Below, in pieces: positions 1-64,000 of a stretch of 64,000 nucleotides of DNA; the first letter of the stretch is position 1; every line of letters starts with the position of its first letter. Source of the DNA: Nocardioides albus. Lineage in GTDB: Bacteria; Actinomycetota; Actinomycetes; Propionibacteriales; Nocardioidaceae. The stretch covers positions 248,001 to 312,000 of the forward strand of contig NZ_BMQT01000002.1 of assembly GCF_014648255.1 (NCBI RefSeq). Reading direction: 5' to 3'. A program made the translations under genes and the position numbers. The notes under the pieces were generated by a model. The model was not told the DNA's origin. It ran no database searches and was given only the letters and a program-made list of their open reading frames with translations.

Positions 1-817
1 GGAAGCGGTATTCGGCGGTGACCTTCGCGGCGGTGCCGATGAACATGAACCGGTCGGATTTGGTCCGTCCCACGCCCACCCAGAACCGGTCGTCGGTCTC
101 GTGGAAGACGAGCTCGTCCTGGTCCTGGCTCGTGCCGAGGCGGTGGCACCAGATCTTGTCGGCACGCCAGGACTCGTCGGCGGTCGTGTAGTAGAGCGCC
201 GCGGAGTCGCGGTCCCAGGTGGCGCCGCCGTGGACGTTGGTGAGCTCGTCGTCGAGCGGCTCGCCGGTGGTGAGGTCCTTGACGCGTACGGTGTAGCGCT
301 CGTCGCCGGCGACGTCGGTCGCGTAGGCGAGCAGGGTGGTCGACGGGCTGACGGAGGAGCCGCCGAGGCTGAAGAAGTCGTGGCCCTCGGCGAGCGCGTC
401 GAGGTCGAGCAGCACCTCCTCGCCGGGGAGCGCTGGCTGGTCGGGGGTGACGTCGGCGGGGGTCGGCGGGGCCCAGTCGTCAGGGTCGGTGGCCTTCACC
501 CGGCAGCTCGCGCCGTACTGCTTCCCCTCGAAGCTGCGGCCGTAGTACCAGTAGCCGCGCGATCGCGTCGGGACGCTGAGGTCGGTCTCGAGAGTGCGCG
601 CCTTGATCTCCTCGAAGATCTGCGTACGCAGGTCGGCGAGATGGTCGGTCTGGTCCTTGGTGTAGGCGTTCTCGGCCTCGATGTAGGCGATGACCTCGGG
701 GTTCTCCTTCTCCCGAAGCCACTCGTAGTCATCAGTCCGGGTCAGGCCGTGGAACTGCTTGGACGAGGGCTTCTTCGGGGCGATCGGCCAGGGCGTCGAG
801 GAGAGGTCGGCAGACAT
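1..817 (-). CDS. ptrB: Oligopeptidase B, S9 family (N-terminal part, runs off the left edge)
   Basis: About 272 residues are visible, reading leftward from the ATG at 815-817; the rest, including the catalytic Ser-Asp-His domain, lies outside the window. The N-terminus (Pro-rich segment, then DDYEWLRE and IAYIEAENAYT) is the typical start of prolyl-oligopeptidase family members, especially oligopeptidase B, which cleaves short peptides after Arg/Lys in the cytosol. The visible part is the start of the beta-propeller, with RSRGYWYYGR and LDLDALAEGHDFFSLG motifs. The family assignment is secure; choosing oligopeptidase B over another S9A peptidase is inference from these N-terminal motifs. It is followed, on the far side of a 150-nt gap, by the co-oriented dinB. 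Confidence 0.85.
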   Translation of the reverse strand, partial: MSADLSSTPWPIAPKKPSSKQFHGLTRTDDYEWLREKENPEVIAYIEAENAYTKDQTDHLADLRTQIFEEIKARTLETDLSVPTRSRGYWYYGRSFEGKQYGASCRVKATDPDDWAPPTPADVTPDQPALPGEEVLLDLDALAEGHDFFSLGGSSVSPSTTLLAYATDVAGDERYTVRVKDLTTGEPLDDELTNVHGGATWDRDSAALYYTTADESWRADKIWCHRLGTSQDQDELVFHETDDRFWVGVGRTKSDRFMFIGTAAKVTAEYRF

Positions 818-967
818 GAACGAGACCCTATCCCCGCCACCCTCGCTGCCTCGACCACGGGATCAGTGTCCCGGACGCATTGCAACGCGCTATCGCACAC
901 CCAAGTCGTCTCGCGCAATACTGCACCCGCTCGCCGTGACGGCCAGATCGAGCCGGGGGAGCGGGCG

Positions 968-2278
968 TCAGGACTCGATGAACGGCTGCAGGTCGGGGTC
1001 ATCGACGGCGTACGACCGCACGGGGCCGGCGGGAGTCTCGGCGGTCTCGAAGCGCACGGTCACGACGCCGCGCCCCGAGCCCCAGACCCAGCCGCGGCCC
1101 ATCTCGGCGTGGACGACGTCCATCCCGGCCGCCCAGGTCGGTCGCCGCACCGGCTCGGGCAAGGGGAGGTCGGGCTCGGCGTCCTCGTCGGTGTCGTCCC
1201 CGAAGAGGTCTTCCTGGATCCAGTCGGCGAGTCCGGAGACGCCGACCCCGAGAAGGCGTACGCCGCCGGCCGTCTCGCCTGCGGTGAACAGCTCACCGAG
1301 CAGGGCCCTGGCCAGACGGGCGATGGCACCGGCTTGGTCGGTCGGGGCCGGCAGGGTCGTGGACCGGTTGATCGTGGTGAAGTCGTAGAGCCTGACCTTG
1401 ATCGTGATCGTGCGGCCCGAGAGCCCGTTCTTCTTCAACCGCGCGGCCACCTCGGTGGCCTGTCGGGTGAGGATCTGCTCCATGAGCGGCCGGTCGGTCA
1501 GGTCGGTGTCGTAGGTGCCTTCCACGCTGACCGACTTGGTCTCGCGCTCGGGCTCGACGCGACGGTCGTCCTGGGCCCTGGCCAGCTGGTAGAGGTTGGT
1601 CCCGTGGGACTTGCCCACGAGGCGCACGAGCTCCTCGACGCTGACCTGCTCCAGATCGGCCACCTTGTGGATGCCCGCGCGGCGTAGGCGCTCGGCGGTG
1701 GCCGGACCGACGCCGGGGATCACCTTCACGTTCATCGGGCGGAGCAGGTCGAGCTCGGTCCCGGGCGCGACCACGACCAGCCCGTCGGGCTTGTCGAGGT
1801 CGCTGGCGATCTTCGCGATGAACTTCGAGCTGGCCAGGCCGACGCTTGCGCTCAGGCCGCCGGTGACCTCGGCGACCTCGGCACGGATCCGGGCGGCGGT
1901 CTCGGCCACAGTGTCGATCTCGAGGTCGGGAAGGTCTGCGGCGGCGAGATCGACGAAGGCCTCGTCGAGGGAGAGCGGCTCGACCAGCGGCGACAGCTCG
2001 CGCAGGATCCCGAAGACCTGCTCGCTCACCTTCTTATAGGCATGGAAGCGTGGGTAGAGGAAGGCGGCGTGCCCGCACAGTGCGCGGGCCTCGCGCGTCG
2101 ACATCGCCGAGCGGACACCGAAGGTCCTGGCCTCGTAGGAGGCCGTGCTGACCACGCCGCGTCCGCTGATGCCGCCCACGACCACCGGCTTGCCGCGCAG
2201 GGACGGCTTGTCGCGCTGCTCGACGGAGGCGAAGAACGCGTCGAGGTCGAGGTGCATCACCGACGCGTGCGGTCTCAT
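968..2278 (-). CDS. dinB: DNA polymerase IV (Y-family translesion polymerase)
   Basis: Error-prone DNA polymerase that bypasses lesions. The palm motif LDLDAFFASVE (from about residue 9) and SLDEAFVD (about residue 103) carry the acidic residues that bind catalytic metals. The helix-hairpin-helix thumb follows (VKVIPGVGPATAERLRRAG), then the little-finger domain. Near residue 355 the sequence WIQEDLFG contains QEDLF, a canonical beta-clamp binding motif. A C-terminal extension of about 60 residues, with GMDVVHAEMGRGWVWGSG, resembles the tail seen in many actinobacterial DinB proteins. Length is 436 aa with the ATG at 2278; a second in-frame ATG at 2257 starts nearer the conserved core. No SOS-type box was looked for beyond the immediate upstream region. 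Confidence 0.93.
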   Translation of the reverse strand: MRPHASVMHLDLDAFFASVEQRDKPSLRGKPVVVGGISGRGVVSTASYEARTFGVRSAMSTREARALCGHAAFLYPRFHAYKKVSEQVFGILRELSPLVEPLSLDEAFVDLAAADLPDLEIDTVAETAARIRAEVAEVTGGLSASVGLASSKFIAKIASDLDKPDGLVVVAPGTELDLLRPMNVKVIPGVGPATAERLRRAGIHKVADLEQVSVEELVRLVGKSHGTNLYQLARAQDDRRVEPERETKSVSVEGTYDTDLTDRPLMEQILTRQATEVAARLKKNGLSGRTITIKVRLYDFTTINRSTTLPAPTDQAGAIARLARALLGELFTAGETAGGVRLLGVGVSGLADWIQEDLFGDDTDEDAEPDLPLPEPVRRPTWAAGMDVVHAEMGRGWVWGSGRGVVTVRFETAETPAGPVRSYAVDDPDLQPFIES

Positions 2279-2415
2279 GGTGGCAACCTATCTGGCAGCG
2301 GGGACAATCCATCGCATGCCAGTTACCGTCCACAGGAGCGATTGAGGACGGGGTTGTCCACAGGCCCGCCTATTGGCCGAGAAACTGTCGGTGGGTCGCG
2401 GGGAGGGTGGTCGCT

Positions 2416-3342
2416 ATGACCACAAAACTCTCCATCACCCACCCCGAGGACGTCTTGGCGGCAGTGCCTGTCCTGCTCGGCTTCCAGCCCGAGAAGTCGA
2501 TCGTCATGCTGACCTTCGGCGGTGCTCACCAGGTCCACGGCAGGATCGACCTACCGCCTCCGAGCGAGGTCGAGAGCTGTCTCGACAGCCTGCTCCTGCC
2601 CGCGATCCGCCACCAGGTGCGCGGCGTCCTGCTCGTCCTCTACGACAGCGGCCCGCGCTTCGGGGCGAAGCTCGCCCGCCGTCTCGCCGAGCGGCTCGCC
2701 GAGAGCGACATCGATCTGATCGGCTGCCTGCGGGTCCAGGCCGGACGGTGGTTCGACCCGCTCGGGTTCCATGACGTCCCCGACGATGGCGTGCCCTTCG
2801 ATGTCGACGCGCATCCGATCCTCGCCCAGGCGGTCTATGACGGGCACCCCGTGCGCCGCTCTCGCACCGAGCTCGCCGCCTCGATCGCCGCGGTCCCCGC
2901 GGCCGTCGCCGAGACAGAAGCCGCGCTGGGGGAGGCCTCGGCGATGAAGCCCTACGAGGTCGGTCGCCTGGTCGACGACGCCGTCGCCGGGACGGTGCTG
3001 TCTGCCGGTCAGGTCGCCTCCCTGCTGCTTGCCCTTCGTGATCCGCAGGGTCGCGATGCGGCCTGGGGTGGGATGTCCCGTGAGGAGGCCACGGCTCACG
3101 TGCGCCTGTGGACCGATGTCGTACGCCGCAGCCCCGACGACCACGTCGCCCACCCTGCCGCGGTGCTGGCCTTCGCAGCTTGGCTGGGTGGCGACGGGGC
3201 GCTCGCCTGGTGTGCCCTCGACCGTTGCTTCGCGAGCGAACCCCACCACGGTCTCGGGGTGCTGGTCGCGCAGATGCTCGACGGTGCCGTCCCGCCGGCC
3301 ACCTGGGAGGAGGCGCTCGGTCGGTCCGACCACCCGGCCTAG
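2416..3342 (+). CDS. DUF4192 domain-containing protein
   Basis: Protein of about 308 aa belonging to the actinobacterial DUF4192 family, whose function is unknown. The typical opening is visible: ITHPEDVLAAVPVLLGFQPEKS, followed by VMLTFGG. The C-terminal half has the family's small-workload pattern (HPAAVLAFAAWLGGDGALAWCALDRC, then LLVAQML). The ATG at 2416 was chosen over the GTG at 2407 because the purine-rich GGGAGG at 2401-2406 sits 9 nt before the ATG but directly abuts the GTG. The gene is divergent from dinB across 137 nt and converges, with a 4-nt overlap, on the unknown gene at 3339-3803. No catalytic residues can be pointed to. Confidence 0.8.
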   Translation: MTTKLSITHPEDVLAAVPVLLGFQPEKSIVMLTFGGAHQVHGRIDLPPPSEVESCLDSLLLPAIRHQVRGVLLVLYDSGPRFGAKLARRLAERLAESDIDLIGCLRVQAGRWFDPLGFHDVPDDGVPFDVDAHPILAQAVYDGHPVRRSRTELAASIAAVPAAVAETEAALGEASAMKPYEVGRLVDDAVAGTVLSAGQVASLLLALRDPQGRDAAWGGMSREEATAHVRLWTDVVRRSPDDHVAHPAAVLAFAAWLGGDGALAWCALDRCFASEPHHGLGVLVAQMLDGAVPPATWEEALGRSDHPA

Positions 3343-3803
3343 CTGGTGCGGTAGCGCAGCCGCTTCCACCGACGGGTCAGCCCGGAGCGGGGGTCGACCC
3401 ACGCGTTGCGGGTCACGACGACGTACGTCAGGGGCGCCTGGATCTCGCGGAACGCCTGCCGGGCCGCAGCGAGCCAGCGGAGGTCGACATCCTCGACCTC
3501 CAGGTCACCGGCGCGCGTCAGCCACACGATCGGGTCGGGCGCGCCGACCCTGCGCCGCATGCTGTGGATGATGTCGGCGCGCAGCCACTGGTCCGTGGGT
3601 TCGTCCTCGCGATGGGCGTGGACGACTTCCTTGCCGCCCGGGACGCCGAGGTGGACGAGCGCCAGGAACGAGCGCCGGTGCTCGCTGGCGGTGTGGTCGA
3701 GCACCGCCCGTCTCAGTCGCTTCTCCAGCACCGGCGACAGCGGCTCGTGAAGACCTTCGACAGATGCCTCGGACAGGGCGGGCAGGGTGGACATGGTGGC
3801 CAT
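3339..3803 (-). CDS. Conserved hypothetical protein, about 154 aa
   Basis: Not recognised. The soluble 154-aa product has two visible parts: a helical N-terminus (LSPVLEKRLRRAVLDHTASEHR) and a C-terminal half rich in Arg/Trp (RDL, RRWKRLRYRTS at the end). No signal peptide or membrane segment is seen. The ATG at 3803 is proposed; a second ATG lies at 3794. A TAGGT hexamer-like element a few bases before the ATG could be the -10 of a leaderless transcript, which is inference. The 3' end overlaps the DUF4192 gene tail to tail by 4 nt. Codon use and the coherence of the frame support it as real, but the complementary frames are also open, so confidence is moderate. Confidence 0.6.
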   Translation of the reverse strand: MATMSTLPALSEASVEGLHEPLSPVLEKRLRRAVLDHTASEHRRSFLALVHLGVPGGKEVVHAHREDEPTDQWLRADIIHSMRRRVGAPDPIVWLTRAGDLEVEDVDLRWLAAARQAFREIQAPLTYVVVTRNAWVDPRSGLTRRWKRLRYRTS

Positions 3804-3864
3804 CGACCTAGCGTGCAACGGATGCCGGATTCGCGCGACCCGCTATCCACAGGGCACCGACCGC

Positions 3865-5085
3865 CTATATGCCCGCTTCGATGATCCGGGCAGATGCGGC
3901 GGCGCCGTCGGCTCCGACGTACGCCTGCTGCACCTCCGAGGCTGCGGCGTGGATGCCCCGATCGGCAAGAACGCGACGCACAGCTGCGACGAACTCAGGG
4001 GACCCGACGCGTTTAGGCGATACCGCGATGGCGTTCCCGCGCCGCTCGCACAAGCGCACGTGCCAGGTCTGTTCCGGCTGCAGTCCCATTCCGACGAAGG
4101 GGATACCGGTGGCGCAGGCCGTCTGGATCGTGCCCTGTCCGCCGTGCAGGACAGCCGCATCGACCAGGCCGCCGAGTTGGTGCGCGGGCAGAAGCCCGGT
4201 GACGTGAACGTTCGAGGGAAGGCTTTCGCCGCTGTCCAGGTAGTGGGAGATGGGAGCGATCACGTTCACCGGAAGCGCACCGAGGGCGTGGGCAGCGGCG
4301 ACCGCGAGCCGGCGGTTCGCCGAGGATCCCAGGCCGAGATAGACCAACGGCCGCGACTCGGCTGCCAGCTCCTCGACTATCGGGGGCATCGGCGCCTCGA
4401 TGTGGGCGAAGATCGGCCCGACCCGCTCGAATCCTTCTGGCAGCGTGAAGCCGTCGAGCTCCCAGGGCATCTCGGTGATCAGGTTGCGATCAGCGGTGAT
4501 GAGCGACGAGATGGTTCGCATCGGAGGCACGCCGTTCGCGACCGCTACGGCCGCGAACGAGCGCGGGGCGAGCGGGGCCCGGGTGTAGACCGCGCGAAAC
4601 GCGGCTGTTGCCAGCCGATCCGCGAATCGTGCCGCACGACCCCGCCCATCGACGAGGAACAGGTGACGTGCCTGACGCACCTGCGGCTCGGTCAGCGCAA
4701 ACGGGACCGGGTAGTAGAGCGGCACCCCCTCGGCACGGGCGGAGATGTAGGACGTCAGGTTGGACCCGGTCGCCACGGCTGAAGCACCCTGCTCGCGGAT
4801 CACCTCCCGCTCGATGGAGACGCGGTCGGTGACCACCTTCTCCGTGTAGGGGTTCTTCAGCGTCTTGCCCTGATCGAAGGCGATCAGCTGCTCGCGGTCC
4901 TGGCGCGTGAACACCGGAGCTCGCGAGACGTACTCGAACCCTGAATCGCGAATGAGGTCGACATAGTCGTCCTCGTAGCCCATGAACACGGCGCGATGCT
5001 CCGGACTCAACGCACGAGCGACCTGGATCATTCGAGTGGTCTCGGCGAGGTTGAAGGTCACCGGACAGAACAGCACGGTCGCCAT
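3865..5085 (-). CDS. GT1-type (MGT-like) UDP-glycosyltransferase
   Basis: 406-aa glycosyltransferase with the GT-B fold. The N-terminal acceptor domain starts MATVLFCPVTFNLAETTRMI. The C-terminal nucleotide-sugar domain has YLGLGSS and the donor-binding segment around VDAAVLHGGQGTIQTACATG followed by GLQPEQTWHVRLCERRGN, which matches the HGGxGT...P...EQ...N pattern of the family. The open frame extends upstream to 5799, but the ATG at 5085 is preceded by a strong ribosome binding site (GGAGGG, 9 nt spacing), so the extension is rejected. The acceptor is unknown; macrolide, sterol and glycolipid glycosyltransferases share this architecture. It is divergent from the HhH-GPD gene and has no biosynthetic neighbours. 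Confidence 0.85.
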   Translation of the reverse strand: MATVLFCPVTFNLAETTRMIQVARALSPEHRAVFMGYEDDYVDLIRDSGFEYVSRAPVFTRQDREQLIAFDQGKTLKNPYTEKVVTDRVSIEREVIREQGASAVATGSNLTSYISARAEGVPLYYPVPFALTEPQVRQARHLFLVDGRGRAARFADRLATAAFRAVYTRAPLAPRSFAAVAVANGVPPMRTISSLITADRNLITEMPWELDGFTLPEGFERVGPIFAHIEAPMPPIVEELAAESRPLVYLGLGSSANRRLAVAAAHALGALPVNVIAPISHYLDSGESLPSNVHVTGLLPAHQLGGLVDAAVLHGGQGTIQTACATGIPFVGMGLQPEQTWHVRLCERRGNAIAVSPKRVGSPEFVAAVRRVLADRGIHAAASEVQQAYVGADGAAASARIIEAGI

Positions 5086-5202
5086 CGAAAACGTCCCTCC
5101 TGGACTCGGTCGGTCCGCGCCCGCTGTGCCTGCTGCATCGAACGTATCGCCGCGGGCTCCCTTTCTGCTTCGACCGCGTGTCGTTTCGTCGGATGAGGCA
5201 AG

Positions 5203-5781
5203 ATGGCTCTTATGCCTTCGCTCCACATCACCGGCGACGAGGCCGCTGACAAGTTGCTCTCCGAGGATCCTTTCGCACTGCTCCTGGGTATGGCCCTGGA
5301 CCAGCAGTATCGGATGGAGGATGCGTTCAAGGGAGGTCACAAGCTGGCGACCCGCCTCGGCCATCTGGATCCCGCCAAGATCGCCGAGATGGATCCCGAG
5401 GAGTTCAAGACGGTCGCCTCGACCCCGCCGGCGATCCACAGATTCCCGGGTTCGATGTCTGCCAAGGTCCAGGGGATCGCGACCATCGTCACCAACGAGT
5501 ACGGCGGCGACGTCACCCGGCTGTGGACCGAGGCCACCAGCGGCAAGGATCTGCTCAAGCGGGTCCAGGCGCTCCCGGGTTTCGGGAAGCAGAAGGCCCA
5601 GATCTTCGTCTCGCTGCTGGCCAAGCAGCTGGGAGTGCGGCCCGAGGGCTGGGAAGAGGCGGTCGGGGACTATTCGATGGATGGTTACCGTTCTGTGGCT
5701 GACGTCATCGACGTCGAGTCGTTGCAGAAGGTGCGTGACTATAAACAGCAGAAGAAGGCCGCAGCCAAAGCAGCCGGATGA
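5203..5781 (+). CDS. HhH-GPD-type base excision repair family protein
   Basis: 192-aa protein with the helix-hairpin-helix signature VQALPGFGKQKAQIFVSLLAKQLG (residues about 123-146), and an upstream helical domain (DPFALLLGMALDQQYRMEDAFKG) typical of actinobacterial HhH-GPD proteins. The family removes damaged bases as DNA glycosylases. It is shorter than AlkA or EndoIII and shows no C-terminal Fe-S cluster cysteines, so the substrate is not predicted. The C-terminus is a Lys/Ala-rich tail (KQQKKAAAKAAG). Two ATGs compete (5203 and 5212); a GATGAGG element at 5192-5198 fits neither ideally. It lies 145 nt upstream of sigA in the same direction. Confidence 0.8.
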   Translation: MALMPSLHITGDEAADKLLSEDPFALLLGMALDQQYRMEDAFKGGHKLATRLGHLDPAKIAEMDPEEFKTVASTPPAIHRFPGSMSAKVQGIATIVTNEYGGDVTRLWTEATSGKDLLKRVQALPGFGKQKAQIFVSLLAKQLGVRPEGWEEAVGDYSMDGYRSVADVIDVESLQKVRDYKQQKKAAAKAAG

Positions 5782-5926
5782 GTCTCTGGCTGAAACCACG
5801 CCCCGGATGGGGACTGTTCACCATCACCGTGGCAGAATGAATCTGCGGCTCTTGACGACCCCGGGCCCTGCCGCGCCCAAACTCAGTTTTTGATAAGTCT
5901 CGACCAAGTTCGACGGAGAGGTGTTC

Positions 5927-7483
5927 GTGTCCTCGAACGCGCGCAAGATACCCGCTGAGGTACTCGCCCACCCTGCCGTGAAGGCACTGATCGACCAGGC
6001 CAAGCCGACCGGACGGGTGAGCCCAGACCAGGTCCGCCAGGCCAGCGAGGATGCCGCGGTCGAGCCCAGGCATCTCAAGGCACTGCTCGGCCACCTGAGC
6101 ACGCTCGGCATCTCGGTAGACCTCGGCACCGCCGTGACCGGCCGTGCCGCGGCGGCGACGACCTCGACCCGCAAGACGACCACGGCCAAGGCGCCAGCGA
6201 AGAAGGCCGCTGCCAAGAAGGCCGAGGCCGAGAAGCCGGCCAAGAAGGCCGCGGCGAAGAAGGCCGACGCGCCGGAGCCCAAGAAGACCACCGAGATCGA
6301 CGAGGACGGCGAGGAGATCATCCTCGAGGACGTCGAGGTCGATGTCGACGACATCGTGGTCGAGGACTCGGACACCGAGGCGGAGACCCCGGTCGTCCCG
6401 ATCGGCCCCGATGGCAAGAAGGTCCTGCCCGACATCCCCGACGAGCAGTTCGAGAAGGACGTCGCCGCCGACCCGACGATCAAGGAGGACGAGAAGGAGG
6501 CCTCGAAGCAGAGCTTCGTCGTCTCGACCTCCGACGACACCGACGAGCCCGAGCAGACCGTCATGGTCGCCGGTGCGACCGCCGACCCGGTCAAGGACTA
6601 CCTCAAGCAGATCGGCAAGGTCCCGCTGCTCAACGCCGAGATGGAGGTCGAGCTCGCCAAGCGGATCGAGGCTGGCCTCTTCGCGGAGGAGAAGCTCGGC
6701 AAGGGCGGCAAGATCACCCCGAAGATCCTCGACGAGCTCGAGTGGATCGCCGAGGACGGCAAGCGCGCGAAGAACCACCTGCTCGAGGCCAACCTCCGTC
6801 TGGTCGTCTCGCTGGCCAAGCGCTACACCGGTCGCGGCATGCTCTTCCTCGACCTGATCCAGGAGGGCAACCTCGGTCTGATCCGCGCGGTCGAGAAGTT
6901 CGACTACACCAAGGGCTACAAGTTCTCCACGTACGCCACCTGGTGGATCCGTCAGGCGATCACCCGCGCGATGGCCGACCAGGCCCGCACCATCCGTATC
7001 CCGGTGCACATGGTCGAGGTCATCAACAAGCTGGCCCGCGTGCAGCGTCAGATGCTCCAGGACCTGGGCCGCGAGCCCACCCCGGAGGAGCTGGCCAAGG
7101 AGCTCGACATGACCCCGGAGAAGGTCATCGAGGTCCAGAAGTACGGCCGCGAGCCCATCTCACTGCACCCCCCCCTGGGTGAGGACGGCGACTCCGAGTT
7201 CGGTGACCTGATCGAGGACTCCGAGGCGATCGTCCCGGCCGACGCGGTCTCCTTCACCCTGCTCCAGGAGCAGCTGCACGCCGTGCTCGACACGCTCTCC
7301 GAGCGTGAGGCCGGCGTGGTGAGCATGCGCTTCGGTCTGACCGACGGTCAGCCGAAGACTTTAGACGAGATCGGCAAGGTCTACGGGGTCACCCGCGAGC
7401 GCATCCGACAGATCGAGTCCAAGACGATGTCGAAGCTGCGACACCCGTCGCGCTCGCAAGTGTTGCGTGACTATCTCGACTGA
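5927..7483 (+). CDS. sigA: Principal (housekeeping) RNA polymerase sigma factor
   Basis: Group 1 sigma-70 of about 518 aa. The N-terminus is the Lys/Ala-rich repeat region seen in actinobacterial HrdB/SigA ([18 protein letters not shown]), followed by an acidic stretch. Region 1.2 begins at [17 protein letters not shown], region 2 contains [15 protein letters not shown], region 3 follows, and region 4 ends with the helix-turn-helix [20 protein letters not shown]. All the parts needed for -10 and -35 recognition are intact. GTG at 5927 is preferred to GTG at 5921 because GGAG at 5915-5918 is 8 nt from it. This is the vegetative sigma factor and a strong anchor for the chromosomal backbone. A hairpin terminator follows at 7501-7532. 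Confidence 0.97.
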
Positions 7484-7500
7484 ACCACGTTAATCACACC

Positions 7501-7532
7501 GAACGCCTTCCCGGATTTCTGGGAGGGCGTTC
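7501..7532 (+). terminator. Intrinsic-type terminator after sigA
   Basis: Arms gaacgccttccc (7501-7512) and gggagggcgttc (7521-7532) pair over 12 bp with one G-T mismatch-type position and an 8-nt loop. It starts 17 nt after the sigA stop. There is no clear U-tract, as is common in high-GC actinobacteria. Confidence 0.7.
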
Positions 7533-7614
7533 GCCATTTCTGAAGATTCGCCCGCCGCAGGTGCGGGTTCCGCTAGGTTTCACGGGTCGGATGCCCCTTC
7601 CTGGGAGGTTTCTC

Positions 7615-9582
7615 GTGCCTGTACGTCTCTTACGTTCACACCGATCCGCGCTGGTCGCGGCCGGAACACTTCTCTCGGGCCTGGTGGTCGCGGTGCCGCT
7701 CACTGCGGCGGCCTCGGGCTCCGGGACCGACTGGGGCGTCTGTCTGGAGGGCTCCCGCGATCGACAGGCCGTCTTCGATCGAGCAGCCGAGACCAGCGGG
7801 GTGCCGAAGGAGGTGCTGCTGGCGGTCTCCTACATGGAGTCGCGCTGGGACGCCCACGGCGAGTCGCCCAGCACCTCGGGCGGCTACGGTCCGATGCATC
7901 TGACCGACCTGCCGGCCTTGGCGCAGGACACCGAGGCCCACCCCGACCCGCTCGGCAAGGGCGACGGCTCCGACCAGGAGCGCACCCCGCAGCAGCGCGA
8001 GGAGGCGGTCCGGCTGGGGGAGGTCGAGACGTTGCGTACGGCCAACGACCTCACCGGGATCCCGGTCGCCGACCTGCGAGCGGATGCGGTCGCCAACATC
8101 TGCGGTGGCGCCGCGGTCCTGGCCGACTACCAGAAGGCTGCGGGTGGAGCCGACGAGCTCGCCGACTGGAGCGCTGCGGTCGGCCGCTACAGCGGCGCCG
8201 CAGACGAGGCGACCGCGCTCAAGTTCGCCCGCCAGGTGTTCTCGACCCTGAGCGAGGGGGAGTCGCGTACGACCAACGACGGACACGAGGTCACCCTGGC
8301 CGCGAAGCCGGTCACCGTCAGCGAGGAGGCCGTCGGACGGCTCGACCTCGCTGACTCCGAGGCCGCGGCGGCTGTCGAGTGCCCGGTGGCGCTGGGCTGC
8401 GAGTCGCTGCCCGCGCCGTACGAGCAGACCGGCGACTCGATCGGCGACTACGGCAACCACGACCTGGCCGACCGGCCGGAGAAGGGGTCGGTCGACTACA
8501 TCGTCATCCACGACACCGAGACCTCCTACAACGGCACGGTGAGGCTGGTCCAGAACCCGACCTACCTCGGCTGGCACTACACGCTGCGGTCGGTCGACGG
8601 GCACGTCGCCCACCACATCCCGGGGAAGAACATCGGCTGGCACGCCGGCAACTGGTACGTCAACAGCCACTCGATCGGGCTGGAGCACGAGGGCTACGCC
8701 GCGAACGGCGCGTGGTACACCGAAGCGATGTACCAGACCTCGGCCACCCTCGTCGGCTTCCTGGCCGAGAAGTACGACGTCCCGCTGGACCGGGCCCACA
8801 TCATCGGCCACGACCAGGTCCAGGGTGTCGCTCCAGCCAATGTCGCGGGCATGCACTGGGACCCGGGCCCCTACTGGGACTGGAACCACTACTTCGACCT
8901 GCTGGGGTCGCCGATCATGCCCGACCGCCGCTCGCGCAGCGACATCTGGACGGTCAAGCCTGACTTCCAGACCAACACCGGCAATGTGATGACCGGCTGC
9001 ACCACTGCGGGCGTCGCGTGCCCGAACGACCGGGGCACCAACTTCGTCAACGTCTATTCCGCACCGTCCACCGACGCACCGTTGCTCCCGGACACCGTCG
9101 TCGGCGGCTCGGCGCGCGTCTCCAACTGGGGCCCACGCCTCGCGGCCGGGCAGAAGGTCGTCGTCAACGACCGGACCCGACCGGACTGGTGGGGCGTCTG
9201 GTTCGGCGGCAAGCAGGGCTGGATCCAGAACCCCGACGAGGCCCTCCTGCCCTCGGACGGCAAGGTGATCACCCCGAAGCCCGGCACCACCGCCAAGATC
9301 TACGGCACCGCCTACCCGACGAAGGCCAGCGACTACCCCGCCGGGGTCACGCCGCGGACGATCGCGCCGCTGCAGTACACCATCCCCACAGGCCAGGAGT
9401 ACGTCGTGGCCGATGCCGAGGTCCCGACCGACTATTACAAGGCGAACAACTTCAACTGCGCCGCTGTCAACGGCGTCCCGGACTGCATCGTGATCAGCGG
9501 CGACACGACCTACTACCAGATCTGGTTCAACCACCGGATCGCGTACGTCATGGCCGAGGACGTGACGGTCACCGACGGCTGA
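7615..9582 (+). CDS. Secreted N-acetylmuramoyl-L-alanine amidase with N-terminal transglycosylase-like domain and SH3-like tail
   Basis: 655-aa exported cell-wall hydrolase. GTG at 7615 is chosen because GGGAGG (7603-7608) precedes it by 6 nt and it opens onto a signal peptide (MPVRLLRSHRSALVAAG, hydrophobic core LLSGLVVAVPLTAAAS). Residues about 55-110 resemble a lytic-transglycosylase or muramidase fold (LLAVSYMESRWDAHG, GGYGPMHLTDL, with a candidate catalytic Glu). Residues about 295-430 are an amidase_2 domain with zinc ligands in VIHDTE and MHWDPGPYWDW, and the GWHYTLRSVDG and GHDQVQG motifs. An SH3-like region (NVYSAPSTDAPLLP, WWGVWFGGKQGW) follows and could bind peptidoglycan. It may cut both glycan and stem peptide; only the amidase part is confident. 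Confidence 0.85.
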   Translation: MPVRLLRSHRSALVAAGTLLSGLVVAVPLTAAASGSGTDWGVCLEGSRDRQAVFDRAAETSGVPKEVLLAVSYMESRWDAHGESPSTSGGYGPMHLTDLPALAQDTEAHPDPLGKGDGSDQERTPQQREEAVRLGEVETLRTANDLTGIPVADLRADAVANICGGAAVLADYQKAAGGADELADWSAAVGRYSGAADEATALKFARQVFSTLSEGESRTTNDGHEVTLAAKPVTVSEEAVGRLDLADSEAAAAVECPVALGCESLPAPYEQTGDSIGDYGNHDLADRPEKGSVDYIVIHDTETSYNGTVRLVQNPTYLGWHYTLRSVDGHVAHHIPGKNIGWHAGNWYVNSHSIGLEHEGYAANGAWYTEAMYQTSATLVGFLAEKYDVPLDRAHIIGHDQVQGVAPANVAGMHWDPGPYWDWNHYFDLLGSPIMPDRRSRSDIWTVKPDFQTNTGNVMTGCTTAGVACPNDRGTNFVNVYSAPSTDAPLLPDTVVGGSARVSNWGPRLAAGQKVVVNDRTRPDWWGVWFGGKQGWIQNPDEALLPSDGKVITPKPGTTAKIYGTAYPTKASDYPAGVTPRTIAPLQYTIPTGQEYVVADAEVPTDYYKANNFNCAAVNGVPDCIVISGDTTYYQIWFNHRIAYVMAEDVTVTDG

Positions 9583-9600
9583 CGCAGACGGGTCGTGGGA

Positions 9601-10101
9601 TCAGGTGAGGAACAGCCCCACGACCCAGGTGATCGTGGCGAGCGTCGCGGCGGCGGCGTCGATCAGGATGAACAGGCCCATCGCCTTGAGGGCCGTCCAG
9701 GTCGACGCCCAGGCGTCGCCCGCGTCGCCGTGGTGACGGCGCAGCTCGGCGAGGAAGACGCCGAGCGGGAAGCCGATGAAGAGCCCGACCACCGGGATCA
9801 CGAAGAAGCCGACGATGGCGAGGATCGCGCCGACGATCTGGGTGGACAGCGGCATCCCGGAGTCCTTGAGACGCTTGCCGGGGACGGCGTACTTGGTGAT
9901 CAACCCGACGGCGATGAACGCGGCGGAGATGCCGAAGACCACCCACCCGGTGGGCTCTCCCAGCCAGATGGCCCAGCCGAGGATGGCGGCCGCGACGAGC
10001 AGCGCACCGCCGGGAAGGATCGGGACGATGATGCCGGCGATGCCGAAGGCGATGACCAGCGCGACGAGGCCAACGACGAGAGATTCAGGGACGAGACTCA
10101 C
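9601..10101 (-). CDS. DUF456 family integral membrane protein
   Basis: 166-aa hydrophobic protein with about four to five membrane segments: residues 8-50 (two helices around PILPGGALLVAAAILGWA), 53-72, 85-115 (IVGAILAIVGFFVIPVVGLFIGF) and 140-165. The glycine-rich GIIVPILPGG and VVGLFIGFPLGVFLAEL segments are typical of DUF456 proteins, whose function is unknown. ATG-equivalent start is at 10101. It is convergent with the amidase gene across 18 nt and lies downstream of the DUF7455 gene, from which it is separated by a strong hairpin. Confidence 0.85.
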   Translation of the reverse strand: MSLVPESLVVGLVALVIAFGIAGIIVPILPGGALLVAAAILGWAIWLGEPTGWVVFGISAAFIAVGLITKYAVPGKRLKDSGMPLSTQIVGAILAIVGFFVIPVVGLFIGFPLGVFLAELRRHHGDAGDAWASTWTALKAMGLFILIDAAAATLATITWVVGLFLT

Positions 10102-10139
10102 GGAGCGAACCCTAGCCCCGTGACCCGGCCGGGTACGCC

Positions 10140-10170
10140 GAAGGCCCGGACCATGGTGGTCCGGGCCTTC
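10140..10170 (-). terminator. Perfect 13-bp hairpin between DUF7455 and DUF456 genes
   Basis: Arms gaaggcccggacc (10140-10152) and ggtccgggccttc (10158-10170) pair perfectly around a 5-nt loop. It lies 19 nt past the stop of the leftward DUF7455 gene and 38 nt before the start of the next leftward gene, so it should end or attenuate the first transcript. No U-tract is present. Confidence 0.75.
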
Positions 10171-10189
10171 TCAGGAGTTGGTGGGCGGG

Positions 10190-10396
10190 TCAGCTCTTGT
10201 CGGTGAGCTTGTGGGTCTCGTCGACGATCGAGCTCGCGATCTCCTTGAGCTTCTCACCGTGCTCGCGGGCGTGGTGAGCGCAGAACAGGAGTTCGCCGCC
10301 GGAGCTGAGCTCCGCGCGTACGTAGGCCTGCGCTCCGCACCGGTCGCAACGGTCCTCGGACGTGAGCGGCGAGCTGGTGGCAACGGCAGTGGTCAC
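10190..10396 (-). CDS. DUF7455-type small zinc-ribbon protein
   Basis: 68-aa cytosolic protein with a putative metal site CDRCGAQAYVRAEL...LLFCAHHAREH, i.e. CxxC followed by CxxH. This matches small actinobacterial DUF7455 proteins commonly coded next to type II topoisomerase genes, as here, where parE lies divergently 316 nt away. The function is unknown. Start is GTG at 10396, preceded by GAGG. The helical tail (HGEKLKEIASSIVDETHKL) is part of the family. Confidence 0.8.
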   Translation of the reverse strand: MTTAVATSSPLTSEDRCDRCGAQAYVRAELSSGGELLFCAHHAREHGEKLKEIASSIVDETHKLTDKS

Positions 10397-10712
10397 ATCG
10401 GCCTCATTTCTGAATCATGGTTGCGCCGGGATAACGTACGTGAGCCTTGGAAGATTCCCTAGGTCGCTAGCGTCTCTTCGCGGACTCTTACCGCCGTCGC
10501 ACCTCTAATCCTTGCAGTTGTCGCTCCAAGTCGGGGATCCGGGTCGGAACCTACCCCGCGGGACATCGCTGTCCGTGAGAGACATTCTTACCTGTCAACC
10601 GACCATTTCGTGCATCGAAACCCGCAAGTTCCGCGTAACGGACCGATCACGACGTACGCGTGCCGCTCGACGGCGCACCGGTCGTTGCCGCGTGCCTGCG
10701 TGAGAGCCGGGC
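10397..10712. other. 316-nt divergent intergenic region between the DUF7455 gene and parE
   Basis: No gene is seen here; a short open frame at 10512-10703 lacks coding character. The region must carry promoters for both flanking genes. No clear -10/-35 pair or strong inverted repeat could be fixed by eye. Because the parE start is uncertain, the true leader may reach as far as about 10,800. Confidence 0.5.
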
Positions 10713-12872
10713 GTGTCGCACGGTAGATTTCATCTGAGCAACGCCCCCCACGCAGCTGCACCGAGAAACAGCGCAGTATTGCAGTACAGCCAGGAGCCGA
10801 TCATCTCTGACAACACCTACAACGCCGCGCACCTCCTCGTCCTCGAGGGCCTGGAGGCGGTACGCAAGCGTCCCGGTATGTACATCGGCTCGACGGATAC
10901 CCGCGGCCTCATGCACTGCCTGTGGGAGATCATCGACAACGGCGTCGACGAAGCGCTGGCCGGGTTCGCCAGCCACGTCGAGGTCACGATGCATCCCGAC
11001 GGCTCCGTCGAGGTCTACGACGACGGCCGCGGCATCCCCACCGACAAGGAGCCCCGCACCGGGCTGCCCGGCGTCGAGGTGGTCGCGACCAAGCTGCACG
11101 CAGGCGGGAAGTTCGGTGGCGGCTCCTACAACGCCACGGGCGGTCTGCACGGCGTCGGGCTCTCGGTCGTCAACGCGCTCTCCAGCCGGATGGACATCGA
11201 CGTGGACCGCTCGCCGGCCCAGCAGGGGATGTCGTTCCGCCGTGGCGTGCCCGGGGTGTTCGACGGCGACGGTCCGACGGCCGGTTTCACGCCGCAGAAC
11301 GGCCTGACCCGTAAGGGAAAGCGCGTCGCCAAGGGCAAGAACGGCACCCGGGTCAGGTTCTGGCCCGACCGGCAGATCTTCACGAAGGACGCCCGCTTCG
11401 AGCTCGAGGGGCTGCTCGGCCGCGCCCGGCAGACGAGCTTCATCGTTCCCGGGCTGGAGCTGGTCATCCGCGACCTGTCCGGCACCGGCACCGAGGGCCC
11501 GGTCGAGGAGAAGTTCCGTCACGACGGCGGCATCGCCGAGTTCGTCGACTTCCTGGCCAAGGACGAGCCGGTCAGCGGCGTACTCCGCCTGCAGGGTTCT
11601 GACACCTTCACCGAGACCGTGCCGATGCTCGACGACGCCGGCCACATGACCCCGCAGGACGTCGAGCGTGAGCTCGGGGTCGACATCGCGGTGCGGTGGG
11701 GCAGCGGCTACGACACCGAGATCCGCTCGTTCGTCAACGTGATCGCCACCCCGAAGGGCGGCACCCACGTCAGCGGCTTCGAGAACGCACTGACCAAGAC
11801 GTTCAACGATGCCATGCGTGCCGCCAAGGTGCTGAAGGTCAACGACAAGGACATCGTCAAGGAGGACGTCCTCGAGGGCCTGACCTCGGTGGTGACGGTG
11901 CGTCTGGCCGAGCCGCAGTTCGAGGGGCAGACCAAGGAGATCCTTGGTACGCCGGCCGCTCGCGCGGTGGTCCGCAAGGTCGTCTCGGCCGAGATGAAGA
12001 AGTTCCTCACCGAGTCGCGTGGCGCGGCCAAGCAGCAGGCCAAGCTGGTGATGGAGAAGGTCTACTCCGCCTCCAAGACCCGGCTCTCGCTGCGTCAGCA
12101 GAAGGAGAACCAGCGGCGCAAGAACGCGCTGGAGTCCTCCGCGCTGCCCTCCAAGCTCGCCGACTGCCGCACCACCGACGACCGGGCCGAGCTGTTCATC
12201 GTCGAGGGTGACTCCGCGCTCGGCACCGCCAAGGTGGCCCGCAACTCGGAGTTCCAGGCGCTGCTGCCGATCCGCGGCAAGATCCTCAACGTCCAGAAGG
12301 CCTCGGTCGGCGACATGCTGAAGAACACCGAGTGCTCCTCGATCATCCAGGTCGTCGGGACCGGCACCGGTCGCGGCTTCGACCTGGACGCGGCGCGCTA
12401 CGGCAAGATCATCTTCATGGCCGACGCCGACTCCGACGGCGCCCACATCCGGACGCTGCTGGCGACGCTGTTCTTCAAGTACATGCCCGAGCTGATCGCC
12501 GCCGGCAAGGTCTACACGGCGGTCCCGCCGCTGCACCGGATCGAGATCTCCAACCCCAAGAAGGGGATGGAGAAGTACGTCTACACCTACTCCGACCAGG
12601 AGCTGCAGCGGAAGCTCGCCGAGCTGAAGAAGAAGAACGTCTCTTGGAAGGACCCGGTGCAGCGCTACAAGGGTCTGGGCGAGATGGACGCCGACCAGCT
12701 GGCCGAGACCACGATGGACCCGCGCCACCGTACGCTTCGCCGGCTGACCCTGGACGACGCCGACGAGGCTGCGGCGGTCTTCGACCTGCTGATGGGCTCC
12801 GAGGTGGCTCCGCGCAAGGAGTTCATCGTCGCCGGGGGCGGTCAGCTCTCCGAGACCGACCTCGACTTCTAG
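10713..12872 (+). CDS. parE: DNA topoisomerase IV / gyrase-type subunit B
   Basis: ATPase subunit of a type II topoisomerase, partner of the subunit A coded at 52,822-55,299. GHKL ATPase motifs are present: EIIDNGVDEAL, YDDGRGIP and GLHGVGLSVVNALS. The TOPRIM domain has IVEGDSALGTA and DADSDGAHIRTLL. The C-terminus carries QRYKGLGEMDADQL. Up to 719 aa are open from GTG 10713, but recognisable homology begins only at DNTYNAAHLLVLEGLEAVRK, about residue 33. TTG at 10779 and, unusually, ATC at 10803 (6 nt after AGGAG) are alternative starts. The position near sigA and pairing with a distant parC suggest ParE rather than the dnaA-linked GyrB. Confidence 0.93.
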   Translation: MSHGRFHLSNAPHAAAPRNSAVLQYSQEPIISDNTYNAAHLLVLEGLEAVRKRPGMYIGSTDTRGLMHCLWEIIDNGVDEALAGFASHVEVTMHPDGSVEVYDDGRGIPTDKEPRTGLPGVEVVATKLHAGGKFGGGSYNATGGLHGVGLSVVNALSSRMDIDVDRSPAQQGMSFRRGVPGVFDGDGPTAGFTPQNGLTRKGKRVAKGKNGTRVRFWPDRQIFTKDARFELEGLLGRARQTSFIVPGLELVIRDLSGTGTEGPVEEKFRHDGGIAEFVDFLAKDEPVSGVLRLQGSDTFTETVPMLDDAGHMTPQDVERELGVDIAVRWGSGYDTEIRSFVNVIATPKGGTHVSGFENALTKTFNDAMRAAKVLKVNDKDIVKEDVLEGLTSVVTVRLAEPQFEGQTKEILGTPAARAVVRKVVSAEMKKFLTESRGAAKQQAKLVMEKVYSASKTRLSLRQQKENQRRKNALESSALPSKLADCRTTDDRAELFIVEGDSALGTAKVARNSEFQALLPIRGKILNVQKASVGDMLKNTECSSIIQVVGTGTGRGFDLDAARYGKIIFMADADSDGAHIRTLLATLFFKYMPELIAAGKVYTAVPPLHRIEISNPKKGMEKYVYTYSDQELQRKLAELKKKNVSWKDPVQRYKGLGEMDADQLAETTMDPRHRTLRRLTLDDADEAAAVFDLLMGSEVAPRKEFIVAGGGQLSETDLDF

Positions 12873-12888
12873 GACCGGAGCATCACCG

Positions 12889-13299
12889 ATGGACCAGAAG
12901 GCAGCCCGGACAGCGGCGACGAAGGCGTTCAAGGCCGGCGGCATGCCGCTGCGCAAGGGCCATCACCGGCTCGGTGACCCCAAGAGCGACGACATCGTCT
13001 GGTACGTCGACCTGCGCGCCCAAGGAGCCGGGCCGAGCGCGCCGCTGCGCTTCGAGATCGGCTGCTGGGTCGCCGCCCTCGCCCACCCGGAACCAGAGGG
13101 CGGTCCGGTCGACTGCCCGCTGCTGCTGGACCGTCCGGTCGCCTCGACCACCCCTGCCGAGATGGGCGAGGAGGTCGGCGATCTGGTCGGTCTCGTCGGC
13201 GACCTGGACTCGGTCGCCGCGCTGCGCGATGCGTTGGCCGAGGGGAGGCTGGGGCGACCGTTGGTCGACCAGTCGCTGCGTACGTTGCTGGACGGGTAG
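12889..13299 (+). CDS. Hypothetical protein, 136 aa, downstream of parE
   Basis: Not recognised. It starts 16 nt after the parE stop with CGGAG before the ATG, so it is probably cotranscribed. The soluble acidic protein has a Lys/Ala-rich start (KAARTAATKAFKAGG), a beta-like middle (DIVWYVDLRAQ, LRFEIGCWVAAL) and an acidic helical end. No catalytic motif or signal peptide is visible. It converges on the ECF41 sigma gene with a 9-nt gap. Confidence 0.65.
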   Translation: MDQKAARTAATKAFKAGGMPLRKGHHRLGDPKSDDIVWYVDLRAQGAGPSAPLRFEIGCWVAALAHPEPEGGPVDCPLLLDRPVASTTPAEMGEEVGDLVGLVGDLDSVAALRDALAEGRLGRPLVDQSLRTLLDG

Positions 13300-13308
13300 C
13301 CGGGACGC

Positions 13309-14214
13309 TCAGCGCTCGGCGAGCAGCGCGAACAGGTCGCCGACCTCACCCAGGTGGCCGAGCTTGTCGGGGTTGAGGACGTTGTGCATGCGTACGATCC
13401 GGCCGCCGTCGACGTCGAGGGCGATGACGCCGAGCAGGGCGCCGTCCGCGCCGCGGGTGAGCATCGCCGGCTGGCCGTTGGCGTGCGAGAGCTCCAGACG
13501 TACGCCGAAGCGTTCGCCCTGACGCATCAGCCCGAGCAGGAAGCGGGCGACGGCGACGGCACCGAGCATCGACCTCTGGATCGCGGGCGCCCGGCCGCCG
13601 CCGTCGGCGACGAACACGACGTCGTCGGCGAGCAGCCGCTCCAGGCCGGCGATGTCACTCGCGGACAGCGCGGCGACGAACTGTGAGGCGAGCTGGTCGC
13701 GGCGCTCGCGGGACGGGTCGAACCGCGGCGTGCCGTCGGCGATCCGCTTGCGGGCGCGGGTGAAGATCTGGCGGCAGTTGGTCGCGCTCTTGTCGACGAC
13801 GGGGGCGATGTCGTCGTAGTCGTAGCCCAGCACCTCGCGCAGCACGAAGACCGCACGCTCGACCGGCGTGAGCGACTCCAGCAGGACCAGGAACGCGGTG
13901 CTGACGGTCTCGTCGAGCTCGATGCGGTGGCTCGGGTCCTCGTCGGAGACCAGGATCGGCTCGGGCAGCCACGGGCCGACGTACTGCTCGCGGCGGTGGC
14001 GGGCCGAGCGGAGGGTGTCGATGGCGATCCGGGTGGTGACAGTGGTGGCGTACGCATCGAGGTTGTCGACGGTCTCCGTGGACTGAGCGCTGCGGTGCAT
14101 CCGCAGGAACGCCTCCTGCACGACGTCCTCCGCCTCGGCGACGCTGCCGAGCATCCGGTAGGCGATCGAGAACATCAGCGGGCGGAGCCCGTCATGAGCG
14201 CTTGCGAGGTCCAC
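13309..14214 (-). CDS. sigJ: ECF41-family RNA polymerase sigma factor with C-terminal SnoaL-like domain
   Basis: 301-aa ECF sigma factor. Region 2 has LMFSIAYRMLGSVAEAEDVVQEAFLR and region 4 has YDYDDIAPVVDKSATNCRQI. The ECF41 signatures WLPEP (linker), DGGGR and NPDKL (C-terminal SnoaL_2-like domain) are all present at about residues 84, 206 and 282. In this family the fused domain takes the place of an anti-sigma factor and tunes activity. ECF41 genes usually sit beside a single redox or epimerase gene; here the divergent NAD-dependent epimerase is preceded by an ECF41-type promoter. The start is GTG at 14214. SigJ is the mycobacterial name for this type; orthology is inferred from architecture. 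Confidence 0.92.
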   Translation of the reverse strand: MDLASAHDGLRPLMFSIAYRMLGSVAEAEDVVQEAFLRMHRSAQSTETVDNLDAYATTVTTRIAIDTLRSARHRREQYVGPWLPEPILVSDEDPSHRIELDETVSTAFLVLLESLTPVERAVFVLREVLGYDYDDIAPVVDKSATNCRQIFTRARKRIADGTPRFDPSRERRDQLASQFVAALSASDIAGLERLLADDVVFVADGGGRAPAIQRSMLGAVAVARFLLGLMRQGERFGVRLELSHANGQPAMLTRGADGALLGVIALDVDGGRIVRMHNVLNPDKLGHLGEVGDLFALLAER

Positions 14215-14236
14215 GAGTGCAGGACCTTACGCCAGC

Positions 14237-14263
14237 TGTCACAGGAGCGCAGGTCGTTTCGTC
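14237..14263 (+). promoter_or_regulatory. ECF41-type promoter of the epimerase gene
   Basis: TGTCACA at 14237-14243, a 16-nt spacer, then CGTC at 14260-14263. These are the known -35 and -10 elements of ECF41 promoters with the expected spacing. A start of transcription near 14270 would give a leader of about 25 nt before the ATG at 14295, which has GAGAGGAAG as its ribosome binding site. This also rules out the longer open frame from 14202. Confidence 0.85.
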
Positions 14264-14294
14264 GGTGGGATCAACAACGACGAGAGGAAGCACG

Positions 14295-15284
14295 ATGCGT
14301 ATCTTCATCGCAGGCGGAACCGGCGCGGTCGGCCTCCGGATGGTGCCGCTGCTGGTGGCAGGCGGGCACGAGGTCTACGGCTCGACCCGCCACGACGCCG
14401 GTCGCAACACGCTGGCCGGCATGGGCGCTACCGGGATCGTGATGGACCCGCTCGACGCTCGGAGCGTCCAGGACGCGGTGGCCGAGGCCGAGCCCGAGGT
14501 CGTCGTGCACCAGCTCACCGCCCTGAGCGGTATCAGCGGGAACCTGAAGAGGTGGGACCAGGATTTCGCGATGACCAACCGGCTGCGCACCGAGGCCACC
14601 GACCACCTGCTGGCTGCCGCTCGGGCGACCGGGGTGCGGCGGTTCGTCGCACAGAGCTTCGGCGGCGGCTGGACCTATGAGCGCACCGGCGGCTGGGTCA
14701 AGGACGAGAGCACCCGGCTGATCGCCGACCCGGGCAAGGAGGCGCGGGGCGCGCTGGCGGCGATCCGGCACCTCGAGGACGCCGTGGCCATCTCGACAAG
14801 CTCGATACACCGCTCGACAAGCTCGACCTCCGATGGAGCCGGCCTCGAGGGCCTGGTGCTGCGCTACGGCAACTTCTATGGCCCCGGCAACGCGGCGTCG
14901 CGCGACGGTGCCATCGGGGAGCTGTTGCGCAAGGGCAAGATGCCCGTGGTCGGCGGTGGCACCGGCGTGTGGTCGTTCGTCCACATCGACGACGTCGGTG
15001 CCGCGACCGTCGCGGCGGTCGAACGAGGCGCACCCGGCATCTACAACATCGTCGACGACGAGCCGGCGCCGGTGAACCAGTGGATGCCGTTGCTGGCCGA
15101 GCAGGTCGGCGGCCGGAACCCGATGAGTCTCCCGGCCTGGCTCGCCCGGCCGCTGATCGGCGAGTTCGGGGTCGCGCTGATGACCTCGGTGCGCGGCTCC
15201 TCGAACGCCAAGGCCAAGCGCGAGCTCGGCTGGACGCCGTCCTACGCCAGCTGGCGTGAGGGCTTCCGAACCGGGATCGGCTGA
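14295..15284 (+). CDS. NAD-dependent epimerase/dehydratase (extended SDR), probable ECF41 target
   Basis: 329-aa protein with an N-terminal Rossmann motif (IFIAGGTGAVGLRMV, GxxGxxG). The usual SDR catalytic Tyr region is replaced by FVAQSFGGGWTYER, which should be checked. Middle and C-terminal parts (VLRYGNFYGPGN, IYNIVDDEPAPVNQWM) match the NAD-dependent epimerase/dehydratase family. Substrate unknown. Residues about 165-180 (ISTSSIHRSTSSTSDGAG) are a Ser/Thr-rich insertion encoded by a repeat that recurs in the transporter at 34,500-36,338. It is divergent from the ECF41 sigma gene and has that sigma factor's promoter type upstream. Confidence 0.87.
   Translation: MRIFIAGGTGAVGLRMVPLLVAGGHEVYGSTRHDAGRNTLAGMGATGIVMDPLDARSVQDAVAEAEPEVVVHQLTALSGISGNLKRWDQDFAMTNRLRTEATDHLLAAARATGVRRFVAQSFGGGWTYERTGGWVKDESTRLIADPGKEARGALAAIRHLEDAVAISTSSIHRSTSSTSDGAGLEGLVLRYGNFYGPGNAASRDGAIGELLRKGKMPVVGGGTGVWSFVHIDDVGAATVAAVERGAPGIYNIVDDEPAPVNQWMPLLAEQVGGRNPMSLPAWLARPLIGEFGVALMTSVRGSSNAKAKRELGWTPSYASWREGFRTGIG
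14789..14819 (+). repeat. Repeat-derived insertion inside the epimerase gene
   Basis: This 31-nt stretch matches the reverse complement of 35,672-35,702 (inside a transporter gene) at 30 of 31 positions, differing only by G versus T at position 12. It contains ctcgacaagctcgat and a second ctcgacaagctcga directly after. The two host genes are unrelated and read it in different frames, so it is a mobile or recombining repeat, not a protein domain. Confidence 0.8.
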
Positions 15285-15313
15285 GGACGCGCACGGGTGG
15301 TTATGGTGGCGCA

Positions 15314-15772
15314 GTGAAGATGATGGCGTTGCAGGACGAGTGGTGGCCGACGATGACCTGCTTCGGGTGCGGGCCGGCCAACGCCGAGGGGCTCCGGCTG
15401 AAGAGCTATCCGCAGCTGGACGGGAGTGTGACCGCGACCTTCCAGCCGTGGCCGCAGCACGACAACGGCGGTGGGTTCCTCAACGGAGGGGTCATCGCGA
15501 CCCTGCTCGACTGCCACAGTGCCGCTGCGGTGCACCAGGAGGCCTTCCTCAACGGCTGGATGCCCGCCGAGGGGGAGTCGCTGGCCTATGTGACGGCAGG
15601 GATCGACGTACGCTACCGGCGGCCGGCTCCGCTCAAGGAGCCGGTCACGCTGGTCGCCTCCACCAAGAACGTCAGCGAGGACCAGATCACTGCGCTGGTG
15701 CGGCTGGAGTGGGACGGAAAGGTCCGGGCCGAGGGCGAGGCGCTGTGGAAGCGGTGGCGCCCCCGGACATGA
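15314..15772 (+). CDS. PaaI-type hotdog thioesterase
   Basis: 152-aa hotdog-fold protein. Visible family features are CFGCGPANAEGLRLKSY near the start, HDNGGGFLNGGVIATLLDCHSAAAV (residues about 49-73, with the conserved Asn/Gly-rich catalytic segment and Asp), and DVRYRRPAPLKEPVTL. Members hydrolyse acyl- or aryl-CoA thioesters in the cytosol; the substrate is not predictable. Start GTG 15314 is proposed, with ATG alternatives at 15320 and 15323. It lies 29 nt after the epimerase, in the same direction, but its link to the ECF41 regulon is unproven. A bidirectional hairpin follows. Confidence 0.85.
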   Translation: MKMMALQDEWWPTMTCFGCGPANAEGLRLKSYPQLDGSVTATFQPWPQHDNGGGFLNGGVIATLLDCHSAAAVHQEAFLNGWMPAEGESLAYVTAGIDVRYRRPAPLKEPVTLVASTKNVSEDQITALVRLEWDGKVRAEGEALWKRWRPRT

Positions 15773-15779
15773 GAAATGC

Positions 15780-15811
15780 GGAACGACCCCCACCAAGGTG
15801 AGGGCCGTTCC
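15780..15811. terminator. Bidirectional terminator between the thioesterase gene and tuf
   Basis: ggaacgacccccacc at 15780-15794 pairs with ggtgagggccgttcc at 15797-15811 with internal mismatches and a 2-nt loop. The rightward strand continues with tgttttct, giving a fair T-tract for the thioesterase transcript. It also follows the tuf stop at 15818 on the other strand. Confidence 0.75.
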
Positions 15812-15817
15812 TGTTTT

Positions 15818-17005
15818 CTAGTCGAGCAGCTCCGTCACGGTGCCCGCGGCGACGGTGTGACCGCCTTCGCGGACCGCGAAGCCGAGACCGACGTCCATCG
15901 CGATCGCCTTCTCCAGCTCCACCCCGAGCTCGACCGTGTCGCCGGGCATGACCAGGGCGATCTCACCCAGGTCGATCCCGCCGGGCACGTCCGTGGTCCG
16001 GAAGTAGAACTGCGGCCGGTAGTCCGCCGCGAACGGCGTGTGTCGGCCACCCTCGGCGGTCGACAGCGCGTGCAGGTTCGCCCGGAACTTCCGGTGCGGC
16101 TGCACGCTGCCGGGCAGCGCCACGACCTGGCCTCGACGGACCTGGTCGCGCTTGACGCCGCGCAGCAGTACCGCGGCGTTGTCGCCCGCCTCAGCGGACT
16201 CCAGCGACTTGCCGAACGTCTCCATACCGATCGCCGTGCTGGTGACCGTCTCGCCGAGGCCCACGACCTCGACCGCGTCGCCGACCTTCAGCGAACCGCG
16301 CTCGACGGCACCGGTGACCACCGTGCCGCGGCCGTTGATGGTGATGACGTTCTCGATCGGCATCAGGAACGGCTCACCGAGCTCTCGCTCGGGAACCGGT
16401 ACGTAGCCGTCGATCGCGTCCAGCAGGTCGCCGATCGCCGCGGCCCACTCCGGGTCGCCCTCCAGGGCCTTCAGCCCGGAGACCCGGACGACCGGCAGGT
16501 CGTCGCCGGGGAACCCGTACTCGGAGAGGAGGTCACGGACCTCCAGCTCGACCAGGTCGAGCAGCTCGGGGTCGTCGACGGCGTCGGCCTTGTTGAGCGC
16601 GACCACCAGGTACGGCACGCCTACCCGGCGCGCGAGCAGCACGTGCTCGCGCGTCTGCGGCATGGCGCCGTCCTGCGCGGAGACGACCAGGATCGCGGCG
16701 TCCACCTGGGCGGCGCCGGTGATCATGTTCTTCACGTAGTCGGCGTGCCCGGGCATGTCGACGTGCGCGTAGTGCCTGGTGGCGGTCTCGTACTCGACGT
16801 GCGAGATGTTGATCGTGATCCCGCGCTGCAGCTCCTCCGGCGCACGGTCGATGCCGTCGAAGGCGATGAAGCGGTTCACGCTCGGGTCCCGCTCCGCGAG
16901 CACCTTGGTGATCGCGGCGGTCAGCGTCGTCTTGCCGTGGTCGACGTGACCCATGGTCCCGATGTTGAGGTGCGGCTTGGTCCGCACGAACTGGCCCTTG
17001 GCCAT
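15818..17005 (-). CDS. tuf3: Elongation factor Tu, divergent Tuf3-type paralogue
   Basis: 395-aa EF-Tu, the GTPase that brings aminoacyl-tRNA to the ribosome. G motifs: [14 protein letters not shown], then DMPGH where most EF-Tu have DCPGH, NKAD, and SGLKALEGD where most have SAL. From memory, DMPGH and SGL are shared with Streptomyces Tuf3, a stress or elfamycin-associated second EF-Tu. In the C-terminal tail, [16 protein letters not shown] replaces the usual GLRFAIREGGRTVGAG. It is not next to rpsG/fusA, the normal tuf1 site, supporting a paralogue. ATG 17005 has AAAGGA upstream; the open frame to 17179 covers the leader and is not used. The str-operon tuf would lie elsewhere. Confidence 0.88.
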
Positions 17006-17103
17006 GAGAGTTCCTTTGTGTGTCAGAAGATTTCCGGGATGAGCCAGGACCCTCCGGCAAGCCCTCGACGCGCTGTCACCGCGTGAGGGGGCCGGTGCGG
17101 GCC

Positions 17104-17209
17104 ACCCTCCTCCGCGGGTCCTGCGAGGCAGGAGGAGGGTCAGCTTTCGGCGCCGGTGCAATCGACTGACGGAGCCCACGTGGGAGCGCCCGTCAGGCGG
17201 GTGCCTGAC
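17104..17209 (-). promoter_or_regulatory. Structured leader of the tuf3-type gene
   Basis: Two perfect inverted repeats lie in the 299-nt space upstream of tuf: accctcctcc (17104-17113) with ggaggagggt (17131-17140), loop 17 nt, and gtcaggc (17192-17198) with gcctgac (17203-17209), loop 4 nt. In the leftward transcript these are two stem-loops 100-200 nt before the start codon. They could be an attenuator, the terminator of the upstream HNH gene, or both. No known riboswitch consensus was recognised. Confidence 0.5.
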
Positions 17210-17304
17210 AGGTGGTGCTCGGAAACCACGCGGAACATGCTGATCACGTTAGGTCCAAACATCGGACCCGGCAAATGAATTCCTCGCGGACTCGTGCCCG
17301 CGGC

Positions 17305-18546
17305 CTATCTGCGTCGGGTGAAGCGGATGTCGCCGTTGGGGAGGCGTTCATGCAGGTATGCGGTGTCGTGGGCGCGGTGGTGGTGATGACTGCAGAGCAG
17401 GGCAGCGTTGTCGAGATCAGTCGGACCGCCGAGGGCCCAGGCGAGCCAGTGGTGGGCCTCGGCCCAAGTCCCGGGGATGTCACACCCCTCGGCCTCACAC
17501 GTTGCTGACCGCAGCAGGAGGGCGCGGCGCTGGGCGGCTTGGAAGAAGCGTTCTTTGCGTCCGAAGTCCAAGACCTCAGAGGGACCGCCGAGGACGGCGG
17601 GGATGATGTTCGCGGTGCACGCCAGGCGTCGGGCTTCGGCTGCGGTGATCGGGCTGCCGCCCACGATCTGGCCGATCCCGGCCTCGGTGCGGAGCTGGTC
17701 GAGGCCGATGGTCACGATCACGGTGGTGGCGTCCCCGCCATGGACCGGCAACCGGGCCGGATCCAGGGTCTCCAATAGCTGGCAGAACGCCCGCCCGAGC
17801 CGTCGGGCGTAGGGCAGGTAGTCGCCGGTCTCGGTCCGGGTCCCGTCATCACGCCGGGGAGAGGCGAACGCCTCCAGGTTGGTCGCGAGCCGGTCCGCGG
17901 TCGCGTCCGGGACCACCGTAGTGATCCGGGTGGTGCCGTCTCCGAGACGGCGCATGGTGAGCCGGGTCTTCTTCCGGGCGTGGGCCTCCTCGGCCGCGAG
18001 CCGTTTGGCCTCTTCGGCCTCAGCGATCTCGGGGGCGATGACGTCCAGGATCCGGCGTCCCAGGCGCCGCAGCTGGGTGGGGTCGAGCTCGGTGGCGTAG
18101 CCGACCAGGGCTTCCTCGGCCCTGGTCTTGATCTCAGGGTCGAGGTCGGCGGGAAGGTCGTCGAGGGCTGCGGTGATCACGGTGGCTTGGGCTGGGTTGC
18201 ATTCACCGGCGCGCATCGCTGCCGCGACTTGGTGGTAGGTCCGATCCAACGCCTGCGCGAGGCGTAGGTCGGCGCGCAGGTCCTCGGGTCGCTGGTGGGT
18301 GTGGTGATGCAACCAGGCCGCGACATCACGAGCCGCGCTCTCGGCGGCCACGTCATCAGCAGCCGCGAGGACTCGTAGCTCGAGCTCGGCCAGCTGGGCC
18401 TTGGCCCGGGCGATCTCGACCAGCGTCGCAGCCTTCTCCGAGGTGGTCATGAACGTCGGGTTCGCCCCGGCGACCCCGTCCAAGCAGGTAGTGATCGCGG
18501 CCACGGCCTCAAGCACGGGGTGCTGTGGCTGCTGCAGCGCGGTCAT
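17305..18546 (-). CDS. DUF222 / 13E12-type HNH endonuclease
   Basis: 413-aa protein. The N-terminal two thirds are the DUF222 (13E12 repeat) helical domain (ELELRVLAAADDVAAESAARDVAAWL, AGECNPAQATVITAALDDLP). The C-terminal HNH nuclease motif reads CEAEGCDIPGTWAEAHHW, then DLDNAALLCSHHHHRAHD, with the expected Cys pair and His residues. This is one of the most multiplied families in Nocardioides, often several copies per genome, and its role is unknown. ATG 18546 was chosen because GGAGG sits 8 nt upstream; the open frame to 19197 is not coding. It is upstream of tuf3 in the same direction, 299 nt apart. Confidence 0.88.
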   Translation of the reverse strand: MTALQQPQHPVLEAVAAITTCLDGVAGANPTFMTTSEKAATLVEIARAKAQLAELELRVLAAADDVAAESAARDVAAWLHHHTHQRPEDLRADLRLAQALDRTYHQVAAAMRAGECNPAQATVITAALDDLPADLDPEIKTRAEEALVGYATELDPTQLRRLGRRILDVIAPEIAEAEEAKRLAAEEAHARKKTRLTMRRLGDGTTRITTVVPDATADRLATNLEAFASPRRDDGTRTETGDYLPYARRLGRAFCQLLETLDPARLPVHGGDATTVIVTIGLDQLRTEAGIGQIVGGSPITAAEARRLACTANIIPAVLGGPSEVLDFGRKERFFQAAQRRALLLRSATCEAEGCDIPGTWAEAHHWLAWALGGPTDLDNAALLCSHHHHRAHDTAYLHERLPNGDIRFTRRR

Positions 18547-19063
18547 CACGTTCACCTCCGGACGTACGAACTCTTCACACCCGCAGATGCGGATGTGTTC
18601 TGGTTCGCTGGTCCCGGAGGCCCGGCAGTACGGGCTATTACTTACCCTCGCAGCTCGGCGCTCACGCCCCTGGATCCCCTGGATTACCCCGCACCCGTTG
18701 TGTCCCGGGTGAGTGGCACGCCTCAGTCTGAGGTGGTCGGCCATCACGCTCGCGCCTGCGCCGAGCCTATCACGCCCAGCAAACTGAATCCAGCGAAAAC
18801 GATGCAAAACCCGGTCAGGGACAGATATCCCAGCGAGAACCAAGACCGCTGCTGGAAGCCCGCAAGACAGTCGAATGGCACCCAGCCCGAACATCCTGGT
18901 TCTAGATCTCCCAACCCAGACAACGTATTGGCCCCACCCGTGCTGGAACTCTGTCACGAGACCAACGGACACACATCCAGCCGACCCACACGGCAGGCGG
19001 CAGCGAGCCGCCACCCCAAAGAAGGTGCGCATGCAGACGTTCCGCCCCTCCGCGCGAAGCCTC
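18547..19063. other. 517-nt intergenic region upstream of the HNH gene
   Basis: No gene recognised. Open frames cross it on both strands but show no family motifs, and base composition drops relative to neighbours (for example around 18,780-18,920). It should hold the promoter of the HNH gene and the 3' end of the oxidoreductase transcript. No strong inverted repeat or terminator was seen. Confidence 0.5.
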
Positions 19064-21340
19064 TCAGCGGCGAGGTTCGAGGCGAACCACGACGGACTTC
19101 GAGGTCGGCGTGCGGCTGCCGTCGGCGTAGGAGTCCAGGGGGATGAGGACGTTCGTCTCCGGGAAGTACGCCGCGGCGGAACCTCGAGGGGTGGCATAAG
19201 CGACGACGCGGAACCCCTCGGCGCGGCGCTCCCCGTCGGTCCAGACCGAGACGATGTCGACGGTGTCGCCGTCGGCGATACCGAGCTCGAGGAGGTCTTC
19301 GGCGTTGACGAACACGACGTGGCGCCCGCCCTTGATGCCGCGGTAGCGGTCGTCGTAGCCGTAGACGGTGGTGTTGAACTGGTCGTGGGAGCGCAGCGTC
19401 TGCAGCAGCAGGTGTCCTGGGGGAGCCGAGATCGCGGTCAGCGGGTTGGCGGTGATGCCGGCCCGCCCGGTGGCGGTGTGGAAGGTGCGGGTGTCGCGGG
19501 GGCCGTTGGGCAGGGCGAAGCCGCCGGGCGCCTTCAGCCGGGTCTCGAAGTCCTCGAAGCCCGGGACCACCGCGGAGATGTGCTGACGGATCCGGGAGTA
19601 GTCGGTGCCCATCCCGGCCCAGTCGACCTTGTCGGAGGAGCCGAACAGGGCGTCGCCGATAGCGCAGATGATGCCTACCTCGCTGCGCAGCTCCTTCGAG
19701 CCGGGCAGGAGCCGACCGTAGGAGGCGTGGACCATTCCCATCGAGTCCTCGACGGTGACGTACTGCTCGCGGCCGCCGGTCTCGTCGCGCTCGGTGCGAC
19801 CCAGGCAGGGCAGGATCAGGGCCTCGCGGCCGTGGTGGAGGTGGCTGCGGTTGAGCTTGGTCGAGATCTGGACGGTGAGGCCGACGTTGGCCAGCGCCGC
19901 GGTGGTGACGGCGGTGTCGGGCGTCGCCGCGGCGAAGTTGCCGCCCAGAGCGATGAAGACGTCGACCGCGCCGTCGCGCATCGCCTCGATCGCGGCGACC
20001 ACGTCGAAGCCCTCCTCACGCGGTGGCGTGATGCCGAACTCGTCACCGACCGCGTCCAGGAACCACGCCGGAGGCTTCTCCCAGATGCCCATCGTGCGGT
20101 CGCCCTGCACGTTGGAGTGGCCACGGACCGGGCAGGCGCCCGCACCGGGCTTGCCGATGTTGCCGCGCAGCAGCAGGAACGAGGCGATCTCACGGATCGT
20201 GGCGACCGAGTTCTTGTGCTGGGTCAGACCCATCGCCCAGCACACGATGATGCGCTCGCGGGACTCGACCAGGTCGGTCAGCGACTCGATCTCCTCACGG
20301 GAGATGCCGCTGAGCCGGGTGATCTCGTCCCACCCCATCGCTGCCCAAGCCTGTGCCGCGACCTCGAAACCGTCGGTGTGCTCCTCGATGAAGGGGTGCG
20401 CGATGGCGTCGCGCTCGACGAGCAGCTTGTTGATCCCGGCGAACAGCGCCAGGTCGCCGTTGACCTGCACGGGCACGTGGACGTCGGCGAGCTGGGTGCC
20501 GACGCCGGTGACGCCGCGTACGGTCTGCGGGTTGCGGAACCGCCCCATCCCAGCCTCGCGCAGCGGGTTGATCGAGACGACCTTGGCGCCGTTCTCCTTG
20601 GCGGACTCGAGCGCGGTCAGCATCCGTGGGTGGTTGGTGCCGGGGTTCTGGCCGACCACGAAGATCAGGTCGGAGTGTTCGGCGAGGTCGTCGTAGGTCA
20701 CCGTGCCCTTGCCGATGCCGATGACCTCGCCGAGCGCGGTGCCGCTGGACTCGTGGCACATGTTGGAGCAGTCGGGCAGGTTGTTGGTGCCGAGCTGGCG
20801 GGCGAGCACCTGATAGGCGAAGGCGGCCTCGTTGGACGCCCTCCCGGAGGTGTAGAAGACCGAACGGTCCGGATCGGTCGCACGCATCCGGTCGGCGATC
20901 AGCGAGATCGCGTCCGACCAGGTGATGGGGGAGTAGTGGGTCGCGCCGGGAGCGAGGTGCATGGGCTCGGTCAGGCGGCCCTGCGCCTCCAGCCAGTGGT
21001 CGTCGCGCTCGTCGAGCGAGGCGACCGAGTTGGCCGCGAAGAAGTCGCGGTCGACCCGCTTGCGGGTGGCCTCCCACGCCACGGCCTTGGCGCCGTTCTC
21101 GCAGAACTCGGCCGCCTTGCGGTGGTCGGGATCCGGCCAGGCGCACGATGGACAGTCGAAGCCGCCGACCTGGTTGACCTTGAGCAGCGTCTGCAGACTG
21201 CGCTTGGGGCCCATCTCGCGCAGCGCGTACTCCACGGAGTGGGCCACACCGGGGAGTCCGACCGCGGCCGTCTCCGGCTCGGTGACGCGGAGGGTGGGTT
21301 CGGGCAGGTCGACGGAGTGCTCGGTGCTCACCCGAAGCAC
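19064..21340 (-). CDS. FdhF/YdeP-family molybdopterin oxidoreductase
   Basis: 758-aa molybdopterin enzyme of the YdeP subgroup of formate-dehydrogenase-like proteins. Typical features are GGFDCPSCAWPDPDHRKAAEFCENG near residue 60, SGRASNEAAFAYQVLARQLGTNNLPDC, SNMCHESSGTALGE with a Cys at the likely Mo-ligand position, VGQNPGTNHPRML, and the C-terminal molydopterin-dinucleotide domain (HLLLQTLRSHDQFNTTVYG). No twin-Arg signal, so it is cytoplasmic. Physiological substrate is unknown; E. coli YdeP is linked to acid resistance. No fdhD or other subunit is adjacent. The GTG start at 21340 lies 1 nt beyond the ABC permease stop, suggesting translational coupling with it. GTG 21331 is an alternative. 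Confidence 0.87.
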   Translation of the reverse strand: MLRVSTEHSVDLPEPTLRVTEPETAAVGLPGVAHSVEYALREMGPKRSLQTLLKVNQVGGFDCPSCAWPDPDHRKAAEFCENGAKAVAWEATRKRVDRDFFAANSVASLDERDDHWLEAQGRLTEPMHLAPGATHYSPITWSDAISLIADRMRATDPDRSVFYTSGRASNEAAFAYQVLARQLGTNNLPDCSNMCHESSGTALGEVIGIGKGTVTYDDLAEHSDLIFVVGQNPGTNHPRMLTALESAKENGAKVVSINPLREAGMGRFRNPQTVRGVTGVGTQLADVHVPVQVNGDLALFAGINKLLVERDAIAHPFIEEHTDGFEVAAQAWAAMGWDEITRLSGISREEIESLTDLVESRERIIVCWAMGLTQHKNSVATIREIASFLLLRGNIGKPGAGACPVRGHSNVQGDRTMGIWEKPPAWFLDAVGDEFGITPPREEGFDVVAAIEAMRDGAVDVFIALGGNFAAATPDTAVTTAALANVGLTVQISTKLNRSHLHHGREALILPCLGRTERDETGGREQYVTVEDSMGMVHASYGRLLPGSKELRSEVGIICAIGDALFGSSDKVDWAGMGTDYSRIRQHISAVVPGFEDFETRLKAPGGFALPNGPRDTRTFHTATGRAGITANPLTAISAPPGHLLLQTLRSHDQFNTTVYGYDDRYRGIKGGRHVVFVNAEDLLELGIADGDTVDIVSVWTDGERRAEGFRVVAYATPRGSAAAYFPETNVLIPLDSYADGSRTPTSKSVVVRLEPRR

Positions 21341-21341
21341 A

Positions 21342-23954
21342 CTACTCCGAGGCGATGGCCTTGAGGACGTCTTCCCTCCCTGCGCGGATGGCCGGGAGGA
21401 GCGCGGCCAGGACGCCGACGACCACCGCGATCGCCATGAAGACGGCCAGCTGATCGAGCGGCACCCGCAGGCTGGTGAGGTCTTCGCGCAGCGCGTCGCG
21501 CAGCAGCACCCCGAAGAGCACCCCGAGGGCTAGCCCGAGGACCGCGCCGAGGACCGCGATCGTCACCGACTCGAGGGTGATCATCCGGCGCAGCTGGCCG
21601 CGGGAGAGGCCGATGGCGCGCAGCAGACCGATCTCGCGGGTGCGCTCGATGACGCTGAGACCCAGGGTGTTGACGATGCCGATCACGGCGATCACGATCG
21701 CCAGCGCGAGCAGGCCGTAGATCATGTAGAGCAGCTGGTTGACCTGACCCTTGATCGACTCGGCGAACTCGTCCTTGTCCTGCACCGCGACCACCGGACG
21801 GTCCGCGACGAGCTTGTCGAGACGCTCGTGGACCACGGCCGGGTCGGCGCCCGGCGTGAGAAGAATGCTGAGCGAGGCGTCCTCCCGCGGCACCTTCGCC
21901 TCGACGAGGTCCTCGATGCGTACGGTGATGTCCCCGGTGACCTGGGTCTTCGCGATGATCCCGCTGATCTGCGGATGCAGCTGGCGGCCGCTGCGAAAGG
22001 TGAGGTCGATGCGTTCCCCGAGCTGCCACTTGTGCTCCTTCGCGGCCTCCTCGGTGATCAGCACCTGGCCGGGCTTGACGTCATCGCTGCCCTCGAGCAC
22101 GTCCAGGTCGTAGATCCGCGGCATGTCCTCGTCGACGCCGAAGAGGAACGCGGGCTCGTTCTTCTTCGGGTTCTGCAGGTCCACCTTGCCGATGACGGCC
22201 TGGGCCACCTGGGAACGGGAGACGGTCGCGACGCCCTCGACCTTCTCCATCTCGTCGCCGATCGAGGTCGGGAACGGGGTGAAGGTCGGACTCTGCACGA
22301 TCAGGTCGGGCTTGAACTCCTCCTCGACCACATCGCTGATCGAGGCGTTCATCGAGGCGGCGAGCACCCCGATCAACGAGACCAGCGCCAGCCCGATCAT
22401 CAACGCCGACGCGGTGGCGCCGGTGCGCCGCGGGTCGCGCATCGCGTTCTGCCCGGCGAGCTTGCCGGTCATCCCGAAGACCAACCCTGAGACGGTACGC
22501 AGTGCCGCCAGCACCGGCCGGCCCAGGAAGGCGCTGATCCAGGCGACCGAGAGGATCGAGACACCAGCTCCGACGCCCACCCACAGTGCCGGGCTCGTCG
22601 GCACCTCGAACCCACCGGGCAGGCTGATCTCGGGGATCCCGATCCGTGGCATCGCCGCGAGCACGAGGCCGACCGCCAGCAGGACGAGCCCCACCGACGT
22701 ACGCAGGACGGTGGATCTGGCGGGCGGCTGGGTGTCCTCGCGCATGGCCGCCACCGGCGGGACCTTCGCGGCCCGGCGCGAGGGAAGCAGTGCGGCGGCG
22801 AGCGTGACGAAGACGCCTACGGCGTAGGAGATCCCGATGGTGCGTGGGGTGAGGTCGAGTACGTCGGAGGCGATCTCCAGCCCGGCCTGACGGAAGACGG
22901 CGGCCAGGCCGTGAGCCAGTCCCCAACCGGCGAGGACCCCGATGGTGGCCGCGATCAGCGCCATCACCAGCGCTTCGAAGAGCACCGAGACGGTGACCTG
23001 GCGGCGCGAGGCGCCCAGGGCGCGCAGCAGAGCCAGCTGACGCGAACGCTGCGCGATCAGGATCGAGAACGTGTTGACGATGATGAAGGCACCGACGATC
23101 ACTGCGATCACGGCGAAGACGATCAGGAAGACCGAGATCACATCGAGGAAGTCGCCGATGGCATCCTCGGACTCCGCGACCACCTTGTCGCCGGTGACGG
23201 CCTCGAAGCCGTCCGGGACGACCGTGTTCGCAGCCTCGACCAGCTCCTTCTGGCTGACACCGGGGGCAGCGGTCAGGGAGACGGCGGCGTAGACGTCCTT
23301 CCCCTCGGTGAACAGCTCCTGCGCACCGGCGGTGCTGAAGACGAGCAGCTGCGCGCCGGCGGTGCCGCCGCCGTTGAAGGCGGCGATGCCCGTGAGGGTG
23401 GCCTTGCGCCGGGTCTCGCCCTGAGGCGCGATCAGCGTGACCGCGTCGCCCACCTCGTAGCCGGCCTTCTCCGCGGTCGCCCCGTCGAGGACGAGCTCCT
23501 TCTCGGTCTTCGGCCAGCTTCCCAGGTCGAGCTCGAGCATCGGCTCGCCGAGGAGGTTGGGCGAGCCGGTGTGGTTGAACGCCAGCGTGGGTGCGCCGGA
23601 GCTGCTGACCAGCTTGTCCTCGGTGTCGAGCACGTAGAGTCCGGCACCCTGGACGACGCCGTCGGCGCGGGCGACCTCCGGCAGCGTACGCAGCCTCTCG
23701 ATGGCCTCCGGTCGCAGCATCGCCTCGCTGCCGCCGCCGGGACGAGCGGCGTCCTCGGTCGCGGTGGTGCTGTTGGCCGGCCGCACCTGGGCATCGGGGG
23801 TGGAGCCGTTGATGATCCCGGAGAAGGTGCGGTCGAGGCCGTGGGAGAAGGTGAGTACGCCGGCCAGGAACGCCACGCCCAGCACGATCGCGAGGGTCGA
23901 CATGAGCAGGCGCACCTTGTGCGCGGCGAGGTTGCGCAGCGTCAGCCGGAGCAC
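21342..23954 (-). CDS. ABC transporter permease, two FtsX domains (MacB/LolC-like)
   Basis: 870-aa inner-membrane protein. The N-terminal helix (LLMSTLAIVLGVAFLAGVLTFSHGLD) is followed by a large extracytoplasmic MacB-PCD-like domain. A first FtsX domain follows (helices around residues 260-380, with RSRQLALLRALGASRRQVT), then further central helices, a second PCD-like domain and a C-terminal FtsX domain (YMIYGLLALAIVIAVIGIVNTLGLS, RTREIGLLRAIGLSRGQLRRM). Such permeases export lipids, peptides or drugs or transmit mechanical force, so the substrate is open. GTG 23954 is preferred (GAGGTGG upstream, direct start of the membrane helix). It works with the ATPase coded immediately upstream at 24,040-24,825. 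Confidence 0.9.
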   Translation of the reverse strand: MLRLTLRNLAAHKVRLLMSTLAIVLGVAFLAGVLTFSHGLDRTFSGIINGSTPDAQVRPANSTTATEDAARPGGGSEAMLRPEAIERLRTLPEVARADGVVQGAGLYVLDTEDKLVSSSGAPTLAFNHTGSPNLLGEPMLELDLGSWPKTEKELVLDGATAEKAGYEVGDAVTLIAPQGETRRKATLTGIAAFNGGGTAGAQLLVFSTAGAQELFTEGKDVYAAVSLTAAPGVSQKELVEAANTVVPDGFEAVTGDKVVAESEDAIGDFLDVISVFLIVFAVIAVIVGAFIIVNTFSILIAQRSRQLALLRALGASRRQVTVSVLFEALVMALIAATIGVLAGWGLAHGLAAVFRQAGLEIASDVLDLTPRTIGISYAVGVFVTLAAALLPSRRAAKVPPVAAMREDTQPPARSTVLRTSVGLVLLAVGLVLAAMPRIGIPEISLPGGFEVPTSPALWVGVGAGVSILSVAWISAFLGRPVLAALRTVSGLVFGMTGKLAGQNAMRDPRRTGATASALMIGLALVSLIGVLAASMNASISDVVEEEFKPDLIVQSPTFTPFPTSIGDEMEKVEGVATVSRSQVAQAVIGKVDLQNPKKNEPAFLFGVDEDMPRIYDLDVLEGSDDVKPGQVLITEEAAKEHKWQLGERIDLTFRSGRQLHPQISGIIAKTQVTGDITVRIEDLVEAKVPREDASLSILLTPGADPAVVHERLDKLVADRPVVAVQDKDEFAESIKGQVNQLLYMIYGLLALAIVIAVIGIVNTLGLSVIERTREIGLLRAIGLSRGQLRRMITLESVTIAVLGAVLGLALGVLFGVLLRDALREDLTSLRVPLDQLAVFMAIAVVVGVLAALLPAIRAGREDVLKAIASE

Positions 23955-24039
23955 GCCGCCACCTCGGTCGCGCAAGCGCCAGGGTACGGAGGTGGCGGCG
24001 TGCCGATTGTCTGGTTCACTCGCTGACGCTCGTTCACCC

Positions 24040-24825
24040 TCAGGCGTCCTCGCCGATCGGGGCCAGCCCCATCGCCCGCGACTGCAGGTCGGCCATGTGG
24101 GCCAGGATCTGCTCGCGGCTCGGCTTGGCCAGCTCGTCGACGATGCGGCCGTCGGCCAGGAAGATCACCCGGTCGCAGTAGGAGGCCGCCACCGGGTCGT
24201 GGGAGACCATGACGATGGTCTGCCCCAGATCGTCGACGCTGTGGCGCAGGAAGTCGAGCACCTGGGCCGCCGAGGTGGAGTCGAGGTTGCCGGTGGGCTC
24301 GTCGGCGAAGACGATGTCGGGCCTGGAGACCAGCGCCCGGGCGCAGGCGACCCGCTGCTGCTGCCCGCCGGAGAGCTCGCTCGGCTTGTGGTCGAGCCGC
24401 GGCCGCAGCCCCACCGTGTCGATGACCTGGTCGAACCAGCCCTTCTCCGGCTTCCTCCGCGCGAGCGAGAGGGGCAGCAGGATGTTCTCCTGCGCGGTCA
24501 GCGTCGGAACCAGGTTGAACGCCTGGAAGACGAACCCGATCTTGTCACGGCGCAGCGCCGTGAGACGACGGTCGCGAAGCCGGCCGAGCTTGCGACCGCC
24601 GACGACCACCTCGCCGGACGTGGGCTTGTCGAGTGCCGCCAGGCAATGCATCAGCGTCGACTTGCCCGAGCCGCTCGGGCCCATGATCGCGGTGAACTGC
24701 CCGGCGTAGAGGTCCAGGCTCACGCCGTCGAGCGCGCGGACCTCCGCGGCGCCCTTGCCGTACGTCTTGTGCAGGTCGATCGCCTGGGCGGCGATCTCAC
24801 GCGGTGCCGGGTCTGTGAGGCTCAC
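24040..24825 (-). CDS. ABC transporter ATP-binding protein (MacB/LolD type)
   Basis: 261-aa ATPase. Walker A GPSGSGKST (about residue 51), Q-loop FVFQAFNLVPTLTAQENILLP, signature LSGGQQQR, Walker B IVFADEPTGNLDS and the H-loop MVSHDPVAA are all intact. The sequence is typical of the ATPases that pair with FtsX-type permeases. It is the first gene of the pair with the permease at 21,342-23,954, 85 nt apart; the YdeP-type oxidoreductase gene follows in the same direction and may be read through. Start ATG-equivalent at 24825 is consistent with family length. Confidence 0.93.
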   Translation of the reverse strand: MSLTDPAPREIAAQAIDLHKTYGKGAAEVRALDGVSLDLYAGQFTAIMGPSGSGKSTLMHCLAALDKPTSGEVVVGGRKLGRLRDRRLTALRRDKIGFVFQAFNLVPTLTAQENILLPLSLARRKPEKGWFDQVIDTVGLRPRLDHKPSELSGGQQQRVACARALVSRPDIVFADEPTGNLDSTSAAQVLDFLRHSVDDLGQTIVMVSHDPVAASYCDRVIFLADGRIVDELAKPSREQILAHMADLQSRAMGLAPIGEDA

Positions 24826-24910
24826 GCCTCAACTCTTGCCTACAGGTGGTTGGGGTGCATGCCAATTCGGGGCGTAGAGCGCGGCACGTTGCTTCTAGGT
24901 GTGGATCTCG

Positions 24911-24998
24911 ACCCGCTTCGCGGGTTCGCAAGCTCACCCGCTGCGCTCGCTCGATCTCCTCGCGTTACGCCCCTGCTCGCTTCGCTCGCAGGGGCGTA
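24911..24998. repeat. Palindromic intergenic repeat between carbonic anhydrase and ABC ATPase genes
   Basis: Two hairpins: ACCCGC (24911-24916) with GCGGGT (24920-24925), and tacgcccctgc (24966-24976) with gcaggggcgta (24988-24998). Between them are ctcgct-rich segments like those of the REP-like elements elsewhere in the window. The second hairpin lies 9 nt after the carbonic anhydrase stop on the leftward strand and may terminate that gene. Confidence 0.55.
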
Positions 24999-25007
24999 GG
25001 CTCGGAC

Positions 25008-25505
25008 TCAGATCTTCTGGCTGAGTAGACCCGTGTCGACGTCGTAGATGAACCCGCCGACCTTGACGTCCTCGGGGACGAAGGGGTGGGAGCGAACCTT
25101 GGCGACGTCCTCGGCGAGCGCGCGGGTCTGGTCGTCGACGACGACGGTCAGGTCGAGCCAGGAGGCGTCCTGGTCCGCCGACTCGGCGAGCTTGGCGCGC
25201 AGCTCGACCTCGGTGTTGGAGGCGACCGCACAGCGGGTGTGGGGCACGATCAGGATGCGCTTGACGTTGAGGAGGTGGACGCCGAGCACCAGTGCCTCCA
25301 TCGCCTGCGGGGTGACCCGGCCGCCGGGGTTGCGGAAGATCTTGGCGTCACCCAGACCCAGGCCGAGCATGGCGAGCGGCTCGATCCGGGAATCCATGCA
25401 GGTCACGATGGCGACGCCGGCGTGAGCGACGCCGTCGAAGCCTCCGTCATCGAACTTCTCGGCATAGTCGCGGTTCGCAGCAAGCAGGTCATCGAAGTCG
25501 GCCAT
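25008..25505 (-). CDS. Beta-class carbonic anhydrase
   Basis: 165-aa enzyme interconverting CO2 and bicarbonate in the cytosol. Zinc and catalytic residues are visible: Cys, Asp and Arg in VTCMDSRIEP (residues about 34-43) and His and Cys in VPHTRCAV (about 87-94), with the conserved FRNPGGRVT between. Length fits the short actinobacterial beta-CA type. It is divergent from the M3 peptidase gene with 41 nt between starts. Confidence 0.93.
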   Translation of the reverse strand: MADFDDLLAANRDYAEKFDDGGFDGVAHAGVAIVTCMDSRIEPLAMLGLGLGDAKIFRNPGGRVTPQAMEALVLGVHLLNVKRILIVPHTRCAVASNTEVELRAKLAESADQDASWLDLTVVVDDQTRALAEDVAKVRSHPFVPEDVKVGGFIYDVDTGLLSQKI

Positions 25506-25546
25506 AGGGCCAAAAGTAGCCGATATCGCGGCGACGACCTCGACGT

Positions 25547-27589
25547 GTGTCAGATAGCGTGCGCGATGTGATCGACGCCCTACTCGAGCCCAGCGACCTG
25601 CCCCACCGACTGCCCCGCTTCGCGGACATCTCGATCGAGGACTACGGCCCGGCGATCGAGCAGGGGATGGCCGAGCAGCTGGCGGCGCTGGCCGCGATCA
25701 CCTCGTCCACCGACGAGCCGACCTTCGAGAACACCCTCGTCGCCCTGGAGCGGTCCGGCGAGCGGCTGGACCGGGTCCTGCGGGTCTTCTTCTCGCTGCT
25801 CTCCGCGGACTCCGACGACGACCTGGACGAGCTCAACGCTGCGTACGCTCCTCGGCTGGCCGCCCACCACGACGCCCTGCTCCTCGACGACGCGCTCTTC
25901 GCCCGGGTGAACGCGGTCTACGAGAACCGGGCCGAGCTGGAGGGCGAGGACCGCTACCTGGTCGAGCGCTACCACCGCGACTTCGTGCTCGCGGGGGCGG
26001 CGTTGGGTCCCGCGGAGAAGGCGCGGTTGCGAGAGCTCAACCAGGAGATCTCGGGGCTCGAGGCGGCCTTCGGGCAGGCGGCGCAGGCCGACTCCAACGA
26101 CCTCGCTGTCGTCGTCGACACGGTCGAGGAGCTCGCCGGGCTGACCCCGGGGGAGATCTCGGCGGCTGCGGCGGCCGCCGAAAACCGAGGGCTGGCGGGC
26201 AAGTTCCTGATCACGTTGACCCTGTTCACCGCCCACCCCTACCTGTCAGTCCTGGAGAACCGCGAGCTCCGGCAGCGGCTGTTCGAGGCCCAGCTCGCCC
26301 GCGGCTCGCGCGGCAACGCCAACGACACTCGTGCGATCGCGCTCGATGCGCTGCGGCTGAGGGCTGAGAAGGCGCAGCTGCTCGGGTTCGACAGCTACGC
26401 GGGCCTGGTGACCGCCGACAACACGGCCGGCACACCGAAGGCCGTCCGCGACATGCTGGAGCGGCTCGCCGCCCCCGCGGCGCGCAATGCCCGCGCCGAG
26501 CAAGCAGCCCTCGAAGCATCGGCCGGCGGACCGATCGAGGCCTGGGACTGGCCCTACTACGCGGAGAAGGTCCGGGTCTCGGAATACGACGTCGACCTGG
26601 CCGTCCTGCGGCCGTGGTTCGAGGCCGACCGGGTGCTGCACGACGGCGTCTTCTTCGCCGCCGGCCGGCTCTACGGGCTGACCTTCGAGGAGCGCCCCGA
26701 CCTGCAGGGCTACCACCCCGAGGTACGCGTCTTCGAGGTCTCCCGCGACGGCGAGCCGATCGGGCTCTTCCTGCTCGACCTCTACACCCGCGACTCGAAG
26801 AAGGGCGGTGCCTGGATGAACTCCTACGTCACCGCCAACACGCTGCTGGGTGAGCCGTCGGCGATCGTGACCAACAACCTCAACGTGCCCAAGCCGGCGC
26901 CGGGGGAGCCGACGCTGCTCACCTTCGACCAGGTCAACACGCTCTTCCACGAGTTCGGGCATGCGCTCCACGGGCTGCTGGCGCGGGCGACGTACCCGCG
27001 GTTCGCGGCGACCTCGGTCTACCGCGACTTCGTCGAATACCCCTCTCAGGTCAACGAGATGTGGATGCTCTGGCCGGAGGTGCTGGCCAACTACGCCGTG
27101 CACCACGAGACCGGCGAGCCGATCCCGGCCGACGTGCTCGGCAAGCTCGAGGCGTCCGCCACGTTCAACGAGGGGTTCGCGACCTCCGAATACCTCGCTG
27201 CTGCGCTCATCGACCTGGCCTGGCACGAGCTCGGTCCGGCCGACGTGCCGACCTCACCGGAGGCGGTGGGAGAGTTCGAGGCAGCCGCACTCGCGGCCGT
27301 CGGCCTGGACAATCCGGCGGTGCGGTCGCGGTACCACACGGCGTACTTCAAGCACATCTTCGGCGGCTACGCCTCGGCGTACTACTCCTACATCTGGTCC
27401 GAGGTCCTCGACGCCGACACGGTGGCGTGGTTCAAGGAGAACGGCGGCCTGACCAGGGAGAACGGCGAGGCGTACGTCCGCTATGTGATCGGCATCGGCG
27501 GCACCCGCGACCCGCTGGAGTCCTATGCGGAGTGGCGCGGGCGGCCGGCCCCGATCGCGCCGTTGCTGGAGCGCCGGGGCCTGGCCTGA
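25547..27589 (+). CDS. M3-family zinc metallopeptidase (peptidyl-dipeptidase Dcp / oligopeptidase A-like)
   Basis: Up to 680 aa, cytosolic. The zinc-binding motif TLFHEFGHALHG (HExxH) is near residue 467, with the downstream YPSQVNEMW segment that supplies the third ligand. The helical N-terminal domain (TFENTLVALERSGERLDRVLRVFFSLLSAD) and the C-terminal YASAYYSYIWSEVLDAD are typical of Dcp. It degrades short peptides. The annotated GTG 25547 has no clear ribosome binding site; GTG 25559 or 25568 are possible, and the short divergent spacer to the carbonic anhydrase gene could fit a leaderless transcript. Confidence 0.93.
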   Translation: MSDSVRDVIDALLEPSDLPHRLPRFADISIEDYGPAIEQGMAEQLAALAAITSSTDEPTFENTLVALERSGERLDRVLRVFFSLLSADSDDDLDELNAAYAPRLAAHHDALLLDDALFARVNAVYENRAELEGEDRYLVERYHRDFVLAGAALGPAEKARLRELNQEISGLEAAFGQAAQADSNDLAVVVDTVEELAGLTPGEISAAAAAAENRGLAGKFLITLTLFTAHPYLSVLENRELRQRLFEAQLARGSRGNANDTRAIALDALRLRAEKAQLLGFDSYAGLVTADNTAGTPKAVRDMLERLAAPAARNARAEQAALEASAGGPIEAWDWPYYAEKVRVSEYDVDLAVLRPWFEADRVLHDGVFFAAGRLYGLTFEERPDLQGYHPEVRVFEVSRDGEPIGLFLLDLYTRDSKKGGAWMNSYVTANTLLGEPSAIVTNNLNVPKPAPGEPTLLTFDQVNTLFHEFGHALHGLLARATYPRFAATSVYRDFVEYPSQVNEMWMLWPEVLANYAVHHETGEPIPADVLGKLEASATFNEGFATSEYLAAALIDLAWHELGPADVPTSPEAVGEFEAAALAAVGLDNPAVRSRYHTAYFKHIFGGYASAYYSYIWSEVLDADTVAWFKENGGLTRENGEAYVRYVIGIGGTRDPLESYAEWRGRPAPIAPLLERRGLA

Positions 27590-27592
27590 GGG

Positions 27593-27790
27593 TCAGCGGT
27601 CGCGCGGGTCCTCGGGGCCTGCCCAGCTGGACTGCGGGTCGCTGGCGGGGAACGTCTCTTCCTCGGTCTCGTCCTGGGGATCGCGCTCCTCGCCCTCCTC
27701 TTCAACCCGGTCCGGCGTTGGGAAGGGGATCGGGGACTCGGTGCTCTCGTCAGCGCCGGTCACGGGGTCCTTGGTTTCCTTCTCGACCAT
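27593..27790 (-). CDS. Small acidic protein with FPASDP motif
   Basis: 65-aa, strongly acidic, Pro-rich and probably disordered. The C-terminal EEETFPASDPQSSW matches a short motif (FPASDP) common in small uncharacterised bacterial proteins, often in stress-related neighbourhoods. Function unknown. ATG 27790. Convergent with the M3 peptidase gene (3-nt gap) and downstream of the hemerythrin gene. A GGGTAC box, like those before other genes of this locus, lies on the coding strand at 27844-27839, 48 nt before the start. Confidence 0.7.
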   Translation of the reverse strand: MVEKETKDPVTGADESTESPIPFPTPDRVEEEGEERDPQDETEEETFPASDPQSSWAGPEDPRDR

Positions 27791-27854
27791 GGTTCTGCTC
27801 CCATCTGAGACGTGGTGATGTCATCGATGCTGTTCCGGTACCCACTGTGCCATC

Positions 27855-28430
27855 TCACGATCGGCTCAGTGCGTCCCTGACGCGGTCCACGACGGAGTGG
27901 AACGGCATCGTGGCGAGCTGTCTGGGCATCGACCCGGTGGCGCCGGGGTGCGGGCGAGTCGGTGCGACCCGCTCGGCCGCGGACAGACGTGTGCCCATCG
28001 TGTGGCGAGCGGCCTCGTCGAGCTCGGCGAGGAGCAACGGGAGCTCGACCCGCTCCTCTTCCTCGGCGTGCTGCTCGACCGCGATCTGAAAGATCGGGAA
28101 GGTCGCGTCGAACTCGGGGCTGTCGACGCCGACCTCCTCGAGCTGGGCCAGCATCTCGGTGACCTCCTTCTCATCAGCGGTGAGCGCCTTGGTGAGCGTC
28201 TCGCCACCATGGACCGCGGCGACCGGATGGACGACAAGCTCCTCGGCGGTCTCGTGCACCGCGAGCAGCACGCGCAGGTCGTCGAACGCCTGACGTCTGG
28301 CCGGGCCTGTTGAGCTCCCCACGGTGGCGCAGAGCTGCCGGATGCCGGCGTGCTGCTGCAGCAGGATCCTGACCACGTCGCCCTCGGGCAGCTCCGAGGC
28401 CTTCTTGAGGGCTTCGGTCACGTGGGACAT
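27855..28430 (-). CDS. Hemerythrin HHE domain-containing protein
   Basis: 191-aa protein with the hemerythrin helix pattern: LLQQHAGIRQLC (residues about 23-34), VHETAEELVVHP (about 57-68) and FQIAVEQHAEEEE (about 113-125) supply His and acidic ligands for a di-iron or single-metal site. Such proteins bind O2, NO or iron and are often stress-induced. ATG 28430 is chosen because AGGAGC lies about 6 nt upstream; the open frame to 28610 is not used. A GGGTAC element on the coding strand at 28477-28472 fits a SigB-type -10, with GTAT 17 nt further upstream. Confidence 0.87.
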   Translation of the reverse strand: MSHVTEALKKASELPEGDVVRILLQQHAGIRQLCATVGSSTGPARRQAFDDLRVLLAVHETAEELVVHPVAAVHGGETLTKALTADEKEVTEMLAQLEEVGVDSPEFDATFPIFQIAVEQHAEEEERVELPLLLAELDEAARHTMGTRLSAAERVAPTRPHPGATGSMPRQLATMPFHSVVDRVRDALSRS

Positions 28431-28539
28431 GTTTTCGCTCCTGTCTCCGGTTCCGTGTGGGCGTAAGCCCAGTACCCCCCGGCGTGTTGCGGCTATACAT
28501 CTGTCCAAGCGACCGCCGATCTGAGAAGGTTCAGGTGTG

Positions 28540-29211
28540 ATGAGGTCGGGGGTTGTGCGGGTAGCGGTGGTCAGCCCGCAGGAGGTTGTCATGCGCGGGC
28601 TCACCACCATGCTCGCGGACTATCCAGACCGGCTGGTCGTGACGGCGCTTCCGGCCGTACGCAGCCGGGCGCCGGGGGTTGATGTGATCCTCTACGACAC
28701 CCTCGGCCTGCACCTGACCGATGGCTCCGACCTCAGGTATCTGCTGTCCGAGACCGATGCGAAGGTGCTGATCTTCAGCCGCGACATGCGCCCCGACCTA
28801 CGTGCCAAGGCCTACTCGCTGGGCGCGCAGGCATGGGTGTCGATGAGCGTGCACGCCGGTGAGCTCGTACGCAGCATCGAGCTCGCCGCTTCCGGCGAGC
28901 CGATCGACGAGTCCGAGGATCGGTTGGCAACGGTCGCCGGCCTCACCACCCGAGAGGTAGAGGTGCTCGCCCTGATCACCCAAGGGCTGTCCAACAAGGA
29001 CATCGCCGAGAAGCTCGTCGTGAGCGTGAACACCCTCAAGAGCCACATCCGACAGGCCTACCGCAAGATCGAGGTGACGACCCGCAGCCAGGCGGTCAGC
29101 TGGGCGATCACCCACGGGTTCGCGCCGCCCGATGCGAGTTCCTTGGAGTCGGGTGCATCCGTCGGGGCGCGGATGGTTACCGGAGACCTGTCGGTGGAGC
29201 AGTCGGGGTGA
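28540..29211 (+). CDS. LuxR/NarL-family response regulator with degenerate receiver
   Basis: About 223 aa. The C-terminal LuxR helix-turn-helix is clear (LTTREVEVLALITQGLSNKD, then NTLKSHIRQAYRKI). The N-terminal part resembles a receiver domain (VRVAVVSPQEVVMRGLTTML, VDVILYD), but the usual conserved Lys region reads AWVSMSV, so phosphorylation may be lost. No histidine kinase is adjacent. ATG 28540 or the preceding GTG 28537; GAGAAGG is upstream. It is divergent from the hemerythrin gene and probably a regulator of this stress locus, which is inference from position. Confidence 0.85.
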   Translation: MRSGVVRVAVVSPQEVVMRGLTTMLADYPDRLVVTALPAVRSRAPGVDVILYDTLGLHLTDGSDLRYLLSETDAKVLIFSRDMRPDLRAKAYSLGAQAWVSMSVHAGELVRSIELAASGEPIDESEDRLATVAGLTTREVEVLALITQGLSNKDIAEKLVVSVNTLKSHIRQAYRKIEVTTRSQAVSWAITHGFAPPDASSLESGASVGARMVTGDLSVEQSG

Positions 29212-29296
29212 CTCCTTCCGTGCCGCGGCACGGCTGACACCACGGGTGCGCCGCTGATGCCGCGGCCTCGGCACGGACTCGGGGTCGCGGCCTAAC

Positions 29297-29338
29297 CCTC
29301 AGGGGTGGGCGGCCGTGGGGGCAACCCCACCCCTGAGG
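29297..29338 (+). terminator. 13-bp hairpin after the LuxR gene
   Basis: cctcaggggtggg (29297-29309) and cccacccctgagg (29326-29338) pair perfectly across a 16-nt loop. It lies 86 nt past the LuxR stop and directly before the promoter of the short sigma factor gene, so it should insulate that promoter. Confidence 0.7.
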
Positions 29339-29352
29339 ACCAAATCCCGCAC

Positions 29353-29376
29353 GGATCCGGGTATCCCCGGGGGTAT
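29353..29376 (+). promoter_or_regulatory. Candidate SigB/SigF-type promoter of the short sigma gene
   Basis: GGAT at 29353-29356, 14 nt, then GGGTAT at 29371-29376 fits the Streptomyces SigB-type consensus GNNT-N14-16-GGGTAC/T. A second GGGTAT lies at 29359-29364 without a matching -35. The ATG at 29395 is 19 nt downstream. The gene may therefore be controlled by this sigma class, possibly by itself or by the paralogue at 30,791. Confidence 0.55.
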
Positions 29377-29394
29377 TGGAAGCAGACTCGGTCC

Positions 29395-29928
29395 ATGGAC
29401 ACGACGCAGGACTCATCGCTTCCGACTCAGTTTCAGCAGGACTCCGTGCAGCCGGAGGACCTGGTCGTACGCCACCTCCCGGTGGCCCGTTCCCTGGCCG
29501 CGCGCTACGCGGGCCGCGGTGTCGAGGTCGACGACCTCCGTCAGGCCGCGAGGGTCGGGCTGGTGAAGGCCGCCCGCCGCTATGACCCCTCGCAGGGTGC
29601 TTTTCTGAGCTATGCCGTGCCGATGGCCACCGGCGAGATCCGCCACTGCTTCCGTGACCTGGCCCGCTGCGTACGTCCTGAGGGGGAAGACGAGCTGTTC
29701 GACCAGATGGGGGAGCCCGATCCCGGCTTCGAGCGTGCGGAGGCACGCGTCATCGTCGAGCAGGCGATGGAAGGTCTCGACGAGACCGACCGGACGATCG
29801 TGCAGCTGCGCTACGTGGCCGGCCTGAGCCAGGCCGAGATCGGCGAACGGATCGGTGCCACCCAGGCTCAGATCTCGCGGGCTCTGGCGCGGATCGTCCG
29901 CCAGATGCGCATCGGGCTCGCCGCGTAG
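29395..29928 (+). CDS. SigB/SigF-type sigma factor lacking region 3
   Basis: 177 aa, against about 260 for the family. Region 2 is intact (VARSLAARYAGRGVEVDDLRQAARVGLVKAARRYDP, then FLSYAVPMATGEI). The sequence then passes from HCFRDLARCVRPEGED straight to LDETDRTIVQLRYVAGLSQAEIGERIGATQAQISRALARI, which is region 4. The whole of region 3, about 70 residues present in the paralogue at 30,791-31,585, is absent with no sign of a frameshift. It may be an alternative sigma, a competitor or a modulator. The ATG at 29395 follows a SigB-type promoter; the longer frame from 29305 would run through a terminator hairpin and is rejected. Confidence 0.8.
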   Translation: MDTTQDSSLPTQFQQDSVQPEDLVVRHLPVARSLAARYAGRGVEVDDLRQAARVGLVKAARRYDPSQGAFLSYAVPMATGEIRHCFRDLARCVRPEGEDELFDQMGEPDPGFERAEARVIVEQAMEGLDETDRTIVQLRYVAGLSQAEIGERIGATQAQISRALARIVRQMRIGLAA

Positions 29929-29957
29929 TCGGCAGCGATCGTGGGTACCGAACCGCT

Positions 29958-30101
29958 ATGAGCACCCCTGTAATCATCTTCGCCCTGATAGGTGTGATGG
30001 TCGTCCTCGTCGCCGTCGCCGCCTGGCTCTACGACGCCAGGCGGAACAAGGATGTCGCCGAGGACGACGAGCGCGTGGAACAGCCGAGAAGGAGGAACTG
30101 A
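29958..30101 (+). CDS. Small single-pass membrane protein, 47 aa
   Basis: Begins MSTPVIIFALIGVMVVLVAVAAW, one membrane helix, followed by a charged tail (DARRNKDVAEDDERVEQ). It has no recognised family. A GGGTAC box at 29943-29948 with GCGT 16 nt upstream lies only 10 nt before the ATG, which would make the message nearly leaderless. Its stop is 1 nt before the next start, and the ribosome binding site of that gene (AAGGAGGAAC) is inside its 3' end, so the two are translationally linked. Confidence 0.65.
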   Translation: MSTPVIIFALIGVMVVLVAVAAWLYDARRNKDVAEDDERVEQPRRRN

Positions 30102-30102
30102 G

Positions 30103-30429
30103 ATGCCGCAACGTGCTTGGAGCAAGAAGCGAGAGCGTCAGTACGAGCACATCAAGGAAGGTGCCCTCGACCGTGGCGAGAGCGAGGACACCGCTGAAGA
30201 GATCGCGGCTCGTACGGTGAACAAGGAGCGTGCTCGCAAGGGTGAGTCCCGCGAGCGCAGCCGCACCTCCACCAAGGACATCTCCTCAGGCCGCCGCGGT
30301 GGCTTGCGCAGCCACCGCGGCTCGGGAGGGCGGACCAAGGCTCAGCTGTACGAAGAGGCCAAGAAGAAGAACATCGAGGGGCGCTCGAAGATGAGCAAGG
30401 CCGAGCTCGAGAAGGCTGTCGGGCGTTAG
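30103..30429 (+). CDS. Rho-N / plasmid-stabilisation-like small basic protein
   Basis: 108-aa, very basic protein. It matches a widespread actinobacterial type that starts MPQRAWSKKRERQYEHIKEG, continues with AEEIAARTVNKERARKGE and STKDISSGRRGG, and ends in a Rho_N/SAP-like helical motif (TKAQLYEEAKKKNIEGRSKM, SKAELEKAVGR). Often labelled plasmid stabilisation or Rho termination factor N-terminal domain protein; probably binds nucleic acid. Strong AAGGAGG ribosome binding site 6 nt before the ATG. Second gene of a two-gene unit with the 47-aa membrane protein; a strong hairpin follows. Confidence 0.8.
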   Translation: MPQRAWSKKRERQYEHIKEGALDRGESEDTAEEIAARTVNKERARKGESRERSRTSTKDISSGRRGGLRSHRGSGGRTKAQLYEEAKKKNIEGRSKMSKAELEKAVGR

Positions 30430-30444
30430 CCGAGGCAACTGAGT

Positions 30445-30481
30445 GAACCGGCCTATATGCGTATCGCATATAGGCCGGTTC
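30445..30481. terminator. Perfect 16-bp bidirectional terminator hairpin
   Basis: gaaccggcctatatgc (30445-30460) and gcatataggccggttc (30466-30481) pair perfectly with a 5-nt loop. It lies between converging genes (stop at 30429 on the plus strand and at 30510 on the minus strand), so it can serve both. Confidence 0.85.
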
Positions 30482-30509
30482 GCTTGCGTCCACGGTCAGG
30501 TACTGGCCC

Positions 30510-30731
30510 TCACTTCTTCGCGCCGCCCGTGAGCTTGCGCATCACCGCGTCGGTCCCCTTCTTGCGCACCATGGTGGCGATGACCGTCATCGCCACGGGC
30601 ACCACGAATGCGGCCACAGCGAGGATCCGCTTGCCCCAGGAGGACTCCTGCCACTTGGTCTTGGGTGTGCCGTTCCACAGCGAGCGCTGGGCGGTGTCGT
30701 CGCGCTCGCCGGTGATCGTTGAGTACGTCAT
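30510..30731 (-). CDS. Small membrane protein, about 73 aa
   Basis: One central hydrophobic segment (ILAVAAFVVPVAMTVIATM) between a polar N-terminus and a basic C-terminus (KKGTDAVMRKLTGGAKK). No family recognised. ATG 30731 is preferred because AAGGAGA lies 7 nt upstream. An ATG at 30794 would lengthen it to 94 aa and overlap the stop of the sigma gene as ATGA, but it has a poor ribosome binding site. Either way it is the second gene of a unit with the sigma factor. Confidence 0.65.
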   Translation of the reverse strand: MTYSTITGERDDTAQRSLWNGTPKTKWQESSWGKRILAVAAFVVPVAMTVIATMVRKKGTDAVMRKLTGGAKK

Positions 30732-30790
30732 GCCAGTCTCCTTGGTTGTCGGGTCGGCCGGTTCGGTCCCGTACCCGTCGTGGTTGTGAG

Positions 30791-31585
30791 TCATGCGGCG
30801 ATGCCGACGCCTTCGAGCTGTCCTCGCAGCTCGTCGATGATCCGGGTCAGGATCCGGGAGACCTGCGTCTGGGTGACGCCGATGGCCTCGCCGATCTCGG
30901 CCTGGCTGTGGTCCTCGAGGTAGCGGAGCCGGACCACGAGCTGGTCACGCGGACACAGCGTCTTGATCGCCTGCTCCAGCGTCAGCCGGGTCTCGCAGTC
31001 GGAGAGGCCGCCGTCGATACCGGGCAGCATGTCGCCGATGGTCGCCTCGCCCGAGGACTGGGCCTCGCTGGTACGCAGCGGCGCGTCCAGCGAGGTGGGG
31101 GTGAAGCAACCTCGCGCGTCGAGCGCCTCGCGCACCTTCTGCTCCGGGACGTCGGCGATCTCGGCCAGCTCGGAGGTGGGCAGGTTTCCGCGCTCGGAGC
31201 CGATCCGCAGCAAGGTGCTCTGCAGCTCCTGGATCGGCCGCGGGGGGCGTACCGTCCAGCCGTGGTCACGGAACCAGCGCTTCACCTCACCTCGGATGGT
31301 GGGCACGGCGTAGGTGAGGAAGTCGTCGGCACGGTCGGGGTGGAAGCTCTTCGCAGCCCGGACCAACGCGATGTACGCCACCTGCTCCAGATCGGCGCGG
31401 GGGATCCCACGGCCGGTGTAGCGGTGAGCGATCGAGCGGGCGACCGCGGCGTTGAGGAGGATCACCTCCTCGAGGAGCCGATCCTTCTCCTCTCCTTCGG
31501 CGTCGTGCGCCTGCGCCAACAGCTCTGAGGTCAGACGCTGTCGCTCGGCCCTGGGAAGGTCTGTCTCGAAAGTTGTCGTCGTCAT
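30791..31585 (-). CDS. SigB/SigF-type (group 3) RNA polymerase sigma factor
   Basis: 264-aa stress-type sigma factor. Region 2: ARSIAHRYTGRGIPRADLEQ and FLTYAVPTIRGEVKRWFRDH. Region 3: LPTSELAEIADVPEQKVREAL. Region 4: LCPRDQLVVRLRYLEDHSQA followed by EIGEAIGVTQTQVSRIL. It is the full-length counterpart of the short sigma at 29,395. ATG 31585 starts MTTTTFETDLP; longer frames upstream to 31669 lack support. No anti-sigma or anti-anti-sigma gene is adjacent, so regulation is unclear. Its locus, with katE, hemerythrin and GGGTAC/T boxes, fits a general stress or osmotic response sigma factor. Confidence 0.9.
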   Translation of the reverse strand: MTTTTFETDLPRAERQRLTSELLAQAHDAEGEEKDRLLEEVILLNAAVARSIAHRYTGRGIPRADLEQVAYIALVRAAKSFHPDRADDFLTYAVPTIRGEVKRWFRDHGWTVRPPRPIQELQSTLLRIGSERGNLPTSELAEIADVPEQKVREALDARGCFTPTSLDAPLRTSEAQSSGEATIGDMLPGIDGGLSDCETRLTLEQAIKTLCPRDQLVVRLRYLEDHSQAEIGEAIGVTQTQVSRILTRIIDELRGQLEGVGIAA

Positions 31586-31761
31586 GTGTAGGTAGTGCCG
31601 CGCTCGACCGCTCTCCAACGGCTTCGACGAGAAGTTCACCCGCCCGGGTGTGCCTGTTCGCGGCCGCAACCACCCCTTCGGGTGACAAATGCTCGCCGGG
31701 CATGGCCGGCGCCGGCCAGGGGTACGGGACCCACGAGTCCGTCCCCGACCGAAGGAGCGTC

Positions 31762-33903
31762 ATGTCCGACATCCCGATCCCCGGTGCCCCCGCTCCGGAG
31801 CCGCCGCCGGTGGAGGAGCCCACAGAGCCGGTGCCGCCGCCAGGCCCCAAGCCCGACCAGAGTGCGCCCCAGGTGCGGACCCCGACGGGCGTGCGAGCCC
31901 ACGACGACCAGGGCGTCAACGCCCAGCAGGGTGAGTGGCTGACCACCTCCGGCGGGGTGCGTCTGCGCGAGACCGACAAGTCGCTCAAGGCGGGGGAGCG
32001 CGGCCCTACCCTCCTTCAGGACCACCACCTGCGCGAGAAGATCACCCACTTCGACCACGAGCGGATCCCCGAGCGCGTGGTCCACGCCCGTGGCGCCGGC
32101 GCGCACGGCACCTTCGTGGCGTACGGCGGTGCCGAGTCGGTCACCAGCGCGGGTTTCCTCGCAGAAGGCCGGGAGACGCCGGTCTTCGTGCGGTTCTCGA
32201 CGGTCCTCGGCTCGCGCGGAAGCGCCGACACCGTGCGCGACACCCGCGGGTTCGCGACCAAGTTCTACACCGACGAGGGCAACTTCGACCTCGTGGGCAA
32301 CAACATGCCGGTCTTCTTCATCCAGGACGGCATCAAGTTCCCCGACATCATCCATGCCGGCAAGCCGCACCCGGACCGCGAGATCCCACAGGCCCAGTCC
32401 GCGCACGACACCTTCTGGGACTTCGTCTCCCTGCACACCGAGGCGCAGCACCACACGATCTGGAACATGTCCGACCGCGGCCTGTCCCGCTCCTACCGGA
32501 TGATGGAGGGCTTCGGCGTCCACACCTTCCGGCTGGTCAACGCCGCCGGCGAGACGAGCCTCGCCAAGTTCCACTGGAAGCCGAAGCTCGGCGTGCACGG
32601 CCTCCTCTGGGAGGAGGCTCAGATGCTCGGCGGCTTCGACCCCGACTTCCACCGCCGTGACCTCGCGGACGCGATCGAGGCCGGCGCCCACCCCGAGTGG
32701 GAGCTGGGCATCCAGGTCTTCCCCGACACCCCCGAGCAGACGTACGCCGGTATCGACCTGCTGGACCCGACCAAGCTGGTCCCGGAGGAGGTTGCGCCGG
32801 TCCAGAAGATCGGCCGGATGGTCCTGGACCGCAACCCGTCCAACTTCTTCGCCGAGACCGAGCAGATCGCGTTCCACGTCGGCAACCTCGTGCCCGGCAT
32901 CGACGTCACCGACGACGCGCTGCTGCAGGCTCGGCTGTTCTCGTACGTCGACACCCAGCTGACCCGGCTCGGCGGGCCGAACTTCAACCAGATCCCGGTC
33001 AACCGTCCGCACGCCCCGGTCAACGACATGCTGCGTGACGGGTTCCACCAGGACGCGGTGCACCGTGGCGTGGCGCCCTACCACCCCAACTCGCTCGACG
33101 CCGGCTGCCCGTTCCTGGCCGGTGACCCGCAGGGAGCCTTCCGTGACAACCCGGTGACGGTGCCCGAGACGGTCAAGCAGCGCGCCCAGTCGGCCTCCTT
33201 CGACGACCACTTCAGCCAGGCGCGCCTCTTCTGGCTCTCGATGACGCCGGTCGAGAAGCAGCACATCATCGCGGCGTACTCCTTCGAGCTGGGCAAGGTC
33301 TACGAGCCGGCGATCCGCGAGCGGCAGCTGCAGTGCCTGGCCAACATCGCCGCAGAGCTGTGCGGTGGGGTCGCGGCCGCACTCGGCCTGCCGGCGCCGT
33401 CCCCGACCGTGGAGCTCGCCGACCCCGAGCCCAGCCCGGCCCTGTCGATGCTCGGCGGCTCCTACCCGCCGGACGGACGGGTCGTCGGCATCGTCGCGGG
33501 CCCGGACAGTGGAGCCGACCAGATCGACGGGGTGCGCACGGCGCTGTCCGGCGCGGGGATGACTCCGCTGCTCATCGCCCCCACGGGCGCGCCCGTAGGC
33601 GGAGAGCTGGCCGTGCAGCGTACGTTCGCAACCGCTCGATCGGTGGAGTACGACGCGCTGGTGCTCGCCGACGGTGCCAGCGCCGTCGCCGCAGACCCGC
33701 AGCTGCTTCTCCTGGTCGAAGAGATCTTCCGGCACGGCAAGGCGCTGCTCGCCTGGGGCGACGGTGCCGAGGCGATCGCGTCGGCCGGGATCGCGGTGCC
33801 GGCACCGGGGGTCAAGGCGGTGGGATCCGGAGCCGAGGTCGCCGCCGAGCTTCCCGATCTGCTGGCCGCGCACCGCTCGTGGGAGCGATTCGCACTCTCC
33901 TGA
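31762..33903 (+). CDS. katE: Large-subunit (clade 2) catalase with C-terminal flavodoxin-like domain
   Basis: 713-aa HPII-type catalase that decomposes hydrogen peroxide. The heme domain has VVHARGAGAHGTF with the distal His, GNNMPVFFIQDGIKFPD, and RLFSYVDTQLTRLGGPNF with the proximal Tyr. The C-terminal 150 residues (RVVGIVAGPDSGADQIDGV, DALVLADGAS) are the class I amidotransferase/DJ-1-like domain specific to large catalases. The N-terminus is Pro-rich and acidic, and probably flexible. ATG 31762 with GAAGGAG upstream. A GGGTAC box at 31720-31725 with GCAT 16 nt before it suggests SigB-type control, consistent with the neighbouring sigma factors. Confidence 0.95.
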   Translation: MSDIPIPGAPAPEPPPVEEPTEPVPPPGPKPDQSAPQVRTPTGVRAHDDQGVNAQQGEWLTTSGGVRLRETDKSLKAGERGPTLLQDHHLREKITHFDHERIPERVVHARGAGAHGTFVAYGGAESVTSAGFLAEGRETPVFVRFSTVLGSRGSADTVRDTRGFATKFYTDEGNFDLVGNNMPVFFIQDGIKFPDIIHAGKPHPDREIPQAQSAHDTFWDFVSLHTEAQHHTIWNMSDRGLSRSYRMMEGFGVHTFRLVNAAGETSLAKFHWKPKLGVHGLLWEEAQMLGGFDPDFHRRDLADAIEAGAHPEWELGIQVFPDTPEQTYAGIDLLDPTKLVPEEVAPVQKIGRMVLDRNPSNFFAETEQIAFHVGNLVPGIDVTDDALLQARLFSYVDTQLTRLGGPNFNQIPVNRPHAPVNDMLRDGFHQDAVHRGVAPYHPNSLDAGCPFLAGDPQGAFRDNPVTVPETVKQRAQSASFDDHFSQARLFWLSMTPVEKQHIIAAYSFELGKVYEPAIRERQLQCLANIAAELCGGVAAALGLPAPSPTVELADPEPSPALSMLGGSYPPDGRVVGIVAGPDSGADQIDGVRTALSGAGMTPLLIAPTGAPVGGELAVQRTFATARSVEYDALVLADGASAVAADPQLLLLVEEIFRHGKALLAWGDGAEAIASAGIAVPAPGVKAVGSGAEVAAELPDLLAAHRSWERFALS

Positions 33904-34021
33904 GAGGTTTGCCGTCAGGGGGAGTATCCGGACGCCGGGGTGGGTACCGGTGGGCCGTAGCCGCTCGGACGACAAGGTCCGAGCATCCCCCGCAACAACT
34001 ACACACCGAGGTGAGATCCGA

Positions 34022-34165
34022 ATGGCAACAATTCTCTGGCTGATCGCGGCAGTCTTGGTGATCGGCGGCATCGTGTCGCTGATCCGTGGCCAAATCCTGT
34101 GGGGAGCAGTCCTCATCGTGGTCGGCCTCCTGGTCGGCCCCGGTGGGGTGAGCATCTTCACCTAG
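34022..34165 (+). CDS. Small hydrophobic protein, 47 aa (GPGG motif)
   Basis: Two predicted membrane helices (ILWLIAAVLVIGGIVSLI, then ILWGAVLIVVGLLVGPGG) joined by RGQ. The ending GPGGVSIF resembles a family of tiny actinobacterial membrane proteins often found beside stress genes. GAGG lies upstream of the ATG. A GGGTAC box at 33942-33947, with GTAT 14 nt or GAGT 16 nt upstream, lies 74 nt before the start. Followed by a hairpin at 34173-34206. Confidence 0.7.
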   Translation: MATILWLIAAVLVIGGIVSLIRGQILWGAVLIVVGLLVGPGGVSIFT

Positions 34166-34172
34166 AAACCGT

Positions 34173-34206
34173 GCGGCCCGGTGCCCTCTCGAGGGTCCCG
34201 GGCCGC
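34173..34206 (+). terminator. Terminator hairpin after the 47-aa gene
   Basis: GCGGCCCGG (34173-34181) and CCGGGCCGC (34198-34206) form a perfect 9-bp stem. A second smaller stem (ccctc/gaggg) lies in the loop. It begins 8 nt after the stop. Confidence 0.75.
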
Positions 34207-34248
34207 GCGGTGTCCAGGTGAGATGTCCAGTGTGACGAAAGGACCGAC

Positions 34249-34497
34249 ATGGGTAAGTGCGTGACGTGTGGCAACGACTATGACGAGAGCTTCGAGGTGA
34301 CCACGGCGTCGGGCGAGCATCACGTCTTCGACTCGATCGAGTGTGCGGTCGCGGTGGTCGCTCCGGTGTGCGTCAACTGCGGCACCCGCATCCTCGGGCA
34401 CGGGGTGCAGAACGAGGAGCACATCTTCTGCTGCGCTCACTGCGCCACCGCGGTGGGCGTGACCGGCGTGAGCGACCGCGTCACCAGCGGTTCCTGA
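34249..34497 (+). CDS. Small Cys-rich zinc-binding protein (prokaryotic metallothionein-like)
   Basis: 82 aa with CVTCGND at residues 4-10, a His/Cys set (HHVFDSIEC), CVNCGTRILGHGV and FCCAHCA. This pattern matches small bacterial proteins annotated as metallothionein family or zinc ribbons. It may bind zinc or iron; function unproven. AAAGGACC ribosome binding site before the ATG. It converges on the P55-like transporter gene with a 2-nt gap. Confidence 0.75.
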   Translation: MGKCVTCGNDYDESFEVTTASGEHHVFDSIECAVAVVAPVCVNCGTRILGHGVQNEEHIFCCAHCATAVGVTGVSDRVTSGS

Positions 34498-34499
34498 AC

Positions 34500-36338
34500 C
34501 TACAGAGCGGTGACGGTCTCGGTGGGGGAGAGAGCTCGGGTCGGCGCTCCCCGGAGCAGCACGACCGACAGCAGCGCGGCGATCGCGGCGCAGACGGCAG
34601 CGCCGGCGAAGACGGTGTGCTCCTGGGCGATGGCGGCGCCGATCAGCAGGTCCTGGTACTCCTCGCACATGCCACCGCCGGTGCACACCGAGGACAGCGA
34701 CGGCAGGTCGGCCTGGGCGGCGTAGTAGCTGCGTAAGCCGATCGTGGTCAGCGCGGAGATGCCCACGAGCATGCCGACCATGCGCGCGACGACCGTGAAG
34801 GACGTGGTCAGTCCGTGCATCGACTGCTCGGTCGTGGCCAGGACCGCGGCGTTGACCGGCGCCAGCGCGAGACCGAAGCCGAGGCCGCCGGTCACGAGCA
34901 CGACGGTCGACGAGAGCGAACGGAGCGCCTCGGCGTCCCAGCGGGCCATGAAGACGAAAGCCACCGCCGCGAGCAGCATCCCACCACCCGCGATCACGCC
35001 CGCGGGCAGCCGCCGGGTGAGGAAACCACCCAGGACGGCACCCACCGGCAGCGCGACCAGGAACTCCAGCAGCACCAGGGCCGCCTTCAGTTGGCTCTCG
35101 CCGTAGACGGTGGTGCGGGCGAAGAGGGGTACGTCGATCAGCGCGGCCACCAGCGCGGCGCCGACGAAGAACGAGACGAGCACCGAGCCCCACGCAGGCA
35201 TCCGGGCGAACGCACCGCGCGGCACGATCGGGTCCTGCGCGCGGCGCAGGTGGAAGACGAAGCCGAGCGCGGCCAGAGCAGCGGCGAGGAGATACCAGGT
35301 GCCCTGCTCGGAGAAGACCGCCACCTCGGGATCGGCGGTCGCGAAGGCCAGGATCACCCCGGCTAGAGCGATCGATAGCAGCAGCGCCCCGAGGAGATCG
35401 ACCTCGGCCGAGATCCGACGGAGCACGCCGCGTACGCCCGGTCTCATGCCCCACTTCGCCAGGAACCCGACGGTGGCGACGATCGTGACGAGGCCGAGCG
35501 GCGTCAGCCAGCGTGACGACCCTGCGGCCGGCACGTAGAGCGCGCCCCAGGTCAGGTCCTGGACGAGAGCGGCGGGTTCGATCGCCAGCAGTACGAACGC
35601 GGCGGCGGCGACCAGCAACATCAGCAGCGCCGCTACGTCGGTCGAGCCGCTGGAGCCGCCAGGCGGAGGCGTGTCGAGCGGTGTATCGAGATTGTCGAGA
35701 TGACCACCAGGGCTCGGAGCCGACTGTGTTGGTCTCGACACCGGCTCGCTGCGCTCGCCGGGCTCAACCAGCGAGGCTCGCGGGTCGGCGCTTCGGCCCA
35801 GTCTGCTGATGGCGATCGCCAGCACGACGCCGACGACGAGGTTGAGGAGGAAGATCGCCCGCCAGTCCGCGACCGCGAGCACCGCGGCCCCGATCAGCGG
35901 ACCGAGCACCGAGCCGAGCTCCTGGACAGCGGAGACCAGCCCGAGCGGCACCCCACGGCGCTCGACCGGGTAGAGCGCCGCCACCAGAGCGAGGGTCGCC
36001 GGCACCAGAGCGCCACCGCCCAGCCCCTGGAAGAACCGGCCGACCACCATCGCGGTCAGGTCCCACGAGAGCGCGGTCAGGAAGGAGCCGAACGCGAAGA
36101 CGACGAGTCCGCCGACGAGCACCGGCAGGTGACCGAGGAGGTCGGCGAGCCGCCCGATCAGCGGCAGCACCGCGACGTAGCCGAGCAGGAAACCCGAGAT
36201 GAGGGGCGCGGCCCGCTGCAGCTCTTCGATCGAGAGCCCGACGCCCGCCATCATGTCCGGCAGCGCCAGGACGACGACGTAGGTGTCAGCGGCGGCGAAC
36301 GCCACCGCGACGGCCGCCAGCCATACAAGAGGTCGCAT
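34500..36338 (-). CDS. P55-like MFS transporter (partner of LprG)
   Basis: 612-aa major facilitator with about 14 membrane helices, as for Mycobacterium P55. Motif A-like GRLADLLGHLPVLVGGL (residues about 60-76) and GRFFQGLGGGALVPATLALV are present. A periplasmic loop near the C-terminus has two cysteines (SSVCTGGGMCEEY), possibly a disulfide. Residues about 193-240, between helices 6 and 7, are a Pro/Ser-rich linker largely encoded by REP-like DNA. In mycobacteria the LprG-P55 pair moves triacylated lipids and lipoglycans to the outer layers; here the LprG-like gene lies 157 nt upstream in the same direction. ATG 36338 starts at the first helix; the open frame to 36410 is not needed. Confidence 0.87.
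   Translation of the reverse strand: MRPLVWLAAVAVAFAAADTYVVVLALPDMMAGVGLSIEELQRAAPLISGFLLGYVAVLPLIGRLADLLGHLPVLVGGLVVFAFGSFLTALSWDLTAMVVGRFFQGLGGGALVPATLALVAALYPVERRGVPLGLVSAVQELGSVLGPLIGAAVLAVADWRAIFLLNLVVGVVLAIAISRLGRSADPRASLVEPGERSEPVSRPTQSAPSPGGHLDNLDTPLDTPPPGGSSGSTDVAALLMLLVAAAAFVLLAIEPAALVQDLTWGALYVPAAGSSRWLTPLGLVTIVATVGFLAKWGMRPGVRGVLRRISAEVDLLGALLLSIALAGVILAFATADPEVAVFSEQGTWYLLAAALAALGFVFHLRRAQDPIVPRGAFARMPAWGSVLVSFFVGAALVAALIDVPLFARTTVYGESQLKAALVLLEFLVALPVGAVLGGFLTRRLPAGVIAGGGMLLAAVAFVFMARWDAEALRSLSSTVVLVTGGLGFGLALAPVNAAVLATTEQSMHGLTTSFTVVARMVGMLVGISALTTIGLRSYYAAQADLPSLSSVCTGGGMCEEYQDLLIGAAIAQEHTVFAGAAVCAAIAALLSVVLLRGAPTRALSPTETVTAL
35672..35771 (-). repeat. REP-like repeat embedded in the transporter coding sequence
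   Basis: Two parts. 35,672-35,702 matches 14,789-14,819 (epimerase gene) at 30 of 31 positions in reverse complement. 35,724-35,741 is the reverse complement of gtgtcgagaccaacacag, identical to the 18-nt core in the intergenic elements at 46,199 and 61,634. The flanking ctggttgagcccggcgagcg also resembles their outer arm. The reading frame is kept across it and it codes a cytosolic or loop linker. Confidence 0.8.
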
Positions 36339-36495
36339 GGTCAGGGCCGCCTGCTGCGCGCCGCGAGACCCGCGACCTGGCGGCGTTGCGGTCTCTCGCC
36401 GGTACACCACACCGCCGTCGAGCCCGCGCCTTGCCAGGCCACGCGTCTCGCGACGCTCGCGACGGCGCCCCTGACCATGCGACCTCTTACTGCCC

Positions 36496-37218
36496 TCACG
36501 GCTTGGCGATCTCCTTGTCCACGCCGTACTCGGTCACGTCGATCGTGTAGGAGTACACCGCCTCGTCCTCACCGCTGAAGTGGCCCTTGATGGTGGCCTC
36601 GGTGAGCTCGTCGGCGTCGTTGATGATGTAGGTGACGTCGAAGTCTCCGGACGCGCCGGCGAGGATCTTCTTGACCGCGGTGTCCGGGAGCGTGCCGGTG
36701 TAGGTCGAGAGGATCTCGTCGTTGTCGGCGCCACCACGCACCGACTTGCCGACCTTCACGTCCTGGGTCGCCGAGAGCAGCGAGGAGATGCCGGTCTCCG
36801 GAGCGATCAGCGCGGCCGGGTCGGGCACGCCGTACTCGGCCGGGTCGAGCTCCTGGAACGAGGTCGTGAACGGCAGCTTCGCGTAGACGACACCGTCGAC
36901 CGAGACCACCTCGACCTGCGCTTCCGTGCCCATCACGGGCACCGTGAGGGTGCCTTCGAAGGCGGGCTGCCGGGTCAGCGTCCCGGTCGCCGCCTTCAGC
37001 GTCGTGATGCCCTCGGGCAGGTCGTCGGAGGCGATCGAGAAGTTGATCCCGCTGGTCTCGTCGAGATGCTTCTGTGCCGCGGCGAGGACCTGCAGCGGCG
37101 TACGTCCCTTGGCGGGGTCCTCGTCCCCGCAGGAGGTCATCACGAGGAGCGCGGCCAGGAGGGCGACGAGGGTGAAGGCGAGGCGCGGCAGGTTCCGCCC
37201 CAGAAGCGTGCTGAGCAT
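36496..37218 (-). CDS. lprG: LppX/LprAFG-family lipoprotein (LprG-like)
   Basis: 240-aa lipoprotein. The signal peptide (LAFTLVALLAALLVMTSC) ends in a lipobox MTSC with the lipidation Cys at about residue 30. The mature part (QKHLDETSGINFSIASDDLP, GTLTVPVMGTEAQVEVVSVDGVVYAKLP, YTGTLPDTAVKKIL) has the repeating beta-strand pattern of LppX/LprG proteins, which have a lipid-binding cavity. In mycobacteria LprG carries triacylglycerides and lipoarabinomannan together with the transporter P55. The gene order lprG then MFS is the same here, so a lipid-export function is inferred. ATG 37218. Confidence 0.85.
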   Translation of the reverse strand: MLSTLLGRNLPRLAFTLVALLAALLVMTSCGDEDPAKGRTPLQVLAAAQKHLDETSGINFSIASDDLPEGITTLKAATGTLTRQPAFEGTLTVPVMGTEAQVEVVSVDGVVYAKLPFTTSFQELDPAEYGVPDPAALIAPETGISSLLSATQDVKVGKSVRGGADNDEILSTYTGTLPDTAVKKILAGASGDFDVTYIINDADELTEATIKGHFSGEDEAVYSYTIDVTEYGVDKEIAKP

Positions 37219-37290
37219 GCGGGTCAGGATGCCACGCCTCGCAACCCCGTGGGGTGTTCAGGCCCGATCGGTCGTGTCGGGAGCCGCCGT

Positions 37291-38489
37291 TCAGCTGGTC
37301 CGGCGGGCGCGACCGACGGGGATGACCTTCAGGTCCTCGCCGATGACGAGACTTCCGGAGAAGCCCTGCTGGGCCCTGCGCCAGCGGGAGGGCGGATTGT
37401 CGCCGGGGACGAGGTGAGAGAGGGCGAGAGTGCGGACGCCGGCGGGCTCGGCGACGTCGCGGCCGATCTGCTCGATGGTGGTGTGCGACTCGAGCAGGTG
37501 CTTGCGGACCGGGTCGGCGGTCTCGGGCGGCAGGGACGCGGTGAGGCGCTCGATGAACGCCGGGTCGATCACCTCATGGACCAGGACATCCGCACCGCGC
37601 GCGAGATCGATGAGGTTCTGGCTCACACAGGTGTCCCCGGAGACCACGACAGACCCGTCGGGGGTGTCGAAGCGATAGCCGTACGCAGGAGCGGTGGGGT
37701 GATGGTCGACCAGCGTCGCCGTCACGGTGACCTCGCCGTCCTGCCAGACCTGGATCGGGGCCTCGAGCCTTGGCGGCACGCCTTCGGGGTCGATCGTCCA
37801 CACCGCCGAGTGGTCGATGTCGTGGATCTCGAAGAGGGTGTCCGGGTCGGGGAAGTTGCTGTCGCGCAGTCGGTCGTTGAAGTCCTGCGCGAAGGCGTTG
37901 CGCAGATGGTCGGTCATCGAGGAGATGCCGGGCATCGGATCGGCCGGGTTGACGACGGCCGGAGCCGGACGTGTGGGCGGGAAGACGCGGGTGAGCGTGT
38001 CGCGGGCCGCCGGACCGAAGACCTGGATCGGTCCGTCGGAGCGTCCGACGATGTTCATCGACCCGATCGCGTACGTCGTGGGCCAGTCGACCGTGTGGTC
38101 GCTGTGCAGGTGGGTGAAGAAGATGCCGCGCACCGAGGAGAGGGCCGATCCCAGGCCGGTCTCCGGGCCGAGGCCGCTCTGCTGCAGACGGCCGAAGGCG
38201 CCCACCCCGAGGTCGACGACGTAGACCTTGTCCTCGAACGCGATCGCGGTCGAGGAACCGTGCCGGCCGCCGTCGAGCACGCCGGCCCCCCGGCCGTACC
38301 GAGCAGGACGACCCGCGTCCGGGCATCCGGGCGGCCCGCTGACCGTGCCTGCGAGGCGGCGGCCGCCGCCGGCGTACGCATCGTGGAGGCGGTGACCGCC
38401 CCGACCGCCCCTAGGCCGACCATCGACAGCAGTCGACGCCGGTCGGTCGCGGGGACTGCGGCGACGGCCTTGTTGATGACATGACACAT
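37291..38489 (-). pseudogene. Tat-signal metallo-beta-lactamase-fold hydrolase, frameshifted near residue 68
   Basis: The N-terminus is in one frame from ATG 38489 (AAGGAGACC upstream): a twin-Arg signal DRRRLLSMVGLGAVGAVTAS and the start of the fold, TRVVLLGTAGGPA. The rest is in another frame: GGRHGSSTAIAFEDKVYVVDLG, the metal motif FFTHLHSDHTVDW (HxHxDH), VVVSGDT, and the C-terminal His in LALSHLVPGD. The frames join at a run of six C on the plus strand (38286-38291); one more base there would give a continuous protein of about 399 aa. This is either a recent mutation, a variable tract or a sequencing error. The enzyme class is a hydrolase or lactonase, substrate unknown. It lies just downstream of the MFS transporter gene. 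Confidence 0.75.
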
Positions 38490-38508
38490 CTGGATCGGTC
38501 TCCTTGGC

Positions 38509-39699
38509 TCAGGCGGGGACGGGAAGGGCGCGGGTGAGCACCCGGCGGGTGACGATGGCGAGGACGAGGGCGACAGCACCGACGAGTCCGACGGCGGCGC
38601 CGAGACCGCCGAGGGCACCGGTGAAGGCGACGACGAGAAGGGGGCAGACGAACTCGCCGAGGAACAGCGCGGCGGTCCACAGTCCCGTGCCGCGGCCGCG
38701 CTGCTCGAAGGTGAGGCCGGACAGGGCCCAGACGAGCAGGGTGGGCAGCATCAGGCCGGTGCCTGCAGAGGCGATGACCGCGCCGAGCACGATGACCGGC
38801 ACCACCGAGGTGGCACCGAGCACGACCAGGCCGATCCCGGCCAAGCCGAAGGCGATCGGAAGCAGCGTGGCGGTGCCGCGGCCGGAGACTCGGCCGAAGG
38901 CGTACGCACCGCTGGCTGTGGCGAGGGAGGCGAGCGCCGCGAACGCGCCGATGGCGGGGACGGCAGTGATCCCGGCCGCGTCGAGCACGTAGGGGAGCTC
39001 CACGATCGGGGTGTAGAAGACGATGCCACCGACGACCGTGACGGCGCACGGCAGCGCGAGGGCGCGGGTGGGCAACGGCGGGAGCGGGGCGTGCTCCTCG
39101 GCGGAAGCGGACTCGCCGGCGGGCGGCCAGATGAGCGCCGCGGCGAGGACGAGGAAAACCAGGCTGGAGGCGTAGAGCCAGAACGGGTTGCGCCAGTCCT
39201 GGGCACCCAGCGCCCCGCCTAGCGCGAAGAACAAGGTGGCCGACAGCGATGCGAACACGGTCTGCATGCCGAGCCAGCGGTCGCGCTCGGTGCCGGAGAA
39301 GTAGTCCGAGATCAGCGTCGTGCAGCAGGTCATGATCGCCGCCTCGGCGACGCCGACCCCGGCACGGCTGAGCACGATCGCGCCGAGGCCGTCGAGCCAC
39401 AGCGGCGCGGTGCCGAAGACGGCGTAGACGGCCAGGCCGATGAGCAGGAGCCGCTTGCGGCCGAACCGGTCGACGATACGACCCGCGAACGGCGCCAGCA
39501 GCGCGATCATCAGCGCCGGGACGGTGAGCGAGAGCGGCACCAGCGCGGTCGCCGCGCCGCTGTGACCGAAGTGGTCCTGCATCCTGGGCAGGACGGGGGC
39601 GAGCAGCACGGCGCCGAGGATCGGCAAGCAGCTCATGAACATCAGCAGGAAGCCCTGGGGGCGTCCGGCGCGCCGGGCAGGCGTGGTGGTGTCGGGCAT
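38509..39699 (-). CDS. MFS transporter, 12 helices
   Basis: 396-aa major facilitator. The loop 2-3 motif GRIVDRFGRKRLLLIGLAVYAV (residues about 75-96) is clear, with 12 hydrophobic segments. It lies between the LysR gene and the MBL-fold hydrolase gene, all leftward, and next to the divergent aromatic catabolic operon, so uptake of that substrate, or export of a product, is likely but inferred. A perfect TGTGA-N6-TCACA site lies 28 nt upstream of the ATG at 39699. The ribosome binding site is GGAGA. Confidence 0.85.
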   Translation of the reverse strand: MPDTTTPARRAGRPQGFLLMFMSCLPILGAVLLAPVLPRMQDHFGHSGAATALVPLSLTVPALMIALLAPFAGRIVDRFGRKRLLLIGLAVYAVFGTAPLWLDGLGAIVLSRAGVGVAEAAIMTCCTTLISDYFSGTERDRWLGMQTVFASLSATLFFALGGALGAQDWRNPFWLYASSLVFLVLAAALIWPPAGESASAEEHAPLPPLPTRALALPCAVTVVGGIVFYTPIVELPYVLDAAGITAVPAIGAFAALASLATASGAYAFGRVSGRGTATLLPIAFGLAGIGLVVLGATSVVPVIVLGAVIASAGTGLMLPTLLVWALSGLTFEQRGRGTGLWTAALFLGEFVCPLLVVAFTGALGGLGAAVGLVGAVALVLAIVTRRVLTRALPVPA

Positions 39700-39727
39700 G
39701 GGGTCTCCATGGATCGGGCCGAGACGA

Positions 39728-39743
39728 TGTGACAGCAGTCACA
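39728..39743. promoter_or_regulatory. CRP/GlxR-type operator upstream of the MFS gene
   Basis: TGTGACAGCAGTCACA is a perfect TGTGA-N6-TCACA palindrome, the consensus for E. coli CRP and actinobacterial GlxR/Crp. It is 28 bp from the start codon of the leftward MFS gene, close enough for repression or for overlap with the core promoter. It suggests cAMP-linked control of transport. Confidence 0.7.
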
Positions 39744-39821
39744 GAAGCGTGGGAGATCCAGGAGGTATTGCGGAAGCCAAACCTGCTTCTGTTGGGTATC
39801 AGGCGCGTCGATAGACCGAGG

Positions 39822-40748
39822 TCAGTCCGCCTGATCCAGACGCACGGCGGCGTGCTTGATCATCCGGCGCAGCCATCCGTGGGCGGGGTCGGCGCGATGG
39901 GCGGGGTGCCACCAGAACGCCTCCTTGAGCGGGACCACGTCCCAGGGGCAGTCGAGGATGCGTACGCCGGCGGGCTCGGCCAGCCGGTTCGCGAGCTGTC
40001 GCTGCAGCAGGGCGACGCGGGGAGTCCCGGCAACCAGGAAGGGGACCGGGAGGAAGCTCTCGGTGACCACGTGGACGTCGGGCTCGACCCCGATCATGCT
40101 GAGCTGGCGGATGGCGGGGGTGAAGGCGGTCGGGGCGTGATGGGTGACGACCCAGGGCATCTCGGCGAGCTGGTCCATGGTGATCGCGTCGCCGACGGCC
40201 TCGTTGTCGGCGGACACGACCAGCACCCAGCCGTCGGTGTGCAGCTCGACCGCGGGCAGGTCCTGGAGGAAACCGTGGGGGAGGACCATCCCGTCCACGT
40301 GCCGCAGCGACTCCGGCGCCTGATCGACGTCCCCGTGGGTCTGCAGCTGGAACCGGAGGCGTACGCCGGGGGCCTCGCGAGCCAGCTCGGTGGCGAGGTG
40401 GTCGCCGAGGACGGTCGTGGAGTAGTCGGAGGCGACGACCGTGAACTCGCGGGTCGAGGTCGCCGGGTCGAAGCCCGGCTCGGCCTCGAAGACCCGGCGT
40501 ACGCCGACGAGTGCTGTCGTCGTGTTCGGACGCAGCTGGGTGGCCAGGGGAGTGAGGTCGTAGCGATTGCCGGTGCGGACGAGGAGCTCGTCGCCGAAGT
40601 GGCGCCGAAGACGCCGCAGCGCGGCCGAGACCGCCGGCTGGCTCAACCCGAGCCGCGCCGCCGCGCGGGTCACGTTGCGCTCTTCGAGTAGCGCGTCCAA
40701 AGAGAGCAGAAGGTTGAGATCGAGGTTGCGGAGTGGATCGGTCGCCAT
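39822..40748 (-). CDS. LysR-family transcriptional regulator (NodD/NahR-like)
   Basis: 308-aa regulator. The N-terminal winged helix-turn-helix reads LDLNLLLSLDALLEERNVTRAAARLGLSQPAVSAALRRLR, in the style of NodD/NahR/LinR regulators. A C-terminal effector-binding domain follows. It is divergent from the monooxygenase operon at 40,866, the classical LysR arrangement, so it probably activates that operon in response to an aromatic intermediate. ATG 40748 is the start; a much longer open frame to 42,215 is only the antisense of the operon. The shared promoter region has a CTATA-N9-TATAG palindrome. Confidence 0.9.
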   Translation of the reverse strand: MATDPLRNLDLNLLLSLDALLEERNVTRAAARLGLSQPAVSAALRRLRRHFGDELLVRTGNRYDLTPLATQLRPNTTTALVGVRRVFEAEPGFDPATSTREFTVVASDYSTTVLGDHLATELAREAPGVRLRFQLQTHGDVDQAPESLRHVDGMVLPHGFLQDLPAVELHTDGWVLVVSADNEAVGDAITMDQLAEMPWVVTHHAPTAFTPAIRQLSMIGVEPDVHVVTESFLPVPFLVAGTPRVALLQRQLANRLAEPAGVRILDCPWDVVPLKEAFWWHPAHRADPAHGWLRRMIKHAAVRLDQAD

Positions 40749-40755
40749 GGTCTGA

Positions 40756-40774
40756 CTATAAACGTGGTGTATAG
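40756..40774. promoter_or_regulatory. Candidate LysR operator in the divergent promoter region
   Basis: CTATA (40756-40760), 9 nt, TATAG (40770-40774): an AT-rich interrupted palindrome fitting the T-N11-A style of LysR sites, located between the LysR start (40748) and the monooxygenase start (40866). It is 8 bp upstream of the regulator's start codon and about 92 bp from the operon's, as expected for autoregulation plus activation. Confidence 0.6.
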
Positions 40775-40865
40775 GCGGGATAGGAAATCTGCTCTTCCCG
40801 AATAGTTGCGTGCGGTTCAGAGTGGTGCTCGTCACTTCACCACCTCGCATATCCAGGGAGACCTC

Positions 40866-41993
40866 ATGCCCGCCATCACCTCGGCTCTCGTCATCGGCGC
40901 CGGAACCGCCGGGACGGCGACCGCGATCCTGCTCGCCGAGCGCGGCGTCTCGGTCGACCTCGTCGAGGCCAAGCCGGACGTCTCCGCCCTCGGCTCCGGG
41001 ATCACGCTCCAGGGCAACGCGCTGCGGGTGCTGCGCGACCTGGGGGTGTGGGAGCAGGTGCGCGCGGAGGGATACGGCTACGACACTCTCGGGCTGCGGG
41101 CTCCCGACCCGGCCGGCACCCTGCTGGTCGAGATGGAGGACCACCGCACCGGCGGACCGGACCTGCCCGCCACGATGGGGATGTACCGGCCCGTCCTGGC
41201 CCGGATCCTCCTCGAGCGGGCGGTGGCGGTCGGCGCCAAGGTGCGCTTCGGGATGTCGGCGACCGAGCTCGCCCAGGATGACGCCGGCGTCGATGTCACC
41301 TTCGCTGATGGCTCCCAGGGCCGTTACGACCTCGTCGTCGGCGCCGACGGTGTCCGGTCGTGGACCCGGCGCGCGATCGGCATCGACGTCGAGCCGGAAC
41401 CGGTCGGGATGGGCATCTGGCGGGCCTTCACCGACCGGCCCGACTCGGTCACCCGCACCGACCTCGTCTACGGCGGACCGTCCTACATCGCCGGCTACTG
41501 CCCGACCTCGGACGACAGTCTCTACGCCTACATCGTCGAGGCGGCCCAGGACCGCAGCGGTCTCTCGGCCGAGGACGGGCTCGCGGTGATGCGCGAGCTC
41601 GCCGAGGCCTACCACGGCCCCTGGGACGAGATCCGCGGATCGCTGACCGACCCGTCCCGGGTCAACCACACCCACTTCGAGAGCCACGTCGTCGACGGCC
41701 CCTGGAACCGCGGCCGGGTCGTGATCATCGGCGACGCCGCCCACAGCTGCCCGCCGACCCTCGCCCAGGGCGCCGCCCAAGCGCTCGAGGACGCTGCCGT
41801 GCTCGCCGAGCTGCTCACCGCTGCCGACGATCTTGCCTCCGTCTGGCCCGCGTTCACCGAGCGCCGGCTGCCCCGCGCGAAGGCCGTCGTCGAGGCCTCG
41901 CTCCAGCTCTGCACCTGGCTGAAAGCGCGCGAGCGCGGTGACGTGCCCGGACTGATGGCCCGAGTCGCCGCGCTCGTCACCCAGCCCGCCTGA
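40866..41993 (+). CDS. FAD-dependent aromatic monooxygenase (salicylate / 6-hydroxynicotinate hydroxylase-like)
   Basis: 375-aa flavoprotein hydroxylase. FAD motif VIGAGTAGTATAILLAERG at the N-terminus (GxGxxG), the DG motif VGADGVRSWTRRAIG and the GD motif VIIGDAAHSCPPTLAQGAAQALEDA are all present. Group A enzymes of this kind use NAD(P)H and O2 to hydroxylate, and sometimes decarboxylate, an aromatic or heteroaromatic acid. First gene of a rightward operon with an extradiol-type dioxygenase next, so it probably makes the diol. ATG 40866 has GGGAGA before it; the open frame from 40806 crosses the regulatory region. Confidence 0.88.
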   Translation: MPAITSALVIGAGTAGTATAILLAERGVSVDLVEAKPDVSALGSGITLQGNALRVLRDLGVWEQVRAEGYGYDTLGLRAPDPAGTLLVEMEDHRTGGPDLPATMGMYRPVLARILLERAVAVGAKVRFGMSATELAQDDAGVDVTFADGSQGRYDLVVGADGVRSWTRRAIGIDVEPEPVGMGIWRAFTDRPDSVTRTDLVYGGPSYIAGYCPTSDDSLYAYIVEAAQDRSGLSAEDGLAVMRELAEAYHGPWDEIRGSLTDPSRVNHTHFESHVVDGPWNRGRVVIIGDAAHSCPPTLAQGAAQALEDAAVLAELLTAADDLASVWPAFTERRLPRAKAVVEASLQLCTWLKARERGDVPGLMARVAALVTQPA

Positions 41994-42020
41994 CCACCCC
42001 GATCTCACGAGGAGAAAACC

Positions 42021-42998
42021 GTGACCGACCCAGTGACCGAGACCATCATCGAGACCCCGCGCGCCGAGCGGCTGATCACCCACCTGCGCCACGTCGACCT
42101 GGCCGTACCCGACTACGAGCGGCAGCTGGAGTTCTACACGAACACCTGGAAGCTCAAGGCCGAGACGACCGACAGCGGGCTGGCGTTCCTGGCCGCGGAG
42201 GGCTCCCCGGAGCACTACTCCGTCCGCCTGCGCCGTGCTGACGACAAGCGCCTGGACCTGATCGCGTTCGGCGCGGCCAGCCCGGCCGACGTGGACGCGA
42301 TGGCCGAGCGGCTCGGCCGCGCCGGGGTGAAGCTAGTCAGCGAGCCGGGCCCGGTCCTGACACCCGGCGGCGGCTACGGCTTCCGCTTCTTCGACAACGA
42401 CGGACGTACGGTCGAGGTCTCCTGCGACGTCGCCGTGCGGCAGCACCGCAAGATCGAGGAGGGCGAGGCGGTCCCGGTCAAGCTCTCCCACGTCGTCATC
42501 AACTCGCCCAACCCCGAGCAGACCGTGGCGTTCTACCAGCGCCACCTCGGCTTCGCGCTCTCCGACACCCTGATGCACCCGCGGCTGGGCTCGATGATGT
42601 GGTTCCTGCGTACGAACCGGTTCCACCACAGCCTCGCGATCGCCCGCGGGCCCCACGTCGCGCTGCACCACGCCTCCTTCGAGATGCGCGGGCTGGACGA
42701 GTACATGCGCGGCACCGGGCGGCTGCTGCGGGCCGGCGTCGAGAAGATCTGGGGGCCGGGCCGGCACCTGGCCGGCAACAACACCTTCAGCTACTTCCTG
42801 GACCCGCACGGCAACACCGTCGAGTACACCACCGAGCTCGAGGAGCTCGTCGAGGACAGCTGGCACCCGCATCTGTACGACTTCAGCGACCCGGAGGTCT
42901 CCGACCAGTGGGGCACCGCCAACCCGATGGACGAGCTCGTCGCCGGCAAGTCCTTCAACGACCCGGACAAGGGCGTCTTCGTCGCCCCGCCGGTCTGA
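42021..42998 (+). CDS. Two-domain VOC extradiol-type dioxygenase
   Basis: 325-aa protein with two glyoxalase/bleomycin-resistance (VOC) modules: residues about 19-135 (ITHLRHVDLAVPDYERQLEFY) and about 153-275 (KLSHVVINSPNPEQTVAFYQRHLGFALSD). Candidate Fe(II) ligands are His in SHVVINS, His in HVALHHASFEM and Glu in GNTVEYTTELE, the spacing of type I extradiol dioxygenases such as BphC. It should cleave a ring diol. GTG 42021 with GAGGAG upstream, 27 nt after the monooxygenase. The actual ring is not predictable from the sequence. Confidence 0.85.
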   Translation: MTDPVTETIIETPRAERLITHLRHVDLAVPDYERQLEFYTNTWKLKAETTDSGLAFLAAEGSPEHYSVRLRRADDKRLDLIAFGAASPADVDAMAERLGRAGVKLVSEPGPVLTPGGGYGFRFFDNDGRTVEVSCDVAVRQHRKIEEGEAVPVKLSHVVINSPNPEQTVAFYQRHLGFALSDTLMHPRLGSMMWFLRTNRFHHSLAIARGPHVALHHASFEMRGLDEYMRGTGRLLRAGVEKIWGPGRHLAGNNTFSYFLDPHGNTVEYTTELEELVEDSWHPHLYDFSDPEVSDQWGTANPMDELVAGKSFNDPDKGVFVAPPV

Positions 42999-43007
42999 GG
43001 AGGGACG

Positions 43008-43979
43008 ATGAAGCTCGCCACCTATCTCGACACCGATCTCGGAGTCCCGCGCGTCGGCCTGGTCACCGACGACGGCCTGTACCCGTTCGCCGTCCGGCAC
43101 TCCATGCGCTCGCTGATCGAGGCCGGGCGTGACGTGCTCGACCGGGCTGCCGACCATGCCCGGGCGGCGGAGCCCCTCGATCTCGCCGAGGTCGAGCTGA
43201 TGGCACCGATCGAACCCGCCTCGGTCCGCGACTTCGTCGCGTTCGAGGAGCACGTCGAGGGCGTACGCCGCTCGGTCGACGGCGTCAGCGGCGTCCCGGA
43301 CGCCTGGTACGAGGCCCCGGCCTTCTACTTCACCAACCCGCACGCCATCCTGGGCCCGGGTGCGGAGGTCCCGTTCCCCGCCGCCTGCGAGGCCCGCGAC
43401 TTCGAGCTGGAGGTCGCCGTCGTCGTCGGCGCCGAGGCGCGCTCCGTCTCGGCGCAGGAGGCCGAGACGTATGTCTTCGGCTACACGATCATGAACGACT
43501 GGTCCGCCCGCGACCTGCAGGGTCGCGAGATGCAGGTCGGTCTCGGGCCGGCCAAGGGCAAGGACTTCGCGACCACGCTCGGCCCGTGGATCGTGACCGC
43601 CGACGAGCTGGACCCCTACCGCGACGAGGACGGCTTCCTCGACCTGCTGTGCACGGTGTCGGTCAACGGCGTCGAGGTCGGCCGCGACCGCCTCTCGAAC
43701 GTCGGCTGGACCTTCGAGACGATGATCGCGTACGCCTCCCGCGACTCCCGCGTGGTCGCCGGCGACGTCCTCGGCTCGGGCACCGTCGGCAACGGCGGCT
43801 GCCTGGCCGAGCTGTGGGGCCGGCGTGACGCGCAGGATCCGCCGCCGCTGCAACCCGGTGACGTGGTCACCCTCGAGGTCGAGGGGATCGGCACCCTCAC
43901 CAACACCGTCGGGGTCGCGCCGCCCGCACCCGACCTGCCGCCGGTGCGGCGCCGCGCTCCCGCCGCCCGGCTGCGCTGA
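43008..43979 (+). CDS. Fumarylacetoacetate hydrolase (FAH) family protein
   Basis: 323-aa enzyme. The FAH core shows the metal ligands: Glu residues in ACEARDFELEVAVVVG, and Asp in GYTIMNDWSARDLQ, followed by GPAKGKDFATTLGPW and GDVLGSGTVGNGGCLAELWG. Family members hydrolyse C-C bonds or isomerise 2-oxo-diacids after ring cleavage. It begins 10 nt after the dioxygenase stop with GAGGAGGG before the ATG. It probably acts on the ring-opened product; the C-terminus is Pro/Arg-rich (PPVRRRAPAARLR). Confidence 0.88.
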   Translation: MKLATYLDTDLGVPRVGLVTDDGLYPFAVRHSMRSLIEAGRDVLDRAADHARAAEPLDLAEVELMAPIEPASVRDFVAFEEHVEGVRRSVDGVSGVPDAWYEAPAFYFTNPHAILGPGAEVPFPAACEARDFELEVAVVVGAEARSVSAQEAETYVFGYTIMNDWSARDLQGREMQVGLGPAKGKDFATTLGPWIVTADELDPYRDEDGFLDLLCTVSVNGVEVGRDRLSNVGWTFETMIAYASRDSRVVAGDVLGSGTVGNGGCLAELWGRRDAQDPPPLQPGDVVTLEVEGIGTLTNTVGVAPPAPDLPPVRRRAPAARLR

Positions 43980-44004
43980 TATCCACCAAGAAGAGGACTA
44001 ACAG

Positions 44005-45177
44005 ATGTTCGAGTACTTTCCCGGCAACTACGTCTGGAACCTGGGTGTGGTCGCCACGCTCAACTCCGGTGGCCTGATCGACGAGGTCGACCGCGCCTGC
44101 CGGCCGTTGAAGGAGCTGGCCGCGCAGGGCTCCGACGTGGGCACCGCCGAGTTCATGGCCGCCTGGCGCGGCGTCGCCGACCAGCTCGAGGAGCAGTCGG
44201 CCGAGGCCGAGAAGGCCGGCCACCGGCGTACGGCCGGGCAGAAGCTCTTCCGTGCGTCCGTCTACGTCTCCCAGGCCGAGCGGATGCAGCGCGCGAAGGA
44301 CCCCGGCCGCAACGCCGAGTACCAGCGCAGCGTCGACCTGCTGGTCCGCTCCTTCGAGCTGCTCGACCAGCCGACGGTCAAGGTCGCCATCCCGTACGTC
44401 GAGAACGGCCGCGAGACCACCCTGCCGGCCTACTTCCACCCGGCGGTCGGTGACGGCGAGAGTGCGCCGGTCATGATCGTGTGGAACGGGCTCGACTCGA
44501 CCAAGGAGATGATGGTCGGCGCCGGGGTCCACACCGAGATGGCCGCCCGCGGGATCTCGACGCTGATGGTCGACTGCGGCGGCGCCGGTGAGGCGCTGCG
44601 TCTGGACGGGCTCACCGCGCGGGTCGACACCGAGGCCTGGGCCGCAGCCTGCGTCGACTGGCTCGAGACCCGCTCGGACGTACGTGCCGACCGGATCGGG
44701 CTCGTGGGCTGGTCGCTGGGTGGCTACTACGCGCCTCGCGCCGCGGCGTACGAGAAGCGGCTGGCGCTGTGCGTGGCCTGGGGTGCCAACCACGACTGGG
44801 GCGCGGTGCAGAAGCGCCGGCTCGACCGTGAGGGCGAGAACCCGGTGCCGCACTACTGGGACCACGTGCTGTGGGTGTGGGGACAGCCCGACATCGACAC
44901 GTTCATCGACTTCGCCGAGGACGTCAACCTCGACGGCGTGGTCGAGGAGATCACCGTGCCGTTCCTGATCGCCCACGGCGAGAACGACCGCCAGATCCCG
45001 CTCTCCTACGCGCATCGCTCTTACGATCAGGCGGTCAACAGTCCGAAGCGCGAGCTGCGGATCTTCACGCCGGAGGAGGGCGCGACCGAGCACATCGGCT
45101 TGGACCACTTCCCGCACGTCGTCGGCTTCATCGCCGACTGGGTGGCCGACACCTTCACCGAGCTGGACGCGTCGTGA
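44005..45177 (+). CDS. Alpha/beta hydrolase, dihydroxypseudooxynicotine-hydrolase / FrsA-like
   Basis: 390-aa hydrolase with a long helical N-terminal cap (residues about 1-130) followed by an alpha/beta core. The nucleophile elbow is GLVGWSLGGYYAPRAA (GxSxG), near residue 237; the acid and His are likely in VPFLIAHGENDRQIP and TEHIGLDHF. Cap plus core matches the group including 2,6-dihydroxypseudooxynicotine hydrolase and related C-C bond hydrolases. Fourth gene of the operon, 25 nt after FAH; its TGA stop overlaps the GTG start of the cyclase gene (GTGA), so translation is coupled. Confidence 0.83.
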   Translation: MFEYFPGNYVWNLGVVATLNSGGLIDEVDRACRPLKELAAQGSDVGTAEFMAAWRGVADQLEEQSAEAEKAGHRRTAGQKLFRASVYVSQAERMQRAKDPGRNAEYQRSVDLLVRSFELLDQPTVKVAIPYVENGRETTLPAYFHPAVGDGESAPVMIVWNGLDSTKEMMVGAGVHTEMAARGISTLMVDCGGAGEALRLDGLTARVDTEAWAAACVDWLETRSDVRADRIGLVGWSLGGYYAPRAAAYEKRLALCVAWGANHDWGAVQKRRLDREGENPVPHYWDHVLWVWGQPDIDTFIDFAEDVNLDGVVEEITVPFLIAHGENDRQIPLSYAHRSYDQAVNSPKRELRIFTPEEGATEHIGLDHFPHVVGFIADWVADTFTELDAS

Positions 45178-46160
45178 CCTCCCTTGATCGGAGCGATCCC
45201 GAAGGCGAGATCGCGAAGACGGTCGCCCGCGTCTCGAACTGGGGTCGCTGGGGCGAGGACGACGTCCACGGCACGATGAACTTCCTCACCGATCAGATGA
45301 GGATCGAGGCGGCGGGGCTGGTGCGGACCGGCCGGTCCTACTCGCTCTCGCTGCCCTTCGACATGGACGGGCCGCAGAACGGCTGGCGGCGGCGTACGAA
45401 CCCGGTGCACACCATGCTCGACACCGGCACCGACGCGGTCGCCGGTATCCAGGGGTTCCCGCACGGGATCGGCGGCGCGGACGACGTCATCGCGATGCCG
45501 CTGCAGTGCTCGACCCAGTGGGACGGGCTCGGCCACATCTTCGACCACGGGCAGGCCTGGAACGGCCGCCCGGCGGAGTCCGTGGTCACCTCGCTGGGCG
45601 ATGGCGTCACCGGGATCGAGACGGTCGCGGACGTGGTCTGCGGTCGCGGGGTGCTGCTCGACGTCGGCCGCGCAGTCGGCACCGACGGTGAGCTCCCCGA
45701 CGGCTTCGCGATCACCGAGGAGCACCTGGAGCACACGATCGCCGCCCAGGGGGCCAGCGCGGCCGTGGGCCGCGGCGACATCGTCGTCGTACGCACCGGG
45801 CAGCTCTCCCGCGCCCGCCGGGGCGTCGCCGCGGGTGAGGGCTGGGGCGGCTATGCCGGGGGAGCGGCCCCCGGTCTCTCCTTCACCACTGCCGACTGGC
45901 TGCATCGCACCGAGATCGCCGCGATCGCCACCGACACCTGGGGTTTCGAGGTCCGGCCCAACGAGTTCGACGAGGCCTTCCAGCCCCTCCACCAGGTCGC
46001 CATCCCGCACCTCGGCCTCTTTCTGGGCGAGATGTGGGACCTCGACGGCCTCGCCGCCGCGTGCGCTGAGGACGGTCGGTTCGACTTCCTGCTCACCGCG
46101 GCGCCCCTGCGGGTCACCGGCGCCGTCGGCGCCCCGGTCAACCCCATCGCCCTGCGCTGA
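45174..46160 (+). CDS. Cyclase-family protein (kynurenine formamidase-like metal hydrolase)
   Basis: 328-aa member of the cyclase family (arylformamidase/ polyketide cyclase-like), with the metal-site segment QWDGLGHIFDHGQAW (residues about 120-134) in place of the usual HxGTHxD, and the conserved RGVLLDVGRA and RGDIVVVRTGQ segments. Members hydrolyse amides, lactones or act as isomerases. Start GTG 45174 overlaps the previous stop by 4 nt. Last gene of the catabolic operon; a palindromic repeat starts 5 nt after its stop and may act as a terminator. Confidence 0.85.
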   Translation: MTSLDRSDPEGEIAKTVARVSNWGRWGEDDVHGTMNFLTDQMRIEAAGLVRTGRSYSLSLPFDMDGPQNGWRRRTNPVHTMLDTGTDAVAGIQGFPHGIGGADDVIAMPLQCSTQWDGLGHIFDHGQAWNGRPAESVVTSLGDGVTGIETVADVVCGRGVLLDVGRAVGTDGELPDGFAITEEHLEHTIAAQGASAAVGRGDIVVVRTGQLSRARRGVAAGEGWGGYAGGAAPGLSFTTADWLHRTEIAAIATDTWGFEVRPNEFDEAFQPLHQVAIPHLGLFLGEMWDLDGLAAACAEDGRFDFLLTAAPLRVTGAVGAPVNPIALR

Positions 46161-46164
46161 CCAC

Positions 46165-46292
46165 GCTGGTCGAGCCGCGAGGCCGCCTGCGGCCGAGCGT
46201 GTCGAGACCAACACAGTCCCATCGAGCGCGAAGGCGACCGTGTTGGTCTCGACACGGATTCGTTCGTTCCTCACGAATCCGGCTCGACCAGC
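46165..46292. repeat. REP-like nested palindromic element, copy A
   Basis: Outer arms gctggtcgagcc (46165-46176) and ggctcgaccagc (46281-46292); inner arms gtgtcgagaccaacac (46199-46214) and gtgttggtctcgacac (46240-46255), both perfect. It starts 5 nt after the TGA of the cyclase gene. Copy B at 61,600-61,723 has the same arms and offset from a stop codon. Its right part also adjoins the parC remnant. Confidence 0.88.
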
Positions 46293-46521
46293 GGGGCGGT
46301 TGGCGGGGCAATCTGCTGGCGACCGGGCCGGAGACGGCGTCGATGGGCTGCTCGAGAGGGATCCCGGAGCAGCGCCGACCCAGGCGAAGACGATCGAGTC
46401 CTCCTCACCCTTGAGATAGCGGTGCGTGCGTACGCCGCCGGTGGCACGGCCCTTGGCGGGGTACTCGCTGAACGGGGTGGTCTTGACCGAGCCCGGCCCC
46501 GCGCCGGCAGAGCGATCGAGG
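46255..46521 (-). pseudogene. Decayed duplicate of the parC 3' end
   Basis: Translating leftward gives SVKTTPFSEYPAKGRATGG, then VRTHRYLKGEEDSIVFAWVG, almost identical to the C-terminus of ParC coded at about 52,950-53,090 (VRAHRYLKGEDSIVFAWVG). The matching DNA runs from about 46,255 to 46,521 against about 52,765 to 53,100. The copy has one extra codon, lacks about 75 nt that in parC encode AMAAAASGAPIELPEIDPRR, and the parC stop codon TAG is TTG here. No start or upstream domains are present. It marks one side of the inserted catabolic cassette. Confidence 0.88.
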
Positions 46522-46821
46522 TTCCGACCGCCACCGACACCAGGGCCAATGAGAATCCAACGTTCCGTGTGCGCTCTAACGTCCGCCCGAACCGGCACGA
46601 ACGAGAACGTGCGGGATGGCTTCATCTTGCCGACCGATGCCCGAGGGGTCGTCAACGATGCGATCTCGTCAGCAGTAGGCACGGGGCATCCGGTGCCGAC
46701 CCCCTGACCGTCCGCTCGCTCGCCCGAGTCTCGCGTTCGGTCTGTGCGACATCGCCGGTGCGCGGCGGTCGCGACCGCCGTCGAGATCTGTCTGTCGACG
46801 GCTTCGTCGCGAAGGTGGGCC
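46522..46821. other. 300-nt region between the parC remnant and the second operon
   Basis: No gene recognised. Several open frames cross it but none shows a family motif, and the GC content is lower than in flanking genes. It probably contains the promoter upstream part of the SDR operon and the junction of the inserted segment. Confidence 0.45.
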
Positions 46822-46841
46822 GTTGACTGTTAACAGTCAAC
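46822..46841. promoter_or_regulatory. Perfect 20-bp palindromic operator before the second catabolic operon
   Basis: GTTGACTGTTAACAGTCAAC is a perfect palindrome 64 bp upstream of the SDR start. It contains a TTGACT hexamer that could be a -35 box. The most likely ligand is the GntR/FCD regulator coded at the end of the same operon, which would repress until the substrate binds. Confidence 0.75.
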
Positions 46842-46904
46842 TGTGCCACTCTGGTGACGTTCGCCACATGCGACCACCGTCACAGTCAGCGTCAGGAGAC
46901 CATC

Positions 46905-47675
46905 GTGAGCACTCGTCGTACCGCCGTCATCACCGGAGCCGCCTCGCCGAAGGGGATCGGCCTCGCCACGGCCCATCGCTTCGTGAACGAGGGTTGGGAC
47001 GTCGTGGTCCTCGACCTCGACGCCGACGGTGTAGCCGGAGTGGCCAAGGAACTCGCCGACCACGGCATGGCACGGTCCTTCGGCCACGTGGTGGACGTAG
47101 CCGACGAGGTCTCGGTCCTCGCCGCTCGTGACGCGGTTGCGGCGGAGGTGGCCGCGGAGCGGCTCGCTCCGGTCGGCGCGGTGGTCAATGTCGCAGGCAT
47201 CACCTCGCCGGTGGACTTCCTCGACACCACGCTCGAGTTGTGGAACCGGGTGATGGCTGTGAACGCCACCGGGACGTATCTGGTCACCAAGGCGTTCCTG
47301 CCGGCGATGATCGAGCAGGGCTGGGGTCGGGTCGTCAACATGTCGTCGGTCTCCGCGCAGCGAGGCGGCGGAGTGTTCGGCAAGGTTCCCTACTCCTCGG
47401 CCAAGGCCGCCGTCCTCGGTTTCACCAAGGCGTTGGCTCGCGAGCTCGGTCCCACCGGCATCACCGTCAATGCCGTGACCCCAGGGGCGGTAGACACCGA
47501 CATCCGGGTCGGCAGCACGGACGAGCAGGAGGCCGAGATCGCGCGTGCGATCCCGGTAGGGCGGACCGCCACCACCGACGAGGTCGCGGCGTCGATCGTG
47601 TTCCTGGCGTCCGAGGACGCCGGCTACCTCACCGGCGTCACGCTCGACATCAACGGCGGAAGCCACCTTCACTGA
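46905..47675 (+). CDS. Short-chain dehydrogenase/reductase (SDR)
   Basis: 256-aa classical SDR. Cofactor motif TGAASPKGIG near the start, an Asp after strand 2 (VVLDLDADG) that favours NAD, NVAG, catalytic Ser in NMSSVSAQ, and YSSAK (YxxxK). It oxidises or reduces a hydroxyl; neighbours suggest a sugar acid or polyol. GTG 46905 with AGGAGA 5-6 nt upstream. First gene of a rightward six-gene operon, 28 nt before the permease gene. Confidence 0.9.
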   Translation: MSTRRTAVITGAASPKGIGLATAHRFVNEGWDVVVLDLDADGVAGVAKELADHGMARSFGHVVDVADEVSVLAARDAVAAEVAAERLAPVGAVVNVAGITSPVDFLDTTLELWNRVMAVNATGTYLVTKAFLPAMIEQGWGRVVNMSSVSAQRGGGVFGKVPYSSAKAAVLGFTKALARELGPTGITVNAVTPGAVDTDIRVGSTDEQEAEIARAIPVGRTATTDEVAASIVFLASEDAGYLTGVTLDINGGSHLH

Positions 47676-47703
47676 CCCGTAGCGACCCATCTAGGAGTTG
47701 AGC

Positions 47704-49155
47704 ATGGATACCGCCGTACTCGTCCATCTGATCATCGCCGTCGTCGGCATCGTGGTCCTGATCGCCTGGGCCAAGATCAACCCGGTCATCTCGCTGGTCG
47801 TGGGTGCGCTCTATCTCGGCGTGGCCGGAGGACTGGGATTCGCCGACACGGTCGCCGCAGTCAACGAGGGCTTCGGCAACCTGATGGCCGAGGTGGGCCT
47901 GATCATCGGCTTCGGCGTGATGATCGGCACCACCCTCACCGCCACCGGGACCATCCAGCGGGTCGTCGACGGGTTGCTGCGGCTGGTCGGACCGCAGAAG
48001 TCGCCGTACGTGCTGGGGTTGAGCGCCGGCATCATCTTCCCCTCCATCTACTTCGACGTCGCCCTGGTCATCCTCGCGCCGATCGCAGGAGCACTCGCCA
48101 AGCGCACCGGTCGAAGCATCGCGACGATGGCCGGTTCCTTGGCGATCGGGCTCGAGGTCGCACTGTTGATCGTGGTCCCGGGTGTGGCGGCGGTCGCGGT
48201 CGCCGGACCCCTCGGCGTCGACCTCGGCACCCTGTTGCTGTGGGGCATCCCGCTGGCCGTGTTCTTCATCATCTCCAGCATCTATCTCCACGACCGACTG
48301 ATGCGGCTCATCTTCGACCCGGTGAAGGACCGTGACGACGCCTTCGACGACTCCATCTTCGGTGTCGAGGGCACCGAGAAACCGTCCACCGGCGGCGACG
48401 ACACTGATGGCGATGGCGATGGCGATGGCGATGGCGATGGCGATGGCGATGGCGATGGCGATGGCCGTGTGAGCGTGGCGACGGCGCCTGCGCCCACCGC
48501 GACGAAGTACCGCATGCCGCTGGTGGTCGCACTCCTTCCGGTGATCGTTCCGGTGTTACTGATAGTCGTCGACACCATCGCCCGAGTCGCGGGGCAGGAG
48601 GTGCCGCTGCTGTCCTTCCTCGGCAGCCCGGTGGTGGCCCTGCTGATCGGTCTGTTCATCGGCATCCTGCTCGCCGTCCCTGCGGTCACTCGAGACGGCG
48701 TCGACGAGCTCATCACCAGGGGAGCCCAGACCTCGGGGTCGATCCTCCTGTTCACCGGGGTCGCGGGCTCCCTCGGCCAGGTGATCACCGAGGTGGGCGT
48801 CGCAGACATGCTCAGTTCTGTCTTCCAAGCCAATGCCTCGATTCCGGTGCTTCTGGCCTGGGCGGTCGCCGCCGTTCTGCGCCTGGCGCAGGGCTCTGCG
48901 TCGGTGGCAGCGATCACCGCGGCCAGCCTGCTCGCACCGGTGCTCGGCTCGATCGATACCGCGGCGATCCTCATCCTGCTGGCCTCGGGCTGCGGCGCGG
49001 CATTCGGTGGCCACGTCACTGACAACACCTTCTGGATCTTCAAACAGATGCTCGGCTTCACCACCAAGGGCACCTTCAAGATCTATACCCTCGCGCAGTC
49101 GACCTTCGCCGTCGTCGGCCTGGTCACCTGCCTGGCACTGGACCTGGTGGTATGA
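47704..49155 (+). CDS. GntP-family sugar-acid:H+ symporter with an Asp-Gly repeat loop
   Basis: 483-aa permease with about 12 hydrophobic segments. The pattern GLSAGIIFPSIYFDVALVIL and the C-terminal LAQGSASVAAITAASLLAPV and GGHVTDNTFWIFKQ match gluconate/glycerate permeases of the GntP family. The central loop between the two halves contains ten Asp-Gly pairs (residues 235-254) encoded by a perfect hexamer array. Its TGA stop overlaps the next ATG (ATGA). It should import the operon's substrate, probably an aldonate-type acid. Confidence 0.9.
   Translation: MDTAVLVHLIIAVVGIVVLIAWAKINPVISLVVGALYLGVAGGLGFADTVAAVNEGFGNLMAEVGLIIGFGVMIGTTLTATGTIQRVVDGLLRLVGPQKSPYVLGLSAGIIFPSIYFDVALVILAPIAGALAKRTGRSIATMAGSLAIGLEVALLIVVPGVAAVAVAGPLGVDLGTLLLWGIPLAVFFIISSIYLHDRLMRLIFDPVKDRDDAFDDSIFGVEGTEKPSTGGDDTDGDGDGDGDGDGDGDGDGDGRVSVATAPAPTATKYRMPLVVALLPVIVPVLLIVVDTIARVAGQEVPLLSFLGSPVVALLIGLFIGILLAVPAVTRDGVDELITRGAQTSGSILLFTGVAGSLGQVITEVGVADMLSSVFQANASIPVLLAWAVAAVLRLAQGSASVAAITAASLLAPVLGSIDTAAILILLASGCGAAFGGHVTDNTFWIFKQMLGFTTKGTFKIYTLAQSTFAVVGLVTCLALDLVV
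48406..48465 (+). repeat. Perfect (GATGGC)10 hexamer array in the GntP gene
   Basis: Ten identical GATGGC units in frame, coding (Asp-Gly)10 in a hydrophilic loop. Copy number can change by slippage without shifting the frame. The preceding GACGACACT is degenerate, so the array has clear ends. Confidence 0.92.
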
Positions 49156-50084
49156 CGATGTCCGCTACCTCGCGAACCCCCAAGCAGCGCGTCACCTTCG
49201 TCGGCGTCGGCGCGATCGGCCTCCCGATGGCGAAGCAGATCCTGCGGCACGGCCATGAGGTCGTCGCCGTCGACCCCGGTGCCGCCCAGAGAGAGCGCGC
49301 CGAGGCCGTCGGCCTCCGCGCCGGCGCCACCCCCGAGTCTGCCGCCGAGGCCGATGTGGTGATCTGCATGGTGGCGACCCCCGATCAGCTGCGCACCGTT
49401 GCTATCGGCAGCGATGGCGTCCTGAGCCGCATGCGCGCCGGCAGCATCTTCGTCGTCATGAGCACAGTCGGCCCGCAGGCGGTCACCGATCTGGTGAACG
49501 TAGCGCCCGAGGGCGTACGCATCCTGGATGCACCGGTGACCGGAGGCGTCGCCCGTGCTCGCACCGGAGATCTGCTCGTCTTCGCTGCCGGCCCCGACGC
49601 GACCATCGAGACCGCACGACCGGTGCTCGAGGCGTTGGGCAGCATCGTCGAATGTGGCCCGGACGCCGGCCAGGGGCAGGCGTACAAGGCGGTCAACCAG
49701 CTGCTCTGCTCGGTGCACATCGTCGCCGCGGCCGAGGCTCTGGCGCTGGCCGAGCGGCTCGGACTGGACCCCGAACGAGTGTTGCCAGCCGTCGCCGGCG
49801 GTGCCGGTGGCTCCTGGATGCTCTCGGACCGGGGACCGCGGATGCTGCAGGGCCTCGACGCCGAGGTCACCAGTGCCATCGAGATCTTCGTCAAGGACGC
49901 CTCGCTGGTCACACAGATCGCCGATGACATCGGCTTCGAGGCTCCTCTGATCGCGGCCGCCCGGGCGAAGTACCTCGATGCCCGTGACGCCGGGCTCGGC
50001 AAGCACGACGACTCCCAAGTGATCGCGACCTACCGCCAGCAGCACCGAGACCCGTACAGACTCCCGCACGAAGGAAGTGAGTGA
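49152..50084 (+). CDS. 3-hydroxyisobutyrate dehydrogenase-like NAD(P)-dependent beta-hydroxyacid dehydrogenase
   Basis: 310-aa protein. N-terminal Rossmann motif FVGVGAIGLPMAKQILRHGH (GxGxxG), substrate-binding DAPVTGGVARA, and the catalytic Lys in GQGQAYKAVNQLL. The family oxidises beta-hydroxyacids such as 3-hydroxyisobutyrate, tartronate semialdehyde, L-threonate or sulpholactaldehyde; which one is unknown. ATG 49152 overlaps the permease stop; ATG 49158 is an alternative. Confidence 0.88.
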   Translation: MTMSATSRTPKQRVTFVGVGAIGLPMAKQILRHGHEVVAVDPGAAQRERAEAVGLRAGATPESAAEADVVICMVATPDQLRTVAIGSDGVLSRMRAGSIFVVMSTVGPQAVTDLVNVAPEGVRILDAPVTGGVARARTGDLLVFAAGPDATIETARPVLEALGSIVECGPDAGQGQAYKAVNQLLCSVHIVAAAEALALAERLGLDPERVLPAVAGGAGGSWMLSDRGPRMLQGLDAEVTSAIEIFVKDASLVTQIADDIGFEAPLIAAARAKYLDARDAGLGKHDDSQVIATYRQQHRDPYRLPHEGSE

Positions 50085-50085
50085 C

Positions 50086-50964
50086 ATGTCCACCCATCAA
50101 CCCGCCGCCGCACCAGCTCGGGTCGCCGACAGCGCTGACGAGCATCGGCTCCAGCGCATCCGTGAGGCGGCCCAACGGATCCGGGCGAACGCGCTGGTGC
50201 AGGCAGAAGTGCAGGGACAGGGCTACATCGGCCAGGCCCTCGACATCGCCGATGTGCTCGCCGTCCTGTACGCCGACCAGCTCCGTCTGCGTCCCGACGA
50301 CCCGACGTGGGAGGGGCGCGACCGGTGCCTGCTCTCCATCGGCCACTACGCCCTGGCCCTGTACGCGGCCTTGGCCGAGGCCGGCGTGATCCCGCGTGAG
50401 GAGCTGACCACCTACGCCACCGACGGCTCGCGACTGCCGATGTCGGCGATGGCGTCCTACACCCCCGGCGTGGAGATCTCCGGTGGCTCCTTGGGCCACG
50501 GCCTCACCATCGCCAACGGCGTCGCGCTCGGCCTCAAGCGCAAGAGCAACGACGCCTTCGTCTACAACATCCTCTCCGACGGCGAACTCAACGAAGGTTC
50601 CACGTGGGAGGCGGCCGCGGTCGCCGCCCACCACGGGCTCGACAATCTGATCGCCATCGTCGACTTCAACAACCAGCAGGCCGACGGCAAGAGCAGCGAG
50701 ATGCTCGGTATGGAGCCCATCGGGGCCAAGTTCGAGGCCTTTGGCTGGGTCACCCGACGAGTCGACGGAAACAACGTCGCCGAGGTCCTCCCGGCGCTCG
50801 AGGAGCTCCGCTCCGTCGAAGACCCGGCGCCACGCTGCCTCGTCGTGAACACCAAGCTCGGCAAGGGGGTCGACTTCCTCGAGCAGCGCGAGAAGCTCCA
50901 CTTCATGCAAGTGGCGCCGGAGGAATGGAAGCTCGCCCACGACCAACTGAAGGAGCAGGCATGA
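50086..50964 (+). CDS. Transketolase, N-terminal (thiamine diphosphate) subunit
   Basis: 292-aa separate N-terminal half of a transketolase. Features: GHYALALYAALAEAG, PGVEISGGSLGHGLTIANGVALG, and the ThDP/Mg motif LSDGELNEGSTWEAA followed by NLIAIVDFNNQQADG. It needs the C-terminal half coded next. Split transketolases in catabolic operons often act on unusual ketoses. Starts 2 nt after the dehydrogenase stop with AAGGAAG upstream; its own stop overlaps the next start as ATGA. Confidence 0.9.
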   Translation: MSTHQPAAAPARVADSADEHRLQRIREAAQRIRANALVQAEVQGQGYIGQALDIADVLAVLYADQLRLRPDDPTWEGRDRCLLSIGHYALALYAALAEAGVIPREELTTYATDGSRLPMSAMASYTPGVEISGGSLGHGLTIANGVALGLKRKSNDAFVYNILSDGELNEGSTWEAAAVAAHHGLDNLIAIVDFNNQQADGKSSEMLGMEPIGAKFEAFGWVTRRVDGNNVAEVLPALEELRSVEDPAPRCLVVNTKLGKGVDFLEQREKLHFMQVAPEEWKLAHDQLKEQA

Positions 50965-51971
50965 GCACCGTCAACCAGAGCCCGAAGCGGCTCACCTCCG
51001 ACGCGATGAGCGCCTCGCTCGCCCGCGCGGACCAGCGCGTCACCGCAGCTCCGCTCGGGCATGCGCTCGTCGCCCTGGCCGAACAGGACGAGCGGGTCCT
51101 CGGACTCTCGGCCGACCTCGCGAAGTACACCGACCTGCACATCCTGCGTGACGCTTTGCCGGAGCGCTTCTACCAGATCGGCATGGCCGAGCAGGCGCTG
51201 CTGGGTGCCGCCGCGGGCCTGGCCATGGAGGGTTTCATTCCGTTCGCGTCGACCTACTCCGTCTTCGCGACCCGGCGCGCCTACGACTTCCTGTGCTTGG
51301 ACATCGCCGAAGCCAACCTGAACGTCAACATGGTGTGTGCCCTGCCCGGACTGACGACCGGCTACGGCCCCTCGCACCAGGCCACCGAGGACATCGCCAT
51401 CCTGCGCGGCATGCCCAACCTGACGATCGTCGACCCCGCCGACGCGGTGGACATCGAGCAGGCGGTTCCCCAACTGGCCGCCCACGACGGACCGACCTAC
51501 ATGCGGGTCCTGCGCGGCAAGGTGCCGCGGGTGCTCGACGAGTACGACTACACCTTCGAGCTCGGCAAGGCGAAGCTCATCCGCGGCGGCGGTGAGGTGC
51601 TGCTCATCTCTACCGGGCTGATGACCGAACGCGCCCTGGAGGCCGCCGCCGCGCTCGAGGAGGCAGGCGTCGACACCGCCGTGCTGCACGTGCCCACCCT
51701 CAAGCCGTTGGACGAGGAGACGATCCGACGCGAGCTCGGCCGCGACCGGTTGGTGCTCACCTGTGAGAACCACACGATCATCGGAGGTCTTTTCGACGCG
51801 ATCGCCCACATGCTGGTGCGTGACGGGACCGTCCGACGGATCACTCCGGTCGGCCTGCCCGACGAGTTCCTCGACGCCGGCGCCCTGCCGACGCTGGCGG
51901 ACAGGTACGGCGTCAGCACGGACAAGCTGGTGGAGCGGGTCCTGGGCCTGCGTCGCAGTCAGGACGCCTGA
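50961..51971 (+). CDS. Transketolase, C-terminal subunit
   Basis: 336-aa second half: the pyrimidine-binding domain (RVLGLSADLAKYTDLHILRD, FYQIGMAEQALLGAAAGLAM with the Glu that activates ThDP, GLTTGYGPSHQATEDIAILR) and the C-terminal transketolase domain (GEVLLISTGLMTERAL). Together with the preceding gene it forms the active enzyme. AAGGAGCAGG lies just before the ATG. There is no kinase or aldolase in the operon, so the ketose substrate is either unphosphorylated or phosphorylated elsewhere. Confidence 0.9.
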   Translation: MSTVNQSPKRLTSDAMSASLARADQRVTAAPLGHALVALAEQDERVLGLSADLAKYTDLHILRDALPERFYQIGMAEQALLGAAAGLAMEGFIPFASTYSVFATRRAYDFLCLDIAEANLNVNMVCALPGLTTGYGPSHQATEDIAILRGMPNLTIVDPADAVDIEQAVPQLAAHDGPTYMRVLRGKVPRVLDEYDYTFELGKAKLIRGGGEVLLISTGLMTERALEAAAALEEAGVDTAVLHVPTLKPLDEETIRRELGRDRLVLTCENHTIIGGLFDAIAHMLVRDGTVRRITPVGLPDEFLDAGALPTLADRYGVSTDKLVERVLGLRRSQDA

Positions 51972-51980
51972 GGACGAGCC

Positions 51981-52724
51981 GTGACCGCGGCTGCCGGGTC
52001 CGCTCACTATCATGGGGAAGACCAGCCACCGACTACCTCAGTCCCGGAGGATCCGTATCCCGTGAGCACCCAGTCAGCCGCCCTGTCCGGCCTGGCACGG
52101 ACCAACCTCCGTGAACAGGCGCTCTCGGCATTGCGGCAGGCCATCAGCACGGGCGAGCTACCACCGGGCACTCACCTGGTGGAGGTCGACCTCTCCGAGC
52201 GTCTCGGCATCAGCCGCGGAACGCTGAGGGAGGCCATGCGACAGCTGCAGCAAGAAGGCATCGTGTCGACGAACGCCCGCGGGCGCCTGGCCGTGCGTAC
52301 ATTGGACGCCAAGGAGGTCGCCGACCTCTTCATCGTGCGGGCGGCACTGGAGTCGGCCGCAGCTCAGACACTGTGTGAGCGGGAGGACCGCGACGAGATC
52401 GTCAGTGTCCTGCGCGAGACCCTGCGCATGATGGATGAGGCCGTCGAATCGTCGCTGGAGGAGCGCATCGAGACCGACCTCAACTTCCATCTGACGCTGT
52501 GCCGGCTCACCGGCAACGCCACCCTGCTTCACTCCTGGCGCAACCTCGAGGGCGCGATCCGGATGTCCTTCATGTGGGCGGGCGAGGCCAAGGCAGTCGG
52601 CAACATGCGGGTCGACCGTCACGCGGCCATCGTCGACGCCATCGAGGCCGGCGACGGGGAGACGGCCCGAGCTGTCGTCCTCGACCACATGGCCGAGGCC
52701 TCGGCCAACCTCGTCCGAGGCTGA
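51981..52724 (+). CDS. GntR-family transcriptional regulator, FCD subfamily
   Basis: 247 aa from GTG 51981 (GAGGA 6 nt upstream, 9 nt after the transketolase stop); GTG 52062 would give 220 aa. The winged helix-turn-helix (LREQALSALRQAISTGELPPG, SERLGISRGTLREAMRQLQQ) is followed by an FCD ligand-binding domain with metal-site residues (IETDLNFHLTL, RHAAIVDAIEAGD). It is the last gene of the operon and the likely binder of the 20-bp palindrome at 46,822-46,841. Confidence 0.88.
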   Translation: MTAAAGSAHYHGEDQPPTTSVPEDPYPVSTQSAALSGLARTNLREQALSALRQAISTGELPPGTHLVEVDLSERLGISRGTLREAMRQLQQEGIVSTNARGRLAVRTLDAKEVADLFIVRAALESAAAQTLCEREDRDEIVSVLRETLRMMDEAVESSLEERIETDLNFHLTLCRLTGNATLLHSWRNLEGAIRMSFMWAGEAKAVGNMRVDRHAAIVDAIEAGDGETARAVVLDHMAEASANLVRG

Positions 52725-52764
52725 CCGAGGCCGCGACCTCGACGCTGGTCGCCAGGCACGTCAA

Positions 52765-52799
52765 CGGATTCGTTCGTTCCTCACGATTCCGGCTCGACC
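52765..52799. repeat. Truncated REP-like element next to the parC stop
   Basis: Matches 46,255-46,289 (right part of copy A) with one internal mismatch, an A to T in tcacgaatcc/tcacgattcc. The left part of the element, with the gtgtcgagaccaacac arm, is missing: the match stops abruptly at 52,765. This break point coincides with one end of the duplicated parC segment. Confidence 0.75.
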
Positions 52800-52821
52800 G
52801 ACGGGCAAAGGCTGGCGCGGG

Positions 52822-55299
52822 CTACCTGTTGGCGACCGGCCCGGCGACGGCGTCGATGGGCTGTTCCAGCGGGATGCCGGAGCCGTCGCGGCGCGGGTCG
52901 ATCTCGGGCAGCTCGATGGGCGCCCCGGAGGCTGCTGCCGCCATGGCAGGAGCGGCGCCGACCCAGGCGAAGACGATCGAGTCCTCGCCCTTGAGGTAGC
53001 GGTGTGCGCGTACGCCGCCGGTGGCACGGCCCTTGGCGGGGTACTCGCTGAACGGCGTGGTCTTCACCGAGCCGGTCTCGGTGCCGGGCAGAGCGCTCGA
53101 GGAGCCGGCGACGGTCACGACCGCGGCACCCTCGGGGGCGTCGGGGGAGACGACGCCGAAGAAGACGACCTTGGACCCGTGGGCCATCCGGACGCCGGCC
53201 ATCCCGCCCGCGCTGCGGCCCTGGGGGCGTACGACATCGGCGGGGAAGTGGAGGAGCTGGGCGTCGGAGGTGACGAAGACGAGCGACTCGGTGCCGGTGC
53301 GCAGCTCGGCCGCGCCGACCACCTCGTCGCCGTCGGCGAGCTTGATGACCTCCCACTCGTCCTTGTTGAGCAGCACCTCCGGGTTGACCCGCTTCACCAC
53401 GCCCAGGCGGGTGCCGAGCGCAATGCCGGGACCGTCGGTGGCCAGCGTCGTGAGCGCCAGCGCACGCTCGTCGGACTCCAGCGAGAGCAGCGCGGACAGA
53501 GGCAGACCGCCGGAGAGGTTCGGGTCGCCGTGGGTCGGCGGCATCGCCGGCAGGTCGAGCACACCGAGACGTACGAGGCGCCCGCGGGAGGTGAGCACGC
53601 CGATCTGGCCGCGCGCGGTCGCCGGGACCACCGAGACGATCACGTCGTGGTTGGCGCGGCTCCCCCCAGATCCAGCAGAGCCAGTGGAGAACGGCTCGGC
53701 ATCCGAGGAGCGGGCCAGGAGACCGGTCGAGGAGAGCAGCGCAAAGCACGGGTCGTCGGCGACCTCCAGGCTCATCGCCTCGAGCGCCGGGGTGCCGGCG
53801 GAGGCGAGCAGCACGGTGCGCCGCGGGGTGCCGAACGTCTTGGCCACCTCGGCCAGCTCGTCGGAGACGACCTTGCGCAGCATCTCGTCGTCGCCGAGGA
53901 TCGAGTCGAGGTATTCGATCGTCGAGCGCAGGTCGTCGCGCTCCTTCTCCAGCTCGATCTTGGAGAACTTCGTCAACCGGCGCAGCGCCATGTCGAGGAT
54001 GTACTCCGCCTGCGGCTGGCTCAGGTCGAAGACCGACATCAGCCGCTCCTTGGCCTCGCCGGCGTTGTCGGAGGAGCGGATCAGCTGGATGACCTCGTCG
54101 ATGTCGAGGATCGCGATCAGCAGGCCGTCGACGAGGTGGAGCCGGTCGGCGGCCCGGTCGCGGCGGAACTGCGAACGGCGGCGGACGACCTCGTAGCGGT
54201 GTCCCAGGAAGACCTCGAGGAGCTCCTTGAGGCCGAGGGTGCGCGGCTGGCCGTCGACGAGCGCGACGTTGTTGATGCCGAAGGAGTCCTCCAGCGGCGT
54301 CATCTTGTAGAGCTGCTCGAGGACGGCCTCGGGCACGAACCCGTTCTTGACCTCGATGACGAGCCGGGTGCCGTGCTCGCGGTCGGTGAGGTCCTTGAGG
54401 TCGGCGATGCCCTGGATCTTCTTCGACTGCACCAGCGTCTTGACCCGCTCGATGATCTTCTCGGTGCCGATGTTGAACGGCAGCTCGGTGATCACGATGC
54501 CCTTGCGGCGCCCGAACGGCTCGATCCGCGTGGTGGCGCGGATCTTGAAGGAGCCACGGCCGGTCTCGTACGCATCCCGGATCCCGTCCAGGCCGACGAT
54601 GGTGCCGCCGGTGGGGAGGTCGGGGCCGGGGATGAACTTCATCAGCGTGTCGAGCTCGGCGCCCGGGTGCTTGATCAGGTGGCGCGCGGCGGCGATGACC
54701 TCGATCAGGTTGTGCGGGGCCATGTTGGTGGCCATCCCGACCGCGATCCCGGTGGCGCCGTTGACCAGCAGGTTGGGGATCGCGGCGGGGAGCACGCTCG
54801 GCTCCATCTCCCGCGAGTCGTAGTTGGGCCGGAAGTCGACCGTGTCTTCCTTGATGTCATCGGTCATCGCCTGCGCGGCCGGACCCATCCGGGCCTCGGT
54901 GTAACGCATCGCGGCAGCCGGGTCGTCGCCGCCGGGGGAGCCGAAGTTGCCGTGACCGTCGATCATCGGCAGCCGCATCGCCCACGGCTGCGCCATCCGG
55001 ACGAGGGCGTCGTAGATCGCGCCGTCACCGTGCGGGTGCAGCTTGCCCATCACCTCACCGACGATGCGGGCACACTTCACGTGGCCCCGGTCAGGGCGGA
55101 CGCCCATGTCGTTCATCGTGTAGAGGATCCGGCGCTGCACCGGCTTGAGACCGTCACGGGCGTCGGGCAGCGCCCGCGAGTAGATGACGGAGTAGGAGTA
55201 CTCCAGGAATGAGGACCGCATCTCGTCCCCGATGTCGGTGTCGAGGATGTGCTCCTCGAAGTCGTCGGGGACGTCCTGCTTGGTCTTGCCGCGTGCCAT
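52822..55299 (-). CDS. parC: DNA topoisomerase IV / gyrase-type subunit A
   Basis: 825-aa DNA-breaking subunit, partner of ParE at 10,713. The active-site Tyr lies in AAAMRYTEARMG. The quinolone-determining region reads HPHGDGAIYDALVRMAQPW, with Gly where E. coli GyrA has Ser83. The C-terminal beta-pinwheel has a degenerate GyrA-box-like PQGRSAGGMAG. ATG 55299 (MARGKTKQ) is proposed; ATG 55308 is equally possible, and neither has a strong ribosome binding site. The 3' end is duplicated 6.5 kb away at 46,255-46,521. A Gly/Ser-rich insertion (FSTGSAGSGGSRAN) lies around residue 560. Confidence 0.92.
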   Translation of the reverse strand: MARGKTKQDVPDDFEEHILDTDIGDEMRSSFLEYSYSVIYSRALPDARDGLKPVQRRILYTMNDMGVRPDRGHVKCARIVGEVMGKLHPHGDGAIYDALVRMAQPWAMRLPMIDGHGNFGSPGGDDPAAAMRYTEARMGPAAQAMTDDIKEDTVDFRPNYDSREMEPSVLPAAIPNLLVNGATGIAVGMATNMAPHNLIEVIAAARHLIKHPGAELDTLMKFIPGPDLPTGGTIVGLDGIRDAYETGRGSFKIRATTRIEPFGRRKGIVITELPFNIGTEKIIERVKTLVQSKKIQGIADLKDLTDREHGTRLVIEVKNGFVPEAVLEQLYKMTPLEDSFGINNVALVDGQPRTLGLKELLEVFLGHRYEVVRRRSQFRRDRAADRLHLVDGLLIAILDIDEVIQLIRSSDNAGEAKERLMSVFDLSQPQAEYILDMALRRLTKFSKIELEKERDDLRSTIEYLDSILGDDEMLRKVVSDELAEVAKTFGTPRRTVLLASAGTPALEAMSLEVADDPCFALLSSTGLLARSSDAEPFSTGSAGSGGSRANHDVIVSVVPATARGQIGVLTSRGRLVRLGVLDLPAMPPTHGDPNLSGGLPLSALLSLESDERALALTTLATDGPGIALGTRLGVVKRVNPEVLLNKDEWEVIKLADGDEVVGAAELRTGTESLVFVTSDAQLLHFPADVVRPQGRSAGGMAGVRMAHGSKVVFFGVVSPDAPEGAAVVTVAGSSSALPGTETGSVKTTPFSEYPAKGRATGGVRAHRYLKGEDSIVFAWVGAAPAMAAAASGAPIELPEIDPRRDGSGIPLEQPIDAVAGPVANR

Positions 55300-55463
55300 A
55301 AGGGGCATTGTCTCGAATCCCTGTGCGAACGCCACACCGGGCTCGCCGATTGAGCCCAATCAGTCCGCCGGCCCCTTCCGTACGCCGCACATCCGCGTAC
55401 ATTGGCTGTAGAGACCAAACCGTCCAGGAGTCACCGGTTCAACGCACATGGAGGTGCTTGAAG

Positions 55464-55691
55464 ATGGCTGTCACCCAGATCGAGCTCGACAACGAGCTGC
55501 TCGCGGAGGTCCAGCGGATCTCCGGCGCGACCACGCCCCAGGAGGCGGTGGAGTTCGCCGTGCGCGAGCTCGTCCTCCGCAACCATGAGGGCGACGCCCC
55601 CAAGCACGCCCAGAAGCTGGCGCGGAACTGGGACTACGACGGTTGGCGGGTGCTCAACGAGCGCGACCGCGCCAACGCCGTACGCCACTGA
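55464..55691 (+). CDS. VapB-type antitoxin (orphan)
   Basis: 75-aa protein, MAVTQIELDNELLAEVQRIS then TTPQEAVEFAVRELVLRNHE, the ribbon-helix-helix DNA-binding type common in VapB antitoxins. The usual toxin-binding tail is short. GGAGGTGC precedes the ATG. No VapC gene follows on this strand; the nearby PIN toxin is convergent and has its own Phd antitoxin, so this looks like an orphan or solitary regulator. Confidence 0.75.
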   Translation: MAVTQIELDNELLAEVQRISGATTPQEAVEFAVRELVLRNHEGDAPKHAQKLARNWDYDGWRVLNERDRANAVRH

Positions 55692-55706
55692 CGGCGGGGG
55701 CCTGTC

Positions 55707-56102
55707 CTAGACAGGGACCACCGTGAGGATGTGCTCAAGGCCCTTGAAGTCCCCGGGATTACGGGTGAGGAGCGCAGCCCGGGCGTGACGGGCGGTAGCC
55801 GCGATCATGAGGTCGGCTGTTCTGCTCCGTGGATTTCGGCCGCCTGTCTTCACGGCAGCGGCTATCGCGCCATACCAGTGTGCGACCTCGACGCTGTAAG
55901 GGATCGGGTCGTACGCGGCGAGGACGGTCCTATAGCGATGCTCGCGTTCCGCGGACTTGATCGGGTCCGATGTGTGCAGCCCGAATGAAAGCTCGCCGAC
56001 CGTGACGGCCGAGATAGCTACGTGGGCCGCGAGGTCGGCGAGGTCGGGTGGCGGCGCGATGACGACCGAGGTGTCAAGGAGGCCGAGATCGTGGATGCTC
56101 AT
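55707..56102 (-). CDS. vapC: VapC-type PIN-domain toxin
   Basis: 131-aa PIN ribonuclease. Acidic residues are in place: Asp in GLLDTSVVI, Glu in TVGELSFGLH, Asp in SRTADLMIAATA, and Asp or Asn in LLTRNPGDFKGL. VapC toxins cut tRNA or rRNA to slow growth. ATG 56102 overlaps the stop of the Phd-type antitoxin gene (ATGA), the usual coupling in such modules. Confidence 0.87.
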   Translation of the reverse strand: MSIHDLGLLDTSVVIAPPPDLADLAAHVAISAVTVGELSFGLHTSDPIKSAEREHRYRTVLAAYDPIPYSVEVAHWYGAIAAAVKTGGRNPRSRTADLMIAATARHARAALLTRNPGDFKGLEHILTVVPV

Positions 56103-56395
56103 CCCTGCTGCTCTTCTTCCCACGGATCACGAATGGTGTCGTCGATGAATTCGTCGAGGCTGCGAATGTCGGCGAGCCAATCGAGGGCGACATCGTCGTT
56201 CGCTCCGGGCTCGTCCCAGCGAGGGATGTTGTCGGAACTGCGCCAGACCGGGGGCTTCGTGTTCGGGACGTGAGGCACGAGATCTGCAACCGGGACGCCG
56301 TCGCGGGTCACGGTGAACGCTTCTCCGGCGCGGACGCGGTCGATGATCTGAGCGTTGTGGTTGCGAAGATCGCGTTGCGGAATCGTCGTGCTCAT
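56099..56395 (-). CDS. Phd/YefM-family antitoxin
   Basis: 98-aa antitoxin. The N-terminus MSTTIPQRDLRNHNAQIIDRVRAGEAF is the Phd/YefM DNA-binding fold, with TVTRDGVPVADLVPH after it. The acidic C-terminal tail (DEFIDDTIRDPWEEEQQ) should bind and neutralise the PIN toxin coded next. A GTAGCA-N5-TGCTAC palindrome just upstream is the likely autoregulatory site. Confidence 0.87.
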   Translation of the reverse strand: MSTTIPQRDLRNHNAQIIDRVRAGEAFTVTRDGVPVADLVPHVPNTKPPVWRSSDNIPRWDEPGANDDVALDWLADIRSLDEFIDDTIRDPWEEEQQG

Positions 56396-56404
56396 ACCGA
56401 CAGT

Positions 56405-56421
56405 GTAGCAAGTTCTGCTAC
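56405..56421. promoter_or_regulatory. Candidate toxin-antitoxin operator
   Basis: GTAGCA (56405-56410), 5 nt, TGCTAC (56416-56421): a perfect interrupted palindrome 10 bp upstream of the antitoxin start codon, positioned to overlap its promoter and allow autorepression by the antitoxin or complex. Confidence 0.65.
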
Positions 56422-56467
56422 GACTGTGTCGCAGTCGGCAACTGGTGCGTACCGCTAGATTTCTCTC

Positions 56468-59170
56468 GTGACCGCGCAGCAGACTCCGCCGTACCCCTCC
56501 CACTGGGAGGCGGACGTTCTGCTGCGCGACGGGCGGACGGCGCACATCCGGCCGATCCGGTCGGCGGACAAGGACCTGCTGGTCGACTTCTACGACCACC
56601 GGGTCAGCGACGAGTCGAAGTACTACCGCTTCTTCTCGCCGATGCCGCACCTGTCCGCGCGTGATGTCGCGCGCTTCACCGAGGTCGACCACAAGGACCG
56701 GGTCGCCTTCATCCTCACGCTCCGAGGCAGGATGATCGCGGTCGGGCGCTACGACGTGGTCAAGCCGGGGGAGGCCGAGGTCGCCTTCCTCGTCGAGGAC
56801 GACTACCAGGGCCGCGGGATCGCGCAGATCCTCCTCGAGCACCTCGCCCAGGCCGGACGAGAGCGTGGGGTCACCAAGTTCACCGCCGACGTGCTCCCCG
56901 ACAACGGCCGGATGATCCAGACCTTCCGCGACGCCGGCTACAAGGTGGCCTCGGTCTACGAGGACGGCGTCATCTCGCTGCAGTTCTCGATCGACGTCAC
57001 CGACACCGCGGTGGGCCGCCTCGCCCTGCGGGAGCACGAGGCCGAGTCCGCCTCGATCCATCGCTTCTTCAACCCGCGCTCGGTGGCCGTGATCGGCGCC
57101 AGCCGACGGCAGGAGACCGTCGGCCAGGCGCTGGTGCGCAACCTGGTGATCGGCGACTTCACCGGCCGGGTCTACATGGTCAACCCCAGCTCCACCGCGG
57201 TCAGCGGCATGCCGGCCTACAAGAGCGTCCAGGACATCCCCGACGACGTCGACGTGGCGATCGTCGCGGTCCCGGCCGACGCGGTGCAGGACGTCGTGCT
57301 CGACTGCGCGGCCAAGGGCGTGCACGGGCTCGTGGTCATCTCCAGCGGCTTCGCCGAGACCGGCGAGGAGGGCCGCCAGCGGCAGCGCAGGCTGGTGAAC
57401 CTGTCCCGCTCCTACGGGCTGCGGCTGATCGGGCCGAACGCGCTCGGCGTGATCAACACCGACCCGCAGGTCAGGATCAACGCCAGCCTCGCGCCGACGA
57501 TGCCGCCGCGCGGGCGCGCGGGCTTCTTCTGCCAGTCGGGTGCGCTCGGCTCGGCGATCCTGGAGAAGGTCAACAACCGGGGCCTGGGTCTGTCGACCTT
57601 CGTCAGCGCCGGTAACCGCGCCGACGTCTCCGGAAACGACCTCCTCCAGTACTGGGAGGAGGACGCCTCGACCGAGGTCGTGATGATGTACCTCGAGTCG
57701 ATCGGTAACCCGCGCAAGTTCTCCCGCATCGCTCGCCGTGTCTCGCTGCGCAAGCCGATCGTCGCGGTCCGCTCGGGACGTACGACGCAGGGTGTGCCGA
57801 TGGGGCACGCGGTCCGCAAGATCAGCGCCCCGCCGGCAGCGGTCGACGCGATGTTCCGTCAGGCCGGGATCATCCAGGTCGACACCCTCGACGAGATGTT
57901 CGACGTCGCCCAACTCCTCGCCCACCAGCCGCTCCCGCGCGGGCGCCGGGTGGCCATCGTCGGCAACTCCGACGCGCTCGGCCTGCTCGCCGCCGACGCC
58001 GCCGTCTCGGTCGGGCTGCAGGTCAACAAGCAGGTCCCGCTGCCGACCGAGCCGAGCGCCGAGGACTTCGAGGACGCGCTCGACGCAGCCATCGACGATC
58101 CCGAGGTCGACGCGGTGATCTCGGTCTACATCCCGCCGCTCAACGTCTCCGGCGAGGAGATCGCCAACGTGCTCGCCGCGGTCGGTGAGCAGTCCGACAA
58201 GCCCCTGGTCACCAGCTTCCTCGGTGCCGAGGGTGTCCCCGAGCTGCTCCGTGTGCCCGACGTCGCCGGATCGACCGCGGGCCGCGGCTCGGTGCCGTCC
58301 TACTCCTCGGTCGAGTCGGCCGTACGCGCCCTGGCCAAGGTCGTCGAGTACGCCGTGTGGCTGCGCTCCGCCGACGGCGAGACGCCGTGGCTCAGCGCTG
58401 ACGAGTGCGACCCGCGCACGGCGCGCAAGATCGTCACCGACGTGCTCGCCGCGCGCCCCTCGGGCGGGGACCTGAGCCGCGAGGACCTCACGATGGTGCT
58501 GGCCGCCTACGGGATCAAGCTCTGGAACACCCACCGGGTGACCACGCTCGAGGAGGCGATCTCCGCCGCCGAGGACCTCGGTTGGGACGTCGTGCTCAAG
58601 GCGACCATCGAGAGCGTCCGGGAGCGCCCCGACCAGGCCCACGTCGTACGCAACATCGACGACGTCGACGAGATGACCGAGGCCTGGGAGCTGATCACCA
58701 GCCGGATCCCGCCCGAGACCGGCGGGCTGACCGTGCAGCGCACCGCGCCGCCCGGCGTCCCGGTCGCGATCCGGTCCATGGAGGACCCGCTGTTCGGGCC
58801 GGTGGTCTCCTTCGGCATCGCCGGACCGATCACCGAGCTGCTGGCCGACCGCGCCTACCGGATCCCGCCCCTGTCCAAGCGGGACGCGGCCTCGATGGTG
58901 CGCGAGATCAAGGCAGCGCCGATGCTCTTCGGTTACCGCGGCGGCGACATGGTCGACGTCGACGAGATCGAGCGGCTCGTCCTCAAGGTCGCCCAGCTGC
59001 AGAACGACCTACCCCAGATCTCCTCGCTCGACCTGTCCCTGGTGCTCGTCGGCCTCGAATACTCGGCGGTCCTGACGGCCACCGCCAGGGTCGACCTGGT
59101 TGCCGATCCCCGCTCCGACTGGTTCGTACGCCGCCTCAACCCGGCGGTGGGAGACACACTGCCCGGCTAG
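56468..59170 (+). CDS. GNAT acetyltransferase fused to ADP-forming acyl-CoA ligase-like module
   Basis: 900-aa multidomain protein. Residues about 20-170 are a GNAT domain (IRPIRSADKDLLVDF, EDDYQGRGIAQILLEHL with the acetyl-CoA pyrophosphate loop). Residues about 200-300 are a CoA-binding domain (FFNPRSVAVIGASRR). A succinyl-CoA-ligase-like part follows (GLRLIGPNALGVIN, FFCQSGALGSAILE) with a candidate His near residue 447 (PMGHAVRKIS). The C-terminus (about 675-890) is an ATP-grasp domain. This is the Pat-type protein acetyltransferase architecture, but with GNAT at the N-terminus instead of the C-terminus as in E. coli PatZ. It probably acetylates lysines of metabolic enzymes. GTG 56468. 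Confidence 0.87.
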   Translation: MTAQQTPPYPSHWEADVLLRDGRTAHIRPIRSADKDLLVDFYDHRVSDESKYYRFFSPMPHLSARDVARFTEVDHKDRVAFILTLRGRMIAVGRYDVVKPGEAEVAFLVEDDYQGRGIAQILLEHLAQAGRERGVTKFTADVLPDNGRMIQTFRDAGYKVASVYEDGVISLQFSIDVTDTAVGRLALREHEAESASIHRFFNPRSVAVIGASRRQETVGQALVRNLVIGDFTGRVYMVNPSSTAVSGMPAYKSVQDIPDDVDVAIVAVPADAVQDVVLDCAAKGVHGLVVISSGFAETGEEGRQRQRRLVNLSRSYGLRLIGPNALGVINTDPQVRINASLAPTMPPRGRAGFFCQSGALGSAILEKVNNRGLGLSTFVSAGNRADVSGNDLLQYWEEDASTEVVMMYLESIGNPRKFSRIARRVSLRKPIVAVRSGRTTQGVPMGHAVRKISAPPAAVDAMFRQAGIIQVDTLDEMFDVAQLLAHQPLPRGRRVAIVGNSDALGLLAADAAVSVGLQVNKQVPLPTEPSAEDFEDALDAAIDDPEVDAVISVYIPPLNVSGEEIANVLAAVGEQSDKPLVTSFLGAEGVPELLRVPDVAGSTAGRGSVPSYSSVESAVRALAKVVEYAVWLRSADGETPWLSADECDPRTARKIVTDVLAARPSGGDLSREDLTMVLAAYGIKLWNTHRVTTLEEAISAAEDLGWDVVLKATIESVRERPDQAHVVRNIDDVDEMTEAWELITSRIPPETGGLTVQRTAPPGVPVAIRSMEDPLFGPVVSFGIAGPITELLADRAYRIPPLSKRDAASMVREIKAAPMLFGYRGGDMVDVDEIERLVLKVAQLQNDLPQISSLDLSLVLVGLEYSAVLTATARVDLVADPRSDWFVRRLNPAVGDTLPG

Positions 59171-59203
59171 GTCGCCGTGGCGCCGCGTGGAAGGATGGGT
59201 GTC

Positions 59204-59803
59204 ATGAGCACCCGCACCGATCCGTCACTTTCGGACTCGGCCGACCGCGCCGACGACCTGCGCGCCGAGATCGACCGCACCGGCTACTACCCCGAGGTGG
59301 TGGCAGACTGCGTCGCCTCCGCCGTGGCGGGGGAGAAGGTGTCCTCCTTCTTCCTGCACCACGAGCCGACCTTCGACCGTGACGAGGTGCGCCGTCACCT
59401 CTCGGTCCTGGTGCTGACCCCGAGCCGGCTGATCCTGGCCCACACCGACGAGCACGCCGGCGACGACCTGCTGCCCGAGCCCTACACCTCGACCTCGACC
59501 GAGGCCGTCCGCATCGACTCGGTCAACTCCGTGGTCGTCACCCGGATGATCGCCAACCCGACGAAGGGCTCGAGCAAGCCTGCCGAGGTCGTCATGACCA
59601 TCGGCTGGGGCGGCGTCAACCGCGTCGACCTGGAGCCCGCGGGCTGCTCCGATCCCAACTGCGACGCCGACCACGGCTACACCGGCGTGCTCACCCCCGA
59701 CGACTTCTCGCTGCGCGTCTCGGCTGCCGCCGACGGTCACGACTCGGTCGACCGCCTGCTCTCCTTCGCGGAATCGCTCTCGGCTCGCACCCACAGCCGG
59801 TGA
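59204..59803 (+). CDS. DUF5998 family protein
   Basis: 199-aa soluble actinobacterial protein. Typical segments: LRAEIDRTGYYPEVVADCVASA near residue 20, HHEPTFDRDEVRRHLSVLVLTPSRLILAHTDEH, and a Cys pair in AGCSDPNCDADHGY. Function unknown. GGAAGG before the ATG at 59204. It is followed 5 nt later by the phosphodiesterase gene, the order seen in many actinobacteria, so they are probably cotranscribed. Confidence 0.8.
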   Translation: MSTRTDPSLSDSADRADDLRAEIDRTGYYPEVVADCVASAVAGEKVSSFFLHHEPTFDRDEVRRHLSVLVLTPSRLILAHTDEHAGDDLLPEPYTSTSTEAVRIDSVNSVVVTRMIANPTKGSSKPAEVVMTIGWGGVNRVDLEPAGCSDPNCDADHGYTGVLTPDDFSLRVSAAADGHDSVDRLLSFAESLSARTHSR

Positions 59804-59807
59804 GCTG

Positions 59808-60932
59808 ATGACCGGGTTTCTCGCTCCTGCGTACGGGGAGCGTTCACTGGGTGACGTCCTGCCGGCGGTGGCGGCCGCCATGGACGTCCCGCTCGGCACC
59901 GCGGAGGCGCGACCCGGTCTCGAGCTGCCCTCGGCTGCTGCGTACGTCGTCTTCCTGGTCGACGGGATGGGGACGAACCTGCTGCGGCGCTATGCGCACG
60001 CGGCGCCGTTCCTGGCGTCGCTGAGCGAGGACCAGCAGCCCGGCACGGCCGGGGTGCCGTCGACGACGGCGACCAGCCTCACCTCGTTCGGGACTGGGCT
60101 GACCCCCGGCGGTCACGGGCTGGTCGGCTACACCTCCCGGATCCCCGGCACCGAGCATCTGCTCAATGCGCTGCAGTGGCCCAAGGACGTCGACCCGGTC
60201 GAGTGGCAGCCCAACCAGACCGTCTTCCAGCGGTTGGGGGAGGCCGGAGTTCCGGTCACCGTGATCAACAAGCGGGTCTTCGGTGGCTCGGGTCTGACCA
60301 TCGCCGCCCACCGCGGCGCGGAGTTCGTCGGCGCCGACCGGGTCGGCGAGCGGATCGCGTCCGCCGTCGCCCTCTCGAAGGTGCCCGGCTCGCTGACCTA
60401 CCTCTACGACGGCGACCTCGACTGGACCGGCCACAAGTACGGTGTCGCCTCCTCGCCGTGGCTCCAGCAGCTCTCGATGATCGACGCCGAGGCCGAGCAG
60501 CTGCGTGACGCCCTGGACCCGTCCGTACGGCTGCTGGTGCTCGCCGACCACGGCATGGTCGACTCGCCTTCGACGTCCCGCACCGACATCGACGACTTTC
60601 CCGAGCTCCGCGACGGAGTCGCCCTGGTCGGCGGCGAGGCTCGCTTCCGACACCTCTACTGCTCGCGGGGCGCGGTCGACGACGTGGTCGCGACCTGGTC
60701 GGAGAGGCTGGGCGACAAGGCCGACGTGATGACCCGGGAGACGGCGATCCGGCGCGGCTGGTTCGGACCGGTCACGCCGTCTGTGCTGCCACGGCTCGGC
60801 GACGTCATCGTCGCCTCCCACGGGAAGCACGCGGTGGTGTCGACGAGCCTGTTCCAGTACGAGACGACGCTGGTGGGGTTGCACGGATCACTCACCCCGG
60901 ACGAGATGCTGATCCCGCTCCTCGTCTCCTGA
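59808..60932 (+). CDS. Alkaline phosphatase superfamily phosphodiesterase / nucleotide pyrophosphatase-like
   Basis: 374-aa member of the alkaline phosphatase superfamily. Metal and nucleophile residues are visible: Asp in VFLVDGMGTN, Thr in GVPSTTATSL as the nucleophile, DGDLDWTGHKYG, LVLADHGMVDS, and His in GLHGSLTPDE. It has no signal peptide, so it should act in the cytosol on a phosphodiester or pyrophosphate. Substrate unknown. ATG 59808, 5 nt after the DUF5998 stop. Confidence 0.85.
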   Translation: MTGFLAPAYGERSLGDVLPAVAAAMDVPLGTAEARPGLELPSAAAYVVFLVDGMGTNLLRRYAHAAPFLASLSEDQQPGTAGVPSTTATSLTSFGTGLTPGGHGLVGYTSRIPGTEHLLNALQWPKDVDPVEWQPNQTVFQRLGEAGVPVTVINKRVFGGSGLTIAAHRGAEFVGADRVGERIASAVALSKVPGSLTYLYDGDLDWTGHKYGVASSPWLQQLSMIDAEAEQLRDALDPSVRLLVLADHGMVDSPSTSRTDIDDFPELRDGVALVGGEARFRHLYCSRGAVDDVVATWSERLGDKADVMTRETAIRRGWFGPVTPSVLPRLGDVIVASHGKHAVVSTSLFQYETTLVGLHGSLTPDEMLIPLLVS

Positions 60933-60950
60933 CGCACTAGTGTTCTCCAA

Positions 60951-61595
60951 GTGGCTGAGCTGACTTTCTGGACCGGGACGATGGACGCGGGGAAGTCGAC
61001 CCTCGCACTGCAGACCAACCACAATCACGCGGCGCGTGGCAGGGTGGGCCTCATCTTCACCGTCCACGACCGCTCCGGGGAGGCCGTGGTCACCTCGCGG
61101 CTCGGCCTGACCCATGACGCGATCGAGGTCACCGAAGACTTCGACTTCTGGCGTCACACCGTCGATGCGCTCACTCATGGTGCCCGGGTCGACTACTTCA
61201 TCTGCGACGAGGCCCAGTTCTACACGCCCGAGCAGATCGAGGCGCTCGCGAAGATCACCGACGAGCTGCAGATCGACGTGTTCTGCTTCGGGATCCTCAC
61301 CGACTTCCGCACCCGGCTCTTCCCGGGTGCTGCTCGGCTGGTCGAGCTCGCCGACCGTACGGAGGTGCTGCAGGTCGAGGCGCTGTGCTGGTGCGGCAAG
61401 CGGGCCACCCACAACGCCCGGGTCGAGGACGGCGTCATGGTGACCGAGGGCGACCAGGTCGTCGTCGGCGACACCGACGAGGCCCCTAGTGCGGTCTCGT
61501 ACGAGGTGCTCTGCCGCCAGCACCATCGCCGGCGCCTGACCGCGGCGCGGGCCCAGTCGGTCTCCTTGGTGCCCGAGCCGCTGCCGTTCGGCTGA
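60951..61595 (+). CDS. tdk: Thymidine kinase
   Basis: 214-aa type II thymidine kinase. P-loop WTGTMDAGKSTLAL at residues about 7-20, FICDEAQFYTPEQ as the Walker B segment with the catalytic Glu region, and zinc-type Cys residues in CWCGKRATH and CRQHH. It phosphorylates thymidine in the salvage pathway. The GTG start at 60951 is 18 nt after the preceding stop and has no strong ribosome binding site. A palindromic repeat begins 5 nt after the stop. Confidence 0.92.
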   Translation: MAELTFWTGTMDAGKSTLALQTNHNHAARGRVGLIFTVHDRSGEAVVTSRLGLTHDAIEVTEDFDFWRHTVDALTHGARVDYFICDEAQFYTPEQIEALAKITDELQIDVFCFGILTDFRTRLFPGAARLVELADRTEVLQVEALCWCGKRATHNARVEDGVMVTEGDQVVVGDTDEAPSAVSYEVLCRQHHRRRLTAARAQSVSLVPEPLPFG

Positions 61596-61599
61596 CCCC

Positions 61600-61723
61600 G
61601 CTGGTCGAGCCGCGAGGCCGCCTGCGGCCGAGCGTGTCGAGACCAACACAGCCCATCGAGCGCCGACGGGACCGTGTTGGTCTCGACACGCCTTCGCCTA
61701 GCGGCTCCGGCGGCTCGACCAGC
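61600..61723. repeat. REP-like nested palindromic element, copy B
   Basis: Outer arms gctggtcgagcc (61600-61611) and ggctcgaccagc (61712-61723); inner arms gtgtcgagaccaacac (61634-61649) and gtgttggtctcgacac (61674-61689). About 50 nt of the left side are identical to copy A at 46,165. It lies between the tail ends of converging tdk and sepH and could terminate both. Confidence 0.88.
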
Positions 61724-61736
61724 GTTGGCGGTCAGC

Positions 61737-62819
61737 TCACTCCGGCTTGCCGCCGCCGAACATGATCTCGTCCCAGCTGGGCACCGAGGCGCGCTTACGT
61801 CGTGAGGACGCCTTCTTGGCGGGCTTCTGGGTCGTCTCTTCGGCGGCCTCGGGCTCGGTCTTAGCCTCAGCGGTCGCGGGCTCGGCGGATGCCGACTCCG
61901 CGACCGGCTCGGGCTCGGCCGGGACCGGGGGCTGCTTCTCCGTCGGCGTCTCCGCGCTGCGCGCGGTCACGTCCTCGTCTTCGAGAAAGGCCTCGAGCGG
62001 AGTGTCCACGTCGACCGGAGCCGACTTGGCCGCCGGAGCAGGCGTCGGCGCCGGGGGAGGAGTGGCCGGTGCGGCAGGAGCCGCCGGCGTCGAGCTCTGA
62101 GCACGGCGCCGCCGGGCGGCGAGCATGTCGTCGGTGACGGCCGGCTCCGGCGCCGGAGCCGGGGCCTCGAGCTTCTCGCCGGTCAGCCAGCGGGCGTCGT
62201 CGTTCTCGAGCTCGACGAAGTTTCCGGGGATGTCGTAGGTCAGCTCGGCGATGCCGGAGCGTTCGGGCGTCTCGTACTCACCGGTGAGCTTCCAGCGGCC
62301 GTCGGGACGCCGGTAGGAGTCCCAGTTGACCGAGTCGGGGTCGGTGTACATCGTCTGGAAGTGAGCGCCGACCGCCTCGCCCAGGGTGCGGGCGGTGCTG
62401 GAAGCCTCACCGGGCCGACGTCGTACGGAAGCCTGCTGGGCACGCTGCGCCATGTGCTCGCGCTCGGCGAGAACGGGGCCGGCGAAGGCCAAGATCTTCT
62501 CGACCGTGGTGCCGGCGACAGCGGCGACCTCCTCGGCACTCTCGCCCGCACGGATGCGGGTCTGGATGTCACGGGGCCGCAGGCTGCTGCTCGGGGTCTT
62601 GTTCACGGTTTGCTCCGATCGGCGGGTCGACACAGCCTCGAGTGCTGCACGGAGACGGTCGTCGATGTCGGCGGTGTATTCACGGTCCTCGTCATCGACG
62701 AGAAGCATGCGTAGACCATCGTCACTGACCGAGATGAGCCGCAGAAGGACGGGTCCAGCCTCATCCGGAGCCTGCTCTTCGAGCTGGCCCGGAGTCAGGG
62801 GCAATCCTTCGGCTGACAT
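61737..62819 (-). CDS. sepH: SepH cell-division protein (DUF3071)
   Basis: 360 aa. N-terminal DUF3071 domain with LRLISVSDDGLRMLLVDDEDREY and a helix-turn-helix RPRDIQTRIRAGESAEEVA, then VAGTTVEKILAFAGPVLAERE. A long Ala/Pro/Glu-rich disordered linker follows, and a conserved C-terminal motif ASVPSWDEIMFGGG. In Streptomyces and mycobacteria SepH binds FtsZ and promotes Z-ring assembly. The ATG at 62819 has GAGAAGAGG immediately upstream. Open frames extend further but are not needed. Confidence 0.93.
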   Translation of the reverse strand: MSAEGLPLTPGQLEEQAPDEAGPVLLRLISVSDDGLRMLLVDDEDREYTADIDDRLRAALEAVSTRRSEQTVNKTPSSSLRPRDIQTRIRAGESAEEVAAVAGTTVEKILAFAGPVLAEREHMAQRAQQASVRRRPGEASSTARTLGEAVGAHFQTMYTDPDSVNWDSYRRPDGRWKLTGEYETPERSGIAELTYDIPGNFVELENDDARWLTGEKLEAPAPAPEPAVTDDMLAARRRRAQSSTPAAPAAPATPPPAPTPAPAAKSAPVDVDTPLEAFLEDEDVTARSAETPTEKQPPVPAEPEPVAESASAEPATAEAKTEPEAAEETTQKPAKKASSRRKRASVPSWDEIMFGGGKPE

Positions 62820-62943
62820 CCTCTTCTCAATTCTAGATACGGTTGTGACGACCCTACGCCACTGACCTGCATCGTATGGGGTGCCCATGCGGCGTGGTCG
62901 TGGCATTTGGGGTTTTTGGGACCTGCGAGGCGACCATTTGGCA

Positions 62944-63573
62944 GTGGAACAGACGCTGACCCTTCTCGTGCTCGACCTGGTCGGGTGCTTCGTCTTCGCG
63001 CTCTCGGGCGGCCTGATGGCGGTCCGCAAGGAGCTCGACATCTTCGGGGTGATCGTCCTCGCCTGCGTCACCGGCCTCGGCGGCGGCTTCCTCCGCGACA
63101 TGGCCATCGGCGCGACACCGGTCGCTGCGCTCTCCGACTGGCGCTACCTCGTGGTGCCGATGACGGCCGGTCTGCTGACCTTCTACTTCCACCCGGCGCT
63201 GGGCCGGCTCGGGACGCTGATCAACGTCTTCGACGCCCTGGGTCTGGGTCTCTTCGTCATCGCCGGGGCGGTCAAGGCGCTCGACTTCGGGCTCTCTCCG
63301 CTCGCCGCCGCGGTCATGGGCCTGGCCACCGGCGTCGGCGGCGGTGCGATCCGCGACGTGCTCGCCGGCCAGGTGCCGGTCATCCTGCGCCGCAGCGTCT
63401 TCTACGCGATCCCGGCCTTCGCCGGTGCGGCGATCGTGGCCTTCGGTCTGTTCCTCGCGATGCCCCAGTCGCTGGTGATGGCCACTGCCTTCGTCGTGTG
63501 CGTCGGCTGGCGGCTGCTGGCGATGTGGCGCCACTGGGAGGCGCCGCTGCCGCGGGGGTCCGCCTCGGTCTGA
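62944..63573 (+). CDS. TRIC / UPF0126 family membrane protein
   Basis: About 209 aa with seven hydrophobic segments in two tandem halves; each half has a glycine-rich signature (GLGGGFLRDMAIG and GVGGGAIRDVLAG) as in bacterial trimeric intracellular cation channels (YadS/UPF0126). Probably a cation, K+ or small-solute channel or transporter; substrate unknown. GTG 62944 begins directly at the first helix; ATG 62887 would add 19 residues. It is divergent from sepH. Confidence 0.87.
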   Translation: MEQTLTLLVLDLVGCFVFALSGGLMAVRKELDIFGVIVLACVTGLGGGFLRDMAIGATPVAALSDWRYLVVPMTAGLLTFYFHPALGRLGTLINVFDALGLGLFVIAGAVKALDFGLSPLAAAVMGLATGVGGGAIRDVLAGQVPVILRRSVFYAIPAFAGAAIVAFGLFLAMPQSLVMATAFVVCVGWRLLAMWRHWEAPLPRGSASV

Positions 63574-63588
63574 GGCGCCTCGCCGTGC

Positions 63589-63999
63589 TCAGTGGTCGGA
63601 ACAGCAGGGGATCTGGTGGCGCACCTCGAACGGCACCAGGCCGTCTGCCGAGCGCTGGACCAGCAGTACGCAGCGCCCCTCACGCCACACCGGTCGCGCG
63701 AACCCGGTGAGATCGAGAGTGTCGTCCGGGTCCAAGGCGGTCCCGGCCAGCCCCTCGACGATGTCGACGACGCTGTCCGACTCCACCGTCGCCACCGTGG
63801 TCACGGTCTCGATCCTGGTGCGGCCGGGGTAGCGGGCCAGGCGCCCGGCGCTGCGCGCGGCGGCCTCGTTGATCGCGGGGGAGTCGGTGGTGACGTACGC
63901 CTGGGGGAGCCCGTCGGCGAGCAGAGCGGTCAGCTCCTCGACCGCCGGGCCGTCGGGCCAGTCCAGGACGGCGACGAGGCGGGCGGTCGGCTCGCGCAC
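63589..63999 (-). CDS. Hypothetical protein (possibly incomplete at the right edge)
   Basis: At least 136 aa, not recognised. The N-terminus (VLDWPDGPAVEELTALLADG) and a beta-rich middle (TRIETVTTVATVESDSVVDI) end with the Cys/His tail IPCCSDH, which might bind metal. A GTG at 63999 could be the start, but the frame is open to the end of the window, so it may begin outside. It converges on the TRIC gene with a 15-nt gap. Confidence 0.55.
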   Translation of the reverse strand: MREPTARLVAVLDWPDGPAVEELTALLADGLPQAYVTTDSPAINEAAARSAGRLARYPGRTRIETVTTVATVESDSVVDIVEGLAGTALDPDDTLDLTGFARPVWREGRCVLLVQRSADGLVPFEVRHQIPCCSDH

Positions 64000-64000
64000 G

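What the first reader, a model, noticed from the sequence alone, without database searches (positions are those of the whole stretch)
46255..53100. Catabolic cassette bracketed by a duplicated parC 3' end
DNA at about 46,255-46,521 repeats the last part of parC (about 52,765-53,100), including some downstream sequence. The copy keeps a recognisable ParC C-terminus but has an internal deletion of about 75 nt, an added codon and a lost stop. Between the copies lie exactly one operon (SDR, GntP, HIBADH-like, split transketolase, GntR) and its operator. This is the layout left when DNA inserts at the 3' end of an essential gene and restores it, with the old end displaced. No integrase is visible, so homologous or repeat-mediated recombination is more likely. 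An essential topoisomerase gene used this way, without a phage-type enzyme, would be an unusual integration site.
Basis: partly seen in the sequence, partly recalled or inferred. Interest (0 to 1): 0.75.

Follow-up and report, generated by a model that had tools for sequence, protein, structure and literature searches.

The report
Foreign operon beside a duplicated parC end
Six genes predicted to use a sugar acid lie in this bacterium between the usually essential gene parC and a broken second copy of parC's end, an arrangement not found in its eight nearest sequenced relatives and likely left when foreign DNA recombined into parC on one side and was joined in without matching sequence on the other.

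Summary
Bases 46,254-46,521 repeat the parC 3' end plus 58 nt beyond its stop (52,764-53,102) at 85-89% identity, with a 70-bp frameshifting deletion, one added codon and a lost stop. Between the copies lies one six-gene operon with its palindrome. The nearest relative by parC, G218, has the empty site: cyclase gene, short palindrome, parC. Of 60 other genus genomes with a held flank (60 of 214 others searched), none has a second parC tail there; in 54 a lipoprotein gene follows parC within about 1.5 kb, and the six exceptions are close relatives with inserted genes at that junction. The operon is foreign to the genus as searched; the whole unit, palindrome to GntR, stands in two Prauserella genomes. 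No tyrosine integrase lies on the 626-kb contig. I favour homology-anchored insertion: parC as homologous end, a non-homologous joint at the other, native tail pushed aside. Which tail is foreign cannot be read from sequence. A known kind of event at an unusual gene, inside a cargo hot spot seen only in this clade.

The parts
45174..46160 (+). cyclase-family gene (PF04199), last gene of an older catabolic block at about 37.3-46.2 kb; native left neighbour of parC before the operon came
   Evidence: Pfam; next to parC in G218, G146, G217 and G011
46166..46294 (.). two-armed palindromic repeat element between cyclase gene and parC fragment; a one-hairpin version stands at the empty site of G218
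   Evidence: a relative at 61,601-61,690
46254..46521 (-). decayed copy of the parC 3' end with sequence beyond the stop; 70-bp frameshifting deletion, one added codon, lost stop
46522..46821 (.). 300 nt of unassigned DNA between the fragment and the operator; no match to it in the rows listed by the genus search
46822..46841 (.). perfect palindrome GTTGACTGTTAACAGTCAAC, predicted operator of the GntR regulator; homology to the Prauserella operons begins exactly here
   Evidence: 20/20 in L127 and L148
46905..47675 (+). SDR-family dehydrogenase
   Evidence: PF13561
47704..49155 (+). GntP-family permease with an internal run of Asp-Gly repeats
   Evidence: PF02447
49152..50084 (+). HIBADH-like dehydrogenase; nearest NCBIfam model is L-threonate dehydrogenase (247 bits, under its cut-off of 350)
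   Evidence: PF03446 and PF14833
50077..50964 (+). transketolase, N-terminal half
   Evidence: PF00456
50961..51971 (+). transketolase, C-terminal half
   Evidence: PF02779 and PF02780
51981..52724 (+). GntR-FCD regulator, last gene of the operon; homology to Prauserella ends at 52,714
   Evidence: PF00392 and PF07729
52725..52763 (.). short right end of the insert, up to the point where the repeat begins
52764..52821 (.). half of the palindromic element and post-stop sequence, second copy
52822..55359 (-). intact parC (845 codons); its 3' end, to about 53,102, is the second copy of the repeat

Best explanation
The six-gene operon between the two parC ends, not found in the other genus genomes searched, was likely inserted by recombination anchored in parC on one side and joined illegitimately, without matching sequence, on the other, which would have left the old parC end stranded at 46,254-46,521. 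Steps shown: both parC ends; the empty site in G218; the operon's absence from the searched genus genomes and its presence as a unit in two Prauserella genomes; no tyrosine integrase on the contig. Steps inferred: linear incoming DNA carried a related parC tail followed by the operon; a homologous crossover inside parC joined it to the resident 5' part and kept parC whole; its far end was joined illegitimately into the resident parC about 280 nt before its stop; the stranded tail then decayed, losing 70 nt. The operon would work as a self-regulated catabolic unit: GntP imports a sugar acid, the SDR and HIBADH-like enzymes oxidise it, the split transketolase moves a two-carbon unit, and GntR represses from the palindrome at 46,822 (all predicted).
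For: Repeat with native flank on each outer side. Empty site in G218; also no operon and no fragment in the 18-20 kb held around the parC end of G125, G175, G217, G146, G011, G015 and G001. None of 60 genus genomes other than the window's own has a second parC tail within the held flank of about 1.5 kb. Of 215 genus genomes, own included, only G000 holds the operon; the best others are partial, 71-72% over the transketolase genes. Whole operon in the same order in 2 of 80 named loci, Prauserella isguenensis and P. salsuginis; parC found in 0 of 85 loci. Nucleotide homology runs from exactly the palindrome to 10 nt before the GntR end. 0 of 9 tyrosine-integrase matches lie on contig C2. Fragment-only changes fall 4/2/5 on codon positions 1/2/3 (decay); parC-only changes that can be polarised fall 0/0/3; 6 more, all at position 3, are ambiguous. 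The same reading was proposed for effector-immunity arrays of Vibrio cholerae (PMC5361080, passages).
Against: Which tail is incoming is not resolved: frag-parC 20/191, frag-G218 21/191, frag-G175 22/191, frag-G125 23/191, tree unresolved. The window's parC shows no clear mosaic break: G218 is nearest overall, nearest or joint nearest in 10 of 17 windows of 150 nt. No donor with parC followed by this operon was found. Illegitimate joints often show microhomology (general knowledge), which cannot be tested without the donor. One end of the repeat lies inside a repetitive palindrome, so repeat-mediated routes stay open. Over all differing sites the bias is towards codon position 3 (13 of 21), so part of the divergence may be older than the insertion. 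Illegitimate events of this type are described as rare (PMC5361080, passage).
Confidence: 0.48

Rival explanations
1. Campbell-type integration: a circle (plasmid or circularised DNA) carrying the operon and a stretch of parC tail integrated by one homologous crossover, giving the same layout with both copies as recombinants.
For: Gives the layout with one crossover; the longest identical stretch between the copies is 48 nt, reached by 866 of 20,000 shuffles; parts of the operon match 280 plasmid records of other bacteria, none over 80% of it.
Against: No replication, partition or transfer protein among the six between the copies; 20 of 36 pairs of parC genes from different genomes have identical runs of 48 nt or more in the same columns, so no crossover point can be read.
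Confidence: 0.2
2. Capture at a staggered break: foreign DNA was ligated into a break with long overhangs at the parC end and fill-in duplicated about 340 bp of target on both sides.
For: Both tails are within the range of the window's own clade and parC shows no clearly foreign tail; one Ku gene is present in the genome; no inverted repeat of 8 nt or more at the insert ends.
Against: A duplication of this length is far beyond usual target duplications (general knowledge); the copies differ as much as different species do, so the event would have to be about as old as the species splits.
Confidence: 0.15
3. Two separate events: first a duplication of the parC tail with its palindrome, later an independent insertion of the operon between the copies.
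For: The fragment looks old (about 10% diverged, several indels).
Against: 0 of 60 other genus genomes carries a tail duplication within the held flank; needs two rare events at one spot.
Confidence: 0.12
4. Remnant of an integrase-type genomic island that used the parC 3' end as attachment site and lost its integrase.
For: Layout as at protein-gene 3'-end sites (general knowledge): gene kept whole, old end at the far border.
Against: No tyrosine integrase on contig C2; only 3 phage records match, two weakly to the transketolase and one to the parC end; insert filled by the operon from the palindrome on; similarity runs 58 nt beyond the stop.
Confidence: 0.05

Closest known systems
Homology-facilitated illegitimate recombination as proposed for T6SS effector-immunity arrays of Vibrio cholerae (PMC5361080, passages read)
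   Same: A conserved gene part serves as homologous anchor, new DNA enters, the old part is shifted downstream; no evidence of an integrase.
   Different: There the shifted part is an immunity gene that may still protect; here it is a dead tail of a housekeeping gene and the cargo is a catabolic operon.
Orphaned 3' regions at Rhs loci (mentioned in PMC5361080)
   Same: Constant 5' part, strings of displaced 3' regions.
   Different: Rhs 3' regions are variable; the parC tails are versions of one sequence.
Homology-facilitated illegitimate recombination in E. coli conjugation (PMC3240628, search listing with start of abstract only)
   Same: Homology at one end of linear DNA, illegitimate joint at the other.
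   Different: A laboratory observation; no parC or natural operon in what was seen.
Merodiploids made by transformation in pneumococcus (PMC3784515, abstract and outline)
   Same: Transformation leaves an essential gene in intact and inactivated copies.
   Different: Tandem duplications of about 100-900 kb through repeats, not a 0.3-kb tail around 6 kb of foreign DNA.

Membership tests
Homology-facilitated illegitimate recombination product | Homologous anchor at one border | tested here: met
   parC tail repeat
Homology-facilitated illegitimate recombination product | Non-homologous foreign DNA added | tested here: met
   operon absent at high identity from the other 214 genus genomes searched and absent at the empty site
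Homology-facilitated illegitimate recombination product | Tail in use comes from the donor, displaced tail is native | tested here: inconclusive
   position says yes, sequence distances do not decide
Homology-facilitated illegitimate recombination product | Illegitimate joint with short microhomology | not testable with these tools
   donor sequence unknown
Integrase-type genomic island at a gene 3' end | Site-specific recombinase in or near the element | tested here: not met
   0 of 9 tyrosine-integrase matches on contig C2; none of the six operon proteins is a recombinase; serine recombinases were not searched genome-wide
Integrase-type genomic island at a gene 3' end | Target gene kept whole, old 3' end at far border | tested here: met
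   layout
Integrase-type genomic island at a gene 3' end | Short identical att core standing out from its arms | tested here: not met
   48-nt identical run (866 of 20,000 shuffles reach it) is ordinary for parC pairs between genomes (20 of 36 pairs)
Composite transposon or IS-borne cassette | Transposase or terminal inverted repeats | tested here: not met
   no transposase among the six proteins, no inverted seed of 8 nt or more between the outermost 100 nt of each end

The most novel reading that the evidence does not exclude
In this clade the 3' end of the topoisomerase gene parC is a standing docking site: parC gives the homology and foreign catabolic DNA is stacked behind it without any integrase, with the decayed parC tail marking one such docking.
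Probability: 0.25. Interest if true: 0.6.

Novelty: new member of a known kind. Interest (0 to 1): 0.4.

Why it matters
It is a readable scar of gene gain beside a housekeeping gene with no integrase in sight, with an empty site for comparison and a dead gene piece that can serve as a rough neutral clock beside an operon that has stayed open. If parC is a repeated anchor in this clade, conserved housekeeping genes would count as integration sites that searches built on integrases and tRNA genes would miss.

Tried and rejected
Looked for a foreign parC tail by distances along the gene: the C-terminal part is faster-evolving in most pairs, and no clear break was found; G218 is nearest overall but only nearest or joint nearest in 10 of 17 windows, and around 45.5-46.2 kb other relatives are closer than G218. 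Looked for an att-like core: the longest identical run is ordinary. A first sign that the fragment behaves as a functional orthologue (13 of 21 differences at codon position 3) weakened once changes were polarised with my own cut-offs: fragment-only changes are 4/2/5. Sites shared only by fragment and G175 (53,056; 53,076; and 53,104, beyond the clear alignment) hinted at a mosaic but are too few. A scan for GntP relatives in named genomes found none; the transketolase scan worked (412 relatives, best 80 kept). Literature: searches (15 of 217 papers listed; 15 of 49; 3 of 3; 6 of 6; 4 of 4) showed, in the listings seen, no paper on parC as an insertion site of this kind; most subscription papers are not held.

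Full report
What was checked. The repeat is real. A local alignment gives 140/157 identical bases (E 8e-56) and 102/120 (E 4e-34) for the two halves of the fragment against the parC end, and the ungapped repeat finder shows the same blocks. The fragment runs from 46,254 to 46,521; the matching stretch runs from 52,764 to 53,102, of which 58 nt lie beyond the parC stop. The fragment has a 70-nt deletion between two GGAGC repeats, one added codon, a stop changed to TTG and a 1-nt gap near its broken end. parC itself is open over 845 codons.

What lies between. Six genes in one direction: SDR, GntP permease, HIBADH-like dehydrogenase, the two halves of a transketolase and a GntR-FCD regulator. 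A perfect 20-nt palindrome stands at 46,822. In two named genomes, Prauserella isguenensis (L127) and P. salsuginis (L148), all six genes stand in the same order and direction at 62-84% protein identity; these are 2 of the 80 loci kept of 412. Nucleotide homology to both begins at the first base of the palindrome and ends at 52,714, ten bases before the GntR end, and the palindrome is identical in both. So the likely transferred unit is operator plus operon. The 300 nt to its left (46,522-46,821) remain unassigned.

Foreign to the genus as searched. Of 215 genus genomes, own included, only the window's own holds the operon; the best others are partial (G146, G011, G084: 71-72% over the transketolase genes), with proteins 50-70% identical in those three, so related modules exist in the genus but not this one. 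Plasmid records match in part (280 records, none covering 80%). None of 85 loci that hold related transketolase halves (80 named, 5 from the genus) has parC in its held flank.

The empty site. In G218, the closest relative by parC (98 differences in 2,259 sites before the tail), the cyclase gene is followed by one short hairpin element and then parC. The window has a longer two-armed version of the element there, followed by the fragment; half of the element stands again next to the intact parC. So the left copy stands where the parC end stood before, and the right copy is joined to the rest of parC.

The surroundings are a hot spot, but in the genomes looked at only in this clade. Sixty of the 214 other genus genomes searched had a parC locus held with about 1.5 kb of flank; these are the better matches, not a random draw. 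In 54 of them the same lipoprotein gene (window 36,496-37,218) follows parC. The six others (G011, G175, G218, G146, G217, G015) are all close relatives of the window. Five of these carry the catabolic block that fills 37.3/38.5-46.2 kb of the window; G175 adds 1.45 kb with a hydrolase-like and a small SnoaL-like protein (named by eye, no family search), and G015 has 2.6 kb with two membrane-protein-like genes (named by eye) instead. G125 and G001, also close, keep the plain junction. None of the 60 has a second parC tail; two hits in G012 are pieces of one tail.

Which tail is foreign. In 191 shared coding columns the fragment differs from its own parC at 20, from G218 at 21, from G175 at 22 and from G125 at 23, while the window's parC differs from G218 and from G125 at 14 each. 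The tree of these columns is unresolved. Of the 20 differences, 11 are changes on the fragment side, spread 4/2/5 over codon positions, 3 are changes on the parC side, all at position 3, and 6 are ambiguous, all at position 3 (the cut-offs for this sorting are mine). That fits a dead piece beside a working gene. It does not say whether the two tails were equal at the start. Along parC, G218 is nearest or joint nearest in 10 of 17 windows of 150 nt, with no single point where the nearest relative changes for good; the left flank shows no clear break either.

Mechanism. No tyrosine integrase lies on the contig (0 of 9 own-genome matches), no tRNA lies in the window, there is no transposase among the six proteins and no inverted repeat at the ends. 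Serine recombinases were not searched genome-wide. The longest identical run between the copies, 48 nt, is ordinary for parC pairs between genomes. I therefore favour homology-facilitated illegitimate recombination with parC as anchor. The passages read in PMC5361080 describe the same reading for effector-immunity arrays: a conserved stretch as anchor, an illegitimate joint at the other end, the old part shifted downstream; they also call such events rare. A ComEC-family competence protein and Ku are both present, so neither DNA uptake nor end joining is excluded on gene content. Circle integration and capture with a long target duplication remain as rivals with the same layout.

The operon is likely in use. 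The fragment has gathered three indels in about 216 nt of coding remnant; the six reading frames of the operon are open. If the insertion is as old as the decay suggests, selection has kept the operon open. This is an inference, since part of the fragment's damage could have come with the event.

Verdict. A real, well-bounded scar of gene gain beside a usually essential gene, with no integrase found. The kind of event is known; the place and the clade-limited hot spot are what is notable.

Noticed in passing
55698-56451: About 750 nt on the 5' side of parC, with a PIN-domain toxin-like gene (PF01850) and an apparent Phd-type partner (by eye), is missing from G218; a VapB-like antitoxin gene (PF09957) lies just before it.
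   Followed up: partly
43970 (between the FAH-hydrolase and alpha/beta-hydrolase genes): G218 has an extra SDR-like gene of 717 nt here (L121 13756-14472; named by eye), with a gap of like size in G011, G217 and G146; the window and G175 lack it.
   Followed up: partly
46166-46294, 61601-61690, 35721-35741: Palindromic repeat element of the REP/REPIN kind (name recalled) with many matches in the genome; different versions stand behind parC in the relatives.
   Followed up: partly
48405-48465: GATGGC hexamer run inside the GntP permease gene, coding for an Asp-Gly repeat between its two halves; length variation between strains is likely.
   Followed up: no
L040 4125-6623 (G015): Two membrane-protein-like genes (by eye) fill the parC-lipoprotein junction in G015, another cargo at the same junction.
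   Followed up: partly
MT837316.1, 6656-6876: A short record labelled 'Bacteriophage sp.' carries a parC-like stretch at 73% identity; perhaps host DNA.
   Followed up: no
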